From contig JAETTP010000017.1 of NCBI GenBank assembly GCA_021769035.1, positions 1 through 53,146 of the forward strand: a DNA stretch of 53,146 nt, given 5' to 3'. Source of the DNA: Bacillota bacterium (lineage in GTDB: Bacteria > Bacillota > Dehalobacteriia > UBA4068 > UBA4997). The translations under genes and the position numbers were made by a program. Shown piece by piece: positions 1 through 53,146 of this stretch (the first letter of the stretch is position 1; every line of letters starts with the position of its first letter). The notes beneath the pieces are model-generated. The model had not been told where the DNA came from, searched no databases, and was given only the letters and a program-made list of their open reading frames with translations.

Positions 1-2
1 AC

Positions 3-77
3 AGCGCAAATCAGAACACCGCAAAGCTTTACTTTACTAAAAAAGTGGTGGCTGTGGTGGTTCGGTTTGCAAAATAA
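3..77 (+). CDS. Possible 3' end of a gene entering from the left
   Basis: One forward frame is open from the window edge to a TAA at 75-77. It would encode a short basic, valine-rich tail ending VRFAK. A strong hairpin terminator follows at once, which is what one expects after a gene end. A second forward frame is also open to 81, so the frame is not certain and no family can be recognised from about 24 residues. Confidence 0.25.
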   Translation, partial: SANQNTAKLYFTKKVVAVVVRFAK

Positions 78-80
78 TTA

Positions 81-116
81 AAGCTTGTCGATTAGAAATA
101 GTCGGCAAGCTTTTTT
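81..116 (+). terminator. Rho-independent terminator
   Basis: An 11-bp near-perfect inverted repeat (AAGCTTGTCGA at 81-91 and TCGGCAAGCTT at 102-112) is followed by a run of T. It would end transcription coming from the left edge. The left arm is preceded by few T on the other strand, so leftward activity is weaker. Confidence 0.75.
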
Positions 117-163
117 CATTACTTTTCTTTATCACCCACAACAATCAGCAAATCTTCAACAGA

Positions 164-403
164 TTAACCAAATTCCTGACTAAAGCCATAGGCCTTGGAT
201 ATTGATACATTTATATCACTCGTCAAAAGCTTGCGCAGATAACGAACTGAAATATTCATATCCTCCGCAAATTCTTCCTGAGTTTTATTTAGCCTGCCAA
301 GTTCCTCAGCAAATTTTACGTGATTTAACAAAGCTGTTATTTTTATAATAAACCAACTCCTGTTTTCGCTTTTAGCATAAGCTACAAAATTTACAGGTAA
401 CAC
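164..403 (-). CDS. Small HTH (XRE-like) protein, possibly a remnant
   Basis: A 79-codon leftward frame. The middle (about residues 30-60) reads as a helix-turn-helix of the Cro/CI type: a LGRLNKTQEEFAEDMNISVRYLRKLL-like pattern with the usual Q-E-E-F/L-A signature of helix 2 and a recognition helix starting at N-I-S. The C-terminus is unusually short and the N-terminus has no convincing ribosome site before the first GTG or TTG codons; an AGGAG lies inside the frame at about codon 14. It may be a decayed regulator or a very small DNA-binding protein. No partner gene is evident. Confidence 0.45.
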   Translation of the reverse strand: MLPVNFVAYAKSENRSWFIIKITALLNHVKFAEELGRLNKTQEEFAEDMNISVRYLRKLLTSDINVSISKAYGFSQEFG

Positions 404-554
404 AGGCGGCTTTAATCTTCCATTTTGTTAAATTTTTGCTTGTTTGGGGGTTCGAGTCCTTACAGTTGCCTAAAATCCCATTTTGACATCTTTTTTGAGC
501 AGCTTTACTAACGCTCACCTGCCAAATTTTATCCTCAAATTTGCCCGTTTTTAC

Positions 555-584
555 GAAAAAACCGCCGAATACGGCGGTTTTTTT
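555..584 (-). terminator. Terminator of the tRNA-Trp transcript
   Basis: A GC-rich hairpin with arms AACCGCCG and CGGCGGTT and A/T runs on both sides, so it can act in both directions. It lies about 30 nt after the tRNA 3' end on the leftward strand, where the RNA would show the hairpin followed by T-rich sequence. Confidence 0.8.
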
Positions 585-613
585 CTGGCGATATCTTTTT
601 TGTCGCCATAGGG

Positions 614-689
614 TGGCAGGGGCACTAGGACTCGAACCCAGAACCAATGGTTTTGGAGACCACTACTCTACCAATTGAGCTATACCCCT
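614..689 (-). tRNA. tRNA-Trp (anticodon CCA)
   Basis: Read leftward, the gene starts AGGGGTA and closes with TGCCCCT, giving a 7-bp acceptor stem with one G-T pair, then discriminator G and an encoded CCA. The D-arm begins TAGCTC, the anticodon loop is CTCCAAA (anticodon CCA), and the T-arm carries GGGTTCGAGTCCT. Length is 76 nt including CCA, normal for tRNA-Trp. It stands alone with its own promoter and terminator rather than before secE-nusG, where this tRNA often sits in Bacillota. Confidence 0.97.
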
Positions 690-702
690 TTGCAACATTA
701 AT

Positions 703-731
703 ATTATAACTGAAACTACAGCATAAGTCAA
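703..731 (-). promoter_or_regulatory. Sigma-A promoter of tRNA-Trp
   Basis: Leftward TTGACT (726-731), a 17-nt spacer and a perfect TATAAT (703-708). The predicted start lies about 6-8 nt before the tRNA 5' end. Confidence 0.85.
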
Positions 732-763
732 TAGCCAAAACATTAAAAAAATGTATTTTTCAC

Positions 764-806
764 TTGACAATTTAGTAGCCTTATGTTAATATGAAGTTGG
801 CTTCAT
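764..806 (+). promoter_or_regulatory. Promoter with palindromic operator for the HTH/membrane pair
   Basis: TTGACA (764-769), 17-nt spacer and TAATAT (787-792). The -10 box runs into a perfect inverted repeat ATGAAG-ttgg-CTTCAT (791-806) that covers the expected transcription start. A repressor bound there would block initiation; the HTH protein made from this promoter is the obvious candidate for autoregulation (inference). Confidence 0.75.
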
Positions 807-845
807 AAAACGTAAATCTAATATAAGTGCAAAGGTAAACAAATA

Positions 846-1076
846 ATGAAAACAAAAGTCAAGGAATTACGCCTGCAAAACAAGATGACCCAACAACAAC
901 TGGCCGATTTGGTATACGTTTCGTCCCGCACCATAATTTCAATCGAAAGGGAGCATTATAAGCCCTCCCTAATGCTGGCCTATCGCCTGGCTCAGGTTTT
1001 TGGCGTAACCGTGGAGGAGCTTTGCTGTCTGAAAGAAAACAAGGAACTGGAGGATAAACAATATGAAAATTTATAA
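846..1076 (+). CDS. Small XRE-family transcriptional regulator
   Basis: A 76-residue protein that is almost only a Cro/CI-type helix-turn-helix (about residues 4-60): the pattern T-Q-Q-Q-L-A-D then V-S-S-R-T-I-I-S-I-E-R is classic for helices 2 and 3. This compact form is common in Bacillota, paired with a small membrane protein of unknown role. The last codons overlap the start of the next gene by 14 nt, so the two are translated together. An inverted repeat over the promoter start suggests autoregulation. The start is the first ATG after AAAGG. What signal it senses is unknown. Confidence 0.85.
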   Translation: MKTKVKELRLQNKMTQQQLADLVYVSSRTIISIEREHYKPSLMLAYRLAQVFGVTVEELCCLKENKELEDKQYENL

Positions 1077-1479
1077 CCTAAAAAACTTTGCCCACGGCCT
1101 GCTTATGCTGTTTTTAGGCTTGCTAAACCTAGCGCTCAGCCTGCTAAGCAGCCTCAGCTGGAAAGATTATTTCCTGATCGGTGCACTGTTTTTTATGGGC
1201 GGCGGCCTGCTGCTGCGCAGCTTGTCCTACACAATATCCCGCGAGGATCAGCTGGAGGAAATGGACGAACGCAACCAGTTGGTGCTGCTGAAAAACAAAA
1301 GCCTGGCCTTTTCACTTTTGCAATATAGCTGCCTGATTTTGGCCATAATTTTCATCATTGCTGGTAAGTTAGAGGAACAATCAAACATTATCTTCCTGGG
1401 CGTCGGCTTAATTTTTGCCTTTGTCATCTCAATGCTCACTGATATTTTAACATTTATCTATTACGAAAACAGATTATAA
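1063..1479 (+). CDS. Four-helix membrane protein paired with the HTH regulator
   Basis: A 138-residue integral membrane protein with about four hydrophobic segments (roughly residues 12-30, 36-54, 84-103 and 110-132). An acidic cytoplasmic loop (EDQLEEMDERNQ) lies between the second and third. The gene starts at an ATG 9 nt after GGAGG and overlaps the end of the HTH gene, so it is the second half of a two-gene unit. Such HTH plus membrane-protein pairs are widespread in Bacillota; the membrane member may control the regulator or sense the envelope, but no function can be assigned from sequence. Confidence 0.8.
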   Translation: MKIYNLKNFAHGLLMLFLGLLNLALSLLSSLSWKDYFLIGALFFMGGGLLLRSLSYTISREDQLEEMDERNQLVLLKNKSLAFSLLQYSCLILAIIFIIAGKLEEQSNIIFLGVGLIFAFVISMLTDILTFIYYENRL

Positions 1480-1488
1480 GACCATCGC

Positions 1489-4032
1489 TCACTCCACCGT
1501 CTCAATCGCTTCCACAATGCTCAGGCGGCTAATACTGCGCAGCGGAATAGCCGTTGCCAGCAAGCAGGCCAAAACGGCAACCCCGCTGGCCTCGCCAATC
1601 GCCAGCCAGGGCGGCGGCGTCAGCCCCAAGGTTTCTGTGACGGCCGCCTGCACCAAAACCGTGCAAGCCCAACCGGCCAAGCTGCCCAGCAAGGCCGCAA
1701 TCAGGCCGTAATATGCGCCCTCCCACAAAAAGCTGGCGTATAGGCTGCCGTTGCTCATACCAACCGCCCGCTGCATACCAATCTCCGCCCGACGGGTTTG
1801 GATATTGGTGTAAACCGTGTTGATGATATTCAAAACGCCAATCAGACCAATAAACAAAATCAGTCCCCAGGCCAGCAGCCTGATTTGCGCCTCGCTCTCC
1901 GCCAGCTGCCGGTCAGCCTGCTCAAAGGACAACACCGTGGTGCCGGGCAGGCGTTGGCAAAGCTGCTCCAGCAGCAAACCAAAGCTTTCCCGATCGGCCT
2001 CCGGCTGCAAAATCGGCCGCAGCTCCGCGTAAGCGCCGCCGCCGGTCAACTGCGTAAAAAGTCGCTCGTTCACCAGCACTTGCACGCCGTTGGTGAAGCC
2101 ACCGTTGCCGACGCTGAAATAGGCATCGTAATCGCTGAAAGCCAGCAACACCAACAGCTCCCGTCCGGCAATAGTAATGGTGCTGCCAGCATCCACCTGG
2201 GTGGTGAAAAGCTGCCGCCCCTCAATCTCCATTGGTATCGGATTGCGCACCACGCAGCCCCGGCCCTCCCGCCAGGCCGCCAGCTGCTCCTCCGTCAGCT
2301 GTCCGTGCAACGCCCAATCCAGCCAAAGCTCATTCCAGCCAAAAATTTGCAGGGTTTCGCCAGGGCTTTGCTGCAAATCGCTGGCAATCCCTTGGGGCCA
2401 ACCGTTTTCGTCCATTTCATAAATGGCAAACTGCTGCGCCGCAATCCCCTGCACTGCCTCAGACTCCGCCAGACTAGCCAGCTCAGCCTCCGAGATACCG
2501 ACCGCCTGATTGACAACGGAATAATCGCCCAAATGCTCGGATTCCGCCCCGGCCACGCTCAACAGCGACAAAAAAGACTGCAAGGCGATAAATACCGTGA
2601 TACTCATAACCAGCGACAAGATGGTGATAGCCGTGCGCCCGCGGTTGCGGCTCAGATTCAGCCAGGCGTAAAAGCGTTCAAAATGGCGGCCCGCCGGCTG
2701 CCGCCGACTGCGGCGTTTCACGCGCCCCAAATTGCCGGCCATTGCCATAACCGGCGGTACGTTGGCGGCGAAACGCGCGGCAGGTATTGCCGCCAAAAAG
2801 GCAAAACCAGCGGTGACAGCGGCGCTCAGCAGCAGATAAGCCCACTTGCCGTCACTGTTGGCGGCAATTAGCTCCTGTAGCTGGGCCGCGTCCTGGGCCA
2901 AAAACACCTCCGGCGAAAGCTGACTTAAAGCGGCGCGCAAAATGCCCTCCGCCGAAAGCGCGCCCAGCAGCAGACCAAGCGGAATGCCCACCAGGCATAG
3001 CAGCAGCACCTCCGCCGCCACCACGGCGTAAAGCTGCCCTTTGCTGCCGCCGATTGCCCGCAGCACCCCATATTGCCGCACCTTTTGGGCCACGGCAATT
3101 TTCAAGATATTGTAAATCACCAGCCCGGCCGCCAGCAAAATCAAGCCCGCCAGCAACACCCCAGCCGCCAGCAGATAACTGAATCCGGCGTCGTCCGGCC
3201 CGCTCCCCGCCAGACGCGAACCGGAATTTTCCGTGTTGAAATCAATGCCCAGCGCTTTCAAATATGGGATATTGTAAAGCGTGTCCAGCTCATGCATATT
3301 CAGCCGGGCGCATAAACTGTCCATCGTGCTTTGAAAGCTGGCCCGGTCGTAGGTGCGAATATCTGCATTATAATAGTAATATTCTGCCGGCAAAACTGCC
3401 GCCGCCGTGCCCTCGCCCACCAGGCCTAACAATAAACCGCCGCTGTAGCCCAGATAATTGTTCTGCAAAATTCCGGTCAGGGTGAACTCCGCCGTGTATT
3501 CGTAATCGTCAACCATAATACCGTGACGCACCGCTTTAGCCAGCGGCAGGCTGATTTTATCGCCAATCTGGCCGCTAAAAGCCAAAAATTGCAGCGTTTC
3601 CTCGGAAAGCGCAATCTCAAAGGGATCCTCCGGCAGGCGGCCCGCCTGCAATTTGCTATAAGCCGGCACGGCGCTGCTTGCCGTGCCGTCCCAGTATTCC
3701 GCCAAGCTTAACGTCAGCAGGTCGTTCAGCTGCATTGTACCCACCGGCACATAAACGCCCACGTAGGATAAACGCTCGTCCTGCTGCAAGACCGCCAGCT
3801 GCTCCGCGTTCAGCTGCACAAAGCTGGCGTAACGATTGCCGCCAATCGTGATCGCCTGCTGCTCCCGCATCACCGCCAACAACCCGGCCGATTGCCCCAC
3901 GGCTGTGGTCAACATTGTGGAAAGCACCACGGCAATTAGCAACAAAGCGGCGATTATTTTTTGTGCCAAAAGCTCTCTCAGGGCCAACCCCAGATAATGC
4001 TTCATATTCTTATTCATTTTCCGCTTCATCAT
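1489..4032 (-). CDS. ABC transporter permease with two FtsX-like modules
   Basis: About 847 residues. A first membrane helix (about 24-44) precedes a large extracellular MacB-type domain, then three helices (about 286-306, 337-358, 398-418) form the first FtsX core with the conserved VAQKVRQYGVLRAIG loop. A second copy follows: helix at about 465-488, another extracellular domain, and three C-terminal helices with the equivalent TRRAEIGMQRAVGMS loop. This is the family of peptide, lipid or antibiotic-resistance exporters. An upstream in-frame extension is possible to 4143, but the ATG at 4030-4032 overlaps the stop of the ATPase gene (ATGA) and is the natural coupled start. The partner is the ATPase just upstream; the nearby two-component system probably controls both. 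Confidence 0.9.
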   Translation of the reverse strand: MMKRKMNKNMKHYLGLALRELLAQKIIAALLLIAVVLSTMLTTAVGQSAGLLAVMREQQAITIGGNRYASFVQLNAEQLAVLQQDERLSYVGVYVPVGTMQLNDLLTLSLAEYWDGTASSAVPAYSKLQAGRLPEDPFEIALSEETLQFLAFSGQIGDKISLPLAKAVRHGIMVDDYEYTAEFTLTGILQNNYLGYSGGLLLGLVGEGTAAAVLPAEYYYYNADIRTYDRASFQSTMDSLCARLNMHELDTLYNIPYLKALGIDFNTENSGSRLAGSGPDDAGFSYLLAAGVLLAGLILLAAGLVIYNILKIAVAQKVRQYGVLRAIGGSKGQLYAVVAAEVLLLCLVGIPLGLLLGALSAEGILRAALSQLSPEVFLAQDAAQLQELIAANSDGKWAYLLLSAAVTAGFAFLAAIPAARFAANVPPVMAMAGNLGRVKRRSRRQPAGRHFERFYAWLNLSRNRGRTAITILSLVMSITVFIALQSFLSLLSVAGAESEHLGDYSVVNQAVGISEAELASLAESEAVQGIAAQQFAIYEMDENGWPQGIASDLQQSPGETLQIFGWNELWLDWALHGQLTEEQLAAWREGRGCVVRNPIPMEIEGRQLFTTQVDAGSTITIAGRELLVLLAFSDYDAYFSVGNGGFTNGVQVLVNERLFTQLTGGGAYAELRPILQPEADRESFGLLLEQLCQRLPGTTVLSFEQADRQLAESEAQIRLLAWGLILFIGLIGVLNIINTVYTNIQTRRAEIGMQRAVGMSNGSLYASFLWEGAYYGLIAALLGSLAGWACTVLVQAAVTETLGLTPPPWLAIGEASGVAVLACLLATAIPLRSISRLSIVEAIETVE

Positions 4033-4700
4033 CTGCTCACCTCCGCCAGCTGGCCGTCCACAATCGCCAAACGGCGCGGCGCCATTTGGGCAATCCGGCT
4101 GTCGTGCGTGATAACCACCAGCGATTTGCCCAGTCTGCGCCAAATATCTAGCAGCATTGTCATAACCTCGCCGCCGCTTTTGCTATCCAGATTACCGGTG
4201 GGCTCGTCGGCAAAAATCACCTCCGGCTGGGTAATCAAAGCCCTGGCGATAGCCACCCGCTGCTGCTGGCCGCCAGAAAGCTCATGCGGCAAATGCTGCA
4301 AACGGTCGCCCAGGCCCAGCAAGGCGGCCAACTGCCGCAGCCAGGCCTCGTCCGGCCGCCGCTTGTCCAAAAGCAGGGGCAGCATTATATTTTCCTGCGC
4401 GGTCAGCACTGGCAACAGATTAAACTGCTGAAAGATAAAGCCAATGCGCCGACGCCGAAAAGCCGCCAATTCCCGGTCTTTCAGGCGGTATATTTCCTGC
4501 CCGTCGTAGGTGAGGCGGCCGGAGGTGGGCCGGTCCAGCCCGGAAAGCAGGTGCAGCAGGGTGCTTTTACCGCTGCCAGAGGGCCCGATAATGGATATGA
4601 AATCTCCTGCGGCAATTTGCAGGCTGGCCTTGTCAAGCGCCACCACCTGCCCCTCGCCTTGGCCGTAAGTTTTCGACAATTCATTTGCTTCAATTAACAT
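4029..4700 (-). CDS. ABC transporter ATP-binding protein (MacB/LolD type)
   Basis: A 223-residue ATPase with every motif in place: Walker A GPSGSGKST (39-47), Q-loop FQQFNLLP (about 90-97), signature LSGGQQQR (141-148), Walker B VIFADEP (161-167) and H-loop His199. The QQFNLLP and EPTGNLD versions are typical of ATPases that work with FtsX-type permeases. The ATG at 4700 is chosen because AAGGAGAG lies just before it; a longer frame to 4718 has no ribosome site. It precedes and overlaps the permease gene, and the pair has its own promoter with a direct repeat shared with the response regulator promoter. Confidence 0.93.
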   Translation of the reverse strand: MLIEANELSKTYGQGEGQVVALDKASLQIAAGDFISIIGPSGSGKSTLLHLLSGLDRPTSGRLTYDGQEIYRLKDRELAAFRRRRIGFIFQQFNLLPVLTAQENIMLPLLLDKRRPDEAWLRQLAALLGLGDRLQHLPHELSGGQQQRVAIARALITQPEVIFADEPTGNLDSKSGGEVMTMLLDIWRRLGKSLVVITHDSRIAQMAPRRLAIVDGQLAEVSR

Positions 4701-4731
4701 AAAAACACTCTCCTTCACATTTGTTAGGGAG

Positions 4732-4763
4732 AGTGTAGCATTTAAACCTCAAAATTCCCTCAA
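4732..4763 (-). promoter_or_regulatory. Promoter and TTGAG direct repeat upstream of the ABC operon
   Basis: Leftward -10 TACACT (4732-4737) with no good -35. Instead two TTGAG motifs (complements at 4748-4752 and 4759-4763) lie 11 bp apart, exactly 10 bp upstream of the -10 box. The same element at the same distance precedes the response regulator gene. An 11-bp direct repeat in the -35 region is the usual footprint of an OmpR-family activator. Confidence 0.65.
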
Positions 4764-4793
4764 GAAAATAAATTTAATCTAGAGGCATTTTTT

Positions 4794-5909
4794 TCATATC
4801 TGCAATTCCGCTATCACCTTAGCTCCCTGCGGTCGGCGATTAGCTAAATGCAAAGCGCCGCCGTGCTTGCTGCAAAGCAGCTGGCCGATATAAAGCCCCA
4901 TACCAAAATGCGGCGCATCCGCCGCAGCCTCCTGCCTTTTGCCAAAGGGCTGGGGGCCGTCGCGTAGCAGCTCCGGCGGCAGGCCCGGCCCGTCATCGGC
5001 CACCGTTAAAAGCAGCCGGTCGCCCTGCCGCTGCAAGTCCAACCACAGCCCGCTTTGGGCAAAACGGGCCGCGTTACTGATTAAATTTTCCGCCACCGTT
5101 AAAAACAGGCCCAAATCCAGCTGCACCGGCGCAAAATCCACCGCCCGCAGCTGAACCTGCCGGCCCGCCGCCAACAGCCGGGCGGTTTCCGCCAGCTCCG
5201 CCCGCAGGCTGCCGCTGCTGCAAGATTGCTTATGCAAGGGCAGCTGCTCCAAACGCTGCACGCTGCTCATCGCTTCCACATATTGCTCTATGCGCTGGGT
5301 GTAGGCCTCCAGCCGGGCCAGGGTTGCCGGCTCCGGCGGTTTATCCGCCTGCTGGCGCAGCAACTTCAGCGATCCCTTTAGAACCGTCAGCGGGTTGCGC
5401 AAATCGTGGGAAAAAGCGGCGTTCAGCCGCTTGCGCTCCTCGGCCTGCCGCCAAAGCGCCTGATTACTGCGCAAAAGCTCCGCTCGCATTGTTTCAAAGG
5501 CCTCGCATAGCTGGCCCAACTCATCTTCGGCCAGCTTGGGAATGGTGAAATCAAGGTCCTGGCTACGCACGCGCTGCATACTGCTTTGCAGCAGGGCAAT
5601 CGGCGGCCGCAGCTTCAGGCGGTAAAACAACAGGCTGGCCGTGCCCAAACCGCCGGCCGGCAGCAAAACACAGGCCGCCAGCTGCACAAGCCCCAGCCAA
5701 TCAGAGGCAGCGGCTTGGCCCTCCGCCACCTGAGGCGGCTCCACCTGTAAATCACCACCGTTTATTGTCAGGCTGTAGCCAGCCGAGCTATTCTGCAAAC
5801 TGATACAAATAGCAAAAACCAGGCTCAGCAGCAAAGCAGCGGCCAGCAGCCCCAAAGCGGCCAGCAGAAAAAAGGCCTGCTTCAGGCTCAGCTTTTTCAG
5901 CCTACCCAT
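4794..5909 (-). CDS. Two-component sensor histidine kinase
   Basis: About 371 residues. Helix 1 (about 10-38), a short extracellular loop of about 33 residues, helix 2 (about 74-97), then a HAMP linker, a HisKA domain with the H-box FSHDLRNPL (His168), and a HATPase domain with N-box ENLISNA (about 274-280), DDGPGLP (305-311) and GMGLYIG (336-342). The very short outer loop resembles kinases that sense through their membrane partner, often an ABC exporter next door. The start is the ATG at 5909 after GGGGGTG; a TTG at 5927 is the alternative. It overlaps the end of the response regulator gene, so both are made from one transcript. Confidence 0.92.
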   Translation of the reverse strand: MGRLKKLSLKQAFFLLAALGLLAAALLLSLVFAICISLQNSSAGYSLTINGGDLQVEPPQVAEGQAAASDWLGLVQLAACVLLPAGGLGTASLLFYRLKLRPPIALLQSSMQRVRSQDLDFTIPKLAEDELGQLCEAFETMRAELLRSNQALWRQAEERKRLNAAFSHDLRNPLTVLKGSLKLLRQQADKPPEPATLARLEAYTQRIEQYVEAMSSVQRLEQLPLHKQSCSSGSLRAELAETARLLAAGRQVQLRAVDFAPVQLDLGLFLTVAENLISNAARFAQSGLWLDLQRQGDRLLLTVADDGPGLPPELLRDGPQPFGKRQEAAADAPHFGMGLYIGQLLCSKHGGALHLANRRPQGAKVIAELQI

Positions 5910-6568
5910 TTGTAACCACACCCCCAAACGGTTTCAATATAGCGGTGCAAGGTGTGGGCCGCCAGCTTGGCGCGTAGCTTGCGAATATGCTCCATCACCG
6001 TATCGCTGTTGCCCTCGCCCTCCAGCCCCCAAACGGCAGCGTAAATACGCTCGCGGTCAAACACCTGGCCGGGGTTTAAGGAAAGCAGCTCCAAAATGTC
6101 AAACTCCCGGCGAGAGAGCGGCACCGGCTGGCCGTTCACCCGCACTTCCCTGGCGGAGTAATCCACCGCCATTTCCGCAAAAAAACGCACCGCCGCGCTG
6201 CTTTGCCGCCGCTGCTCGCGGCGCAGATGGGCGGCCACGCGTGCGCCCAGCTCATCCAAATCAAACGGTTTCACGATATAATCGTCCGCCCCGGCCTGAA
6301 AACCGCGGATTTTGTCCGCACTCTCCACCCGCGCTGTCAGAAACAAAATCGGGCAAGCCACGTAGGCGCGGATTTGCCGGCAGAGGGTCAGGCCGTCCAT
6401 TTCCGGCATTTGAATATCCAGCAAAATCAAGTCCGGCCCGGCGGCCGCCTTTTGCAGGGCCTGCTGGGCGCTTCCTGCCGTCAACACCAGATAATCGCGC
6501 TCAAAGTAGCTTTTCAGCAGCTCCACAATGCCCGGTTCGTCGTCGACAATCAACAGTTTGGCTGGCAA
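5897..6568 (-). CDS. OmpR-family response regulator
   Basis: A 223-residue protein. Receiver domain (about 1-115) has acidic pair Asp9-Asp10, phospho-acceptor Asp51 in LLDIQMPEMDG, switch Thr78 and Lys100 in VKPFDL. The C-terminal part (about 125-223) is an OmpR-type winged helix with SRREFDILELL and VWGLEGEGNSDTV-VMEHIRKLR-like segments. Translation starts at a TTG 7 nt after AGGAGGG. It is the first gene of the two-component operon. It likely activates its own promoter and the ABC operon, because both carry the same TTGAG-N6-TTGAG repeat at the same place. Confidence 0.95.
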   Translation of the reverse strand: MPAKLLIVDDEPGIVELLKSYFERDYLVLTAGSAQQALQKAAAGPDLILLDIQMPEMDGLTLCRQIRAYVACPILFLTARVESADKIRGFQAGADDYIVKPFDLDELGARVAAHLRREQRRQSSAAVRFFAEMAVDYSAREVRVNGQPVPLSRREFDILELLSLNPGQVFDRERIYAAVWGLEGEGNSDTVMEHIRKLRAKLAAHTLHRYIETVWGCGYKWVG

Positions 6569-6596
6569 GGAAGCGCCCTCCTTTCATTTTTCTTCT

Positions 6597-6628
6597 ATTA
6601 TAATATATAATTCTCAAGAATTGCTCAA
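6597..6628 (-). promoter_or_regulatory. Promoter and TTGAG direct repeat upstream of the response regulator
   Basis: Leftward TATAAT (6597-6602) with two TTGAG motifs (complements at 6613-6617 and 6624-6628), 11 bp apart and beginning 10 bp upstream of the -10 box. This geometry is identical to the ABC operon promoter at 4732-4763. Confidence 0.65.
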
Positions 6629-6645
6629 GCATTCATTTAATTTAA

Positions 6646-6671
6646 AAGCTCCGGCCAGCAAACCGGAGCTT
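6646..6671 (-). terminator. Hairpin after the nicotinate phosphoribosyltransferase gene
   Basis: Perfect 9-bp arms AAGCTCCGG and CCGGAGCTT with an 8-nt loop, 13 nt beyond the stop codon. Read leftward it is followed by TTTTAAATT, a modest U tract, so it is a plausible intrinsic terminator that also separates this gene from the two-component promoter. Confidence 0.7.
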
Positions 6672-6684
6672 CGTCAACAACAAA

Positions 6685-7734
6685 TTATTTCATCTTAACC
6701 AGTCGGTCATTGGGTGTTTCACCGGGGATACGGCCGCGCTTCGCCACCGGCAGACCGTCAACCTCTTTCAAATCCATCGTCATATCAATGGCCGGCGCGG
6801 CGGAAATATAGCTGCCCACGCCAAAAGCGTCGGCGCCGGCTTCGGAAAGCAGCTTCACCCGCTCTGGGGTCAGGCCGCCGGAAACAAAAATCTTCACATA
6901 ATCAAAGCCCTCGCGGTTCAAACGCTGGCGTAGCTCGCTCACCAGGCCGGCCGTCACACCGCCGCGCTCGGAGGGCGTGTCCAGCCGCACGCCCTGCAAA
7001 TGCGGGCCCATCTCCCGCGCCACCCGCAGGGCCTCTTCAACCTCGTCCTTAAAGGTGTCCACCAGGATAACCCGCGGGTGATTTACCGGCATAAAATCGT
7101 CGTAGGCCTGGGCCGCGCTCAGGGTATCGCCCACCGTTAAAAACAGAGCATGCGGCGTGGTGCCGGAGGGATACTGCCCCAGCAGCTTGGCCCCCAAAAT
7201 ACAGCTGCAAGCATCGCAGCCGCCCAAAACCGCCGCCCGCTCCATCACCGGAGCCACCGCCGGGTGGATATGCCGGGCCCCAAAACAGGAAACCGGCTTG
7301 TCCGGGCTGGCCGCTTTAATTTCGCGCGCCGCCGTGGCCCAACCGCTGCTGCTGGCTAAAATGCCCAGCAAAGCCGTTTCAAAAACGCCAAAATCCGCGT
7401 AACGCCCCTTAATCCGGCAGACAACCTCCTTAGGGCTCATCTCGCTGCCCTCCGGCAGGGCCCAAACCTCCACCGGCGCGTCTGCTAGCAGGCCCAGGGC
7501 CTCCTCAATGCCCACAAACAGTCCCGGCTTGCGGCCAAAAATTTCCGCCGTCACCTGCGCGTCCTGCCGGCCCAGGCGGGCCAGAATATCCTGCGTTTTT
7601 ACAAAATAGATGTCGCTGGTGGCGCCCGCCAAAATCTCCTCGTGGGTGGCGGAATTTAAACGCCGCCCCTTGCCGGCCTGAAAATCATCAATCTCCTGCA
7701 CCGTGCTCATCAGTTTAATTTTACTCTCAACCAT
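6685..7734 (-). CDS. Nicotinate phosphoribosyltransferase
   Basis: About 349 residues, the compact form of the enzyme that joins nicotinate and PRPP to nicotinate mononucleotide in NAD salvage (cytoplasmic). Recognisable segments are TSDIYFVKT near residue 40, the FGARHIHPAVAP block, the SGTTPHAL segment, VDTFKDE, GVRLDTPSERGG, and the phosphate-binding VSGGLTPERV followed by DAFGVGSYI. These occur in this order in the family. The ATG at 7734 follows GGGGGAG; a TTG lies just before it. It is transcribed alone between a hairpin downstream and the lytic transglycosylase gene upstream. Confidence 0.9.
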   Translation of the reverse strand: MVESKIKLMSTVQEIDDFQAGKGRRLNSATHEEILAGATSDIYFVKTQDILARLGRQDAQVTAEIFGRKPGLFVGIEEALGLLADAPVEVWALPEGSEMSPKEVVCRIKGRYADFGVFETALLGILASSSGWATAAREIKAASPDKPVSCFGARHIHPAVAPVMERAAVLGGCDACSCILGAKLLGQYPSGTTPHALFLTVGDTLSAAQAYDDFMPVNHPRVILVDTFKDEVEEALRVAREMGPHLQGVRLDTPSERGGVTAGLVSELRQRLNREGFDYVKIFVSGGLTPERVKLLSEAGADAFGVGSYISAAPAIDMTMDLKEVDGLPVAKRGRIPGETPNDRLVKMK

Positions 7735-7780
7735 CAAATCTCCCCCATTTTTATAGAGAAATATTATCTAAAAAAAATAT

Positions 7781-8377
7781 TTAATACAATTCCAAGTATT
7801 CCTGGTAGATTTTCAACACCTTGTTGACATAATTTTGCGTTTCATTAAAAGGTATATCCGCCAGATTTTCCCCACTGCCATCCCAAGTGCCCTCGTTCAG
7901 CCACCGGGCTACATTGGTCTGCCCGGCGTTGTAGGAGGCAATAGCTTTGTAAACGTCCCACTGCCAGTAATCCAACAAAAAACGCAGATACTGACAACCC
8001 AATCGGATATTATATTCCGGCTCGCACAACCGGCTTTCGTCAAAATCGTAACCGCCCCGGCCGGCCAGCCATTCCGCTGTGGAGGGCATAACCTGCATCA
8101 GGCCCACCGCCCCAGCCGGCGATTTAGCGTCCTCCTGGAAATTACTCTCCGCCTTAATCACCGCCGAAACCAGATAAGGGTCAATATCCACGGCCTCAGC
8201 CTCCGCCGTAATGATGTCAAAGTAATCCACCGGATAAATATAGTACGGCAGTTTTTGGCGGGCAAACAAGCCGCCCAGCAACAACGCCGCCAGCAGCAGC
8301 GTGCAAATTACGCGCCCCTGCCGGGAAAGCACCTTTTTTTTGCGCCGGCGCGTCCGACCGCTGGCCAACGCCCGCAC
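7781..8377 (-). CDS. Membrane-anchored lytic transglycosylase (SLT domain)
   Basis: 198 residues: a basic cytoplasmic tail, one membrane helix (about 22-38), then a lysozyme-like SLT domain. Catalytic Glu77 lies in VIKAESNF, followed by GAVGLMQVMP (90-98) and the IASYNAGQ motif (about 146-153). It cleaves peptidoglycan glycan strands outside the membrane with formation of anhydromuramic ends. The start is uncertain: GTG at 8377 has only a weak site before it, while AGGAGG lies about 40 nt further up. It directly follows coaE, the order usual in Clostridia-like genomes. Confidence 0.9.
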   Translation of the reverse strand: MRALASGRTRRRKKKVLSRQGRVICTLLLAALLLGGLFARQKLPYYIYPVDYFDIITAEAEAVDIDPYLVSAVIKAESNFQEDAKSPAGAVGLMQVMPSTAEWLAGRGGYDFDESRLCEPEYNIRLGCQYLRFLLDYWQWDVYKAIASYNAGQTNVARWLNEGTWDGSGENLADIPFNETQNYVNKVLKIYQEYLELY

Positions 8378-8414
8378 CTCAGTATTGGTTCTGCTTCTTA
8401 TATTTTCGATCTTG

Positions 8415-9029
8415 TTAGTCCTCCTGTTTCATGTTCTCCTGCCAAAATTGCTGCCAAACCGCCTCCAGCTCCTGCTGCAATTCCGCCCGTCCCTTATTAT
8501 TATGCACAATATAGCGCGCATATTTCGCCTTTTCCGCTTGCGGCAGCTGATTATTCATGCGGGCCTGGGCTTGTTCATGATCCACCTTGTCGCGCTTCAT
8601 CACCCGTTTCAGGCGCACCTGGTCGTCCGCCCAAACCAGCCAAAGCTGGTCCAAAATTGGCAGATAATTGGCCTCCACCAAAAGCGCCGCCTCCACAACT
8701 ATCACCTGCTGCGGCTTTTCCGCCTGGGCGGCCTCAATCTCCCGCTGCAAGCAGCGCAGCACCGCCGGATGAATAATGCCGTTCAGCCGGGCCAACTCCG
8801 CCGCGTCGTTGAAAACCAACTCCGCCAGCTTAGCGCGCAGCAAATTGCCCGCTTCGTCAAAATAGGCCGCATCAAAGCTTTGGCGCAGCTCCGCATAGGC
8901 CTCGCCGCCCGGCTCGGAAACCTGCCGGCCTAGCAAATCCGCATTCAGGCACAGGCAGCCCTTAGCCGCCAAAAGCTGACAAACCGTGGTTTTGCCGCTG
9001 CCAATATTGCCTGTTAAACCGATAACCAA
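8415..9029 (-). CDS. coaE: Dephospho-CoA kinase
   Basis: About 204 residues; the last enzyme of coenzyme A synthesis, phosphorylating the ribose 3' hydroxyl of dephospho-CoA. The P-loop GLTGNIGSGKTT is at residues 4-15, then NADLLGRQV (substrate site), GIIHPAV and a VVEAALLVEANY segment with a lid region VRLKRVMKRD. Start chosen at the TTG at 9029, 8 nt after AAGGAGG; the longer frame to 9056 would place that ribosome site inside the gene. It leads a unit with the lytic transglycosylase gene. Confidence 0.93.
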   Translation of the reverse strand: MVIGLTGNIGSGKTTVCQLLAAKGCLCLNADLLGRQVSEPGGEAYAELRQSFDAAYFDEAGNLLRAKLAELVFNDAAELARLNGIIHPAVLRCLQREIEAAQAEKPQQVIVVEAALLVEANYLPILDQLWLVWADDQVRLKRVMKRDKVDHEQAQARMNNQLPQAEKAKYARYIVHNNKGRAELQQELEAVWQQFWQENMKQED

Positions 9030-9069
9030 AACGCAGGCCTCCTTTTTTACCAGCAAATTAATATTTAAG

Positions 9070-9125
9070 ATTAATCTAAAAGATTAATACCTACCGATTA
9101 TACTATATTTTACGCCTAAATACAA
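9070..9125 (-). promoter_or_regulatory. coaE promoter with a perfect palindrome at the start site
   Basis: Leftward TTGTAT (9120-9125), 17-nt spacer and TATAAT (9097-9102). A perfect inverted repeat ATTAATCT-aaa-AGATTAAT (9070-9088) lies from about +2 to +20 of the predicted transcript. It could be a repressor operator or a small 5' hairpin. Confidence 0.7.
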
Positions 9126-9180
9126 TCCCAAAGTTTTCATTTCTGCAAATTGTGTACAATATAATTAACGGGAACAGCCA

Positions 9181-9226
9181 AAAAGCGCCTATCCCCAAAT
9201 CATTGTCCCAGAGGATAAGCGCTTTT
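9181..9226 (-). terminator. Terminator after the BASS-family transporter gene
   Basis: Long hairpin: AAAAGCGCCTATCC at 9181-9194 pairs with GGATAAGCGCTTTT at 9213-9226 with one mismatch. T runs follow on both strands, so it can work in both directions. It isolates the transporter gene from coaE. Confidence 0.8.
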
Positions 9227-9248
9227 GCTGCTTATTTGATTATATAAC

Positions 9249-10199
9249 TCATTGTTTGGCTTCTTCCTGCGTCCAACGGTTGTAAATATTGGCGAGTATT
9301 GCACCGGAAATGTTATGCCATACCGAGAAAATAGCGCCAGGCACGGTTGCCATCGCCAAATCAGGAAAGGACGTGCCGGCCAGAGATGTAGCCAAGCCGG
9401 AATTTTGCATACCAATCTCAATAGAAAGCGCTTTGGTTTTGGGTATGCTAAGATGCAAAACCTTGCCCAACGCAAAGCCGCTGGCATAACCCAGCAGGTT
9501 ATGCAGAATAACCACCGCAAATACAATAAGACCGGTGGTCATAATCTTTTCAGCATTATGCGAAACAACCGCCGCAACAATCAGGCAAATCGCAATAACA
9601 GAAACAGTGGGCAGAACCTTTACCAGCTTCTGCGTAAACTCCCCAAAAAGCTTATTGATGATGAAGCCCAAGCCAATCGGAACCACAACAACCTTTACAA
9701 TAGACAGAAACATACTCATCATATCAACATTAACGGTTGTTTTTAAGAGTAAATAGGTAATAGCCGGCGTCAACAGAGGGGCCAGCAGAGTATTCACGCT
9801 GGTCATACCAACGGACAGGGCCACATCGCCCTTGGAAAGATAAGTAATAACATTGCTGGAGGTGCCGCCGGGGCAGCAGCCCACCAGAACAACGCCGGCC
9901 ATCAGCGCCGGATCAAGATTAAAGGCCTTGCCCAAACCAAACGCCAACAGGGGCATAATAAGAAACTGTGTGGCGCAGCCCAGCAAAATATCCTTTGGCC
10001 GAGTAAACACCAGCTTAAAATCCTCCAGACGAAGAGTTAAGCCCATACCGAACATCACAATCATCAGCAGATAATTTACCCAGCCTGTTTTAATCCACAA
10101 ACAGGTCGTCGGCACAAACAGCGCCAAAGCCGCGACGGCCAAAACAATCAGTGCCATGTATTTGCCAAAAATTTCACTGATTTTTTCTAACGTTTTCAT
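9249..10199 (-). CDS. Bile acid:sodium symporter (BASS) family transporter
   Basis: About 316 residues and roughly nine to ten hydrophobic helices. Family marks are MFGMGLTLRLEDF in an early helix, the GCCPGGTSSNVITYLSKGDVALSV crossover region (about residues 100-122), and the second crossover EIGMQNSGLATSLA. These two regions form the sodium and substrate sites. Despite the name, bacterial members also carry pantoate, pyruvate or other organic acids; the substrate here is unknown, although the position next to coaE makes a pantothenate-pathway acid worth considering. ATG at 10199 follows GAGGG. It sits between ytaF and coaE, which are usually adjacent, with its own promoter and terminator. 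Confidence 0.9.
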   Translation of the reverse strand: MKTLEKISEIFGKYMALIVLAVAALALFVPTTCLWIKTGWVNYLLMIVMFGMGLTLRLEDFKLVFTRPKDILLGCATQFLIMPLLAFGLGKAFNLDPALMAGVVLVGCCPGGTSSNVITYLSKGDVALSVGMTSVNTLLAPLLTPAITYLLLKTTVNVDMMSMFLSIVKVVVVPIGLGFIINKLFGEFTQKLVKVLPTVSVIAICLIVAAVVSHNAEKIMTTGLIVFAVVILHNLLGYASGFALGKVLHLSIPKTKALSIEIGMQNSGLATSLAGTSFPDLAMATVPGAIFSVWHNISGAILANIYNRWTQEEAKQ

Positions 10200-10232
10200 C
10201 AAGAAACCCTCTTTCAACAAAATTTGTTGTTA

Positions 10233-10342
10233 ATTATACACCTCTTATCATAATTATGCAATACTATCCGCTATTTTTTAATTTATTCTGCTGAATTATA
10301 CTGCATATTGCATACAAATAGCAATAATACACCTCTTATTAT
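10233..10342 (-). promoter_or_regulatory. Promoter of the transporter gene with two copies of a direct repeat
   Basis: Leftward TTGCTA (10319-10324), 18-nt spacer and TATAAT (10295-10300). The motif ATAAGAGGTGTAT occurs twice on the leftward strand (complements at about 10235-10249 and 10326-10340), about 90 bp apart: one copy just upstream of the -35 box and one in the untranslated leader before the ribosome site. The arrangement suggests a two-site regulator. Confidence 0.55.
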
Positions 10343-10362
10343 GGAATTAACAGTATATCTGA

Positions 10363-10884
10363 TTATTTATCAATAGAACAACTAATTACAATATAATAAG
10401 CCAGCCGATTAGCGCCGGCCAACAAACAGAAGCAAAAAACAGCAGAAAGCGCCGCCGAAACCCACGGCCCCGGTAGCAGCATACCCAAAGCCAGGCCACC
10501 GCCCAGCGAATCCACCGCCAAAGCTACGCCCAGCCAAGCCGCCTCCCCAAAGGAAATTTGCTTATCCGCATTGTTATCCAGCCGGGCCGGCCGCCGCCAA
10601 AGCCCACCCAAGCGGCCGCGCCCCTCCTTGCCGCAATATTTAGCAATCAGATACAACGTGAAAAGCAACAAAAAGCCCAGGGCCAGGCGGCTTAAAAGCT
10701 CCGTTTGTAGCCAGCCGCACAGCCAGCCGCCGGCGCTCATCGCCAGCCCCAAAAAAAGCGCACCCAAACCTGAAACCAACAGGCAGGCGGCGTTAGTAAT
10801 CCGCACCCCGGCAAAGCCAAAGGCCAGACCAGTTAAAAAAGCGTCAAAATTCAACAATAACAAAAACAGGCACAGCTCCAACAT
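10363..10884 (-). CDS. ytaF: YtaF-like sporulation membrane protein (MntP-related fold)
   Basis: About 173 residues with some six hydrophobic helices. Two repeated halves carry the acidic signatures LLLLNFDAFLTGLAFG and LGVALAVDSLGGGLALG; the linker has the charged DNNADKQISFGEA element. That layout is the YtaF/MntP fold; the place between mutM and coaE points to YtaF, a sporulation-associated membrane protein of unknown transport role. Start at ATG 10884 after AAGGAGAGAGG; the longer frame to 10953 lacks support. Confidence 0.8.
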   Translation of the reverse strand: MLELCLFLLLLNFDAFLTGLAFGFAGVRITNAACLLVSGLGALFLGLAMSAGGWLCGWLQTELLSRLALGFLLLFTLYLIAKYCGKEGRGRLGGLWRRPARLDNNADKQISFGEAAWLGVALAVDSLGGGLALGMLLPGPWVSAALSAVFCFCLLAGANRLAYYIVISCSIDK

Positions 10885-10992
10885 CGGCCTCTCTCCTTCA
10901 TATTCCCAAATTAAGCCAAAAAAGCTTTTATTTTGGTATATGAAGCAGGTCAAGCCCTGGCCATACCTGTTTTTTTATGTACGCTGTAGCGG

Positions 10993-11829
10993 TTATTTCA
11001 CCTGGCAATGCGGGCAAAAGTAGCTGCTGCGCCCGGCCACCTTAATGCGCTGAATCTCCGCCCCGCATTTAGGGCAGGGCTGGCCTTTCTTCTGAAAGAC
11101 CTGCAAAAATTCCTGATAACCGCCTTTTTGGTTATTGCCGTCCACGTAATCGCGGAAGGTGGTGCCGCGCTGCTCAATTGAAGCCTGCAATATCTCTCGC
11201 ATAGCCTGCGCCAGGCGTTGATTTTCCGCCTCCGTCAGGCTGCTCAGCAACCTCTCCGGGTGCACCTGCGCCTGAAACAGCACCTCGTCGGCGTAGATAT
11301 TGCCCAAACCGGCCACCACCGTTTGGTCCAGTAAGGCCGCTTTCACCATCGCCCTAGGCCGCCGCTTAATCTTCTCCTGCCAATAGGCAGCTGAAAAATC
11401 CGCGTCCAGCGGCTCCAGCCCCAGGCTGTTCAAGCCGCTCACCTGGGCCAAACCCTCCGGCCCGGCCGGCGTCAGCCAAAAACGGCCAAAGCCGCGCATA
11501 TCATTGTAAACCAGCTCGCTGCCGTCGGCAAAGGTCAGGCGGGCGTGGTCGTGCTTCTGCAAGGGCTGAGGCTGCTGATGATAAAGCAGTTTGCCCGTCA
11601 TGCGCAGGTGCACCACCCAGCAAAGCGGCTCCGGCTGCATTGCAAACAGCAGATATTTGCCACGCCGGCCAATATCGGCAATTTCCCCGCCGGCCAGCGC
11701 CGCAAAAGCCGCCTCGTCACCCAGGGACAGCAGGCTGGGCTTAAAAATTTCCACCGCCGCAATCTGTTTGTGCGGCACCAGCAGCTCCAAACTGCGGCGG
11801 ACGGTTTCAACTTCCGGTAATTCTGGCAT
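10993..11829 (-). CDS. mutM: Formamidopyrimidine-DNA glycosylase
   Basis: 278 residues; removes 8-oxoguanine and FapyG and nicks the abasic site. The mature N-terminus P2-E3-L-P-E-V-E-T is the catalytic proline motif, Lys58 sits in GRRGKYL, and the helix-two-turn-helix has the DQTVVAGLGNIYADE block. A C-terminal zinc finger with two C-x2-C pairs (about 252-274) closes the protein. All catalytic residues are present. It lies 33 nt downstream of polA in the same direction. Confidence 0.97.
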   Translation of the reverse strand: MPELPEVETVRRSLELLVPHKQIAAVEIFKPSLLSLGDEAAFAALAGGEIADIGRRGKYLLFAMQPEPLCWVVHLRMTGKLLYHQQPQPLQKHDHARLTFADGSELVYNDMRGFGRFWLTPAGPEGLAQVSGLNSLGLEPLDADFSAAYWQEKIKRRPRAMVKAALLDQTVVAGLGNIYADEVLFQAQVHPERLLSSLTEAENQRLAQAMREILQASIEQRGTTFRDYVDGNNQKGGYQEFLQVFQKKGQPCPKCGAEIQRIKVAGRSSYFCPHCQVK

Positions 11830-11862
11830 ATTTTTACTCCTTAATCTATCCCCAAATCGACA

Positions 11863-14556
11863 CTATATTTTCTCCATATTATACCAATCTTCGCCAATTT
11901 TCATATCAACAACCAAGGGCACCTTGAGAGCAAACGCGCCCTCCATCGCCTCGCGCACCAAGTTTTTCAGCTGCTCCAGCTCCGCCTGCGGCGCGTCGAA
12001 AATCAGCTCGTCGTGCACCTGCAACAGCATACGGCTTTGCAGGCCGGCCGCCGCCAGCTCCCGCTGCACCCGCAGCATAGCCAGCTTGATAATATCCGCA
12101 GCCGTGCCCTGAATCGGCGTGTTCAAAGCCGTGCGCTCGGCAAAGCTGCGCAGGTTGAAGTTGCGGCTACGCAAATCCGGCAGCCAACGCTTGCGCCCGC
12201 AAAGGGTCTGCACAAAGCCCTGCTCCCGCCCTTGCGCCACAATGTCCTGCATATACTGGCGCACGCCGTCGTAGCGTTGCAGATAAGCTTCGATATAAGC
12301 CTTGGCCTCGGCCCGGCTGATGCCCAAATCCTGGGACAGGCCGAAATCGCTGATACCGTACACAATGCCAAAGTTGACGGCCTTAGCGCTGCGCCGCTGC
12401 TGCGGCGTCACCTCATCAATGCTGATTCCCAGCACCTCCGCCGCCGTGCGCGCGTGAATATCTTCCTTATTAAAAAAGCTTTGCTGCAAAACCGCGTCGT
12501 TGGAAATATCCGCCAGCACCCGAAGCTCAATCTGCGAATAATCCGCCGCCAGCAGCCGGCAGCCCGGCGAGGCGCAAAAGGCCTTGCGCAAGCGGCGGCC
12601 CATATCCGTCCGCACCGGAATATTTTGCAAATTCGGATCAGTTGAAGACAAGCGGCCAGTTGCCGTCACCGTCTGATTAAACGAGGTATGCAGGCGACCG
12701 TCCTCGGCAATCAGGCTCTGCAAACCCTCGGCGTAGGTGCTGCGCAGCTTGGAGGCGGAGCGGAAAGCCAGCACTTGTTCCGCAATCTCATATTGTCCGG
12801 CCAGCTGCTCCAAAACCTCCACGCTGGTGGAGAAGCCGGTTTTGGTCTTTTTCAGCGGCGCAATGCCCATCTCCTCAAAAAGCACCTCGCCCAGCTGCTT
12901 GGGCGAATTGATATTAAAGGAATGGCCGGCTAGCTCGTATATCCGGGCCGCGTGGGCGGCCTCCTCCGCCGTAAATTCCTGATTAAGCGTTTGTAGCGTT
13001 TCCCGGCTGACGATAATGCCGGCCGCCTCCATAGCCGCCAAAATGGGCAGCAGAGGCCGCTCAATCTGCTGATAAAGCTCCAGCAGATGCTCTCGCTGCA
13101 AAATTGGCCAAAGCTGCTCCTGCAACTGGGTCAGCGCGCCAATGCCGTAGGCCGCCAGGGCCGCCGGTTCGTATTGCTTTTCCAGCAGCACCGGCCAGCC
13201 CAGATAATGCGCCGCCAGCGTTTCCGCCCGGTAGTCCGTAGCCGTAGGCTCCAGCAGATAGGCCGCCAGAGCCAAATCCTCCAGCCGCTCCGCCCAGGCC
13301 GCCAGCTCCACCGGGCCCACCCCGGCGGCATAACGGCCCAGCAGGGTAAACAGCGGCTTCACATCACAGCCCAGCAGGCGGCGTTGTTGCAGCCAAGCGC
13401 TCAGGCCGCTTGCCGGCTGAACCAGCGCGTCAATCAGGCTTTGCCGGGCCACCACAAAAATTTCAGTCGGTTTTTCCGCCGCCGCAAAAGCCCAAAAATC
13501 CCGGCTGGCGTTCAAGTAGAGCAAATCGGCGCCGGCCAGCTTCTGCGGCAGCTCGTCCGCCGACAAAAGCAGTTGATATTCCGGCATCGGCACGTCGGCG
13601 GCAGCCGGAGACGACACGGCGGCTTTGGGTTGCTCCGGCTGTAGGGAAAGCTGCTCCACTCTTCGGGGCTTCGGTTTAGGCGCGGCCTCCTCCAGCTGCT
13701 TCAAAAAGCTGGTGAAACCCATTCGGCGGTAAAAATCCTGCAAAGGCTGATTGGCCGCCAAGGATTGCGGCTGATAATCGTATTTGCTCAAATCGTCAAA
13801 GCCGGGCATTTGGCAGTCGATAATCGCCAGCCGGCGGGAGAGCAGCGCGCTTTCCCGGCCGTTTTCCAGCTTGGCGCGCAGGGCCTTGCCGCTGACGTTG
13901 GCCGTGTTTGCCAAAACCGTGTCCAGGTCGTGATATTCCGCCAGCAGCTTCAGGGCGGTTTTTTCACCCACGCCGGCCACGCCGGGAATGTTGTCCGAAG
14001 CGTCGCCCATCAAGGCTTTCAGGTCAATCATCTGGGCCGGCTTCAGGGCGTAATGCTCCTGCAAAGCGGCCTCGTCCCAAATTTCCGTTTGGGTAATCCC
14101 CTTGCGGGTCATCATCACCCGCACATTTTCGCCAATCAGCTGAAAACTGTCGCGGTCGCCAGTTAAAATCAGCACCTCGTTTTGCTCTGCCGCCCCCAGG
14201 CGGGAAAGCGTGCCGATAATATCATCAGCCTCAAAGCCCTCGGCTTCCTCCCAAACCACGCCCATGGCCTCCAGCATAGACTTGCAGCTTTCAAACTGAG
14301 GGGAAAGCTCGCTGGGCGTGGCCGCGCGCTGCCCCTTGTAATCCGCATAAAGCTCCGTGCGGAAAGTGTGGCGGCTTTTATCGAAGCAAACCGCCACCCG
14401 CTGCGGCTGCTCCTGGGCCAGCACCCGGTTAAACATCGTGGCAAAGCCGTAGACCGCATTGGTATATTCCCCCTGCGGGCTGGTGAGCGACGGCAGAGCA
14501 AAAAAAGCCCGGTGCAGCAAAGAGCTGCCATCAACAACCAGAAATTTGGTTTTCAA
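11863..14556 (-). CDS. polA: DNA polymerase I
   Basis: 897 residues. The N-terminal 5'-nuclease (about 1-290) has LTGDRDSFQLI and GDASDNIPGVAGVGEKTA. The middle region keeps the fold of a 3'-5' exonuclease but lacks the D-x-E metal-binding motif (a segment YLNASRDFWAF takes its place), so proofreading is probably lost, as in Bacillus and Thermus enzymes. The polymerase has motif A DYSQIELR, motif B RSAKAVNFGIVYG and motif C VHDELIF (about residue 845). Translation starts at a TTG 8 nt after AAGGAG. It heads the polA-mutM-ytaF run. Confidence 0.97.
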   Translation of the reverse strand: MKTKFLVVDGSSLLHRAFFALPSLTSPQGEYTNAVYGFATMFNRVLAQEQPQRVAVCFDKSRHTFRTELYADYKGQRAATPSELSPQFESCKSMLEAMGVVWEEAEGFEADDIIGTLSRLGAAEQNEVLILTGDRDSFQLIGENVRVMMTRKGITQTEIWDEAALQEHYALKPAQMIDLKALMGDASDNIPGVAGVGEKTALKLLAEYHDLDTVLANTANVSGKALRAKLENGRESALLSRRLAIIDCQMPGFDDLSKYDYQPQSLAANQPLQDFYRRMGFTSFLKQLEEAAPKPKPRRVEQLSLQPEQPKAAVSSPAAADVPMPEYQLLLSADELPQKLAGADLLYLNASRDFWAFAAAEKPTEIFVVARQSLIDALVQPASGLSAWLQQRRLLGCDVKPLFTLLGRYAAGVGPVELAAWAERLEDLALAAYLLEPTATDYRAETLAAHYLGWPVLLEKQYEPAALAAYGIGALTQLQEQLWPILQREHLLELYQQIERPLLPILAAMEAAGIIVSRETLQTLNQEFTAEEAAHAARIYELAGHSFNINSPKQLGEVLFEEMGIAPLKKTKTGFSTSVEVLEQLAGQYEIAEQVLAFRSASKLRSTYAEGLQSLIAEDGRLHTSFNQTVTATGRLSSTDPNLQNIPVRTDMGRRLRKAFCASPGCRLLAADYSQIELRVLADISNDAVLQQSFFNKEDIHARTAAEVLGISIDEVTPQQRRSAKAVNFGIVYGISDFGLSQDLGISRAEAKAYIEAYLQRYDGVRQYMQDIVAQGREQGFVQTLCGRKRWLPDLRSRNFNLRSFAERTALNTPIQGTAADIIKLAMLRVQRELAAAGLQSRMLLQVHDELIFDAPQAELEQLKNLVREAMEGAFALKVPLVVDMKIGEDWYNMEKI

Positions 14557-14583
14557 GATTTTTTCTCCTTATTAAATATTCAG

Positions 14584-15345
14584 CTAAATATCTAACTTCT
14601 CAATCAATTCCTCCGGAATATCCGCATTGTGATACACATTCTGAATATCGTCGTAATCCTCCAGCTTATCCAACAGGGTCAGCACCTTGGTTGCGGTTTC
14701 CTCGTCGGTGATTTCAACGGTGTTGGCCGGAATCATTGTGATTTCCGCCGTTTCAATGGGATAGCCGGCTTCCTCCACCGCGTTTTTCACGGCCTCCAAA
14801 TCGTCCGTAGCGGTGATGATTTCCACCTGTTCCGGGTTGTCCGCCAAAACGTCCTCCGCCCCAGCGTCCAGCGCCAGCAGCATCAGCTCGTCCACATCGA
14901 CGGTGCCCTCCTCGTCCGGCACGGTCAGCCGGCCTTTGCGCTCAAACATATAGGATACGCAGCCGGTTTCGCCCAGATTGCCGTTGTTGCGGGAGAAGAT
15001 ATAGCGAATATCGCTGGCCACCCGGTTGCGGTTATCTGTCAGAAGCTCGCACATAATGGCAATGCCGCCGGCTCCATAGCCCTCGTAAACGATTTCCTCA
15101 TAAGCCACGCCCTCCTGATTGCCGGCCGCCTTTTGAATGGCGCGGTTCACATTGTCCATCGGCATATTGGCCGCCTTGGCCTTTTGAATACACAGGCGCA
15201 GACGGAAATTAGCCGTGGGGTCTGGCCCGGATTGGCGCACCGCCACAAAAATTTCCTTGGAAATCTGGGTAAAAACCTTGGCGCGGGCCGCGTCCGCCTT
15301 GCCTTTTTTGTGCTTGATTGTAGACCACTTATTATGTCCTGACAT
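14584..15345 (-). CDS. yebC: YebC/PmpR-family translation factor or regulator
   Basis: 253 residues with the conserved start SGHNKWSTIKHKKGK-like segment, the N-terminal helical domain carrying NMPMDNVNRAI, then YEGYGAGGIAIMCE and the SRNNGNLGETGCVSYMF block. These define the YebC family. Members have been described as DNA-binding regulators and, more recently, as factors that relieve ribosome stalling. ATG follows GGAGG. It lies upstream of polA with a 27-nt gap, probably co-transcribed. Confidence 0.95.
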   Translation of the reverse strand: MSGHNKWSTIKHKKGKADAARAKVFTQISKEIFVAVRQSGPDPTANFRLRLCIQKAKAANMPMDNVNRAIQKAAGNQEGVAYEEIVYEGYGAGGIAIMCELLTDNRNRVASDIRYIFSRNNGNLGETGCVSYMFERKGRLTVPDEEGTVDVDELMLLALDAGAEDVLADNPEQVEIITATDDLEAVKNAVEEAGYPIETAEITMIPANTVEITDEETATKVLTLLDKLEDYDDIQNVYHNADIPEELIEKLDI

Positions 15346-15464
15346 TTTAAACCTCCAAAAAACATAAAAAATATTATTCTTATATTTTACTAAATATTAT
15401 TTAATATGTAAAGATATTTTTGTGAGAAAATTCCACTTATATTTTATTCCTGCTGCTGCCGCCA

Positions 15465-16133
15465 TCATTCGCCGGCTTCCATATTTAAATAGGTTTCCGG
15501 GATCGGCCCCACAATCACGCTCTCCACAATCGGCAGGGTGTCGGTTATCTGGGTGAAGGTGCTCTGAAAGGGCAGCAAAATGCCCATATCCACCACAATA
15601 TCCAGCATTATACTGTGCCTGGTCTGGTTTATACCAGCGGCGGAAAATTCGTCGTGAATGTTGACGGAAACAGAGCCCAGCGGCAACAAGGCCAAAGTCA
15701 GGTTGGGGCCCTTGTCCGCCAGCAAAGAATTGCCGGTGAGCATGCCCAGCGGCACTTTGATGTCCTCCCGGCTGAGATTGCCCAGTTTCTCCTCCAAATC
15801 GCGGGCGATGGAGGTAACCAACCGGGTAATCTTCACCGTGTCCGGCTGCATCAAAGTCACCCGGCCCTCGGCGTCGGTGGAAACATTAATCAGCTGCTGA
15901 TAGGCCACGCCGTTGCCCAGTTGGTCGTAAACCGCTTCATTAATCAGGCGCACCACCGCCAAATGCACCTGCTGAGCCGCCACCTGCTCCAAAATAGGGC
16001 GCAGGGCGGCGTCCACCACCACGCCCAGGCCAAACAGCAGCACCACCCCCGCCACCAAATAAAAACGCAGCTTTAGGCGCAGGCCAAAGCGGCGCCGCCT
16101 TTTTTTGCGCCCCACCAAATCGGCCAAACTCAT
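15465..16133 (-). CDS. yunB: Sporulation protein YunB
   Basis: About 222 residues: a very basic start (KKRRRR), one membrane helix (about 27-46), then an extracytoplasmic domain. The family block A-x-x-x-I-N-E-A-V and the C-terminal part with LGSVSVNIHDEFSAAGINQTRH-like, a PFQSTFTQI segment and VGPIPETYLN are typical of YunB. In Bacillus subtilis YunB is made in the mother cell and is needed for efficient spore formation. ATG at 16133 is preferred; a GTG at 16154 is possible. Its presence argues that the host forms spores. Confidence 0.88.
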   Translation of the reverse strand: MSLADLVGRKKRRRRFGLRLKLRFYLVAGVVLLFGLGVVVDAALRPILEQVAAQQVHLAVVRLINEAVYDQLGNGVAYQQLINVSTDAEGRVTLMQPDTVKITRLVTSIARDLEEKLGNLSREDIKVPLGMLTGNSLLADKGPNLTLALLPLGSVSVNIHDEFSAAGINQTRHSIMLDIVVDMGILLPFQSTFTQITDTLPIVESVIVGPIPETYLNMEAGE

Positions 16134-16222
16134 CAAACAACACCAGCTCTCCACTTTTAACCTAAAAAGTCAACCTTTTTCCCCACTCGGCCCCCAAAAC
16201 TCAATTTTTATCTGAAAAATTA

Positions 16223-16251
16223 TTGCTTGCCGGCTAAATTTGTGCTATACT
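16223..16251 (+). promoter_or_regulatory. Promoter of the class A PBP gene
   Basis: TTGCTT (16223-16228), 17-nt spacer and TATACT (16246-16251). The leader of about 110 nt holds an imperfect inverted repeat (TTGCCAGGAA and TTCCTGCCAA, about 16267-16298) of unknown role. Confidence 0.75.
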
Positions 16252-16368
16252 TATATGAGGATTTTTTTGCCAGGAATTTTTAAGGTTTTTCCTGCCAAAT
16301 ATATATGCCTAAAATTGATTTTAATTAACCAAACTAATATACTAAGAGTGATATTGTAGGAGGAAATT

Positions 16369-19011
16369 ATGGATAAACCAAGAAACTCTCAATCGTCTGC
16401 GGCTGAGCTTTCAGCTCCTAATATGAACAGCCCCAGCCCCAGGCGCAAAAAAAAGCGAAAACTGAAAAAGGGCCGGGTTGTGCTGGCCATACTGCTGTTT
16501 TTCGTCTTTATGTTCGTTGTGGGAGCCGTTTCCACAATCGCTTACGTGGCCTACGTGCTGAAAGATTTGCCCAGCTGGGACGATACGATGATGGCCTCGG
16601 CCCGCACCACCTTCCTCTACGACGCTAACGGCCAGCTGTTTTCCGAGCTGCATTCCTCGGAAAACCGCACTAACGTAACCCTGGACGATATGCCGGAATA
16701 TCTGGTGGATTGCCTGCTGGCCACTGAGGACACCCGCTTTTACAAGCACCACGGCATTGATATTATCCGTATCGGCGGCGCGCTGCTGGTTGACCTGCGA
16801 AATATGGACTTTTCCCAGGGCGCCAGCACCATCACCATGCAGCTGGCCCGCACCGCCATTTTGGACGACCGCGATAAGAATATCGACCGTAAAATCAAAG
16901 AGGCCGCGTTGGCTATTCAGCTGGAAAACGAGTATTCCAAAGACGATATTCTGCTGATGTATTTAAATGAAGTATATTTCGGCCACAGCGCCTACGGCGT
17001 GCAGGCCGCCAGCCAAACCATCTTTGGCAAGGACGTTTCCGACATCAGCATGGCGGAGGCCGCCACCCTGGTGGGTATTGTGCGCAACCCCCGCGTATAC
17101 TCCCCTATCCTTAATCCGGAAAATTCCGACCGGGTGAAACGCCAGGTGCTGACTAACCTGGAAAAATATTACGGCGATAAATATAGCTCTGCCGATATTG
17201 CCGCTGCCAAGGAAGAAAAAGTGCAGACGGGCGAATCCGCCTATGCCTCCGCCTACAACTATCCCTGGTACACCGATTACGTAATCGATTGCGGCGAGGA
17301 TATTCTGGTGGAACTGGGCTACTCCGGCTCCAGCATCTACACCGGCGGCTATCGGATTTACACCACCCTGAACACCGACGTGCAAACCCTGATGGAAAGC
17401 GCCTTTGCCAACAGCGAAAATTTCCCCGGCACCAATTCAGCCGACCTGGTGGAAAGCGCCATGGTGGTGCTCTCCACCAAGGATAACTCCATTTTGGGCC
17501 TGATAGGCGGCCGGGAATATACCACCAAACGCGGCTACAACCGGGCCACCGACATGAAACGGCAACCGGGCTCCACCTTTAAGCCGCTGGCTGATTACGC
17601 CCCGGCCATTGAGCAGGGCTATTCCCCGGCCACCGTGGCCAACGATGTGCGCACCACCTTTGGCACCAACTGGACGCCTGTCAACTACGACGGCAGCTAT
17701 CGCGGCATTATCTCAATGCGCACTGCCTGCCAAAACTCCGTGAACGTGGCCTCCATCAAGTTCCTGCAAATGGCCGGCATTGACAACTCTCTTGCTATGC
17801 TCTCCAAAATGGGCATTGAGCTGGACCAGGAAAAGGACAACAACCTGAGCATTGCTTTGGGCGGCATCACCTACGGCGTATCGCCGCTGCAAATGGCCGC
17901 CGCCTACGGCACGCTGGCTAACGGCGGCGTTTACACCAAACCCTGGTGTATTAGCCGGATTGAGGACAGCCAGGGCAAGGTCATCTACCAAAACGAGCTG
18001 GTGCAGAACATTGCCATGAAAGAAACCACCGCCTACCTGGTGACGGATATGCTGCGCACCGTAACTACCTCCGGCACCGGCACCCGCGCCCAGCTTTCCA
18101 ACCGCAACGTGGCCTCCAAAACCGGCACTGTGCAGCTGCCCGATTTGGATTACTTCCGCGGCCTGAACGGCAACCGCGACGCCTGGTTTGCCGCTTTCTC
18201 CCCAGAGATGGTGGGCATCGTCTGGATGGGCTACGACAACGATAAGGACGAAAACGGCAAAGTGCAGTATCTGCGCCAAATTTACGGCGGCAAATACCCC
18301 GCGCTGATTTGGAAATATGTTATCGGTGGCGCCAGCGCCAACCTGCCGGAAAGCCGCTTCAGCCGGCCGGCCGGTATTGTTTCCGTGACGGTGGATTCCC
18401 GCACGGGCCTGCTGCCCACCGCCAACACCAGCAGCACGGTGACGGAGCTTTTTGATAAGGACAACGTGCCAACCTCCTCCGCTGAGGAAGTATTCTCCGC
18501 CGTAATCTGCACGCAAAGCCACCTGCTGGCTAATGAGTACTGCCCGGAAACGGAAACTATTTACCGCATACCGGAGCCGGATGAAAACAACCACACATCG
18601 GCCTCCAGCCTGCCGGAAGAATACTGCAACCTGCACGTTTGGGAAAACCCGCCGGATTTGCCGGATATTTACACCCCCGGCAACACGGAAAATCCCGGCG
18701 GAACTTCCACTAACGAGCCTACCACGCCCAGCGGCAGCCAAAGCCTGGCCGCGCCCACCAGCGTGTCTGCCAGCAAGCGCACCAACACTGATGTTTACGT
18801 CAGCTGGCAGAACAGCAACTCCGGCAGCCTGAAATATCAGGTGGAATATTGGTCCGACGGCTCCAGCCGCCACACCATCACCACCTACTTTACTGATTTA
18901 ACCGTATCCAACCTGACCCCCGGCCAAAATTACAGCTTCCGCGTGCGGGCGCTCACCGACGCCGAGGACGCTTACAGCCCCTGGTCGGACAGCTACTCAG
19001 TTGAATTATAA
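16369..19011 (+). CDS. Class A penicillin-binding protein (transglycosylase/transpeptidase)
   Basis: 880 residues. Basic cytoplasmic tail, one membrane helix (about 37-62), GT51 glycosyltransferase with catalytic Glu120 in ATEDTRFYKHHG and the QGASTITMQLAR block, then a transpeptidase with S402-T-F-K405, S457-V-N459 and K584-T-G-T587. It polymerises and crosslinks peptidoglycan outside the membrane. A proline/threonine/serine-rich linker (about 765-790) leads to a C-terminal fibronectin type III domain (about 795-880) that may bind wall polymers. ATG follows TAGGAGGA. Own promoter and terminator: a single-gene transcript. Confidence 0.96.
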   Translation: MDKPRNSQSSAAELSAPNMNSPSPRRKKKRKLKKGRVVLAILLFFVFMFVVGAVSTIAYVAYVLKDLPSWDDTMMASARTTFLYDANGQLFSELHSSENRTNVTLDDMPEYLVDCLLATEDTRFYKHHGIDIIRIGGALLVDLRNMDFSQGASTITMQLARTAILDDRDKNIDRKIKEAALAIQLENEYSKDDILLMYLNEVYFGHSAYGVQAASQTIFGKDVSDISMAEAATLVGIVRNPRVYSPILNPENSDRVKRQVLTNLEKYYGDKYSSADIAAAKEEKVQTGESAYASAYNYPWYTDYVIDCGEDILVELGYSGSSIYTGGYRIYTTLNTDVQTLMESAFANSENFPGTNSADLVESAMVVLSTKDNSILGLIGGREYTTKRGYNRATDMKRQPGSTFKPLADYAPAIEQGYSPATVANDVRTTFGTNWTPVNYDGSYRGIISMRTACQNSVNVASIKFLQMAGIDNSLAMLSKMGIELDQEKDNNLSIALGGITYGVSPLQMAAAYGTLANGGVYTKPWCISRIEDSQGKVIYQNELVQNIAMKETTAYLVTDMLRTVTTSGTGTRAQLSNRNVASKTGTVQLPDLDYFRGLNGNRDAWFAAFSPEMVGIVWMGYDNDKDENGKVQYLRQIYGGKYPALIWKYVIGGASANLPESRFSRPAGIVSVTVDSRTGLLPTANTSSTVTELFDKDNVPTSSAEEVFSAVICTQSHLLANEYCPETETIYRIPEPDENNHTSASSLPEEYCNLHVWENPPDLPDIYTPGNTENPGGTSTNEPTTPSGSQSLAAPTSVSASKRTNTDVYVSWQNSNSGSLKYQVEYWSDGSSRHTITTYFTDLTVSNLTPGQNYSFRVRALTDAEDAYSPWSDSYSVEL

Positions 19012-19023
19012 TCAAGTAAAAAA

Positions 19024-19047
19024 AGCAGAGGCAACTCTGCTTTTTTT
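19024..19047 (+). terminator. Terminator of the PBP gene
   Basis: AGCAGAG-gcaa-CTCTGCT hairpin with a seven-T tail, 12 nt after the stop codon. A-rich sequence before it makes leftward function possible too. Confidence 0.92.
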
Positions 19048-19070
19048 ATAAAGATAGGCTTAATTTAATA

Positions 19071-19099
19071 TTGACTTAACAGCTTGGCTATATTATTTA
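19071..19099 (+). promoter_or_regulatory. Promoter of the SLH-GH5 gene
   Basis: TTGACT (19071-19076), 17-nt spacer and TATTTA (19094-19099). The overlapping TATATT gives a shorter spacer and is less likely. AGGAGAGG at 19104-19111 is the ribosome site. Confidence 0.65.
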
Positions 19100-19122
19100 T
19101 AGTAGGAGAGGTGTATTTTATA

Positions 19123-20784
19123 ATGTTCAAACATTTTTTGCTGCTTTTGTCGCTACTGTTAGGCCTGCCGACCGCTCAGGCGGTGGCAGCGCCCGCGCCA
19201 ACCTTTTCCGACGTGCAGCCGGCCGGCTGGTACTATCAGGCCGTCACGGAGATGACCCAAGCTGGTTGGCTCACCGGCTATCCAGACGGCAGCTTTCGTC
19301 CAAACGCAGCCATAAGCGCGGCGGAATTTGTCAGCCTGACGGCCCGCCTCTCCCCTCTGCCCCAGCCCAAGGGCCCGGCGCAGAACAGGCATTGGGCCGA
19401 CAAGGTTATGCGCAGCGCCATGGAAGCCAACTGGTATGATTGGGACGAGCTGCCGCCCACAGCAGAGCTTTATGACCTGCCAATTTCCCGTCAGCTGGCC
19501 GTGAAAATTTTAATGCACGCCCTGCTGCCGCAGGCTAAAGGCGATTACAGCACGCAAAGCGCCAAAATAAGCGATTTTACCGCCCTGCCCGGCCGTTACT
19601 ACGAGCCGGTGCTGGCCGCCTACCAAACCGGCGTGCTCACCGGCGAGGCCGACGGCCGTTTCCGGCCGCAGAGCAGCCTGAGCAGGGCGGAGGCCTGCGC
19701 CATATTGCTGCGAGCGGTGCAAGCAAAGCAAGCGGAACAAGCCGGACAAATTGAGCAATCCGGGCCCTCTGCCCAAACTGGACAAGCCGGACAGACTGGA
19801 CAATCTGCCAAAACTGAGCCACCTAAACAAAGCCAGCCGCCGCAAACTACGTCAACAACGCCAACGGCCAACGCAACGCCCATCATTCGTCAGGGCGGGG
19901 TCAGCCAAAACGGTCGCCTGCAAGTGATTGGCGCCCAGCTTTGCAATGCGGACGGGCAGCCCGTGGTACTGCGCGGTATGAGCAGCCACGGCCTGCAATG
20001 GTATCCTCAGTTTGCTTCTGCGCAGGCAATGGCCAGCACCGCGGAATATGGCGCAAACGTTTTCCGGCTGGCTATGTACACCGCCGAGGGCGGTTATCTC
20101 AGCCAGCCCAGCCTGAAAGAAACCGTCAAAAACGGAGTGGCCGCAGCTGTGCAGAACGATATGTACGTTATCATTGATTGGCATATTCTTTCCGACGGCA
20201 ATCCGCTAAGCCACCTGGAGGAAGCCAAAGCTTTCTTCCAGGAAATGGCCAAACTATATAAAGATACGCCAAACGTGATTTATGAAATTTGCAACGAGCC
20301 AAACAACGTCAGCTGGGCCGGCGAGGTGCGGCCCTACGCCGAGGCCGTAATTGCCGCTATTCGGGCCGAGGACGAGCAAGCGATAATTTTAATCGGCAGC
20401 CCCACCTGGAGCCAAGACGTGCACCTGGCCGCCGCCAACCCATTGCCCGGCCAAAATCTGATGTATACCTGCCATTTTTACGCCGGCACCCACGGCGAAT
20501 GGCTGCGCCAGCGGGTTGACGAGGCCCTGCAAGCTGGCCTGCCTATCTTCGTTTCCGAATGGGGAGTCAGCCGGGCCGACGGCGGCGGCGGCGTTTATCT
20601 GGAGGAGGCCGAAAAATGGCTGCAATTTATGCAGCAGCGCGGTTTAAGCTGGTGCAGCTGGTCGCTCTGTGATAAAAACGAAAGCTCAGCCGCCCTCAAC
20701 CCCGGCGCGCCGCCAAACGGCCCCTGGAAGGAGCAGGAGCTTAGCCCGGCCGGCCGCTTCGTGTTCAGCCATTTTAGGGATTGA
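19123..20784 (+). CDS. S-layer-anchored GH5 endoglucanase
   Basis: About 553 residues. Signal peptide (about 1-26, cut near AQA-VAA), then SLH repeats: a clear first (FSDVQPAGWYYQAV with GYPDGSFRP), a divergent second and a clear third (GEADGRFRPQSSLSRAEA). A Gln/Gly/Ser-rich linker of repeated Q-A/T-G-Q units follows, then a GH5 catalytic domain (about 245-553) with acid/base Glu392 in the NEPN motif and nucleophile Glu479 in VSEWG. It resembles GH5 subfamily 2 cellulases acting on beta-1,4-glucans and would be held to the cell wall by its SLH part. ATG at 19123 is chosen for the ribosome site; an upstream frame to 19084 overlaps the promoter. Confidence 0.9.
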   Translation: MFKHFLLLLSLLLGLPTAQAVAAPAPTFSDVQPAGWYYQAVTEMTQAGWLTGYPDGSFRPNAAISAAEFVSLTARLSPLPQPKGPAQNRHWADKVMRSAMEANWYDWDELPPTAELYDLPISRQLAVKILMHALLPQAKGDYSTQSAKISDFTALPGRYYEPVLAAYQTGVLTGEADGRFRPQSSLSRAEACAILLRAVQAKQAEQAGQIEQSGPSAQTGQAGQTGQSAKTEPPKQSQPPQTTSTTPTANATPIIRQGGVSQNGRLQVIGAQLCNADGQPVVLRGMSSHGLQWYPQFASAQAMASTAEYGANVFRLAMYTAEGGYLSQPSLKETVKNGVAAAVQNDMYVIIDWHILSDGNPLSHLEEAKAFFQEMAKLYKDTPNVIYEICNEPNNVSWAGEVRPYAEAVIAAIRAEDEQAIILIGSPTWSQDVHLAAANPLPGQNLMYTCHFYAGTHGEWLRQRVDEALQAGLPIFVSEWGVSRADGGGGVYLEEAEKWLQFMQQRGLSWCSWSLCDKNESSAALNPGAPPNGPWKEQELSPAGRFVFSHFRD

Positions 20785-20824
20785 TTTCAATTAATTGTGA
20801 AGTGATTTACTTGGGAGATTTATA

Positions 20825-22372
20825 ATGTTTTTACGCAAACTGCTTCGGCTGTTGTACAGCCGTGTTTTCATCATCGCATTGCTGCTGCTGGTGCAGCTGG
20901 CCTTTGTGCTCACCACCATTATTGCGCTTAATGAATCATATTGGGCGGTGTCCCTTTGCACCACCGTGTTAAGCACTGCCCTGGTGCTGGTGCTCATCAA
21001 TAATCAGGAGCAAAATCCCTCCACCAAACTGGCCTGGATTTTAGTGATTTTGCTGCTGCCTATCGTGGGGGCCACGCTTTATCTAATGTTCGGCTCCCAT
21101 TATGCCTCCTACAAGCTGCGCAAGCAGGTGCTGAAAGTGGTGGCGGAATCAGAGGGCGCACTGCCGGATAAGCAGGAGGTTATGGAGGCCTTGGAATATT
21201 TTGACCCGGCCGTGGCCTCGCAAAGCAAATATTTGCAAAAGGCCACCGGCATGCCCCCCTTTGCCATCAACCGCGACGACACCAAATATTACACCAGCGG
21301 CGAGGCTATTTGGCCGGATATGCTGGCGGAGCTGCGCCGTGCCCAAAAATATATTTTCATTGAAAGCTTCATTGTGCAGGAGGGCCAGTTTTGGAACAGC
21401 ATTTTGGAAATCCTCACCGCCAAAGCCACAGCTGGTGTGGATGTGCGGGTAATGTTTGATGATTTGGGCTGTATCAACACCCTGCCTTTTGGTTATCAGC
21501 AAAAGCTGCGCAGTTTGGGTATCAAATGCACCGTTTTCAACCCAATCAAGGCTCATCTGGACGTGGGACTGAACAACCGCGACCACCGCAAAATTATGGT
21601 GATTGACGGCCAAGTTGGCATCATTGGCGGCATTAACCTGGCCGACGAGTACGTCAACCAAAAAATGCGCTTCGGCTACTGGAAGGATTCCGCCATGCTT
21701 ATCCGGGGCGAGAGCGTCTACTCCCTTTGCGTGATGTTCCTGCAAAACTGGAATTTGTATAACCCCAAGGAACAGCTGGATTACCGCAGCTATTATCAGC
21801 CGGGCGGGCCGGAGCCCAAGGAAGCCCTGGCTTGTATTCATCCCTTTCACGATAACCCCTTTGACGGCGAGCACGTTGGCGAATCCGCCTTTATCAATAT
21901 GATCAACGCCGCCAACAACTACATTTATATCAACACGCCCTATTTCATCGTGGACAACGAAATGCTGCAAACCCTCACCCTAGCCGCCAAACGCGGCGTG
22001 GACGTGCGCATTTGCACTCCACACGTGCCGGACAAATGGTATGTGCATATTATGACGCAGGCCTACTATCACCCGATGCTCAAGGCCGGTATTAAGGTGA
22101 TGGAGTTTAAGCCGGGCTTCAACCACACCAAAAGCCTGGTGGCCGATGACAAATACGCCTTTGTGGGCACTATCAACTGCGATTACCGCAGCTTTTACCA
22201 CCATTTTGAATGCGGCGCACTGCTTTACAACACCGCCAGCATTGCCGACATCAAGGCAGATTTTCTGGCCACCGAAAAACGCTGCATTTCCGGCGAGCAA
22301 GCCACCATCAACACTCCGCTGCCGATGCGCTTTTTGCGCACCCTGCTGCGCCTGTTCGCACCGCTCTTCTAA
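20825..22372 (+). CDS. cls: Cardiolipin synthase (two-PLD type)
   Basis: 515 residues. Two N-terminal membrane helices (about 13-35 and 40-60), a short third hydrophobic stretch, then two phospholipase-D modules with HxK motifs H254-R-K256 and H434-T-K436 with their trailing aspartates. It condenses two phosphatidylglycerols into cardiolipin at the membrane. The spacing of motifs and length match the ClsA type. GGGAGAT precedes the ATG. It follows the glucanase by 40 nt without a terminator, so it may be read through from there. Confidence 0.93.
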   Translation: MFLRKLLRLLYSRVFIIALLLLVQLAFVLTTIIALNESYWAVSLCTTVLSTALVLVLINNQEQNPSTKLAWILVILLLPIVGATLYLMFGSHYASYKLRKQVLKVVAESEGALPDKQEVMEALEYFDPAVASQSKYLQKATGMPPFAINRDDTKYYTSGEAIWPDMLAELRRAQKYIFIESFIVQEGQFWNSILEILTAKATAGVDVRVMFDDLGCINTLPFGYQQKLRSLGIKCTVFNPIKAHLDVGLNNRDHRKIMVIDGQVGIIGGINLADEYVNQKMRFGYWKDSAMLIRGESVYSLCVMFLQNWNLYNPKEQLDYRSYYQPGGPEPKEALACIHPFHDNPFDGEHVGESAFINMINAANNYIYINTPYFIVDNEMLQTLTLAAKRGVDVRICTPHVPDKWYVHIMTQAYYHPMLKAGIKVMEFKPGFNHTKSLVADDKYAFVGTINCDYRSFYHHFECGALLYNTASIADIKADFLATEKRCISGEQATINTPLPMRFLRTLLRLFAPLF

Positions 22373-22380
22373 AATATAGA

Positions 22381-22421
22381 CAAGAAGCCGCAACTGCCCA
22401 TTTAGCAGCTACGGCTTCTTG
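22381..22421. terminator. Bidirectional terminator between cls and the KamA-family gene
   Basis: 10-bp perfect arms CAAGAAGCCG (22381-22390) and CGGCTTCTTG (22412-22421) between two converging genes. T-rich flanks on both sides are short but present. Confidence 0.75.
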
Positions 22422-22434
22422 TTATTATAATGAT

Positions 22435-23535
22435 TTAATCGTCGCAACTCAGCTCCAGCCAACACTGGTCTGGCTGCACCTCTGCCACAAAAATGCGGCC
22501 CGCGTCGGCAGCAGATTTAGCCTGATTGTACTTAAACAACATTCGATTGTCCGGCAGCTTGCCCACAATCTCCACCTTGCCCCGTGGGGTGGACATACAA
22601 TAGCGCAGGCATTTGCCCACACCGTTCTGGCCGCCCTTAGCCAGCTCCACAATCTCCAGCCCTTTTGGCAGCGGCACCTGAAACTGCGCCTTAACGCCGC
22701 GCACCGGCCGGCACTGAAATATATAGTAAGGCGCCACGCCAACCGCGGTCAGCCCACGCAACAGCTGGCTAAGCACCTGAGGGTCGTCATTAACACCTCT
22801 CAGCAGCACCGTCTGATTGCGCAGCATTACGCCGGCTTGGATAAAGGTTTTGACAACCGCTTTGGCCTCCGTCGTCAGCTCGCGCGGGTGATTAAACTGG
22901 GTCACCAGATAAATCTGCTTATGTTGGGCATACTTGGCAAAAATAGCCTGCAACTCCTCGTCCTGCAAAACCCGCTCCGGATATACCACCGGCACCCGAG
23001 AGCCAAAACGGATAAAATCCAGCTGAGGCAAAGCCGTCAGCTCCCGCAGATACTTCTCCAAAGTGGCGTTGCTCAGCAGCAGGGAATCGCCGCCGGAAAC
23101 TAAAATGTTGGTAATTTCCGGGTGGGCTTTGATATAGGCCAGCATTGCGTCAAAATTATCGGCAATTTCCTCCTCGTTGGAGCCAACCAAACGCTTGCGG
23201 AAACAATGCCGGCAGTACATCGCGCAACGATTGGTGGAAAGAATCAAAGCCGTTTGCTGATATTTGTGCTGCAAGCCGGTAACCACCGTGTTATCCGCCT
23301 CGCCGCTAGTATCAAAATCGCCGGAAATATCCGTTTCCGTCAATGAGGGAATACACATTCGACGTATCGGGTCGTCAGGGTCGTCCCAATCAATCAAGGA
23401 TAAATAATACTGCGGAATTGCCATCGGGAAAACGTCCAAAATGCTTTGCAGACTGGCCTCTTCAGCAGCGGAAAGCCCCATCAGACCGCTGATTTCAGCC
23501 GCCTGGGTGTAAATCTTACTTCTCTGTACGGTCAT
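22435..23535 (-). CDS. KamA-family radical SAM aminomutase
   Basis: 366 residues. The radical SAM cluster motif is C104-x3-C108-x2-C111 (CAMYCRHC), followed by FRKRLVG, the SGGDSLLL block and IRFGSRVPVVYP typical of lysine 2,3-aminomutases. The PLP lysine is probably the Lys of the STPRGKVEIVG segment. Classical lysine 2,3-aminomutases are about 400-470 residues and carry a longer C-terminal part; this shorter form could act on free lysine, on EF-P lysine or on another amino acid. No EF-P lysyltransferase-like neighbour is seen. ATG follows AAGGAGG. It is a single gene. Confidence 0.85.
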   Translation of the reverse strand: MTVQRSKIYTQAAEISGLMGLSAAEEASLQSILDVFPMAIPQYYLSLIDWDDPDDPIRRMCIPSLTETDISGDFDTSGEADNTVVTGLQHKYQQTALILSTNRCAMYCRHCFRKRLVGSNEEEIADNFDAMLAYIKAHPEITNILVSGGDSLLLSNATLEKYLRELTALPQLDFIRFGSRVPVVYPERVLQDEELQAIFAKYAQHKQIYLVTQFNHPRELTTEAKAVVKTFIQAGVMLRNQTVLLRGVNDDPQVLSQLLRGLTAVGVAPYYIFQCRPVRGVKAQFQVPLPKGLEIVELAKGGQNGVGKCLRYCMSTPRGKVEIVGKLPDNRMLFKYNQAKSAADAGRIFVAEVQPDQCWLELSCDD

Positions 23536-23648
23536 CGCGTCGCCTCCTTTTTTACATTTATTTCAACGGACAAGTACGTTTAAGTTAATGTATCTCAGTT
23601 AAATTGTAGCATATTGTTATTAACCGAATGTAAACTTATATCCAGTAT

Positions 23649-25523
23649 TTAAGCAAACTGCCAACGCTTTAATATCCGCTGCCCCAGCTTCTCCGGCGTT
23701 AAGCCGTAGCGGGCAAACAGCTGCTCCGGCTTGCCGTGCGGCACAAATTCCTCCGGGAAAGCCGCCAGCTCCACCTCGGCCGCCACCCCTGCCGCTTGCA
23801 GCAGGGCCAAAATATTTTCTCCCACGCCGCCGCTGCGGATACCGTTCTCCCAAACCAGCAAACGGCCGCAGCTTTTGGCTAAATCGCAAATCAGCTCCGC
23901 GTCCAATGGTTTGGCAAAGCGCAAATCAGCCACCGCTGCCGCCACGCCACGTTCCGCCAGCCAATCCGCCAGACGCAAAGCCCGCTCCACCATATCGCCC
24001 AAGGCCAAAATGCCCAGCTGAGCCTTGGCCGGGTGCAGCAGCAGCTCGCCCTTGCCGTAAACCAACGGCTGCGGCGGATACTGCGGCAGCTCCAGCACCG
24101 CACCCCGCGGATAGCGCAGGGCCACCGGCTGCTTCAACTGCAAAGCATAGGCCAGCATTTGACGCAGGGCCTCGGCGTCCCGCGGCGCCAGCACCGTCAT
24201 ATTCGGCATTGCGCAGAGCATTGAAAGGTCAAAAAGGCCCTGGTGAGTTTCCCCGTCCTCGCCGACAATTCCGGCCCGGTCAATCGCCAGCACCACCGGC
24301 GCGCCGGCCAAGCAAATATCCTGAAACAGCTGGTCGTAAGCCCGCTGTAAAAAGGTGGAGTAAACCGCCACCACCGGACTGAGGCCGCGCAGGGCCATAG
24401 CCCCGGCAAAGGTAAGCATGTGTTGCTCCGCAATGCCCACATCGTAAAAACGATCTGGATAAAGCTGCTGAAAGGGAGCCAAGCCGGTGCCGTCCGGCAT
24501 AGCCGCCGTCACCGCCACCAGCTGCGGCTGCTCCGCCGCCAGCTTCAGCAGCTGCTGCGAGAAGCAATCCGTCCAGCTGGGGGCCTTGGCTGGGGCCTGG
24601 CCGGTCTGCAAATCAAAGCTGCCAATGCCGTGAAAAGCCGTCGGGTTGGCCTCGGCCGGCGCATAGCCGCGCCCCTTTTGGGTGATTACGTGGATAAGCA
24701 CCGGCTTTTCAATCTGGCCGGCCAGGCGCAGAGTTTCCAACAGATCGGCAATATTATGGCCGTCCACCGGGCCCAGATAGACAAAACCCATCTCCTCAAA
24801 CAGCACGCCCCGCACCAGGAAATATTTCACTGCGTCCCGCAAACGCTCCAAACCATTAAAGAAAGACTTGCCAATCTTTTTGCGCTTCAACAAAAATTTG
24901 GTTAACCGGTCTTTCAAATGCCGATAACGCTTGTTGGAGCGCAAGCGCGTCAGATAGCGGCTCATCGCGCCAACATTTTCCGCGATTGACATCTCATTGT
25001 CGTTTAGGATAACCGTGAAAGGAACCTTCAAATCGCCGCCGTGGTTCAGGGCCTCGTAGACCATGCCGCCGCTCATCGCGCCGTCGCCAATCACCGCAAA
25101 AACCTTTTTCTGCTGGCCCAGCTGGCGCGCCGCCTGGCTGATACCCACCGCCACGGAAATGGAAGTGCTGCTGTGGCCGGCCACATAAGCGTCCGTGGGG
25201 CTTTCATAGGGCTTAGGGAAGCCGCTGAGCCCGTCCAGCTGGCGCAAGGTGGCAAACTGCTCCCGCCGGCCGGACAAAAGTTTGTGGGCGTAGCACTGGT
25301 GGCCTACATCCCAAACGATTTCGTCGTTGCCGGAATCTAAATCCAAATAGTAATGCAGGGCGATTGTCAGCTCCACAATCCCCAGGTTGGAGGCCAAATG
25401 GCCCCCGTTTTGGCTGACCGTATGCAGAATTTCCTGCCGCAGCTCAGCGGCCAGCACCTCCAGCTGGCTTTTATTCAATTTTTTTAGATCAGCCGAACAG
25501 CTGATTTCTTCTAAAACCACCAT
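23649..25523 (-). CDS. dxs: 1-deoxy-D-xylulose-5-phosphate synthase
   Basis: 624 residues; condenses pyruvate and glyceraldehyde 3-phosphate in the first step of the MEP isoprenoid pathway, using thiamine diphosphate. The ThDP motif starts at GDGAMSGG (146-153) and ends with LNDNEMSI; the pyrimidine-domain glutamate sits in VGIAEQH, and DRAGIVGEDGETHQG is the family's activation-loop block. Full length and all key residues are present. It lies 55 nt downstream of the OapA-like gene and the OLE RNA in the same direction, the context in which OLE RNAs are known. Confidence 0.97.
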   Translation of the reverse strand: MVVLEEISCSADLKKLNKSQLEVLAAELRQEILHTVSQNGGHLASNLGIVELTIALHYYLDLDSGNDEIVWDVGHQCYAHKLLSGRREQFATLRQLDGLSGFPKPYESPTDAYVAGHSSTSISVAVGISQAARQLGQQKKVFAVIGDGAMSGGMVYEALNHGGDLKVPFTVILNDNEMSIAENVGAMSRYLTRLRSNKRYRHLKDRLTKFLLKRKKIGKSFFNGLERLRDAVKYFLVRGVLFEEMGFVYLGPVDGHNIADLLETLRLAGQIEKPVLIHVITQKGRGYAPAEANPTAFHGIGSFDLQTGQAPAKAPSWTDCFSQQLLKLAAEQPQLVAVTAAMPDGTGLAPFQQLYPDRFYDVGIAEQHMLTFAGAMALRGLSPVVAVYSTFLQRAYDQLFQDICLAGAPVVLAIDRAGIVGEDGETHQGLFDLSMLCAMPNMTVLAPRDAEALRQMLAYALQLKQPVALRYPRGAVLELPQYPPQPLVYGKGELLLHPAKAQLGILALGDMVERALRLADWLAERGVAAAVADLRFAKPLDAELICDLAKSCGRLLVWENGIRSGGVGENILALLQAAGVAAEVELAAFPEEFVPHGKPEQLFARYGLTPEKLGQRILKRWQFA

Positions 25524-25578
25524 AGTAACTTAAATTTCCTTGCTTTTTCTTCATTAAAAATACAGTTTTGCGACCGGG

Positions 25579-26193
25579 TTATTCCTTGGGCGTTTTTGGG
25601 CGGTGCCGCAGATAAGCGCGCACCACCTCCGGCCAATCCAGCAGGCGGCCCACGTTAAAGATAATATCGTCCGCCTTATTGATAGCAAAGCTTTTGCCCA
25701 AGGCCTTGCCGGCCACCGTCACCGCGGCAATGCAGCCGGTTATCCCCACGCTGATTAACAGGCCAACCAGACCGCCGGAGGTTGTCAGCACCGCGGCCAG
25801 GGCCGTGCCAATGCCGCCGGAAACCGTGCCGCAAACATCGCCAATCACATCATTGCAGATGTTGGCTACCCGGCTGGCGTTTCTGGTTAGGCTCAACGCT
25901 TTTTTGGCGCCCGGAATCCGTTTGGAGGCCTTGGCGTTTAGATGCGTCTGCCCACAAACGGAAACCGCCGTGCCGATAATATCAAAAAACACACCCACCA
26001 ACACCACAAAAACCAGCACAGAAAAGCCCAGCCAAAAGCTGTTCATATTCTTCAACACCAGCTCCGAAACCAGGGCAATCAAGCAGGCGCAAAAAAAAGT
26101 GCCGACGAAAACAACCAATGTGTAAACGGCCGCACTGTTCTGCTTGTTATTCACTTTACCGCCGTTTTTGGCAGCGGATTTTTTTTGGTTCAA
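25579..26193 (-). CDS. oapA: OLE-associated membrane protein (OapA-like)
   Basis: 204 residues with a basic, lysine/asparagine-rich start, helices at about 22-45 and 53-75, and a long glycine-rich hydrophobic region at about 125-163. Conserved-looking polar elements sit inside or beside the helices: FFDIIGTAVS (about 69-78), LTRNASRVANICNDVIGD (about 102-119) and the C-terminal NKADDIIFNVGRLLDWPEVVRAYL. This set matches my memory of OapA, the integral membrane protein that binds OLE RNA in Bacillus halodurans. Translation begins at a TTG 9 nt after GGAG. Its position between the large RNA and dxs supports the call. Confidence 0.8.
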   Translation of the reverse strand: MNQKKSAAKNGGKVNNKQNSAAVYTLVVFVGTFFCACLIALVSELVLKNMNSFWLGFSVLVFVVLVGVFFDIIGTAVSVCGQTHLNAKASKRIPGAKKALSLTRNASRVANICNDVIGDVCGTVSGGIGTALAAVLTTSGGLVGLLISVGITGCIAAVTVAGKALGKSFAINKADDIIFNVGRLLDWPEVVRAYLRHRPKTPKE

Positions 26194-26234
26194 ACTTTTT
26201 CACTCCATAATTTTCTATTTTTACTTAAAAAATT

Positions 26235-26838
26235 AATATGTGACCGTTATCAGGTAAACTTTATGGCTTAGGTCTGGCAAGTTTTCCTAATGGCCGCACC
26301 ACTGCGTCGCCGCGGTGGCGGTTCCCACTTACGGGCCAATCTGGGGCGTTGCCGCACCCAGCGCCAAATCACCACTTAGACCATACTATAATCCCTGCTA
26401 ACATCAGTCTAGGAGCTTTCCTCAACGCCACCACCACATTTTTAGCCTCTTTTGCATCAGTGGTTTCATCAGGGGGTGCTGTGGTCTGGTCAAACCGAAC
26501 AGACCCTGTTTTGTCAAGCCCGCTTGCCAGCAGGCAATCCACCACTCACACTCAAGGCAGGCTACGCTGCACCCAGCATTTAACCGAATGCAGGTTTAAT
26601 CCCAAGCCATAGTTATCATGCCTGACCAAAGACATCTCCCCACGCACTTGGGTCTCCACGGAAATTGGGTCGGCTTCCACATGCCGTTGCGGAGCGCCCA
26701 AAAACCTTAACTCCCACTACCAGCCCCCGACTGGGCGTCAGAAGCCAGCAGCAGAAACTTCATCGATGTGCCCTTAACGGATTTTTAGCCCCGTCTTCAA
26801 AATGCAGCGTGACGACTAGAATACTGCGTCACATATTA
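26235..26838 (-). ncRNA. ole: OLE RNA (ornate, large, extremophilic)
   Basis: About 600 nt without a credible gene, rich in local inverted repeats, lying between a strong promoter and an OapA-like gene. Examples: TTTAACC (26579-26585) with GGTTTAA (26593-26599), and GGTCTG (26483-26488) with CAGACC (26500-26505); a GC-rich hairpin area lies at about 26295-26365. OLE RNAs are about 600 nt, are usually next to oapA and often near dxs and other isoprenoid or DNA-repair genes, and bind OapA at the membrane; loss in Bacillus halodurans sensitises cells to ethanol, cold and magnesium stress. Ends are estimates: 5' from the promoter, 3' just before the oapA ribosome site. The call rests on size, structure and context, not on an alignment. 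Confidence 0.82.
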
Positions 26839-26844
26839 CTGTTT

Positions 26845-26873
26845 AGTATAGCATAAACCCGCCCAAAAATCAA
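26845..26873 (-). promoter_or_regulatory. Promoter of the OLE-oapA-dxs unit
   Basis: Leftward TTGATT (26868-26873), exactly 17 nt, then TATACT (26845-26850). It lies 31 nt beyond the yraN stop codon and 7 nt before the inferred RNA 5' end, so the RNA has its own start although it follows the rbgA-rnhB-yraN operon closely. Confidence 0.8.
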
Positions 26874-26903
26874 CTATCTTTTATCGACATTATGCCGATA
26901 TTT

Positions 26904-27257
26904 TCACCAGCGCAGATAATCCTCAATCAGCTCAATCCGCCCGTCCGCGTTAATCGCCAGCAGCAAAAAGCTGCACGCCGCCTCCCGGCCCAGCTTTTGA
27001 TAAAGCCAAGCCTGCGCCGCCAGATACAACCGCCGCCGCTTAGCCGCCGTCACCGCTTCGGTCGGGCCAAACCAAGCGCCCTCGCCGCGATATTTCACCT
27101 CCACAAAGTAAATAACTCCGTCCTTGCGGCAGACAATATCCAGCTCACCGCCGCCACCCCGGAAATTGCGCTGCAAAATCTCATATCCCAGCCCCTGCAA
27201 GTAGCGCACCGCCCGCTCCTCGCCCTGCTGACCCAGCCTAGCGCTTAGTTTGCCCAT
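26904..27257 (-). CDS. yraN: YraN-family (UPF0102) nuclease-like protein
   Basis: 117 residues, full length. The family motif E-A-fold-GGELDIV (Glu38, Asp40) and FVEVKYR (Glu53, Lys55) forms the restriction-endonuclease-like D-ExK site; an early Glu14 in the first helix is also conserved. It probably acts on branched or recombination DNA, but the role is not proven. It lies 9 nt after rnhB, the usual partner. Confidence 0.93.
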   Translation of the reverse strand: MGKLSARLGQQGEERAVRYLQGLGYEILQRNFRGGGGELDIVCRKDGVIYFVEVKYRGEGAWFGPTEAVTAAKRRRLYLAAQAWLYQKLGREAACSFLLLAINADGRIELIEDYLRW

Positions 27258-27266
27258 AATGACACC

Positions 27267-28001
27267 TCACACTTTCTTAATCGGCTTCAACACAAAGCTG
27301 CGCCGGTGGATTGGCGAGGGCCCCAAATCAAAAACCGCCTGCTTGTGTTCCCGCGTGGGATAGCCGGCGTGCTGGGCCAAATTGTAGCCGGGATACATTT
27401 CGTCGTAAAACTGCATCAGCCGGTCGCGATAGCATTTGGCCAAAATGCTGGCTGCGGCAATGCTCAGGCTTTTAGCGTCGCCCTTAATCAGCGCGGTTTG
27501 CGGCAGCGCGCAATAGGCCCGCAGTTCCTCCCGCAGCGGACAGGCCGGCAGCTTGTCCTCCAGGCTCAGCGCATCCAGCAGCAAATGCTGCGGCCGCAGA
27601 GGCAAATTACGCAAAGCACGCAGCATAGCCACCTTAGTGGCCTGCAAAATATTCCAGCGGTCAATATCTCGCACGCCAACCACACCAATCGCCCAGGCCA
27701 GCGCGGCCTGCTTAATCAGCGGCTCCAATGCGTAACGCTTTTTGGCGGAAAGTTTTTTGGAATCATTCACGCCAGCCAACAGCAAGCCAGGCCGCCAAAT
27801 AACCGCCGCCGTCACCACCGGCCCGGCAATCGGGCCGCGGCCAACCTCGTCCAAGCCGGCCGCCAGCTCCACGCCACCCTGCCAAAGCTGTCGTTCATAT
27901 TCCAGCATACCGGCCAGCCTCTCCGCCTCTGCCGTGCCCGCAGCCGCCAATGCCTTTTCCGTAACCTGGCCGTTTCCCAGGCCAAACATCTCAAATTCCA
28001 T
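27267..28001 (-). CDS. rnhB: Ribonuclease HII
   Basis: 244 residues; cuts RNA in RNA-DNA hybrids and at single ribonucleotides. Active-site acids: Asp51-Glu52 in GLDEVGRGP, Asp143 in LLLDAL and Asp175 in IKGDAKSLSIAAASILAK. The tail has YPTREHKQAV and the basic HRRSF element. The N-terminal 45 residues are longer than in the shortest members but common in Bacillota. A second ATG lies four codons in. It sits between rbgA and yraN. Confidence 0.95.
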   Translation of the reverse strand: MEFEMFGLGNGQVTEKALAAAGTAEAERLAGMLEYERQLWQGGVELAAGLDEVGRGPIAGPVVTAAVIWRPGLLLAGVNDSKKLSAKKRYALEPLIKQAALAWAIGVVGVRDIDRWNILQATKVAMLRALRNLPLRPQHLLLDALSLEDKLPACPLREELRAYCALPQTALIKGDAKSLSIAAASILAKCYRDRLMQFYDEMYPGYNLAQHAGYPTREHKQAVFDLGPSPIHRRSFVLKPIKKV

Positions 28002-28031
28002 TAACTCAATCCTATTATATTTTAGCCATTA

Positions 28032-28892
28032 TTATATTTCGTCCATAGTGAAGCGGCCAATTTTGCCATTGCGGAATTCCGCCAGCAGCAAGCGGGCCGC
28101 CTCCTCCAAACGCACCACGCCGCCGCCTGCCAACAACCCCCTGGCCCGGCCAATATCCTCCAGCACCTGCTCCGGCAAACGGCCGGCTAACGCCTCCGGC
28201 TGCAATTTATAGCGTTCCGCCAAGGCCGCCTGGCCGTGGGCCAGCAGCCAATCCAAAAGCTGCAAGGAAACCTGATATTGGTCGTAGACCGTTTCGCTGA
28301 TAGCTCCCGTCACCGCCAAGCGCAAGGCCACCTCCGGCTGCTCAAATTTGGGCCAGAGCACGCCGGGCGTATCCAACAGCTCAATCTGCTCGCCAAAGCG
28401 CACCCACTGCTTGCCACGCGTCACGCCCGGTTTGTTGCCGGTTTTGCTGGCCGCTTTGGGCAGCAGAGCGTTAATCAAAGTGCTTTTGCCGGTGTTGGGG
28501 GAACCCACCACCATCGCGCGCACCGGCCGGCGGCGGCGGCCTTTGGCCGCCAGCTCCGCAAACAGGGGCTGGGCGGCCTGCATAATTTGACGTTCCAGCT
28601 CCTTAACGCCCTGGGTTTGCTGGGCGTTGATAGCTACGGCACCAGCGCAATCCGGGCGGCCGGCCAAAGCCGCCAGCCAGCGTTTGGTGGCGGCAGCGTC
28701 GGCCAAATCCCGCTTGTTTAGCACCATCAGCATCGGTTTTTGGTGCAAAATTTTATCAAAATCCGGATTGTAGCTGGAGCGCGGAATCCGCGCGTCCAAC
28801 ACCACCAGCGACATATCCACAATCCGAATATCCTCCTGCATCAACCGCTTAGCTTTGGCCATATGACCGGGATACCACTGAATTACTGTCAT
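28032..28892 (-). CDS. rbgA: Ribosome biogenesis GTPase RbgA (YlqF)
   Basis: 286 residues of a circularly permuted GTPase: G4 NKRD (59-62) comes before the P-loop GSPNTGKST (130-138) and G3 DTPG (174-177). The N-terminus MTVIQWYPGHMAKA is diagnostic, and the C-terminal domain (about 210-286) is the rRNA-binding ANTAR-like part. RbgA helps late 50S subunit assembly. ATG follows CAGGAG. Its first seven codons and leader are the source of the tandem array just upstream. Confidence 0.96.
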   Translation of the reverse strand: MTVIQWYPGHMAKAKRLMQEDIRIVDMSLVVLDARIPRSSYNPDFDKILHQKPMLMVLNKRDLADAAATKRWLAALAGRPDCAGAVAINAQQTQGVKELERQIMQAAQPLFAELAAKGRRRRPVRAMVVGSPNTGKSTLINALLPKAASKTGNKPGVTRGKQWVRFGEQIELLDTPGVLWPKFEQPEVALRLAVTGAISETVYDQYQVSLQLLDWLLAHGQAALAERYKLQPEALAGRLPEQVLEDIGRARGLLAGGGVVRLEEAARLLLAEFRNGKIGRFTMDEI

Positions 28893-29586
28893 AAGATTAC
28901 TCCTGTTTAACTAAAAAATTTAAGAAAAAAATCTGAAAGATTTTTTTATACCACTGAATTACTGCCATAAACAACTTCTACTTCACTAAAAAATTTAGAA
29001 AGAAAAATCTAAAAGATTTTTTTATACCACTGAATTACTGCCATAAACAACTTCTACTTCACTAAAAAATTTAAGAAAAAAATCTGAAAGATTTTTTTAT
29101 ACCACTGAATTACTACCATAAACAACTTCTACTTCACTAAAAAATTTAGAAAGAAAAATCTAAAAGATTTTTTTATACCACTGAATTACTACCATAAACA
29201 ACTTCTACTTCACTAAAAAATTTAGAAAGAAAACTCTAAAAGATTTTTTTATACCACTGGATTACTACCATAAACAACTTCTACTTCACTAAAAAATTTA
29301 GAAAGAAAATCAGAAAGATTTTTTTATACCACTGAATTACTACCATAAACAACTTCTACTTCACTAAAAAATTTAGAAAGAAAAATCTAAAAGATTTTTT
29401 TATACCACTGAATTACTGCCATAAACAACTTCTACTTCACTAAAAATTTAGAAAGAAAAATCTAAAAGATTTTTTATACCACTGAATTACTGCCATAAAC
29501 AACTTCTACTTCACTAAAAAATTTAGAAAGAAAAATCTAAAAGATTCTTTTCACCATTGAATAACTGTCATAAACAACTTCTATTC
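28872..29586 (-). repeat. Tandem array of about nine 74-76 bp units copying the rbgA start
   Basis: Units begin at 28872, 28948, 29024, 29099, 29175, 29251, 29326, 29402 and 29476, with a degenerate last one from about 29551 to the stop codon of the next gene. The first unit contains the true rbgA start. Read leftward, every unit has an ATG followed by codons for [A/V/T]-V-I-Q-W and, except in the last, Y, then an AT-only palindrome built on AAATCT-ttt-AGATTT (perfect in most units). Most copies encode M-[A/V]-V-I-Q-W-Y-K-K-I-F and stop; some run to about 21-23 codons. The rbgA ribosome site CAGGAG has become GTAGAAG in the copies. There are no unique spacers, so this is not CRISPR. Confidence 0.95.
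28897..28968 (-). CDS. Possible leader mini-ORF directly before rbgA
   Basis: The array unit next to rbgA encodes 23 residues, starting M-A-V-I-Q-W-Y-K-K-I-F and ending V-K-Q-E. Its TAA lies inside the rbgA ribosome site region, 4 nt before the rbgA ATG. If translated it could couple to rbgA, but its own ribosome site is poor, so it may be a silent by-product of duplication. Confidence 0.2.
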   Translation of the reverse strand: MAVIQWYKKIFQIFFLNFLVKQE

Positions 29587-30912
29587 CCATTTTGTAATAT
29601 GCCACTGCTCATCATCATAGTTAAAATATACGAAATGGTGACGTAAAACGTAAAAATCACCGCAACGGCCCTCGGAAAGCTGTTTCCAATTTTTGGAGGC
29701 CAAATCCACATAGAACAAAGGCCCGCTCAAGCTATCGCTCCGTCCATTAACATTCACATTAGTATGCGTGCTGTAAAAAACCTTGCTGCCAATCGCCTTT
29801 ACCTGCTGAATAGTGTAACCGTCCTGCAATGTCAGCAAAAGCTGCTTGCCGGAGCCGTCCTCCCGGCAGCGGTAAAGCGAGGTTTTATCATCATCGGTAA
29901 AATATGCCCAGCCGTTATCATAGGCAGAAACCGGCTGCGCCAATTTCACCGCGTTTTGTCCGTCCAAATCGGCGCAAAATGTTTTTACATCATAATAATG
30001 ATTGTAATATAACTTGTCCCCGGCAAACCAGTAAAGAGGCATTGGGCCGCTTGCCACCTGCTGGGCCTCCCCACCGGCCAGCGGCCGACGCTGCAAAACC
30101 AACTCGCCGCCGTATCTATCCGCGGAGTTACACCAGTACAGCCAACCGTCATATACGCTGAAACGCCAAACCCTGTCCTGCACCTGCTCGCAGGCCTTGC
30201 TCTGCAAATCAAAGCGCATTAGCTTGCCGTTATCGCTAAAGTACAGGCCACCGCCCCAAACCTGCAAACCGTCGCAGTATTTGGTTTCCTGCAAAACCGT
30301 TTCCGCCAGCGTTTCCTTGGCAAAGGCCTTAATCCGATAAAGTTGCGCCTGCTTATCGAAAACCGCCAGGTAAATATTGTCCGCGTCCTCCGCGCAGTTG
30401 GCCTCCGGGCCGTTGGGCAGGCCGCCAGCCCAAACCGGCAGTTCGGCGTCCGCCGCCGGCTCAATATCAATAATATGGTCGGCATAGCTAACTTTAGCCC
30501 CCAGCTGCTCGCCAATGAAACGCAGCGGCACAAAAACCGCGCCGCCCCGCAGTTGCGGGCTTTGCGGCAGCTGCACTGCCTGCCCGTTCACCTGCGCCTG
30601 CGCGCTGCCCGGCCGCAAAAGCAGCGTTTTTTCATCTAAAGTGATTTCCACCTGCCCGTTTTGCCACTGCACCTGCGCTCCTAAGGCCATGCTAACCGCC
30701 CGCAGCGGCACCAAAACACTGCCGCCGCTTTCATAGGGCGACACATTCAGCGGCAGATACTGACCGTTGACGTAAATCGCCTTGTCGTCCAACAAAATTT
30801 CCTCATCATCGCCGGGTAGCACTTGAACCGTTGCCGCCAGGGCCACAGAAGAGCACACAAGCAGTAAAACACACGCCAATAAAGCGCAAGCAACACTATT
30901 TTTCCACTTCAT
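29581..30912 (-). CDS. Secreted protein with copper-amine-oxidase-type stalk domain and a repeat C-terminus
   Basis: 443 residues with a signal peptide (about 1-26, cut after ALA). Residues about 45-150 form two stalk-type modules: VLVPLRAVSMALGAQVQW and FVPLRFIGEQLGAKVSY are the classic repeats of this domain. From about 165 on, recurring segments such as NIYLAVFDKQAQLYRI, GGLYFSDNGKLMRF and DGWLYWCNSADRYG suggest a DUF5050-like beta-propeller. It probably works at the cell surface; no enzyme site is visible. GGGAG precedes the ATG. The tandem array begins right after its stop codon. Confidence 0.85.
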   Translation of the reverse strand: MKWKNSVACALLACVLLLVCSSVALAATVQVLPGDDEEILLDDKAIYVNGQYLPLNVSPYESGGSVLVPLRAVSMALGAQVQWQNGQVEITLDEKTLLLRPGSAQAQVNGQAVQLPQSPQLRGGAVFVPLRFIGEQLGAKVSYADHIIDIEPAADAELPVWAGGLPNGPEANCAEDADNIYLAVFDKQAQLYRIKAFAKETLAETVLQETKYCDGLQVWGGGLYFSDNGKLMRFDLQSKACEQVQDRVWRFSVYDGWLYWCNSADRYGGELVLQRRPLAGGEAQQVASGPMPLYWFAGDKLYYNHYYDVKTFCADLDGQNAVKLAQPVSAYDNGWAYFTDDDKTSLYRCREDGSGKQLLLTLQDGYTIQQVKAIGSKVFYSTHTNVNVNGRSDSLSGPLFYVDLASKNWKQLSEGRCGDFYVLRHHFVYFNYDDEQWHITKWE

Positions 30913-30968
30913 ACACTTTCACTCCCTTTTTTTATTTTGGTTATTGTAATTATATCACATTCAAGCGT

Positions 30969-30984
30969 CCTTTCACAAGCTAAA
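30969..30984 (+). repeat. 16-bp direct repeat, left copy
   Basis: CCTTTCACAAGCTAAA occurs here and again, identical and in the same orientation, at 31565-31580. The two copies bracket the small HTH gene and its divergent partner. The left copy overlaps the last codons of the HTH gene. Confidence 0.85.
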
Positions 30985-31225
30985 CTTCACCATCGGAACA
31001 ATCCAAGTTCAGGCCTTGCGTTTTCAAATATTCATCACGTCCCAACAAAAAATCGGTGGACACATTAAAAAAGTCCGCCAGCTGAATAAGCGTAGCAAAC
31101 GACGGTGTGCGCTCTGCCTGCTCATATTTTTGATAGGCATTAAGCGTCACTCCCAACAGGTCAGCCATATATTGCTGCGTGTACTTGTGCTGAACCCTAA
31201 GTTCCCGTAATCTTTTATTAAACAT
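30980..31225 (-). CDS. XRE-family repressor
   Basis: 81 residues; a single Cro/CI helix-turn-helix (about 4-60) with TQQYMADLLGVTLNAYQKYEQ as helices 2 and 3 and the usual PSFATLIQLADFFNVSTDFLLG follow-on. It faces a small gene across a 95-bp gap that holds two palindromes with the half-site CATACA, so it very likely represses that promoter and perhaps its own. The arrangement recalls phage immunity regions and toxin-antitoxin or mobile cassettes, but no known partner is recognised. Confidence 0.88.
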   Translation of the reverse strand: MFNKRLRELRVQHKYTQQYMADLLGVTLNAYQKYEQAERTPSFATLIQLADFFNVSTDFLLGRDEYLKTQGLNLDCSDGEV

Positions 31226-31241
31226 TTTTCACCTCAAAGCC

Positions 31242-31301
31242 TTGACATTACATACAAATTGTACTATAATAAGTTCAAAACATCTACATACATTTTGTAT
31301 G
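31242..31301 (+). promoter_or_regulatory. Consensus promoter with two CATACA operators
   Basis: TTGACA (31242-31247), 17-nt spacer and TATAAT (31265-31270), a full consensus. Operator 1, CATACA-aat-TGTACT (31251-31265), lies inside the spacer; operator 2, CATACA-ttt-TGTATG (31287-31301), a perfect palindrome, lies just downstream of the start. Binding at either would shut the promoter. The divergent HTH protein is the likely ligand. Confidence 0.85.
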
Positions 31302-31320
31302 CAATAATAGGAGGTATCTT

Positions 31321-31560
31321 ATGACAAACTTATCCTTAAAAGAAATCACCTTACAACTGGAAAAAGTACAATCTGAAATTTATATGATTGATAGCCTGGC
31401 ATTTACAATTTACGTTGCTCTAGGCACTGATTTATATCCGTCATCAGATTTTTCCGGAGCGTTAGCCAGCTTAAACAACAAAACAACAGATTTATCTGAA
31501 CAAATAACCCAAATTGTTGACATTTTATGTACATATTTAAGAGGAAGAGATGATAATTAA
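31321..31560 (+). CDS. Small unknown protein controlled by the adjacent HTH repressor
   Basis: 79 residues, acidic, largely helical by eye: a first heptad-like stretch LKEITLQLEKVQSEIYMI, a short hydrophobic middle FTIYVALG and a second helix TTDLSEQITQIVDILCTYL. AGGAGG precedes the ATG and the promoter is consensus, so it should be strongly expressed when not repressed. I do not recognise a family. It could be a toxin, an anti-repressor or a cargo peptide of a small mobile module. Confidence 0.75.
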   Translation: MTNLSLKEITLQLEKVQSEIYMIDSLAFTIYVALGTDLYPSSDFSGALASLNNKTTDLSEQITQIVDILCTYLRGRDDN

Positions 31561-31564
31561 CCGC

Positions 31565-31580
31565 CCTTTCACAAGCTAAA
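31565..31580 (+). repeat. 16-bp direct repeat, right copy
   Basis: Identical to 30969-30984, located 5 nt after the stop codon of the 79-residue gene. The first base of the match is 596 bp from that of the left copy. Confidence 0.85.
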
Positions 31581-31619
31581 AAAACGCCTCCGCCGCAAAA
31601 AATCGGCAAAGGCGTTTTT
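31581..31619. terminator. Bidirectional terminator
   Basis: AAAACGCCT and AGGCGTTTT arms with an inner CCG/CGG pair and T runs on each strand. It ends the 79-residue gene from the left and the sigma/regulator operon from the right. Confidence 0.85.
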
Positions 31620-31637
31620 CCTTTTTTGCTCACACAA

Positions 31638-32699
31638 TCAAGGCTGGCCAAACTCGGAACGCTCAATCTCAGTTATCTTATATTCATCGCTGCGATAATT
31701 GTAAACCACACGCACCACATCCACAATATCCGTATGGTTATAGGACAAAGCCGCGTCATAGCCCAATGTATCATTGTCCAGCCAGCGCAAATTCCCACAA
31801 CCGCTGTAGGTTTCGTGGTCGATACGAATATCAGCAAAACGCTCCTCGTCGCTCTGACACGCCCACAGCGCCCGGCTGCTGCCAATCAGCTCACTGCTGA
31901 AATGGCCGTCAATAAAATTTATCACCACCACAAAATTGCTCTTGTTGGAGCAGAGGCCCACCGCAAGCAGCCTGCCGTCCGGCGAGGGCAGCAAATCGGT
32001 AATATACATCATTGGGTCAAAAAAGGTGATGAAAGATTCCAGCTGCCCGTCCTTAATCCGCCAAAGCTGATTGTAGCTGCCGTAATCGGAATAATCATTA
32101 AACAAAGTGAAGAAAATGCTGCCGTCTGCCATTTTACAAAGCAGCGGGCTTTCAAATTTCTGCTCCAAAATATCCAGCGCAAAGGCCGCCGCCTCTGCCA
32201 GCTTAGGCTCCGGATTGCTTAAAAAAGGCTGCAATGCCTGGGCCGCCCGCTCCCGCAGTTCTGGGTCATTGTAAAGCTCCACCAACCGGTTTATAGCAAT
32301 ATACTGCTTATACATATCCCCGGAATTAAGCGCCTCAAACAAAACCTCCGGCTGCTGCACCACATTCAGTTCCTCGCCATACAATTCCACTTCCTCCAGC
32401 TGGTCTGGAGTTAAATGACGCAGATAAAACTCCCGCTTGGCCTCCTGCTCCTGCTGCAAGCTGTTCATCGCCCAAGCCAGCGTGGAGCAGGAAAACATCA
32501 GGGCCATTGCCAAAACCGCCGCCACTCCCTTATACCAGTTAAAAGCCGGCCGTTTGGTCGTTTTTTGCCGCCCTTGATCCGGCAGAGCCTCCGCCACCAG
32601 TTCCGGGTCAACCTCCGCCAAAAGCCGGGCGGCCGCCAACCCTTGCTGCTCCCTTAGCTGTTCATTCTGCGGCTCATTATGCAAACGTTCCTCGCTCAT
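31638..32699 (-). CDS. Membrane regulator paired with the ECF sigma factor (putative anti-sigma)
   Basis: 353 residues: an N-terminal cytoplasmic part of about 57 residues, one membrane helix (about 58-77) and a large outer domain. The outer part begins with a helical region that looks HEAT-like (YKQYIAINRLVELYNDPELRERAAQAL, then EPKLAEAAAFALDIL) and ends with beta-rich segments of unknown type. The start ATG overlaps the stop of the sigma gene by 4 nt, so it is the coupled partner and most likely holds the sigma factor at the membrane. No zinc-binding anti-sigma motif is visible, so the mode of binding is open. Confidence 0.7.
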   Translation of the reverse strand: MSEERLHNEPQNEQLREQQGLAAARLLAEVDPELVAEALPDQGRQKTTKRPAFNWYKGVAAVLAMALMFSCSTLAWAMNSLQQEQEAKREFYLRHLTPDQLEEVELYGEELNVVQQPEVLFEALNSGDMYKQYIAINRLVELYNDPELRERAAQALQPFLSNPEPKLAEAAAFALDILEQKFESPLLCKMADGSIFFTLFNDYSDYGSYNQLWRIKDGQLESFITFFDPMMYITDLLPSPDGRLLAVGLCSNKSNFVVVINFIDGHFSSELIGSSRALWACQSDEERFADIRIDHETYSGCGNLRWLDNDTLGYDAALSYNHTDIVDVVRVVYNYRSDEYKITEIERSEFGQP

Positions 32700-33268
32700 A
32701 TCTCAAACCCCTCCTTTTGTAAGTAATCCCGCAAGCTGCTGCGCATACGGCACAGTCTGGCCGCCGCGGCCCCTGCCGACAAGCCGGCCTGTTCGGCCGC
32801 CGCGCTCAGCGGCTCAAAATACCAGTAACGCCGCAAAAACAACTGGCGATTCTGCTGGCTTTGCCCACGCAAAAAGGTGTTCAAGGCCTCCGCCAACCCC
32901 TCCCGGCCCAGCGCCTCCTCCGGCTGCAAGCCGCCCGGCAACATCTCAGCCAGCTCGTCAAGCGGCAGCCGCAAATCGGGCCGGCGCTTTTGGGCCGTGT
33001 TGTAGGCGTACTTCTTCAAAGCCAGGTTGCGCACCAGCCGCAACAAAAACGCCGGCAGCTTGTCCGGCCGCTGGGGCGGTATCAACTGCCAAAGCGTAAA
33101 GTAAGCGTCGTTCACACACTCGCCCACGTCTTCCGGCAAAGCCAGCACATTGCCGGCCACCCGCCGGCAAAGCCGTTCATATTTCCGCTTCACCTCCTGC
33201 AAGGCGGCCTCCTGCCGCTGAAACAGCATATTGACAATTTCTGCGTCCGTCAACTCTTCCTCAGCCAT
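32696..33268 (-). CDS. ECF-type RNA polymerase sigma factor
   Basis: About 190 residues. Region 2 (about 8-80) includes VGECVNDAYFTLWQLIPP, like the D-x-x-Q/N-D-x-x-x-x-W pattern of ECF region 2.3, and LPAFLLRLVRNLALKKY of region 2.4; region 4 (about 130-185) has RQLFLRRYWYFEPLSAAAEQAGLS as the helix-turn-helix. ATG at 33268 follows GGGGGAA. It is the first gene of a two-gene unit with a membrane protein. What it senses is unknown. Confidence 0.88.
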   Translation of the reverse strand: MAEEELTDAEIVNMLFQRQEAALQEVKRKYERLCRRVAGNVLALPEDVGECVNDAYFTLWQLIPPQRPDKLPAFLLRLVRNLALKKYAYNTAQKRRPDLRLPLDELAEMLPGGLQPEEALGREGLAEALNTFLRGQSQQNRQLFLRRYWYFEPLSAAAEQAGLSAGAAAARLCRMRSSLRDYLQKEGFEI

Positions 33269-33360
33269 CACAAATTCCCCCTCTCGTTTTCCGTCTTCAT
33301 ATATTAAGTACGCTTTTAAACTAGAATATTACGCAACTCAACAAATTTTTCAAAAAAAAC

Positions 33361-33390
33361 TTGACAAAACGATTGTTCGTGAATTATACT
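33361..33390 (+). promoter_or_regulatory. Promoter of the AlkD-like gene
   Basis: TTGACA (33361-33366), 18-nt spacer and TATACT (33385-33390), followed by AAGGAG at about 33409 before the ATG. Confidence 0.8.
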
Positions 33391-33421
33391 ATAGATAACA
33401 TTTAGCTTAAGGAGCTTCAAA

Positions 33422-34132
33422 ATGCCAAACAAAGCCGAAAATACCAATTTTGAATTTGTCCACCAATTTTTGCTGGAAAATGCAGAGGTTGATTACCGCG
33501 ACTTTTCGGCCGGCCTGGTGCCCGGCTGCGAGGAAATGCTAGGCGTACGGATTCCCAAGCTGCGCGCGCTTGCCAAACAAATCTGCCGGCAGGATTTCCG
33601 CGCCTTTTTAACCGACTATCCGAAGCAGTATTTTGAGGATATTATGCTGCACGGCCTAGTGCTGGCCGGGGCCAAGATGCCAATGGAAGAACGCCTGCAA
33701 TGGCTGGCCGATTTTCTGCCGCAAATCCAAAACTGGTCAATCTGCGATTGCACCAGCAGCACTTTCAATCTGAAGCAGCCGGCGGAAGCCGCCCAGATGT
33801 ATGCCTTTCTGCTGCGCAACAGCCAAAATCCCCTGCCCTACGCCCGGCGTTTTGTGCTGGTTATGCTGCTGGCCCATTACTTGCAGCCGGAACATCTGGC
33901 GGATATTCTGCGCCTGCTGGAGGAAGTGCCCGGCGGCGAATATTACGTGGATATGGCCAAAGCCTGGCTGCTTTCCACCCTCTTTGTCAAATATCGGGAC
34001 GAGGGGCTGTCCTATCTGCAAAACAGCCGCCTGGACGACTTCACCTATAACAAATCCCTGCAAAAGATTTTGGAATCCCGGCGCATGCGGCCGGAGGACA
34101 GGGAGCTGATCCGCTCAATGAAGCGTAAATAA
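33422..34132 (+). CDS. AlkD-like DNA alkylation repair protein
   Basis: 236 residues of HEAT-like helical repeats. Trp105 and Asp109 (NWSICD) and Trp182 (AKAWLL) line up with the catalytic cleft residues W109, D113 and W187 of Bacillus cereus AlkD. Such proteins excise N3- and N7-alkylpurines without base flipping. It is monocistronic between its own promoter and a terminator. The window also holds two alkyltransferase-family genes near 50 kb, so alkylation repair is well represented. Confidence 0.88.
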   Translation: MPNKAENTNFEFVHQFLLENAEVDYRDFSAGLVPGCEEMLGVRIPKLRALAKQICRQDFRAFLTDYPKQYFEDIMLHGLVLAGAKMPMEERLQWLADFLPQIQNWSICDCTSSTFNLKQPAEAAQMYAFLLRNSQNPLPYARRFVLVMLLAHYLQPEHLADILRLLEEVPGGEYYVDMAKAWLLSTLFVKYRDEGLSYLQNSRLDDFTYNKSLQKILESRRMRPEDRELIRSMKRK

Positions 34133-34150
34133 AGCGAAAATAAAACATAA

Positions 34151-34187
34151 AGGCCTGCCGGAAAATTTTAACCGACAGGCCTCTTTT
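34151..34187 (+). terminator. Terminator of the AlkD-like gene
   Basis: AGGCCTGCCGG and CCGACAGGCCT arms with one mismatch, followed by CTTTTT. Confidence 0.88.
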
Positions 34188-34232
34188 TGGAACAATTTAC
34201 AGCGACGTTCAATTTTGAAAACGCCGCTGTAA

Positions 34233-34913
34233 TTATCTTTCCAAAACATTCGCACAACGGCCGCAGCTCATTGCACCCTCAAAGCAAATACCAATGCTTT
34301 CGCAAGTTGGGCCGGCCTTAGCAAACAACAAAGGAGCCACATTGCGCACCTCGGCCAGCATAGCGTTAGCCAAAGCGCGGATTTCCCACTGAGCCCGCTG
34401 GCAGCAGCGCAATTCAAAAAAATGCCACAAACTGCGCACGTTCATCGTCAAAACCAGACTGGTGGAGGCCGCGTTGGGCAGCACAAAGCGGGCGTCCTCC
34501 GCCGGCACGCCGGCCGCCAGCAGCTGCTCGTAAACCCGCTGCATTTCCGCCATCGCCGCGTCAAACTGTTGGGCCAGCTCCGGCTTGGCGGCAATCTTGG
34601 GCGGGGTTACGTAATCAAATTGCTTTTCCTTAACGTAACGCTGCGATTTCTGCGAGTAAGAAGCGCCAATTCGGTGCCGCACCAGCTGATGCGAGCAGGC
34701 CCGGCTAATCCCGTCGATAGCAAACGTGAAGCTGACGTGCTCCATCGGGCTTTCGTGCCCCAGCGAAACCAGCTTGCGCACAAAAGCCTGTACCTTGTCC
34801 GGCGTAAAATCAGCCAAAAGCTCGTCCGCCGCCTTGGCCGAGTAGCACAAGCGGGCGGCGGCCGCCACCAAACGCTCCGGCTCCGGCGTATGTTCCAACA
34901 AAATCACTTTCAC
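34233..34913 (-). CDS. thyX: Flavin-dependent thymidylate synthase
   Basis: About 226 residues; methylates dUMP with FAD/NADPH and methylene-tetrahydrofolate. SPMEHVSFTF and the RHR signature (79-81) identify it. The usual motif is RHR-x7-S; here one residue is inserted (RHR-IGASYSQK-S), a possible local variant. The later TSLVLTMNVRSLWHFFELR block with the flavin-site arginines is normal. A C-terminal C-x2-C (CGRC) is present. Start GTG 34913, 8 nt after AAAGGAG, overlapping the mrnC stop as GTGA; a longer frame to 34940 would place the ribosome site inside. Confidence 0.93.
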   Translation of the reverse strand: MKVILLEHTPEPERLVAAAARLCYSAKAADELLADFTPDKVQAFVRKLVSLGHESPMEHVSFTFAIDGISRACSHQLVRHRIGASYSQKSQRYVKEKQFDYVTPPKIAAKPELAQQFDAAMAEMQRVYEQLLAAGVPAEDARFVLPNAASTSLVLTMNVRSLWHFFELRCCQRAQWEIRALANAMLAEVRNVAPLLFAKAGPTCESIGICFEGAMSCGRCANVLER

Positions 34914-35314
34914 GTCAAATTCTCCTTTCGCATTTGCCAAAGCTGCTCAAAACATTCGTCCAGGCGCTCCCAATCCGCGCACAAATACCAATAACCCACC
35001 AATGCCTCCAACCCCGTAGCCAGGCGATAATTAGCCACCGTGGCGCCCTTGGGGATATGCATACCCTTGGCGTTGCGGCCACGCCGCAACACAGTCTGCT
35101 CCGCCTCGTTCAAACCGGGCTGCAAGCGGTGGGCCAGCTGGGCCTGCGTGGCGGCGCAAACCAGCTCAATCGCCCTCTTATGCAGATCGTCCACCCGGCG
35201 CAGCCCCTGCTTCAGCAGATAATTGCGCACCACCAGCTCATAGTAGCCATCGCCAATATAGGCCAAAGTCAGGGCTGGCAGCAGTTCCGGGTCATTTTGC
35301 AAATATTGTACCAT
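34910..35314 (-). CDS. mrnC: Mini-ribonuclease III
   Basis: 134 residues, an RNase III catalytic domain without the RNA-binding domain. AYIGDGYYELVVR carries the first acidic site, RRGRNAK the middle basic loop, and ATGLEALVGYWYL the second acidic site. It matures 23S rRNA in Bacillota. It lies between cysS and thyX, the common order, and overlaps thyX by 4 nt. Confidence 0.94.
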   Translation of the reverse strand: MVQYLQNDPELLPALTLAYIGDGYYELVVRNYLLKQGLRRVDDLHKRAIELVCAATQAQLAHRLQPGLNEAEQTVLRRGRNAKGMHIPKGATVANYRLATGLEALVGYWYLCADWERLDECFEQLWQMRKENLT

Positions 35315-35354
35315 TTTTATTGTTCCACCTTAAAAACTAGCTATCTAAACGCCA

Positions 35355-36767
35355 TTATTCCACAAATTTCCAACGCACCGCCTCCGCGCCGTCCTCCAGG
35401 GCAATGCCACAATCCTTCAAAGCGTCGCGGATATAATCCGCCGTGCCCCAGTCCTTGCGCTGCCGGGCCTGCTGGCGCACGGCAATCAGCAAATCCATCA
35501 GCTTACCTACCAGCTCGTCGTCAACGCCCTTTTGGCGCGGTTTAATGCAGGCAATCACCTCGTCCAACGCCTCCAGCAGCTGCAAAGCCTCCTGCACGGC
35601 GGCCTGCTCCGCTTGGGCGGCATGGGTGTTCACCGCCTTGGTGAAATCAAAGATTGCCGCAATCGCCAAAGCCGTGTTAAAATCGTCGTCCATCGCGGCC
35701 GCAAAGGCCTCCCGCAGAGTAGCAGCCGCCTGGCGCAACGCGTCGCTGGCCTCAGCCTGCGCGCCTGCCGCCGGCTGCTCCGCCAACTCCTGCAACAAAG
35801 CGTAGGCGTTGCGAATCCGCCCCAAACTCTTAGCAGCAATTTGCAACTTCTCGTCGTCAAAATCAATCGGGCTGCGGTAATGCGTGTTCAACAGATAAAA
35901 ACGCACCACATCGCCGGGGAATTTCTCCAGAATCTCCCTCAACAGGAAGAAATTGCCCAAGGATTTACTCATCTTCTCATCGTTTACCGTAATAAAACCG
36001 TTATGCAGCCAGTAGCGGGCAAAGCAGCAGCCGCTGGCCGCCTCCGCCTGAGCGATTTCATTTTCGTGGTGCGGAAAAATCAAATCCGCGCCGCCGCCGT
36101 GAATATCAAAGCCGTCCCCCAAATATTCCCGGCTCATCACGGAGCACTCAATATGCCAGCCCGGCCGGCCCGGCCCCCAGGGGCTTTCCCAGCTGGGCTC
36201 GCCCGGCTTGGCAGCTTTCCAGAGGGCAAAATCCATCGGGTTACGCTTCTGCTCGCCCACCTGCACGCGGGCCCCGGCCTGCATATCCTCCAAATCCCGG
36301 CCGGAAAGCTTACCATAATCCGCAAAACTCTCCACCGCAAAGTACACGTCGCCGTTCACCGCATAGGCCGCGCCTTTGGCCAACAGCTGCTCCACCAAAG
36401 CGATAATCTGCGGCATATGCTCCGTCACCCTGGGGTGCACGTCGGCCGGCAGCACGTTAAGCTCCTGCACGTCCTCAAAGTAGGCGGCAATATACTTTTC
36501 CGCCACCGCCGCCGCGCTGCTTTTCTCCTCAAGCGCCCGATTAATAATTTTATCGTCCACATCGGTAAAATTCTGTACGTAAGTCACCGCGTAGCCGGCA
36601 TATTTGAAATAACGGCGGATTGTATCAAAAACCACAATCGGCCGGGCGTTGCCCAAATGGATATAATTGTAAACTGTCGGCCCGCAGACGTACATTGCCA
36701 CCTTACCGGCCTCCCTGGGCACAAAATCCACCTTGCGCCCCTCCATAGTATTGTAAACCTGTATCAT
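35355..36767 (-). CDS. cysS: Cysteinyl-tRNA synthetase
   Basis: About 470 residues, class I. HIGH-like HLGN is at 37-40, zinc-site Cys28 lies in MYVCGPTVYN, and KMSKS is at 265-269. GPGRPGWHIECSVMS with its Cys and HGGGADLIFPHHENEIAQ complete the cysteine and zinc site. The DALR and C-terminal anticodon domain follow. ATG 36767 is 8 nt after AAGGAG; a TTG three codons earlier is less likely. No T-box leader is seen in the short upstream gap. Confidence 0.96.
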   Translation of the reverse strand: MIQVYNTMEGRKVDFVPREAGKVAMYVCGPTVYNYIHLGNARPIVVFDTIRRYFKYAGYAVTYVQNFTDVDDKIINRALEEKSSAAAVAEKYIAAYFEDVQELNVLPADVHPRVTEHMPQIIALVEQLLAKGAAYAVNGDVYFAVESFADYGKLSGRDLEDMQAGARVQVGEQKRNPMDFALWKAAKPGEPSWESPWGPGRPGWHIECSVMSREYLGDGFDIHGGGADLIFPHHENEIAQAEAASGCCFARYWLHNGFITVNDEKMSKSLGNFFLLREILEKFPGDVVRFYLLNTHYRSPIDFDDEKLQIAAKSLGRIRNAYALLQELAEQPAAGAQAEASDALRQAAATLREAFAAAMDDDFNTALAIAAIFDFTKAVNTHAAQAEQAAVQEALQLLEALDEVIACIKPRQKGVDDELVGKLMDLLIAVRQQARQRKDWGTADYIRDALKDCGIALEDGAEAVRWKFVE

Positions 36768-36841
36768 CGCCAACACTCCTTCTGCCCTCAGTTAAGTTAA
36801 TATATTCTTTATATTTTAGCATATTTGGGGCCGTAAAACTA

Positions 36842-37768
36842 CTATTTTTTTTCGACATCAATAATAATATCCGTCTGGGGCACCCACCGCCAATCGAAGC
36901 TTTCGATTAGCTGCTGCGGGCGCACCGGGCGCGGCTCCGCCTGCAAACCGGCCAGCCAGGCCAGCCAGCCCACCAGCTCCGGAGCCGTGCAGGCAGCCCG
37001 CAAAGCCCCCATATCCAAACTGCGCTCCCGCTTGGCCAAACGTTTGCCGTCCGCCGCCAGCAGCAGCGGCACATGGCAAAACTGCGGCGGCGCAAAGCCC
37101 AGCTGCCGGTGCAGCCAAACCTGCCGCGGGGCGGAGCTTAGCAAGTCCCGGCCGCGCACCACCCGGTTTACGCCCATCGCCGCATCGTCCACCACCACCG
37201 CCAGCTGATAGGCAAAAACCCCGTCGGAACGCTTGATAATGAAGTCGCCGCAATCAGCCGCCAGGTTTTCCGCATATTCACCCAGGTGTTCGTCCTGCAC
37301 CGTCAGCGTTTCCGCCGGCGTGCGCACCCGCCAGGCCGCCCGTTCGCCGGCCAAAAGCCGCCGCTGCTGCTCCACCTCCGGCAAATCCCGGCAGGGGCAG
37401 GCAGTCGGCCCGGCCTCTCCCAGGTGCGGAGCAGCCGCCGCCAACCGTTCCGCCCGGCTGCAAAAGCAGGGATAAACCAGCCCAGCCGCTTGCAATTTGG
37501 CAAAAGCCGCGGCGTAAAGCGGCGTGCGCCGGCTTTGGCAAAATTGCGGCTGCAAACCGCCCTCGTCCCAATCCAGGCCCAGCCAGCGCAAATCGTCCAC
37601 CAACTGCTCCGCCTTGGCCCAGGAGCAACGTTCCGGATCCAAATCCTCAATGCGCAGCCACAGGCGGCCGCCGGCCCGCCGCACGTCCAGCCAGACTAAC
37701 AGGGCCGTAAACAGATTGCCCAGGTGCATGCGGCCGCTGGGCGAGGGTGCAAAACGCCCCACCAGCAT
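36842..37768 (-). CDS. gluQ: Glutamyl-Q tRNA(Asp) synthetase
   Basis: 308 residues, like the catalytic half of glutamyl-tRNA synthetase without an anticodon-binding domain. GRFAPSPSGRMHLGN holds the class I signature, a zinc site is formed by C-F-C (101-103) and C-P-C (124-126), and GKRLAKRE replaces KMSKS. It would attach glutamate to queuosine in tRNA-Asp. ATG follows GGAGG. It is upstream of cysS in the same direction, with a 74-nt gap. Confidence 0.9.
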   Translation of the reverse strand: MLVGRFAPSPSGRMHLGNLFTALLVWLDVRRAGGRLWLRIEDLDPERCSWAKAEQLVDDLRWLGLDWDEGGLQPQFCQSRRTPLYAAAFAKLQAAGLVYPCFCSRAERLAAAAPHLGEAGPTACPCRDLPEVEQQRRLLAGERAAWRVRTPAETLTVQDEHLGEYAENLAADCGDFIIKRSDGVFAYQLAVVVDDAAMGVNRVVRGRDLLSSAPRQVWLHRQLGFAPPQFCHVPLLLAADGKRLAKRERSLDMGALRAACTAPELVGWLAWLAGLQAEPRPVRPQQLIESFDWRWVPQTDIIIDVEKK

Positions 37769-37800
37769 AAGGCAGCCTCCTTTCCCAATATTGTAGAATT

Positions 37801-37832
37801 AAAACGGCGTTTTCCAAACGGAACGCCGTTTT
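37801..37832. terminator. Terminator hairpin near the GluQ-RS start
   Basis: Perfect 11-bp arms AAAACGGCGTT and AACGCCGTTTT. Together with the next hairpin it isolates the YbjQ unit from gluQ. Confidence 0.75.
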
Positions 37833-37844
37833 AAATTGTTCCTA

Positions 37845-37880
37845 AAAAGGAGCAGTTCCCAGGCAGAAACTGCTCCTTTT
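37845..37880 (-). terminator. Terminator after ybjQ
   Basis: Perfect 13-bp arms AAAAGGAGCAGTT and AACTGCTCCTTTT, 31 nt beyond the ybjQ stop, with U-rich sequence when read leftward. Confidence 0.85.
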
Positions 37881-37911
37881 GTCTAATAAATTGTCGTACA
37901 TTTAAGCATTA

Positions 37912-38223
37912 TCATACAAAACGAACAGCCGTGCCGTAGGCCATAACCTCCGCCGCTCCCTGCATAACCGCCGAGGAAGCATAACGAATATTCACCACTG
38001 CGTCGGCCTGCAAGGCCTCTGCTTCCGCCACCATACGTTTGGTGGCCAGGGCTCTGGCTTCGTTCATCATCTCGGTGTAGGCTTTAAGCTCGCCGCCCAC
38101 CAGAGTTTTGAAGCCCTGCGTAATATCCCGGCCAATGTTTTTGGATTGAATGGTGCTGCCCTTAACCAGGCCCAACATTTCCAGCTTTTTACCCTCGATA
38201 TAATCAGTATTGACTAAGATCAT
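37912..38223 (-). CDS. ybjQ: YbjQ (UPF0145) family protein
   Basis: About 103 residues. VKGSTIQSKNIGRDITQGFKTLVGGEL and EALQADAVVNIRYASSAV are the family blocks; members form homopentamers of unclear function. ATG 38223 is about 11 nt after AAGGAG; GTG 38232 is too close to that site. It overlaps the end of the small membrane protein gene upstream by 20 nt. Confidence 0.9.
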   Translation of the reverse strand: MILVNTDYIEGKKLEMLGLVKGSTIQSKNIGRDITQGFKTLVGGELKAYTEMMNEARALATKRMVAEAEALQADAVVNIRYASSAVMQGAAEVMAYGTAVRFV

Positions 38224-38455
38224 CTTCTTCACCGCTCCTTATCTCCTTGATACGCTCCCACAACACATAAACACTGACGCCGCAGCCCAGCAAACAAAGC
38301 AGGCACAGCAAACCGCCCAGCCAGACCGGCCCGCCATAGGCAAGCATTACCGCGCCCAGGCCAAAATAGGCCGTTGCAAACATAATCAGCACTGCCAAAG
38401 CCAGGATAGTTATAACCACCGGCGCCAAAAGCTTACGCCAATATTTTTCAAACAC
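38204..38455 (-). CDS. Small membrane protein upstream of ybjQ
   Basis: About 83 residues with two hydrophobic helices (about 10-32 and 38-60) and an acidic C-terminus (EIRSGEEDDLSQ). The GTG at 38455 follows GGGGGTG, but a perfect promoter -10 box ends only 2 nt upstream of it, so the real start may lie further in, or the transcript comes from elsewhere. It overlaps ybjQ and is probably co-expressed. No family recognised. Confidence 0.6.
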   Translation of the reverse strand: MFEKYWRKLLAPVVITILALAVLIMFATAYFGLGAVMLAYGGPVWLGGLLCLLCLLGCGVSVYVLWERIKEIRSGEEDDLSQY

Positions 38456-38456
38456 A

Positions 38457-38485
38457 ATTATACACCCCCGTTTTTGGAATGTCAA
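38457..38485 (-). promoter_or_regulatory. Consensus promoter overlapping the start of the small membrane gene
   Basis: Leftward TTGACA (38480-38485), 17-nt spacer and TATAAT (38457-38462). The predicted RNA would start at about 38450, at or inside the first codons of the gene. Confidence 0.6.
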
Positions 38486-38505
38486 GTCCGGGCAAGCCCG
38501 GTTTT

Positions 38506-40179
38506 TCAGGCTTTGGCGCTGGTTATCGTCACGGTTTTGCTGGCGTTGTCCCACTGCACCTGGCATTGCAGAGCTTCCGCCACTGCACGCAACGGCAGCA
38601 TGGTGCGCCCACCGACGGAAACCGCCGGCACGTCTAGCTGCTTGGTGACGTTGCCCACCTGCATTTCCTTGGAATCCAAAGCCAGCCGGATAGTTATCTC
38701 ACCGCGGCGGGCCTCAATTTGGCGGTCTTTGTAGTTCACCGCCGCGCCCAGCTCCTGGAAGATAAGCCGCATCGGCAGCATCACCCGGCCCTCTTCAATG
38801 TAAGGCTGCTGGTCAAAGGTCAGCTGCTTGCCGTCCACCAAAACCCGCACGCCGTCGCCTACCGTAGTCTGGTTTGGCAAAACCGTCACCGTTGGGGTAG
38901 TTGTGGCCTGATTTGCGCTCGTGCCTGTATTCAGATATGCCTGCCGAATAACCCGCTGCAAAGCCAGGCTGCTGTTAATGGAACCGTAGCGGAAGTGAAT
39001 AACCCCGGCCACCTGCGACTTGGCCGTGCAGGCCGCCATTTGCCGGGCAATCTCCGCCCCGTCAAACCACGGGCTGTCGGCAGCCTTGGCCTCCAAAGTT
39101 TTGTAATCCGCCAAGCCGATGTAAAGCTTCACACCGGTGCCGGTCACCTGCTCGCTCCACCAATTCAGCAATGCCGTAAAATCAGCGGTTTTGTGGCCGG
39201 CCTCCCAGTAAATCTGCGGGGCGATGTAATCCAGCCAACCGGATTTAACCCACAGCCGCGTGTCCGCATACATACTAAAATAAGAAGAATAAGTGCTGGT
39301 GGTGGCGCTGCCCTCCGGGTGCAGATTGCTGCTGGCCCAAATGCCCGCCGGGCTGATGCCAAACTGAATATCCGCCCGCGCCTGGTGCAAGGCCTGATCC
39401 AACCCCTGCACCAGCTGGTTCACATTATCGCGCCGCCAATCGCCAATATCGGAAAAGCCGCCGCCCAACGCAGCAAAGGAAGCCGCATCGTCAAAATCCG
39501 TGCCGGGATAAAAATAGTCGTCCATGTGCACGCCGTCAACGGCGTAGTTCTGCACCAATTCCACCGCGCCGTCAATCACCAACTGGCGCACCTCCGGCAG
39601 GGCCGGGTTGAAATAATAATTTTCCTTGTAAACGATCGTCCATTCCGGGTGCTGCTTGGCTGGGGAGCTGGCCGCCATTTTGTCCCACTCCGCCGCTGTT
39701 TTGGTAATCCGATAGGGGTTAATCCAGGCGTGCAGCTCCATACCGCGCCGGTGCGCGCCCTCCACCCAGTAAGCCAATGGGTCGAAGCCGGCGTTGGGGG
39801 CCACGCCCTGCTGGCCGGTTAAGTAAATACTCCAGGGGTAAATTTTGGAAGGATAAATCGCGTCCGCACAGGGGCGCACCTGCAAGAAAATGGCGTTGAA
39901 GCCGCAGGCCTGGGCGTTATCCAAAATTTTATCGGCCTGACTGCGCAGCTCGTCTGCGGAGGTGGTGGGCTGGCTGGGATAATCCAAATTAATCACGCTG
40001 GAAACCCAAAGACCGCGCATTTCCGTACTCGCGGCCACCTTGCTGTTGGCGTTGTCGGCCGCCGTGGCCGCCTCCGCCACCTGCTCCTCCGTCTGCAACG
40101 GAGGCAGCAGGGGCAGGGCCAAAACAAAAGCCAGGGCCACAAAAGCCGCCAACATCACTATTTTACTTAATGCTTTCAA
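38506..40179 (-). CDS. Secreted GHL10-type (DUF187) glycosidase with stalk domain
   Basis: 557 residues. Signal or anchor helix at about 8-28, then a TIM-barrel of the DUF187/glycosyl-hydrolase-like 10 family (about 50-410): MRGLWVSSV, FNAIFLQVRPCADAIYPS, GMELHAWINPYR, VDGVHMDDYFYPG with paired aspartates, and YIAPQIYWEAGHKTADF. Related DigH of E. coli cuts denuded peptidoglycan strands. The tail (about 435-557) holds stalk-type repeats MLPMRLIFQELGAAVNY and MLPLRAVAEALQCQVQW. TTG start after GAGGAGAG. It probably remodels the wall. Confidence 0.88.
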   Translation of the reverse strand: MKALSKIVMLAAFVALAFVLALPLLPPLQTEEQVAEAATAADNANSKVAASTEMRGLWVSSVINLDYPSQPTTSADELRSQADKILDNAQACGFNAIFLQVRPCADAIYPSKIYPWSIYLTGQQGVAPNAGFDPLAYWVEGAHRRGMELHAWINPYRITKTAAEWDKMAASSPAKQHPEWTIVYKENYYFNPALPEVRQLVIDGAVELVQNYAVDGVHMDDYFYPGTDFDDAASFAALGGGFSDIGDWRRDNVNQLVQGLDQALHQARADIQFGISPAGIWASSNLHPEGSATTSTYSSYFSMYADTRLWVKSGWLDYIAPQIYWEAGHKTADFTALLNWWSEQVTGTGVKLYIGLADYKTLEAKAADSPWFDGAEIARQMAACTAKSQVAGVIHFRYGSINSSLALQRVIRQAYLNTGTSANQATTTPTVTVLPNQTTVGDGVRVLVDGKQLTFDQQPYIEEGRVMLPMRLIFQELGAAVNYKDRQIEARRGEITIRLALDSKEMQVGNVTKQLDVPAVSVGGRTMLPLRAVAEALQCQVQWDNASKTVTITSAKA

Positions 40180-40231
40180 AAAATTCTCTCCTCTCCAATA
40201 CTAACACATAATATATAACTAATATTGTCAA

Positions 40232-41146
40232 TTAAGGCAATTTAATGCCAACCGAGTTCAACGCCGGCTCCAAAACATTCTCGTAAAAGTATTCCTCATA
40301 AACCGCGCTGTCCGCCGTATACCATTTATCATTTAGGCTGTCATAAAGATACATTGCACTCCAGCCGTAAGTTTCCGCCGCCTCGACCGCCGGCACATAA
40401 AACTGCCAGGCCGCCACAAGCTCATCATCAAAGTTTTTGAACTGATACAAGTAGCCCTGATAGCCCAGGGTTGCCACATTTTTCGGCTGGCTGATTTCCT
40501 CGCGGCGGGCCTTTTCAATCAATTCCACGCACAAACCGACAATATCCTTTTGCCGAACATCGTTATCCTTACCACCGCCAATGATGTGCATATAATTGAT
40601 TTCCTTTTCGTCCAGCAAAAAAATCGCCGGCCTCGCAATATCAATCCGGCTGCCAGCATAAGCAACCCGACAACCCATTCGCTCGGAAATTAAACGCAAC
40701 GGCACCATAACACTGCCATTTTTCAGATAAGGAGCCGCCAAAAGCTCAATTTTATCCTCATCATCAAAAGCCTCTGAAGCTGGTGTAGCGCCATGAATTT
40801 GTCCATTATAACCAATAACAGCTGTTTTTTTACCTGGAGTAAGCCCTATTGTACCCTCTGTCCAAACCGCCGTGGCACCATTGCTGAATGTTTGCTGTCT
40901 AACAAGCGGATTTGATGTGAAATTAGTGATAATAGCAGTGTTATTATCCCATAGCACATCGGCACCCAATTCCTCGGAAACCACCCGCACAGGCACAAAG
41001 GTAACGCCGTTTACAATTTCCGGGGCAACGTCCGTTGCCAGCCTTTGCCCGTCTATAAAAATCATAATATCATTATCCGCCGCCAACGCCTGCCCGGCAA
41101 AACACAAGCACACCACCAACAACGCAGCCAACCAACACTTTCTCAT
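40232..41146 (-). CDS. Secreted stalk-domain protein
   Basis: About 304 residues, signal peptide cut after QALA. Two stalk-type modules: FVPVRVVSEELGADVLW (about 50-66) and MVPLRLISERMGCRVAY (about 145-161). The C-terminal half is of unknown fold, rich in Tyr and acidic residues. ATG 41146 is 9 nt after AAGGAG. It is next to the GHL10 protein, with the same surface theme. Confidence 0.82.
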   Translation of the reverse strand: MRKCWLAALLVVCLCFAGQALAADNDIMIFIDGQRLATDVAPEIVNGVTFVPVRVVSEELGADVLWDNNTAIITNFTSNPLVRQQTFSNGATAVWTEGTIGLTPGKKTAVIGYNGQIHGATPASEAFDDEDKIELLAAPYLKNGSVMVPLRLISERMGCRVAYAGSRIDIARPAIFLLDEKEINYMHIIGGGKDNDVRQKDIVGLCVELIEKARREEISQPKNVATLGYQGYLYQFKNFDDELVAAWQFYVPAVEAAETYGWSAMYLYDSLNDKWYTADSAVYEEYFYENVLEPALNSVGIKLP

Positions 41147-41358
41147 AGCCAACAACTCCTTATTAAAACTTTCTTTAAATCAAGTTTCCTATAATTATAC
41201 CACAGAAACAAAGCTATTTCACCTCATCACAACAAATTGCACTATGGTATTTGTTCAACATCAGCTCTGGCTTCGCTTTCAGCTTGCCAATCGCTGTGTA
41301 TTCACATTATACCACACCCCGCCCGCCATTTCCACTAAAATCTGTCGGCTGGCAAAAA

Positions 41359-42333
41359 TTAATCCTCCAAAGGCAAACTTTCCACCTGCAAGTAAAAAGG
41401 CTCGCCGGTTTGCTCATTGATATAAAACCGCACCCGCAGCCGCTCCCGCCAGGGAAAGCCCTCCGTATCCCCGGCAATAACCATCTGCCGGGCGGCCTCG
41501 TCCAAAGTTATCTCATTCTGAATCATCTGCCGGCCATAAGCCTCGTAAACCGGTTTATTCTCGGTACGCCCATTTACAGACTGAGCATATTGGCTCATAT
41601 TTTCCTCAAAACTGACATCTTCGTCATAAGCGGCAAAGCCATATTCATACAAACAGTAAAGCCGAACCTCCGCCGTGTAAACAATCCGGCCGCCCGCATT
41701 GGCCGCCTGCAAAGCGTCCAACTGCCAGCCGCTTAACGGCGCGAAAGCACCCTCCACACAGGTAAAATAATAATTCTGCCCATCAAAATAATAGTTTTTG
41801 TTACGCCAAGCCTCATTAGGATTATACATTGCGTGCTGCAACGGCACCGGCCCAAAATGCTGCTGCACCCAAGCCTCCAGCTGCTCTTTGGAGACAGCAG
41901 TATACAAACCGTCCTCCGCCAGATTCATTTTGCCTGCTTCATCAATGCCGTAAATATCAAAATAATAATTATAGTCCGGCAAATAAAGATAGCCGCGGTG
42001 CAGCCAAGGGCTGGGGCCAGTCAGGTTGCCGTATTTATCCCAGCCGGTGCGGCCCTCCGCCAGCAGCATAAACCAATATGCCAAAGGGTCGGTTGGCAAA
42101 TCCTCCGGCGTAGTAAATTCCGGTATGTGATACCAATCCTCCAAACGGGCCAGCTTAAAATAATACTCTCTCAGCTCCGCCGTAACTTCAACCTGCGCAG
42201 CCTCGCCCGGCTGTAAAGCCGCCGCCTCCGCCAAGGAAATTTGCCCGGCGGCCTGGGCCTCCGGCTTATCAACATCACAGCCACAAAGCAGCAGCGCCGC
42301 CAAAGCGGCCAGCAATATTAACAAACGTTTCAT
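41359..42333 (-). CDS. Putative lipoprotein
   Basis: 324 residues with a lipoprotein signal: basic start, hydrophobic core and lipobox LLCG-C near residue 19. The mature part is rich in Tyr and Trp and acidic; no known domain is recognised. Segments such as LPDYNYYFDIYGID and GQNYYFTCVEGAFAPLSGWQLDALQ suggest beta structure. It lies 21 nt from the next stalk-domain gene and is probably part of that unit. Confidence 0.75.
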   Translation of the reverse strand: MKRLLILLAALAALLLCGCDVDKPEAQAAGQISLAEAAALQPGEAAQVEVTAELREYYFKLARLEDWYHIPEFTTPEDLPTDPLAYWFMLLAEGRTGWDKYGNLTGPSPWLHRGYLYLPDYNYYFDIYGIDEAGKMNLAEDGLYTAVSKEQLEAWVQQHFGPVPLQHAMYNPNEAWRNKNYYFDGQNYYFTCVEGAFAPLSGWQLDALQAANAGGRIVYTAEVRLYCLYEYGFAAYDEDVSFEENMSQYAQSVNGRTENKPVYEAYGRQMIQNEITLDEAARQMVIAGDTEGFPWRERLRVRFYINEQTGEPFYLQVESLPLED

Positions 42334-42354
42334 AAAAACACCTCACCGGCAATT

Positions 42355-43389
42355 TTAATAGCTTCCTTCGCAATTTATAGTCAACGTATTGCTATAAGAA
42401 TCAAATTCAACCCCAGCGTCAGACAAAAGCAACGGCACAAACTCCACAGCGGGAACCATTAATGGCGTACAGCCGTCAATTTCCAGTTTACCCTTGAAAA
42501 ATGTACTGGTAAAAAAATCGGTTCCGCCATCAACAAACTCCGGCAGTTCCGCCGCCTTATATATTCCCATTGTTTTACCAGAAATTCTGGGGTTGTATAT
42601 CACATTATGCTCCATTTCGCCGCCCTCAAACTGATTGCCGCGCTTAATCAGCACTTCATTGGAATGAGGCCAAACGACAATCGCGTCAATCTCCGCCAAT
42701 TCCTGATAATCGTAGGTGGTAAAATAGGTCAGCTTATGCTGCCATTCACCGTCAACCGTCAGGTCATACTGCCCTTTGTCATTTGCCGGCTCGTATATAG
42801 GATACTCCGCCAAAGGAGGAACACTTAGCAAATTAATCAAATCCTCCAGCCGGACATAACAGATACCGCCCAGCATTTGCGGCCCCAGCTGCTGTGTCAC
42901 GTCCTCACCGTTAAAGATAACCTCCGGCTTTTCCCGCTCCTCTTTATTAAGATATTCCGGCGTATAGATCAGCACGTCATCCCGATACACCACCGCCCAG
43001 CCAAACGCCTCGGCCACCGTGCGGGCGTGCACCCAAACTTGCCCCTGCTCTTTAACCGCAGCCGCCGCCAGCTTGTAACGCTCGCCATTCAGCAGCGCCT
43101 CGCTGCTGTCCAGCTTCAGCACCAGCTCGTCCTGGCCCAAGCGCATAGTAAACTGCTTGCCCTCCTGCTCCAGCTCCGCCCCCATCAAATCAGCCAGCCA
43201 ATCCAGCCGGGCCATCACCCCACTTTGATAGTAAACCGCGCCGTCGGCCTCCACCCCTTTGCCGTCCAGGCTCACGTGCAAATCATAGTTTTTTTCACCA
43301 ACAAACACTCCCACCGCAAGCTGCCAAAGCGCCCACAACACCACCACAAACAGCCCAATCTTCAACACAGTACGCAAAAACTCTTTCAT
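42355..43389 (-). CDS. Membrane-anchored stalk-domain-like protein
   Basis: About 344 residues. One N-terminal membrane helix (about 7-28), then YQSGVMARLDWLADLMGAELEQ and VWVHARTVAEAFGWAVVY, which resemble degenerate stalk modules, and further repeats towards the C-terminus (VPAVEFVPLLLSDAGVEFD). ATG 43389 is preferred over 43458 because the first 23 codons look unlike a signal and overlap the divergent leader; its ribosome site is weak. Function unknown, outer-surface location likely. Confidence 0.7.
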   Translation of the reverse strand: MKEFLRTVLKIGLFVVVLWALWQLAVGVFVGEKNYDLHVSLDGKGVEADGAVYYQSGVMARLDWLADLMGAELEQEGKQFTMRLGQDELVLKLDSSEALLNGERYKLAAAAVKEQGQVWVHARTVAEAFGWAVVYRDDVLIYTPEYLNKEEREKPEVIFNGEDVTQQLGPQMLGGICYVRLEDLINLLSVPPLAEYPIYEPANDKGQYDLTVDGEWQHKLTYFTTYDYQELAEIDAIVVWPHSNEVLIKRGNQFEGGEMEHNVIYNPRISGKTMGIYKAAELPEFVDGGTDFFTSTFFKGKLEIDGCTPLMVPAVEFVPLLLSDAGVEFDSYSNTLTINCEGSY

Positions 43390-43400
43390 TAGCAAACAGC

Positions 43401-43487
43401 TATAATAAAAACAAGCTGAGCAAAGGAGGCGCAACAATGAGAATAAACCGCTAAGCATACAGGGTTAAATGACAAAACGCCCTGTAT
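43401..43487 (+). promoter_or_regulatory. Leader with mini-ORF and hairpin before the hydrolase-SDR operon
   Basis: A -10 box TATAAT (43401-43406), then AAAGGAGG and a five-codon ORF M-R-I-N-R-stop (43437-43454), then a perfect 8-bp hairpin ATACAGGG (43457-43464) with CCCTGTAT (43480-43487). The hydrolase ribosome site AAGGAGG follows at about 43507. A translated leader next to a hairpin suggests attenuation or translational control (inference). Confidence 0.5.
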
Positions 43488-43522
43488 ATCACCAAACAAA
43501 CATGATAAGGAGGGCATTTTTT

Positions 43523-44278
43523 ATGTCATATTTTAACTATAAAGGTCAAAAAGTTTTTTACACTGCCACCGGCAGCGGCGAACCATGTCTGTTTCTGCAC
43601 GGCAACACGGCTTCATCGAAAATGTTCGATTTTATTCTACCATTATACACGAACGACTTACAGGTAATCCGCCTTGATTTTTTAGGCAACGGAAAATCCG
43701 ACCGGGTGGACGCCTTTCCGGACGAGCTCTGGATTGACCAGGGCCGGCAGGTTGTTGAGCTGGCCAAAGCCCTAAACTGCGGGCCGCTGAATTTGGTGGG
43801 CACCAGCGGCGGCGCTTATGCGGCAATCAACGCCGCCCTGGCGGAGCCGCAGCTGTTCCGCCGGGTTGTGGCCGATAGCTTTGACGGCGACGCCCTGCCG
43901 CCCGGCTTTGCCCAGGCGATTATTCAGGAACGCCAGGCCGCCAAGCAGGACGAACAGGCCCGCGGCTTTTATGAATGGAACCAAGGCCCGGATTGGGAAC
44001 AGGTGGTGGATTTGGACACCGACGTGCTGGTAAAATATGAGGAAAAGCAAACGCGCCTGTTTTTGCGGCCCATTGCGCAAATTTCGGCGCCGCTGCTCAT
44101 CACCATCAGCCTGGAAGATGAAATGCTGCACAACGACGCGCCGACAGAGTGCGCCCGCCTGCACAGCCGCAACCCGCTGATTGAATATCGGATTTTCGAG
44201 CAGGGAGCACACCCACTGCTGACCTCGCGCGCGGAGGAAATAGCAGAGTTAATCAAAAGCTTTTTGCAGCAACCATAA
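43523..44278 (+). CDS. Alpha/beta hydrolase
   Basis: 251 residues with the alpha/beta fold: oxyanion HGNTAS, nucleophile Ser95 in GTSGG, a probable acid in the SLEDEML segment (about residue 202) and His230 in QGAHPLL. Substrate cannot be read. ATG 43523 is 9 nt after AAGGAGG; a longer frame to 43469 would include that site. It is followed after 45 nt by an SDR, suggesting one small-molecule pathway. Confidence 0.85.
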   Translation: MSYFNYKGQKVFYTATGSGEPCLFLHGNTASSKMFDFILPLYTNDLQVIRLDFLGNGKSDRVDAFPDELWIDQGRQVVELAKALNCGPLNLVGTSGGAYAAINAALAEPQLFRRVVADSFDGDALPPGFAQAIIQERQAAKQDEQARGFYEWNQGPDWEQVVDLDTDVLVKYEEKQTRLFLRPIAQISAPLLITISLEDEMLHNDAPTECARLHSRNPLIEYRIFEQGAHPLLTSRAEEIAELIKSFLQQP

Positions 44279-44323
44279 AAACCTTTATTTCGTCTATCTT
44301 ATTTTTTGAGGAGGTATATCAAA

Positions 44324-45124
44324 ATGAGTTTTTTAAAGGATAAAACAGCAATTATCACCGGCGCAGGCCGGGCTGTGCTGAGCGACGGCCGCTGCGGCTC
44401 TATCGGCTACGGCATCGCCACCGCTTACGCCAAGGAGGGGGCCAATATCGTTATCACCGGCCGCAACGTGCAAAAATTGCAGGACGCCAAGGAGGAGCTG
44501 GAACGCCTTTACGGTATTCAGGTGCTGACAGTGGCGGCCGACGTGAACGCCAAGGCGGACAACAAAGCCGTGGTGGCGGAAGTGGTGCGGCAGACGATGG
44601 AAAAATTCGGCCGGATTGACGTGCTGATTAACAATGCCCAGGCCTCGGCCTCCGGCATAACGCTGGAGGACCACACAACCGAGCAATTTGACCTGGCTAT
44701 TTACTCCGGCCTGTACGCCGCTTTCTATTATATGCAGGCCTGCTACCCGCACCTGGTGGAAACCAAAGGCACGGTTATCAACTTCGCTTCCGGCGCGGGC
44801 TTGTTCGGCAACTTTGGCCAGTGCGCTTACGCCGCCGCCAAGGAGGGCATCCGCGGCCTAACCCGCGTGGCCGCCACCGAGTGGGCGCCGGCCGGGGTGA
44901 ACGTCAACATCATTTGCCCGCTGGCCTGGACGGCCCAGCTGGAGGGCTTTGCCAACCAGTACCCGGAGGCTTTCAAAGCCAACGTAAAAATGCCGCCGGC
45001 CGGCCATTACGGCGACGCGGAGCTGGAAATCGGTCGGGTGTGCGTGCAGCTGGCCTCGCCGGACTTCAAATATATGACCGGCGAAACTATCACCCTGGAG
45101 GGCGGCATGGGTCAGCGCCCGTAA
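44324..45124 (+). CDS. Short-chain dehydrogenase/reductase
   Basis: About 266 residues. The glycine-rich NAD(P) motif is TGAGRAVLSDGRCGSIGYG, longer than the usual TGxxxGxG by an insertion of about seven residues; then NNAQ, the catalytic Tyr169 and Lys173 (YAAAK) and a C-terminal ETITLEGGMGQ. Basic Arg after ITGR suggests NADP. ATG follows GAGGAGG. It is co-oriented with the hydrolase and ends in a terminator with a duplicated arm. Confidence 0.9.
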   Translation: MSFLKDKTAIITGAGRAVLSDGRCGSIGYGIATAYAKEGANIVITGRNVQKLQDAKEELERLYGIQVLTVAADVNAKADNKAVVAEVVRQTMEKFGRIDVLINNAQASASGITLEDHTTEQFDLAIYSGLYAAFYYMQACYPHLVETKGTVINFASGAGLFGNFGQCAYAAAKEGIRGLTRVAATEWAPAGVNVNIICPLAWTAQLEGFANQYPEAFKANVKMPPAGHYGDAELEIGRVCVQLASPDFKYMTGETITLEGGMGQRP

Positions 45125-45147
45125 GGCCTGGAATTATTTACGTCCTT

Positions 45148-45197
45148 AAAGCCGCTCTTTCCACAAAGGGCGGCTTCTTTCCACAAAGGGCGGCTTT
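45148..45197 (+). terminator. Terminator with a duplicated 3' arm
   Basis: AAAGCCGC (45148-45155) can pair with GCGGCTTC at 45170-45177 or with GCGGCTTT at 45190-45197, because the 20-bp CTTTCCACAAAGGGCGGCTT is repeated head to tail (45157-45176 and 45177-45196). Short T stretches follow each arm. Confidence 0.65.
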
Positions 45198-45203
45198 AAT
45201 CTA

Positions 45204-45232
45204 TTGATTTTATTGCCAAATCGTGCTAAAAT
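45204..45232 (+). promoter_or_regulatory. Promoter of the anchored-protein gene
   Basis: TTGATT (45204-45209), 17-nt spacer and TAAAAT (45227-45232), just after the duplicated terminator. Confidence 0.6.
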
Positions 45233-45276
45233 TAGATTAACTTAATTAAAATATAACAAAAAATGAGGTGAAGATA

Positions 45277-46962
45277 ATGAATTTACAGGAGCTTTCCGAA
45301 AACAAACCAAGCAGCAGCGCCAAACCGCCAAACAAAAAGGTGATTTACATTGTCGCCGCGCTGGCAGCGCTGGTGATTATTGTCGGCGGTTTTATGGCTT
45401 ACCAAAACGTTCAGGAAACCAACCGCAAAATTGCCACCACTGTGGAGGACATTGAGGACTTCGCTAAAAAATCAACCAACAGTTCAGTTAAATACCCTGT
45501 TTCAAGCAGCAGTTATCTTTACAGGGGATACATCTGGGATGAGGGCGGTTATTTTGACCAGCTGCGAGACAACAAAAAGCTGGCAAGCGCCCTGGTGGCG
45601 GCTATGGAGGCGAACTGCAACCCAACAAATGACAGCGGGGAAACTAAATTCAGCTATTATGGCATGTTACACGCCTATAACATGGCCGCCATACTGGAAT
45701 ATATGGACTATGAAAACCCTGATGTCAAGGCCTGCCTGGATTCATTGACTGCGCAAACCCTGGCAATCGTTGACGAGAGTGAAAGCTTCAGCACCACCAG
45801 CAGCATATATAACATTTTGCTGCCTTTTAAGGGACTGACCTATTACACCGGCGTAACGGAGCAGTTGCCAAACGAGCAGATTGAGGCCGCTTATCTGGCC
45901 GAATGGCAGAAGGTTAAGCAGGAAATGAGCGGCGGCAAGGCCGATTTGGCTGGTTTTCTGGATGACCTGGCGGACATCATCAGCCAAGGCCCCATCACCG
46001 TGCAGGAGCGAGTCAAAACGGAAACTGCCGCTGGCTCAGAAATGGCAACCCCAGTAAACGGCACTTACATTCCGGAAACTGAGCTGGACGTCAACAAAAT
46101 GGCTCCTTACGATGAAATTATGGCCGCCTTGCAGGAGTACGGCCAGGCCGCCATTTTCCGCAACGGCCAGGGCGGCTACTATGATTCCCACAATGAAAAA
46201 GGCACAAAGTACGGCGATTTTATGAAGCGTGTTGTCAGCGGCAGAGTTCGCCGCACCGGCCAGGAGGACGCTTTTACGGAAAGCTATCTGCGTCAGCACT
46301 ATGACAAGCCGGATTCCACCTACTACTATTTTAAGGGTGAAAAGATTTCCAGCCTGCCCTCTTTCTTTAGCGATACCACCAAGGTGTTCGTCTATAACGG
46401 AACCGCTTTTGCCTTTACTGATTACGCTGTTTATTACGGCTCCGATTGCCTGCCTTATGATTATGCAAAGGCCAAGGAGATGGAGTTTAAGCACGTAAGC
46501 GTGAATGAAGAGGAATATCAAAGCAACAGGATGGCTCAGGCGCTGACGCCCTATTTGCGGGAGCTGAAAAATTTCAACCCCAGATATGAGTACAATGTGG
46601 AAAACAATCTGGTAACCATCTATCTGACGGCCCTGCCCGGCACCACCGCCGCCCTGCAGGCCGGGGAGTCCATCCCCTTTTCCCCGCAGGATGACGCCAA
46701 GCTGGAATGGGGCAAGTTCTGCGATTATTTAAGCAGCCTCTATAATCAAATGAAAGACACGGTGGGCGAGGTCAACGAACTCCAACTCAGCCTCAACGGC
46801 GATAGCACCGGCATTGGCATAATCGTAATCAGCGACGTTAACCCAGACGCCGGCCTGCTCTCTATGCTGAATGGCGAGGTGGTGCAGGACAATTCCGCCA
46901 ACCCGCCGGAGCCGGCCAACCCCAGCCCAGGCAATCAAGAGCAACCTGCGCCAACCGAATAA
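45277..46962 (+). CDS. Uncharacterised membrane-anchored protein
   Basis: About 561 residues. A short cytoplasmic tail, one helix (about 22-42) and a large outer domain ending in a Pro/Asn/Gln-rich tail. No known domain recognised. Segments such as SSYLYRGYIWDEGGYFDQL, a later LTYYTGVTEQLP and LPSFFSDTTKVFVYNGTAFAFTDYAVYYG suggest a mixed helical and beta surface protein. ATG 45277 follows GAGGTGAAG. It has its own promoter and is followed after 18 nt by a GNAT gene. Confidence 0.7.
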   Translation: MNLQELSENKPSSSAKPPNKKVIYIVAALAALVIIVGGFMAYQNVQETNRKIATTVEDIEDFAKKSTNSSVKYPVSSSSYLYRGYIWDEGGYFDQLRDNKKLASALVAAMEANCNPTNDSGETKFSYYGMLHAYNMAAILEYMDYENPDVKACLDSLTAQTLAIVDESESFSTTSSIYNILLPFKGLTYYTGVTEQLPNEQIEAAYLAEWQKVKQEMSGGKADLAGFLDDLADIISQGPITVQERVKTETAAGSEMATPVNGTYIPETELDVNKMAPYDEIMAALQEYGQAAIFRNGQGGYYDSHNEKGTKYGDFMKRVVSGRVRRTGQEDAFTESYLRQHYDKPDSTYYYFKGEKISSLPSFFSDTTKVFVYNGTAFAFTDYAVYYGSDCLPYDYAKAKEMEFKHVSVNEEEYQSNRMAQALTPYLRELKNFNPRYEYNVENNLVTIYLTALPGTTAALQAGESIPFSPQDDAKLEWGKFCDYLSSLYNQMKDTVGEVNELQLSLNGDSTGIGIIVISDVNPDAGLLSMLNGEVVQDNSANPPEPANPSPGNQEQPAPTE

Positions 46963-46980
46963 CACAGCAGAGGTTAAATT

Positions 46981-47409
46981 ATGATTAGAAAAATGCAGCC
47001 CGCCGATTTGGAGCCGGCACTGGAGCTTTGGCTGGCCGCCAACCTGCAGGCCCACAGCTTCATTGCCCCGGCCTACTGGTACGACAACCTGGAGCCGCTG
47101 CGCCAAATGTTGCCCCAGGCGGAGGTGTACGTTTATGCAGAGGCGGCAGAAAGCGCCCCGCTGGCCCTTATCGGGCTGGATGGTGATTACATCGCCGGGC
47201 TTTTTGTGGCCCCGGAGGCTCAGACGCAAGGCATTGGCAAGCAGCTGCTGGATTATGCCAAAATCCTGCGCAGCCAATTAACCTTGCGGGTTTACCGGCA
47301 AAACGAGCGAGCCCTAAACTTTTACCAGCGCGAGGGCTTCCAGATTACAGACTCGCAGATTGACGAAGCAACCGGCGCAGCGGAGTACTTAATGCATTGG
47401 CAGGCCTAA
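46981..47409 (+). CDS. GNAT acetyltransferase
   Basis: 142 residues. The acetyl-CoA loop is QTQGIGKQLLDYAK, preceded by AGLFVAPEA; the C-terminal RVYRQNERALNFYQREGFQ is typical. It resembles the PhnO/YjaB-like group in size. The substrate is unknown. AGAGG precedes the ATG and it likely shares a transcript with the anchored protein. Confidence 0.88.
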   Translation: MIRKMQPADLEPALELWLAANLQAHSFIAPAYWYDNLEPLRQMLPQAEVYVYAEAAESAPLALIGLDGDYIAGLFVAPEAQTQGIGKQLLDYAKILRSQLTLRVYRQNERALNFYQREGFQITDSQIDEATGAAEYLMHWQA

Positions 47410-47418
47410 AATATCCCC

Positions 47419-48309
47419 TTACTCATAATCGTTATTATCACGCAAGCGATATTCCTTAGGTGAAAAACCAGTTTTCTGCTTGAAACACTGGCCAAAATGG
47501 CTTAGCTGATGAAAACCAACTGCGTTAGCAATGTTTTCGATTTTATCGGTGGAGGTTTTCAGCAGCCTGGCCGCCTGCGCCAAACGATATTCCAACAGAT
47601 ATTTATAGGGCGTCGTTTGCATACTGCTCTTAAAGCAGCGCAAACATTCCGACTTACTAACATTAGCGCTGGCCGCCAAATCCGCCAGCGCTATATTTTC
47701 AGCGTAATTTGCTTCGATATAACGCAAAAACTTTTGCATACGAATATTGGTCAGGCTTTTTTCGTGCGAAGCCGGAAGCTGAATATTTTTAAGCATCAAC
47801 AGCCAAATGCGCGTCAGCAAAACCAAAACTTCATATACATAAAAATCGTGCTGCTCGTTTTCCAGCAGGCTAAGCTGCTGCATAATAGCCAAAATCTCAT
47901 CGCACCAATCCTGACCTTTGACAAAATGACAAAGAGAGAGCTGCTCCGCCGCCAAAACCCGATCGACAAACTGTTTAGCCGGGCTGCCTGCGTAAAAGCT
48001 CAGAAAATAATCTGGAAAACGAAAGGTTTTGTAATGGGCCTCCTCCACCTTTTGCACCCGGTGCAAAACCTTTTGATTAACAAACAAACCCTCGCCGGCC
48101 GCCAAAAGCAGATTCGCTTCCAAGGTTTGCAGCCGGATTGTGCCGCTTAAAACATAAATAAACTGCAAATCATCATGCCAGTGCATAATTTTGAAAGCCG
48201 GGGTTTGCGGATAACTGCGGCCATTAATAACATCTAACACCAGATAAGGAAAATCAGTGTTGGCATTTAAATTAACGGAATAAAAAAAATCCTTATGAAG
48301 TTTGCTCAT
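47419..48309 (-). CDS. AraC-family transcriptional regulator
   Basis: 296 residues. The N-terminal cupin (about 35-120) has HWHDDLQFIYVLSGT and GEGLFVNQKVLHRV; the C-terminal double helix-turn-helix (about 195-290) has LADLAASANVSKSECLRCFK and ENIANAVGFHQLSHFGQCFKQKTGFSPKEYR. It faces away from the MFS exporter gene across about 220 nt, so that exporter is a likely target. Confidence 0.92.
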   Translation of the reverse strand: MSKLHKDFFYSVNLNANTDFPYLVLDVINGRSYPQTPAFKIMHWHDDLQFIYVLSGTIRLQTLEANLLLAAGEGLFVNQKVLHRVQKVEEAHYKTFRFPDYFLSFYAGSPAKQFVDRVLAAEQLSLCHFVKGQDWCDEILAIMQQLSLLENEQHDFYVYEVLVLLTRIWLLMLKNIQLPASHEKSLTNIRMQKFLRYIEANYAENIALADLAASANVSKSECLRCFKSSMQTTPYKYLLEYRLAQAARLLKTSTDKIENIANAVGFHQLSHFGQCFKQKTGFSPKEYRLRDNNDYE

Positions 48310-48528
48310 CTCTCATCACCTTTTTGCGATATTATGATAATATATGGTGTTTTTTTGCTAACAGTAGAAGCATGCATTGTGATATAATCATAATAGTAAA
48401 ACAAGCAAAAGTCAAGGCTAATATAAACATTAGCTTAAATAATTTACTAAAAACCAACGCCGCGCTTTTCAATAAAGCGACAAGGTAATTTGATTTTGCT
48501 TAATATTGAGAAGAAAAAGGTGAAGAAG

Positions 48529-49704
48529 ATGAAACTGCAAAAAAAGGCTCCTTACATTCTGGCCTTTGGCCACCTCTGTTCCGACATCAACCAGGGCTCT
48601 CTGGCGGCAATCCTGCCTTTTTTGGTTGCCGCCCACAATTACAATTATACCACCGCCGCCACTCTGGTGATGGTTTCCAACATCGTGGGCTCAATTATTC
48701 AGCCAGTTTTCGGCTGCATTGCCGACAAGCACGGCCGGCCTTATTATATGACTATCGGGCTGCTGCTGGCCGGCGGCGGTATGTCGCTGACCGGCCTGAT
48801 TGATAATTTCTACGGCCTCTGCGCTGCCGTGATGGTTAGCGGTGTGGGCGTTGCCATGTTTCACCCACAGGCGGCCCAGCTGGTCAACAAAAACGCCGAC
48901 GCCAAAAGCAAAGGCGCCAAAATGGGGCTTTTCTCCTTTGGCGGCAATCTGGGCTTCACAGTTGGGCCGATTTTGGCCAGCGCCTCCATCGCCACCTTTG
49001 GTTTGAAAGGAACGTTAGTGTTTTTGCTGCCGCCGCTGTTGTTCGGCCTGGTATCCAGCTTGACATTTCGGGAAACAGACGCAAACAAGGCCGCCGACCG
49101 CCGGCAAATTGCTGCCAACGAACAGCCGGAAAACTGGCCCGCTTTTGCCAAACTCAGTATATTCCTCGTTTGCCGCTCCATTATGTATAATGGTATCAAT
49201 ACCTTTTTAGTGCTTTATCTGGTGGAGATATTTGGCCAAAGTAAAACCCTGGGCAGCACCTGCCTCAGCCTTTACTACGCCGTCACCGCAATCAGCGCCC
49301 TGCTAGGCGGTCAGCTGGCCGATAAATTTGGCCACCGCAAAATTCTGCGCCTTTCCTTTGCTATTTATCTGCCGGCCATTTGCCTGTTTGCTCTCAGTCA
49401 TAATTTACTTTTCTTACTGTTAATGTTACTACCAATGGGTGTTGGCATCGGCCTTTGCTACAGCCCTATGGTGCTTTTAGGCCAGCTTTATATTCCCAGG
49501 CACACCGGTTTTGCCTCCGGCGTAACCCTGGGCCTGGGAGTCAGCATCGGTGGTATTGTTTCCCCCTTGTTGGGCAAAATAGGAGATACCTACGGACTTA
49601 ACGCCATTTTCTGCCTGCTTTGCGGGCTGGCTTTTGTGCCGCTGCTAACCTCGCTCTGCCTGCCGGAGCCAGAACCAGAAACACCCATCACTTTGGAGGA
49701 TTAA
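48529..49704 (+). CDS. MFS transporter, fosmidomycin-resistance-like (Fsr) group
   Basis: About 391 residues and 12 hydrophobic helices. DINQGSLAAILPFL near the start, GCIADKHGRPYYM as the loop 2-3 motif, VAMFHPQAAQLVN (the FHP element of Fsr proteins) and a second ADKFGHRKI loop support the group. Members export various drugs, so fosmidomycin itself is not implied. ATG 48529 follows AAGGTGAAGAAG. It is divergent from the AraC-type gene and ends 3 nt before ogt. Confidence 0.85.
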   Translation: MKLQKKAPYILAFGHLCSDINQGSLAAILPFLVAAHNYNYTTAATLVMVSNIVGSIIQPVFGCIADKHGRPYYMTIGLLLAGGGMSLTGLIDNFYGLCAAVMVSGVGVAMFHPQAAQLVNKNADAKSKGAKMGLFSFGGNLGFTVGPILASASIATFGLKGTLVFLLPPLLFGLVSSLTFRETDANKAADRRQIAANEQPENWPAFAKLSIFLVCRSIMYNGINTFLVLYLVEIFGQSKTLGSTCLSLYYAVTAISALLGGQLADKFGHRKILRLSFAIYLPAICLFALSHNLLFLLLMLLPMGVGIGLCYSPMVLLGQLYIPRHTGFASGVTLGLGVSIGGIVSPLLGKIGDTYGLNAIFCLLCGLAFVPLLTSLCLPEPEPETPITLED

Positions 49705-49707
49705 ACT

Positions 49708-50235
49708 ATGGAATACACCTACCATTACAATTCGCCGCTTGGCGGTATCACTTTAGCCAGCAACGGCAGCTCCCTGACCGGGCTTTGGTTTGACGGCCAA
49801 AAATATTTTGCCGCCACCCTGCCGCCGGAGCATGAGTCTAAACCCCTGCCCGTGTTTGAACAAACCAGCAACTGGTTGGATATTTACTTCAGCGGGCGCG
49901 AGCCTGCTTTCACACCGCCACTGCAACTGCAAGCCAGCCCCTTTCGGCTGGCGGTGTGGGAAATATTGCGACAAATTCCTTTCGGTCAAACCATAACCTA
50001 TGCGGAAATTGCCCGCCAAATCGCCGCCCCCAAGTCGGCGCAGGCCGTAGGTGGAGCGGTGGCTCACAATCCGATCTCTTTAATCATACCTTGCCACCGG
50101 GTTGTCGGCACCGGCGGCAGTCTGACCGGTTACGCCGGCGGTTTAGATAAAAAACAATATTTGCTGGCCCTGGAGGGAATCAAACTGAATGAATTGCCCT
50201 CCAAACGCAAAGGAGCCCTTTTGCAAAATGAATGA
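49708..50235 (+). CDS. ogt: Methylated-DNA--protein-cysteine methyltransferase
   Basis: 175 residues. Ribonuclease-like N-terminal domain, then the alkyl-acceptor domain with active Cys129 in IIPCHRVV, the preceding TYAEIARQ helix-turn-helix and GGAVAHNP loop, and GYAGGLDKKQ after it. It removes O6-alkyl groups from guanine. Starts 3 nt after the exporter stop and overlaps the next gene by 8 nt. Confidence 0.95.
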   Translation: MEYTYHYNSPLGGITLASNGSSLTGLWFDGQKYFAATLPPEHESKPLPVFEQTSNWLDIYFSGREPAFTPPLQLQASPFRLAVWEILRQIPFGQTITYAEIARQIAAPKSAQAVGGAVAHNPISLIIPCHRVVGTGGSLTGYAGGLDKKQYLLALEGIKLNELPSKRKGALLQNE

Positions 50236-50524
50236 AGATTTAGTTTACGAAATTTTAGCCGTCGTGGAAGAAATCCCCGCTGGCCGCGTCGCCACCTACG
50301 GCCAAATTGCCCGCCTAATCGGCCGCGAGAAAAACGCCCGGCTGGTCGGCCAGGTGCTAAGTCGGGCGGAATATTACGGCGACTATCCATGTCATCGAGT
50401 GGTAAACCACACCGGCCGGCTGGTGCCTGGCTGGTCGGAGCAGGCCGCCCTGCTACAAGCGGAAGGCGTTGCCCTAAAGGACCCGGAACACGTCGACATC
50501 AGGCTTTATCAGTGGGATTGCTAG
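50228..50524 (+). CDS. MGMT-family protein (small, Cys retained)
   Basis: 98 residues, only the DNA-binding alkyltransferase domain. ATYGQIARLIG is the helix-turn-helix and PCHRVV has Cys55, where non-catalytic alkyltransferase-like proteins often have Trp. So it may be catalytic or mark lesions for excision. ATG 50228 overlaps ogt; its stop overlaps the converging lipoprotein gene by 4 nt. Confidence 0.85.
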   Translation: MNEDLVYEILAVVEEIPAGRVATYGQIARLIGREKNARLVGQVLSRAEYYGDYPCHRVVNHTGRLVPGWSEQAALLQAEGVALKDPEHVDIRLYQWDC

Positions 50525-51264
50525 CAAAGATATTGAGCCAATATTTCAAACCACTCATCTGGCAGAACGAACCATTGACCGTCGCTGTTCTGCCAGCAGG
50601 CCACGCCCTGCTCCACCGAACAGCGGCAGGCAATCTCATACTGCAAAAAAGGATATTCCTGATGCTGCATAATCAGAGAGCAATTCTGCCAATCATCTGC
50701 GTTTGCAGAATCGGGCATTGCTTGCGGGCTATCGCTATTAAAGGCAGTTAGCAAGACGGCAAGCAAGGCCTCGTCAATCACCAGGGCTTTTTCCTCCTGT
50801 TGACAAACAAGCTTAACGGAAGCCACCGTTTCAGTTGAGGGAGCCGCCAGCGATACGCCGTCTTGCTGCCACAGGCGGATGTCCACACCACCAAAATAAA
50901 AATTAGCCGGACAGGTATAGAGGAAGAAATGCTCCTCATCACCAGCTATTGCAAAAATTTTCAGGCTGGCCTCCTGCGCCTCAGCGACAGCGTCGCCACA
51001 AACGCCGATTTGCTTGCCAAGCCCCGCGGCGGCAGTCCAGGCGCACTTTTTCCCAAGGCAATAATAAGCCTGCTCCGCCGGTTCTGCATTTGGCGCACGC
51101 CGATACTGCACATCATCTATGTAAATAATCTCGGAATTATTCGCAAGCGTTTCCAGCTGATAAAAGGGAAAATCCGCTTTCGGCTGGCAGCCGGCCAGTA
51201 AGGCTACGGTCAACACGAAAAAAAACAGGCAAAATATCCGGCCTATTTTGTTAGTATTCATCAT
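50521..51264 (-). CDS. Putative lipoprotein
   Basis: 247 residues, lipobox LLAG-C near residue 26. The mature part has several Cys (CLGKKC, CPANFYF, CRCS, C-terminal C) and no recognised domain. AAGGAAA precedes the ATG. Confidence 0.75.
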   Translation of the reverse strand: MMNTNKIGRIFCLFFFVLTVALLAGCQPKADFPFYQLETLANNSEIIYIDDVQYRRAPNAEPAEQAYYCLGKKCAWTAAAGLGKQIGVCGDAVAEAQEASLKIFAIAGDEEHFFLYTCPANFYFGGVDIRLWQQDGVSLAAPSTETVASVKLVCQQEEKALVIDEALLAVLLTAFNSDSPQAMPDSANADDWQNCSLIMQHQEYPFLQYEIACRCSVEQGVACWQNSDGQWFVLPDEWFEILAQYLC

Positions 51265-51416
51265 AATTTACTATTTCCTTTCCGTTGATTTTTTAGCTGT
51301 CAAGTGCATACGAAAAAGATGAATGAGAAAAAACCTAATTTCAGCTGCTCAATATTAACTTTTATAAAATATATTTCTAACATAGCCTATTTCAAATAAA
51401 AGATATAACAATATAT

Positions 51417-52846
51417 TTATAATTTAATACCAACTATCTTATTCCATAACCATAATAATAAACCTTGGTTGTTAGTAAATAATTCAATAATAATTATTAT
51501 ACAAACCAATAATATTCCCCAAACAAGCGACCATAGTTTAATATGCCGCTTAACTATCTTTTCAGTATTATTCCATATTTCATCTTCATTGAACGCTTGA
51601 CTAATTTCAATATCAGATAACAAATCATCGTAATTTTTTTTAAGTTCATCATATCCATGTTTAGTTTGCTTTAACTTAAAGCAAATTTCTTTATAACACA
51701 CTATCAAATATACGAACGAACCTAACACAAATATTTCAATAATATAAATTGTATGTGGCGTAAATATTTCATTCCAATTTTGTTCATCACCAATTCCGGT
51801 TAAAACAACTGTAAATAAAAAAACAAACAGTGCAATTAAATTTCTCTTAAATTTTTCAAAAATCTCCAGAGCATAATCACCAAGGTGAGTAACCACATCT
51901 TGAATAAATTTTGCAATATCACGCTTAAGATTTATATATTGACTGACATTTTCTCGCAAATATAAATTATAATTTGTTTTTATTGCCTCAAATACCATAT
52001 CATCAATACAAAATATATGCTCATATTTGCAATGCAAACTGATTAAGTTTCTGGCAAGCAAGGCTTTATCCGTAGGATTACCATCAGTATAAATCCATGA
52101 ATATATATTTTGCCATTTTTCATCTGCCTCAACTTCGCTTAAAACAATATTACGATTTAATACACGTTGACCATTTATTTGTACATTAAGGTAATCCTCA
52201 TTAATTGATGCAGATGTGGCAATATAAATTAAGGATAAAACTGTCGCCAACTTATTAAAACGTTTTTTTATATCCTCATTAACTCTTACAATACCTTCTA
52301 TAATAAAATCATCCGGAATTAATTCTAATATATCCATATTATAAAATGATGCACTGTCTTTACAAGCTGTTAAACGCTGCAACCTGCTAACCTTAGGCTG
52401 GAAAACATAATTATCACTAGATTCAAATGCTAGTGTTCTTGTTGAAAAAGAAACATTGCAATCAAATAATTCAAATTTAACCAGGTCTTGATGCTTTAAC
52501 TTAGAAGCAAACCAAGAAAGTATTTCAAAATCTGAACGCTGTAACAAATCTGTTATAAAAGTAGTAAAATCATATATTGAAAATAAACCACCTGAAATTG
52601 ATTTATCAATTTGTATTTTAACCTCAATATTATCATCTTCTTCTAAATCTAAATAAGCAATTTTTTCGGAAAATTTCTGATAATCATTTGGTTTATTGGT
52701 AATTGTTATTATATCATCACTTTCGGTCGTCAGTTTTATTGTTAGCCTATCCCTTCCAGGCACAAGAGTAAAAATCGTCCTAAATGTAGAAACCGCTGGA
52801 AGCATATGAAAAGTAATAGAAAAAGAGGTTTCAACATAATCCAATC
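51417..52846 (-). pseudogene. AT-rich membrane-protein gene, 5' end cut by an IS256-type element
   Basis: The open frame runs to 52883, but its first 12 or so codons lie inside the terminal sequence of the IS. The host-derived part is about 475 residues. The N-terminal 250 residues look beta-rich and acidic (SDDIITITNKPNDYQKF, LDLEEDDNIEVKIQ); from about 345 on come membrane helices (LIALFVFLFTVVLTGIG, IYIIEIFVLGSFVYLIVCY, VWGILLVCIIIIIELFT). Codon use is far more AT-rich than in the rest of the window, a sign of transfer. No family recognised. An internal ATG at about residue 28 could still give a shorter protein. Confidence 0.6.
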
Positions 52847-53146
52847 GGGTACTGTCAAGATTTTTGCGCAAAATTATCTGCAAATTCTGTAGTTGATGAA
52901 GTTATCCAGCAATAGATGTGTTTTCAACTAAAGTAGCCAAATGCTTCATATTCATATATTTTTTATTGCCCCACTGAGTACCGGCTACATGGCGAAGCCT
53001 GGCACAAACCAGCATTAAAGCCGAGTTGCTGTCAGGAAAAGTACCAACAACACGAGTTCTACGACGAATTTCTCGATTCAAGCGTTCAATAGCATTGTTA
53101 GTGCGAATTCTTGTCCAATGTTCACTTGGAAAATCACAATAAGTCA
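52847..53146 (-). mobile_element. Right end of an IS256-family insertion sequence
   Basis: A terminal sequence GGGTACTGTCAAGATTTTTG begins at 52847, typical of IS256-type ends, and the transposase C-terminus follows. The other end lies outside the window, so completeness cannot be judged. Confidence 0.8.
52902..53146 (-). CDS. IS256-family transposase, C-terminal part
   Basis: Leftward frame from the window edge to TAA at 52902-52904, 81 codons. FPSEHWTRIRTNNAIERLNREIRRR holds the last acidic residue of the DDE triad (the Glu of NAIERLN), followed by TRVVGTFPD and LRHVAGTQWG, all typical of mutator-type transposases. No frameshift is visible in the part present. Confidence 0.92.
   Translation of the reverse strand, partial: TYCDFPSEHWTRIRTNNAIERLNREIRRRTRVVGTFPDSNSALMLVCARLRHVAGTQWGNKKYMNMKHLATLVENTSIAG

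Follow-up and report, generated by a model that had tools for sequence, protein, structure and literature searches.

A full-length OLE RNA and its OapA partner gene upstream of dxs in an uncultured lineage of the Bacillota

The 53,146-nt stretch of Bacillota DNA analyzed here (the window) contains about 600 nt of noncoding DNA followed by a gene for a small membrane protein and then by dxs, all on the minus strand. A preliminary description, made from the sequence without database searches, proposed that this is a complete OLE ribonucleoprotein (RNP) unit. Is it, and does its place in front of dxs have a functional meaning? OLE RNAs are about 600 nt long, have conserved loops and covarying helices, and accumulate as stable, abundant transcripts that localize to the membrane and form dimers; their partner, OapA, is the protein that takes the RNA to the membrane, binding it at a ratio of about 2:1. 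OLE RNAs are known from more than 2,800 Bacillota genomes (PMC11332333).

Our answer to the first question is that the locus is probably (about 0.87 for the explanation as a whole) a complete, conserved OLE RNP locus with the read-through and stress role proposed below. Sequence comparisons establish the identity of the RNA and the protein, a conserved promoter, the closing helix P1, the candidate partners, the neighboring genes, and the alternation with MpfA within the taxonomic order to which the window belongs. On the minus strand the genes are arranged as ylqF, rnhB, yraN, promoter, OLE RNA, oapA, dxs, and a kamA-like gene. The features are as follows.

28032..28892, minus strand: ylqF, ribosome biogenesis GTPase (TIGR03596, 310 bits)
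27267..28001, minus strand: rnhB, ribonuclease HII (profile search)
26904..27257, minus strand: yraN (UPF0102), just upstream of the promoter (profile search)
26845..26873, minus strand: predicted sigma-A type promoter, with -35 TTGATT at 26873-26868, extended TG, and -10 TATACT at 26850-26845 (sequence and position-matched conservation)
26224..26848, minus strand: OLE RNA (RF01071), full length, with the P1-bounded core at 26235-26837 (Rfam covariance model)
26828..26837, minus strand: 5' strand of the P1 helix, AATATGTGAC (pairing across 21 related RNAs)
26760..26766, minus strand: 5' strand of the OapC kink-turn: U, C, 3-nt bulge GAU, GA (alignment)
26705..26708, minus strand: 3' strand of the OapC kink-turn, AAGG (alignment)
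26667..26699, minus strand: P6 segment, GGG at 26699-26697 and CCC at 26669-26667 (invariant in 21 RNAs)
26235..26244, minus strand: 3' strand of the P1 helix, GTCACATATT (pairing across 21 related RNAs)
26203..26206, minus strand: ribosome-binding site GGAG for oapA (sequence)
25579..26193, minus strand: oapA, TTG start, 204 aa, CNNM-like membrane protein (CNNM profile, hydropathy, AlphaFold2 model, fold search)
25837..25851, minus strand: OapA-specific DxxxD motif, D115-VIG-D119 (homolog alignment)
23649..25523, minus strand: dxs (TIGR00204, 747.5 bits)
22435..23535, minus strand: KamA-family radical SAM protein, the same-strand gene after dxs (TIGR00238, 235 bits)

The Rfam OLE model matched 26224-26848 of the minus strand over model positions 1-616, which is the entire model, with a score of 433.5 bits (E = 4.7e-124; the gathering score of RF01071 is 50 bits). 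No family other than OLE reached the gathering threshold at this site, and the host genome (2.23 Mb, 98% complete) contains a single OLE copy. Thus, the structured noncoding DNA is OLE, as had been proposed, and with a full-length match at this E value the chance that the site is instead another class of structured RNA, or a chance fold, is negligible.

Helix P1 is formed by the 10 nt at either end of the core. Among 21 related RNAs 96% of the cells of this helix were paired, with two-sided changes in six of the 10 pairs; when the partner strand was slid by 1 to 3 columns, pairing was only 25 to 50%. The ends of the Rfam model carry no pairing, and P1 is already in the published OLE model, so its covariation here is a confirmation and not an extension. 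The core that P1 bounds is 603 nt long. Because the Rfam 5' boundary takes in part of the -10 box, the mature RNA would be about 603 nt rather than 625 nt.

The elements by which OLE RNA meets its partners are also recognizable. Both strands of the OapC kink-turn are kept, with a U-G wobble beside a C-G pair as in Halalkalibacterium halodurans (PMC9723947), and by our assignment the U and C at 26760..26766 appear to be the counterpart of U84/C85 of that RNA. The GGG/CCC of P6 is the apparent counterpart, again by our own assignment, of the bS21 site of H. halodurans (PMC12054373). The A-rich P4 loop is retained, as are the GCCCA loop of P5.1 and the GGC loop of P6.1, which are the published dimer contacts (PMC12265935). 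The kink-turn, P4, P5.1, and P6 motifs are conserved among the relatives' OLE RNAs as well. OLE variants 1 and 2 (TANB77 and RF39; PMC11332333) belong to the same RNA class, but the RNA described here retains P7, P8, a long P9, and P13, all at full size in the model and multi-sequence alignments (stem names were assigned from model order), and is therefore the full-length form and not one of these variants. In the OLE RNAs of three f7 genomes (loci L115-L117 of genomes G036, G038, and G042), the P13-equivalent hairpin is shortened or lost; a tie to loss of OapB was ruled out because OapB-like proteins are still encoded.

Could this OLE copy be decayed or inactive? Its score of 433 bits is below the more than 500 bits of several relatives, and it lacks, at 26396-26410 between CUAGACU and GGGAUUA, a short hairpin that the model has at about positions 423-435. 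But few RNAs of the order have this hairpin at full length, nearly all having a short one or none, and it is present in other families of the class; the remaining helices and conserved loops are all in place, P1 covaries, and OapA, OapB, and OapC are retained. Decay is thus very improbable.

The preliminary description also placed a promoter with 17-nt spacing on the 5' side of the RNA, TTGATT-17-TATACT. A simple promoter scan found five such sites versus 4.4 expected, so the scan by itself is no evidence for a promoter. Conservation of position is more informative. At all eight other same-genus loci examined, the identical place holds a match to 9 to 12 of the 12 promoter positions with a TG before the -10 box; the perfect sequence TTGACA-17-TATAAT (12 of 12 consensus) occurs at this position in two loci (L098 and L104), and most of the remaining loci have a TATAAT-like box there. 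From this position-matched conservation, the promoter is very probably real. A transcript start near 26837-26840, just before P1, is more likely than one at the Rfam 5' boundary.

The gene after the RNA begins 30 nt past the Rfam 3' boundary. Its 204-aa product is multi-helical by hydropathy and in the structure model. The Pfam match was to CNNM and was weak (29 bits); a weak CNNM match has been published for OapA too (PMC11332333). The DxxxD motif was present in every OapA homolog except one truncated open reading frame (ORF) call, and D115 and D119 were invariant among the 46 homologs that were aligned. With the AlphaFold2 model (pLDDT, 83.7) as query, places 1 to 6 of a fold search were all CNNM/CorB/CorC transmembrane structures with probabilities of 0.99 to 1.00; the E values were modest (0.007 to 0.34), and no other fold was convincing. 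There was no match to OapA in the PDB at the sequence level, and no NCBIfam model matched OapA or the OapB candidate described below. These results agree with the earlier reading of the TTG-started protein as OapA. OapA of the Peptococcaceae metagenome-assembled genome (MAG) ABMPRH_86_1 is 97% identical. OapA shares the CNNM membrane fold with the MpfA/CorC-family Mg2+ transporters but differs from them in having no CBS or CorC domain, in carrying DxxxD, and in working with RNA; this stripped-down CNNM membrane domain probably accounts for whatever the particle does in relation to Mg. In two other loci (L063:5248-6402 and L048:5656-6591), the oapA frame is open far upstream of the chosen start (385 and 312 codons from it, respectively), so that some OapA proteins may be much longer at the N terminus, unless the starts were miscalled.

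The host genome was searched family by family for the other particle components, of which the preliminary description had suggested looking for OapB and OapC. A candidate for OapC/YbxF (L071:4276-4578) is one of the small L7Ae proteins, retains the conserved glycine, and is encoded upstream of rpsL-rpsG; against 4lck/3v7e it gave an E value of 7e-12, and its IGVKQT aligns with IGTKQT. The OapB candidate, a KOW protein (L070:7993-8325), was recognized from its gene position, with map on one side and infA on the other, and has orthologs in eight of eight other same-genus genomes; its similarity to the PDB structure of OapB (7k9b; E = 1.4e-4 over 59 residues) is modest, and so it is a candidate only. 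The two proteins in the genome with Pfam KOW matches, one NusG-like and one L24-like, were rejected as OapB. Both bS21 and Spo0A are encoded. MpfA (architecture, CNNM-CBS-CorC) was not found in the host genome, where the OapA ORF was the only CNNM match. With strong identifications of the RNA and OapA, the OapB and OapC candidates, and bS21, the claim of a complete OLE RNP unit held up.

The OLE RNP of H. halodurans is similar in having a full-length RNA with oapA immediately downstream, the DxxxD motif and CNNM-like fold of OapA, OapB, OapC, and bS21 (candidates here), and no MpfA. It differs in that here the Rfam hairpin discussed above is missing, oapA starts with TTG, and the host is very likely an uncultured Peptococcaceae-type bacterium and not an alkaliphile. 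The host also has the surface proteins noticed earlier (SLH and stalk domains), namely a GH5 cellulase with an SLH domain and two proteins whose N-terminal domains are of the Cu-amine-oxidase type (19084-20784, 29581-30912, and 38506-40179). The ole-oapA-dxs loci of the Syntrophomonas and Desulfotomaculum types have the same order of oapA and dxs with short gaps. The upstream genes ylqF-rnhB-yraN were found only in the window's order, and not in those loci or in other members of the class, by tblastn with the window's proteins, which divergent copies could escape.

That dxs follows oapA, as first described, is clear from its profile match, and the adjacency of ole-oapA and dxs has been stated in the literature (PMC10898510). 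Between ole and dxs we found no strand-matched terminator-like site except a weak hairpin within the oapA coding region. From the spacing and the gaps free of such sites, we infer one transcript for ole, oapA, and dxs; transcription from ylqF-rnhB-yraN could enter ole as well. OLE was confirmed in 20 of 20 relatives' loci. In two genomes an unrelated short gene splits ole and oapA: a Cys-rich ORF (L107:4510-4990, minus strand; genome G010) and, in an Oscillibacter MAG, a probable acetyltransferase (L041:4717-5920). OLE-oapA-dxs also occurs in MAGs labeled Armatimonadetes and Deltaproteobacteria (L033 and L061); because the OapA proteins of these resemble Desulfotomaculum types, misbinning or transfer is likely.

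We searched 61 genomes for OLE and found it in 43; the window's order contributed 19 genomes with OLE and 16 without. In the 11 OLE-negative genomes of the order whose dxs contig shows the junction (L119, L121, L122, and L124-L131), yraN leads straight into dxs, and these closed slots held no OLE remnant at E < 0.1. Thus, ole and oapA are missing together from an otherwise unchanged arrangement, and ylqF-rnhB-yraN-[ole-oapA]-dxs alternates with ylqF-rnhB-yraN-dxs within one order. That other families of the class also have OLE points to loss and not to gain, but the deep branches of the tree are not resolved. Sporulation (Spo0A) did not separate genomes with and without OLE.

How, then, should the place before dxs be read? 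There is close to an even chance that the locus is an OLE RNP whose position is simply inherited gene order, with OLE, OapA, and Dxs functionally unlinked. In public genomes dxs directly followed oapA in 60 of 63 OapA loci, a sample gathered with OapA of the present locus and therefore biased toward its relatives (each of the 13 members scanned, the three without dxs among them, had a confirmed OLE), and descent alone could explain this common order. Where ole-oapA is gone, dxs stays beside yraN and so has no need of OLE, and the insertions between ole and oapA in two genomes point the same way. But the adjacency has lasted in many families of the Bacillota, whereas what lies upstream of ole varies beyond the present order. 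A metabolic coupling with dxs is conceivable.

A different emphasis makes OapA mainly a CNNM-type Mg2+ transporter, regulated or anchored by RNA, so that ole-oapA and mpfA would be alternatives for one need. This we regard as possible, at odds somewhat below even. The predicted CNNM fold of OapA is consistent with it. MpfA-type proteins (six with confirmed CNNM-CBS-CorC architecture) were encoded in 13 of the 16 OLE-negative genomes of the order versus one of the 19 OLE-positive genomes (P = 4.6e-6 by Fisher's test, which ignores descent), and an OLE-MpfA anticorrelation has been published (PMC11332333). But the state of OLE changed only about four times on the DXS tree, with two well-supported independent pairs, nearly always opposite as expected, and significance disappears once descent is corrected for. 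Furthermore, among OLE-positive genomes from outside the order about half also encode a strong CNNM protein, and three OLE-negative genomes, all from assemblies 61 to 89% complete, have neither OLE nor MpfA. With so few independent events, the pattern within the order refines the published anticorrelation but does not prove it. MpfA did not take over the vacated slot before dxs: the MpfA-type genes are on other contigs, and the slot is simply closed.

We return to the preferred reading, a complete and conserved OLE RNP locus; transcription through dxs, assembly of the particle, its membrane position, and its role in stress are inferred by extending it. The functions of the parts are taken from earlier studies (PMC11332333, PMC12265935, PMC9723947, PMC12054373, and PMC10898510). 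RNA polymerase would start about 7 nt past the -10 box and read ole, oapA, dxs, and the KamA gene in turn. The OLE RNA would fold, with help from OapB, OapC, and bS21, and dimerize, and OapA, made from the transcript that also contains the RNA, would keep it at the membrane. If its role is like that in H. halodurans, the particle may protect the cell under stress, above all from excess Mg2+, cold, short-chain alcohols, and growth on poor carbon sources. If expression is indeed shared with dxs, it most likely matches the supply of isoprenoids (for the envelope) to the same stress state and most likely does not reflect direct contact between RNA and enzyme.

The locus is an ordinary arrangement of a known system, with nothing new in kind, and one more well-supported OLE copy from an uncultured lineage adds little alone. 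The comparison with its relatives is more useful. We suggest, tentatively and at somewhat less than even odds, that ole-oapA is a two-gene cassette in a fixed ylqF-rnhB-yraN-dxs operon that is lost whole, with MpfA encoded elsewhere compensating. Closely related natural strains with and without ole-oapA at one fixed chromosomal site could test whether OLE-OapA and MpfA do the same work and, if the suggestion is true, the OLE RNP would be an exchangeable module of Mg2+ homeostasis.
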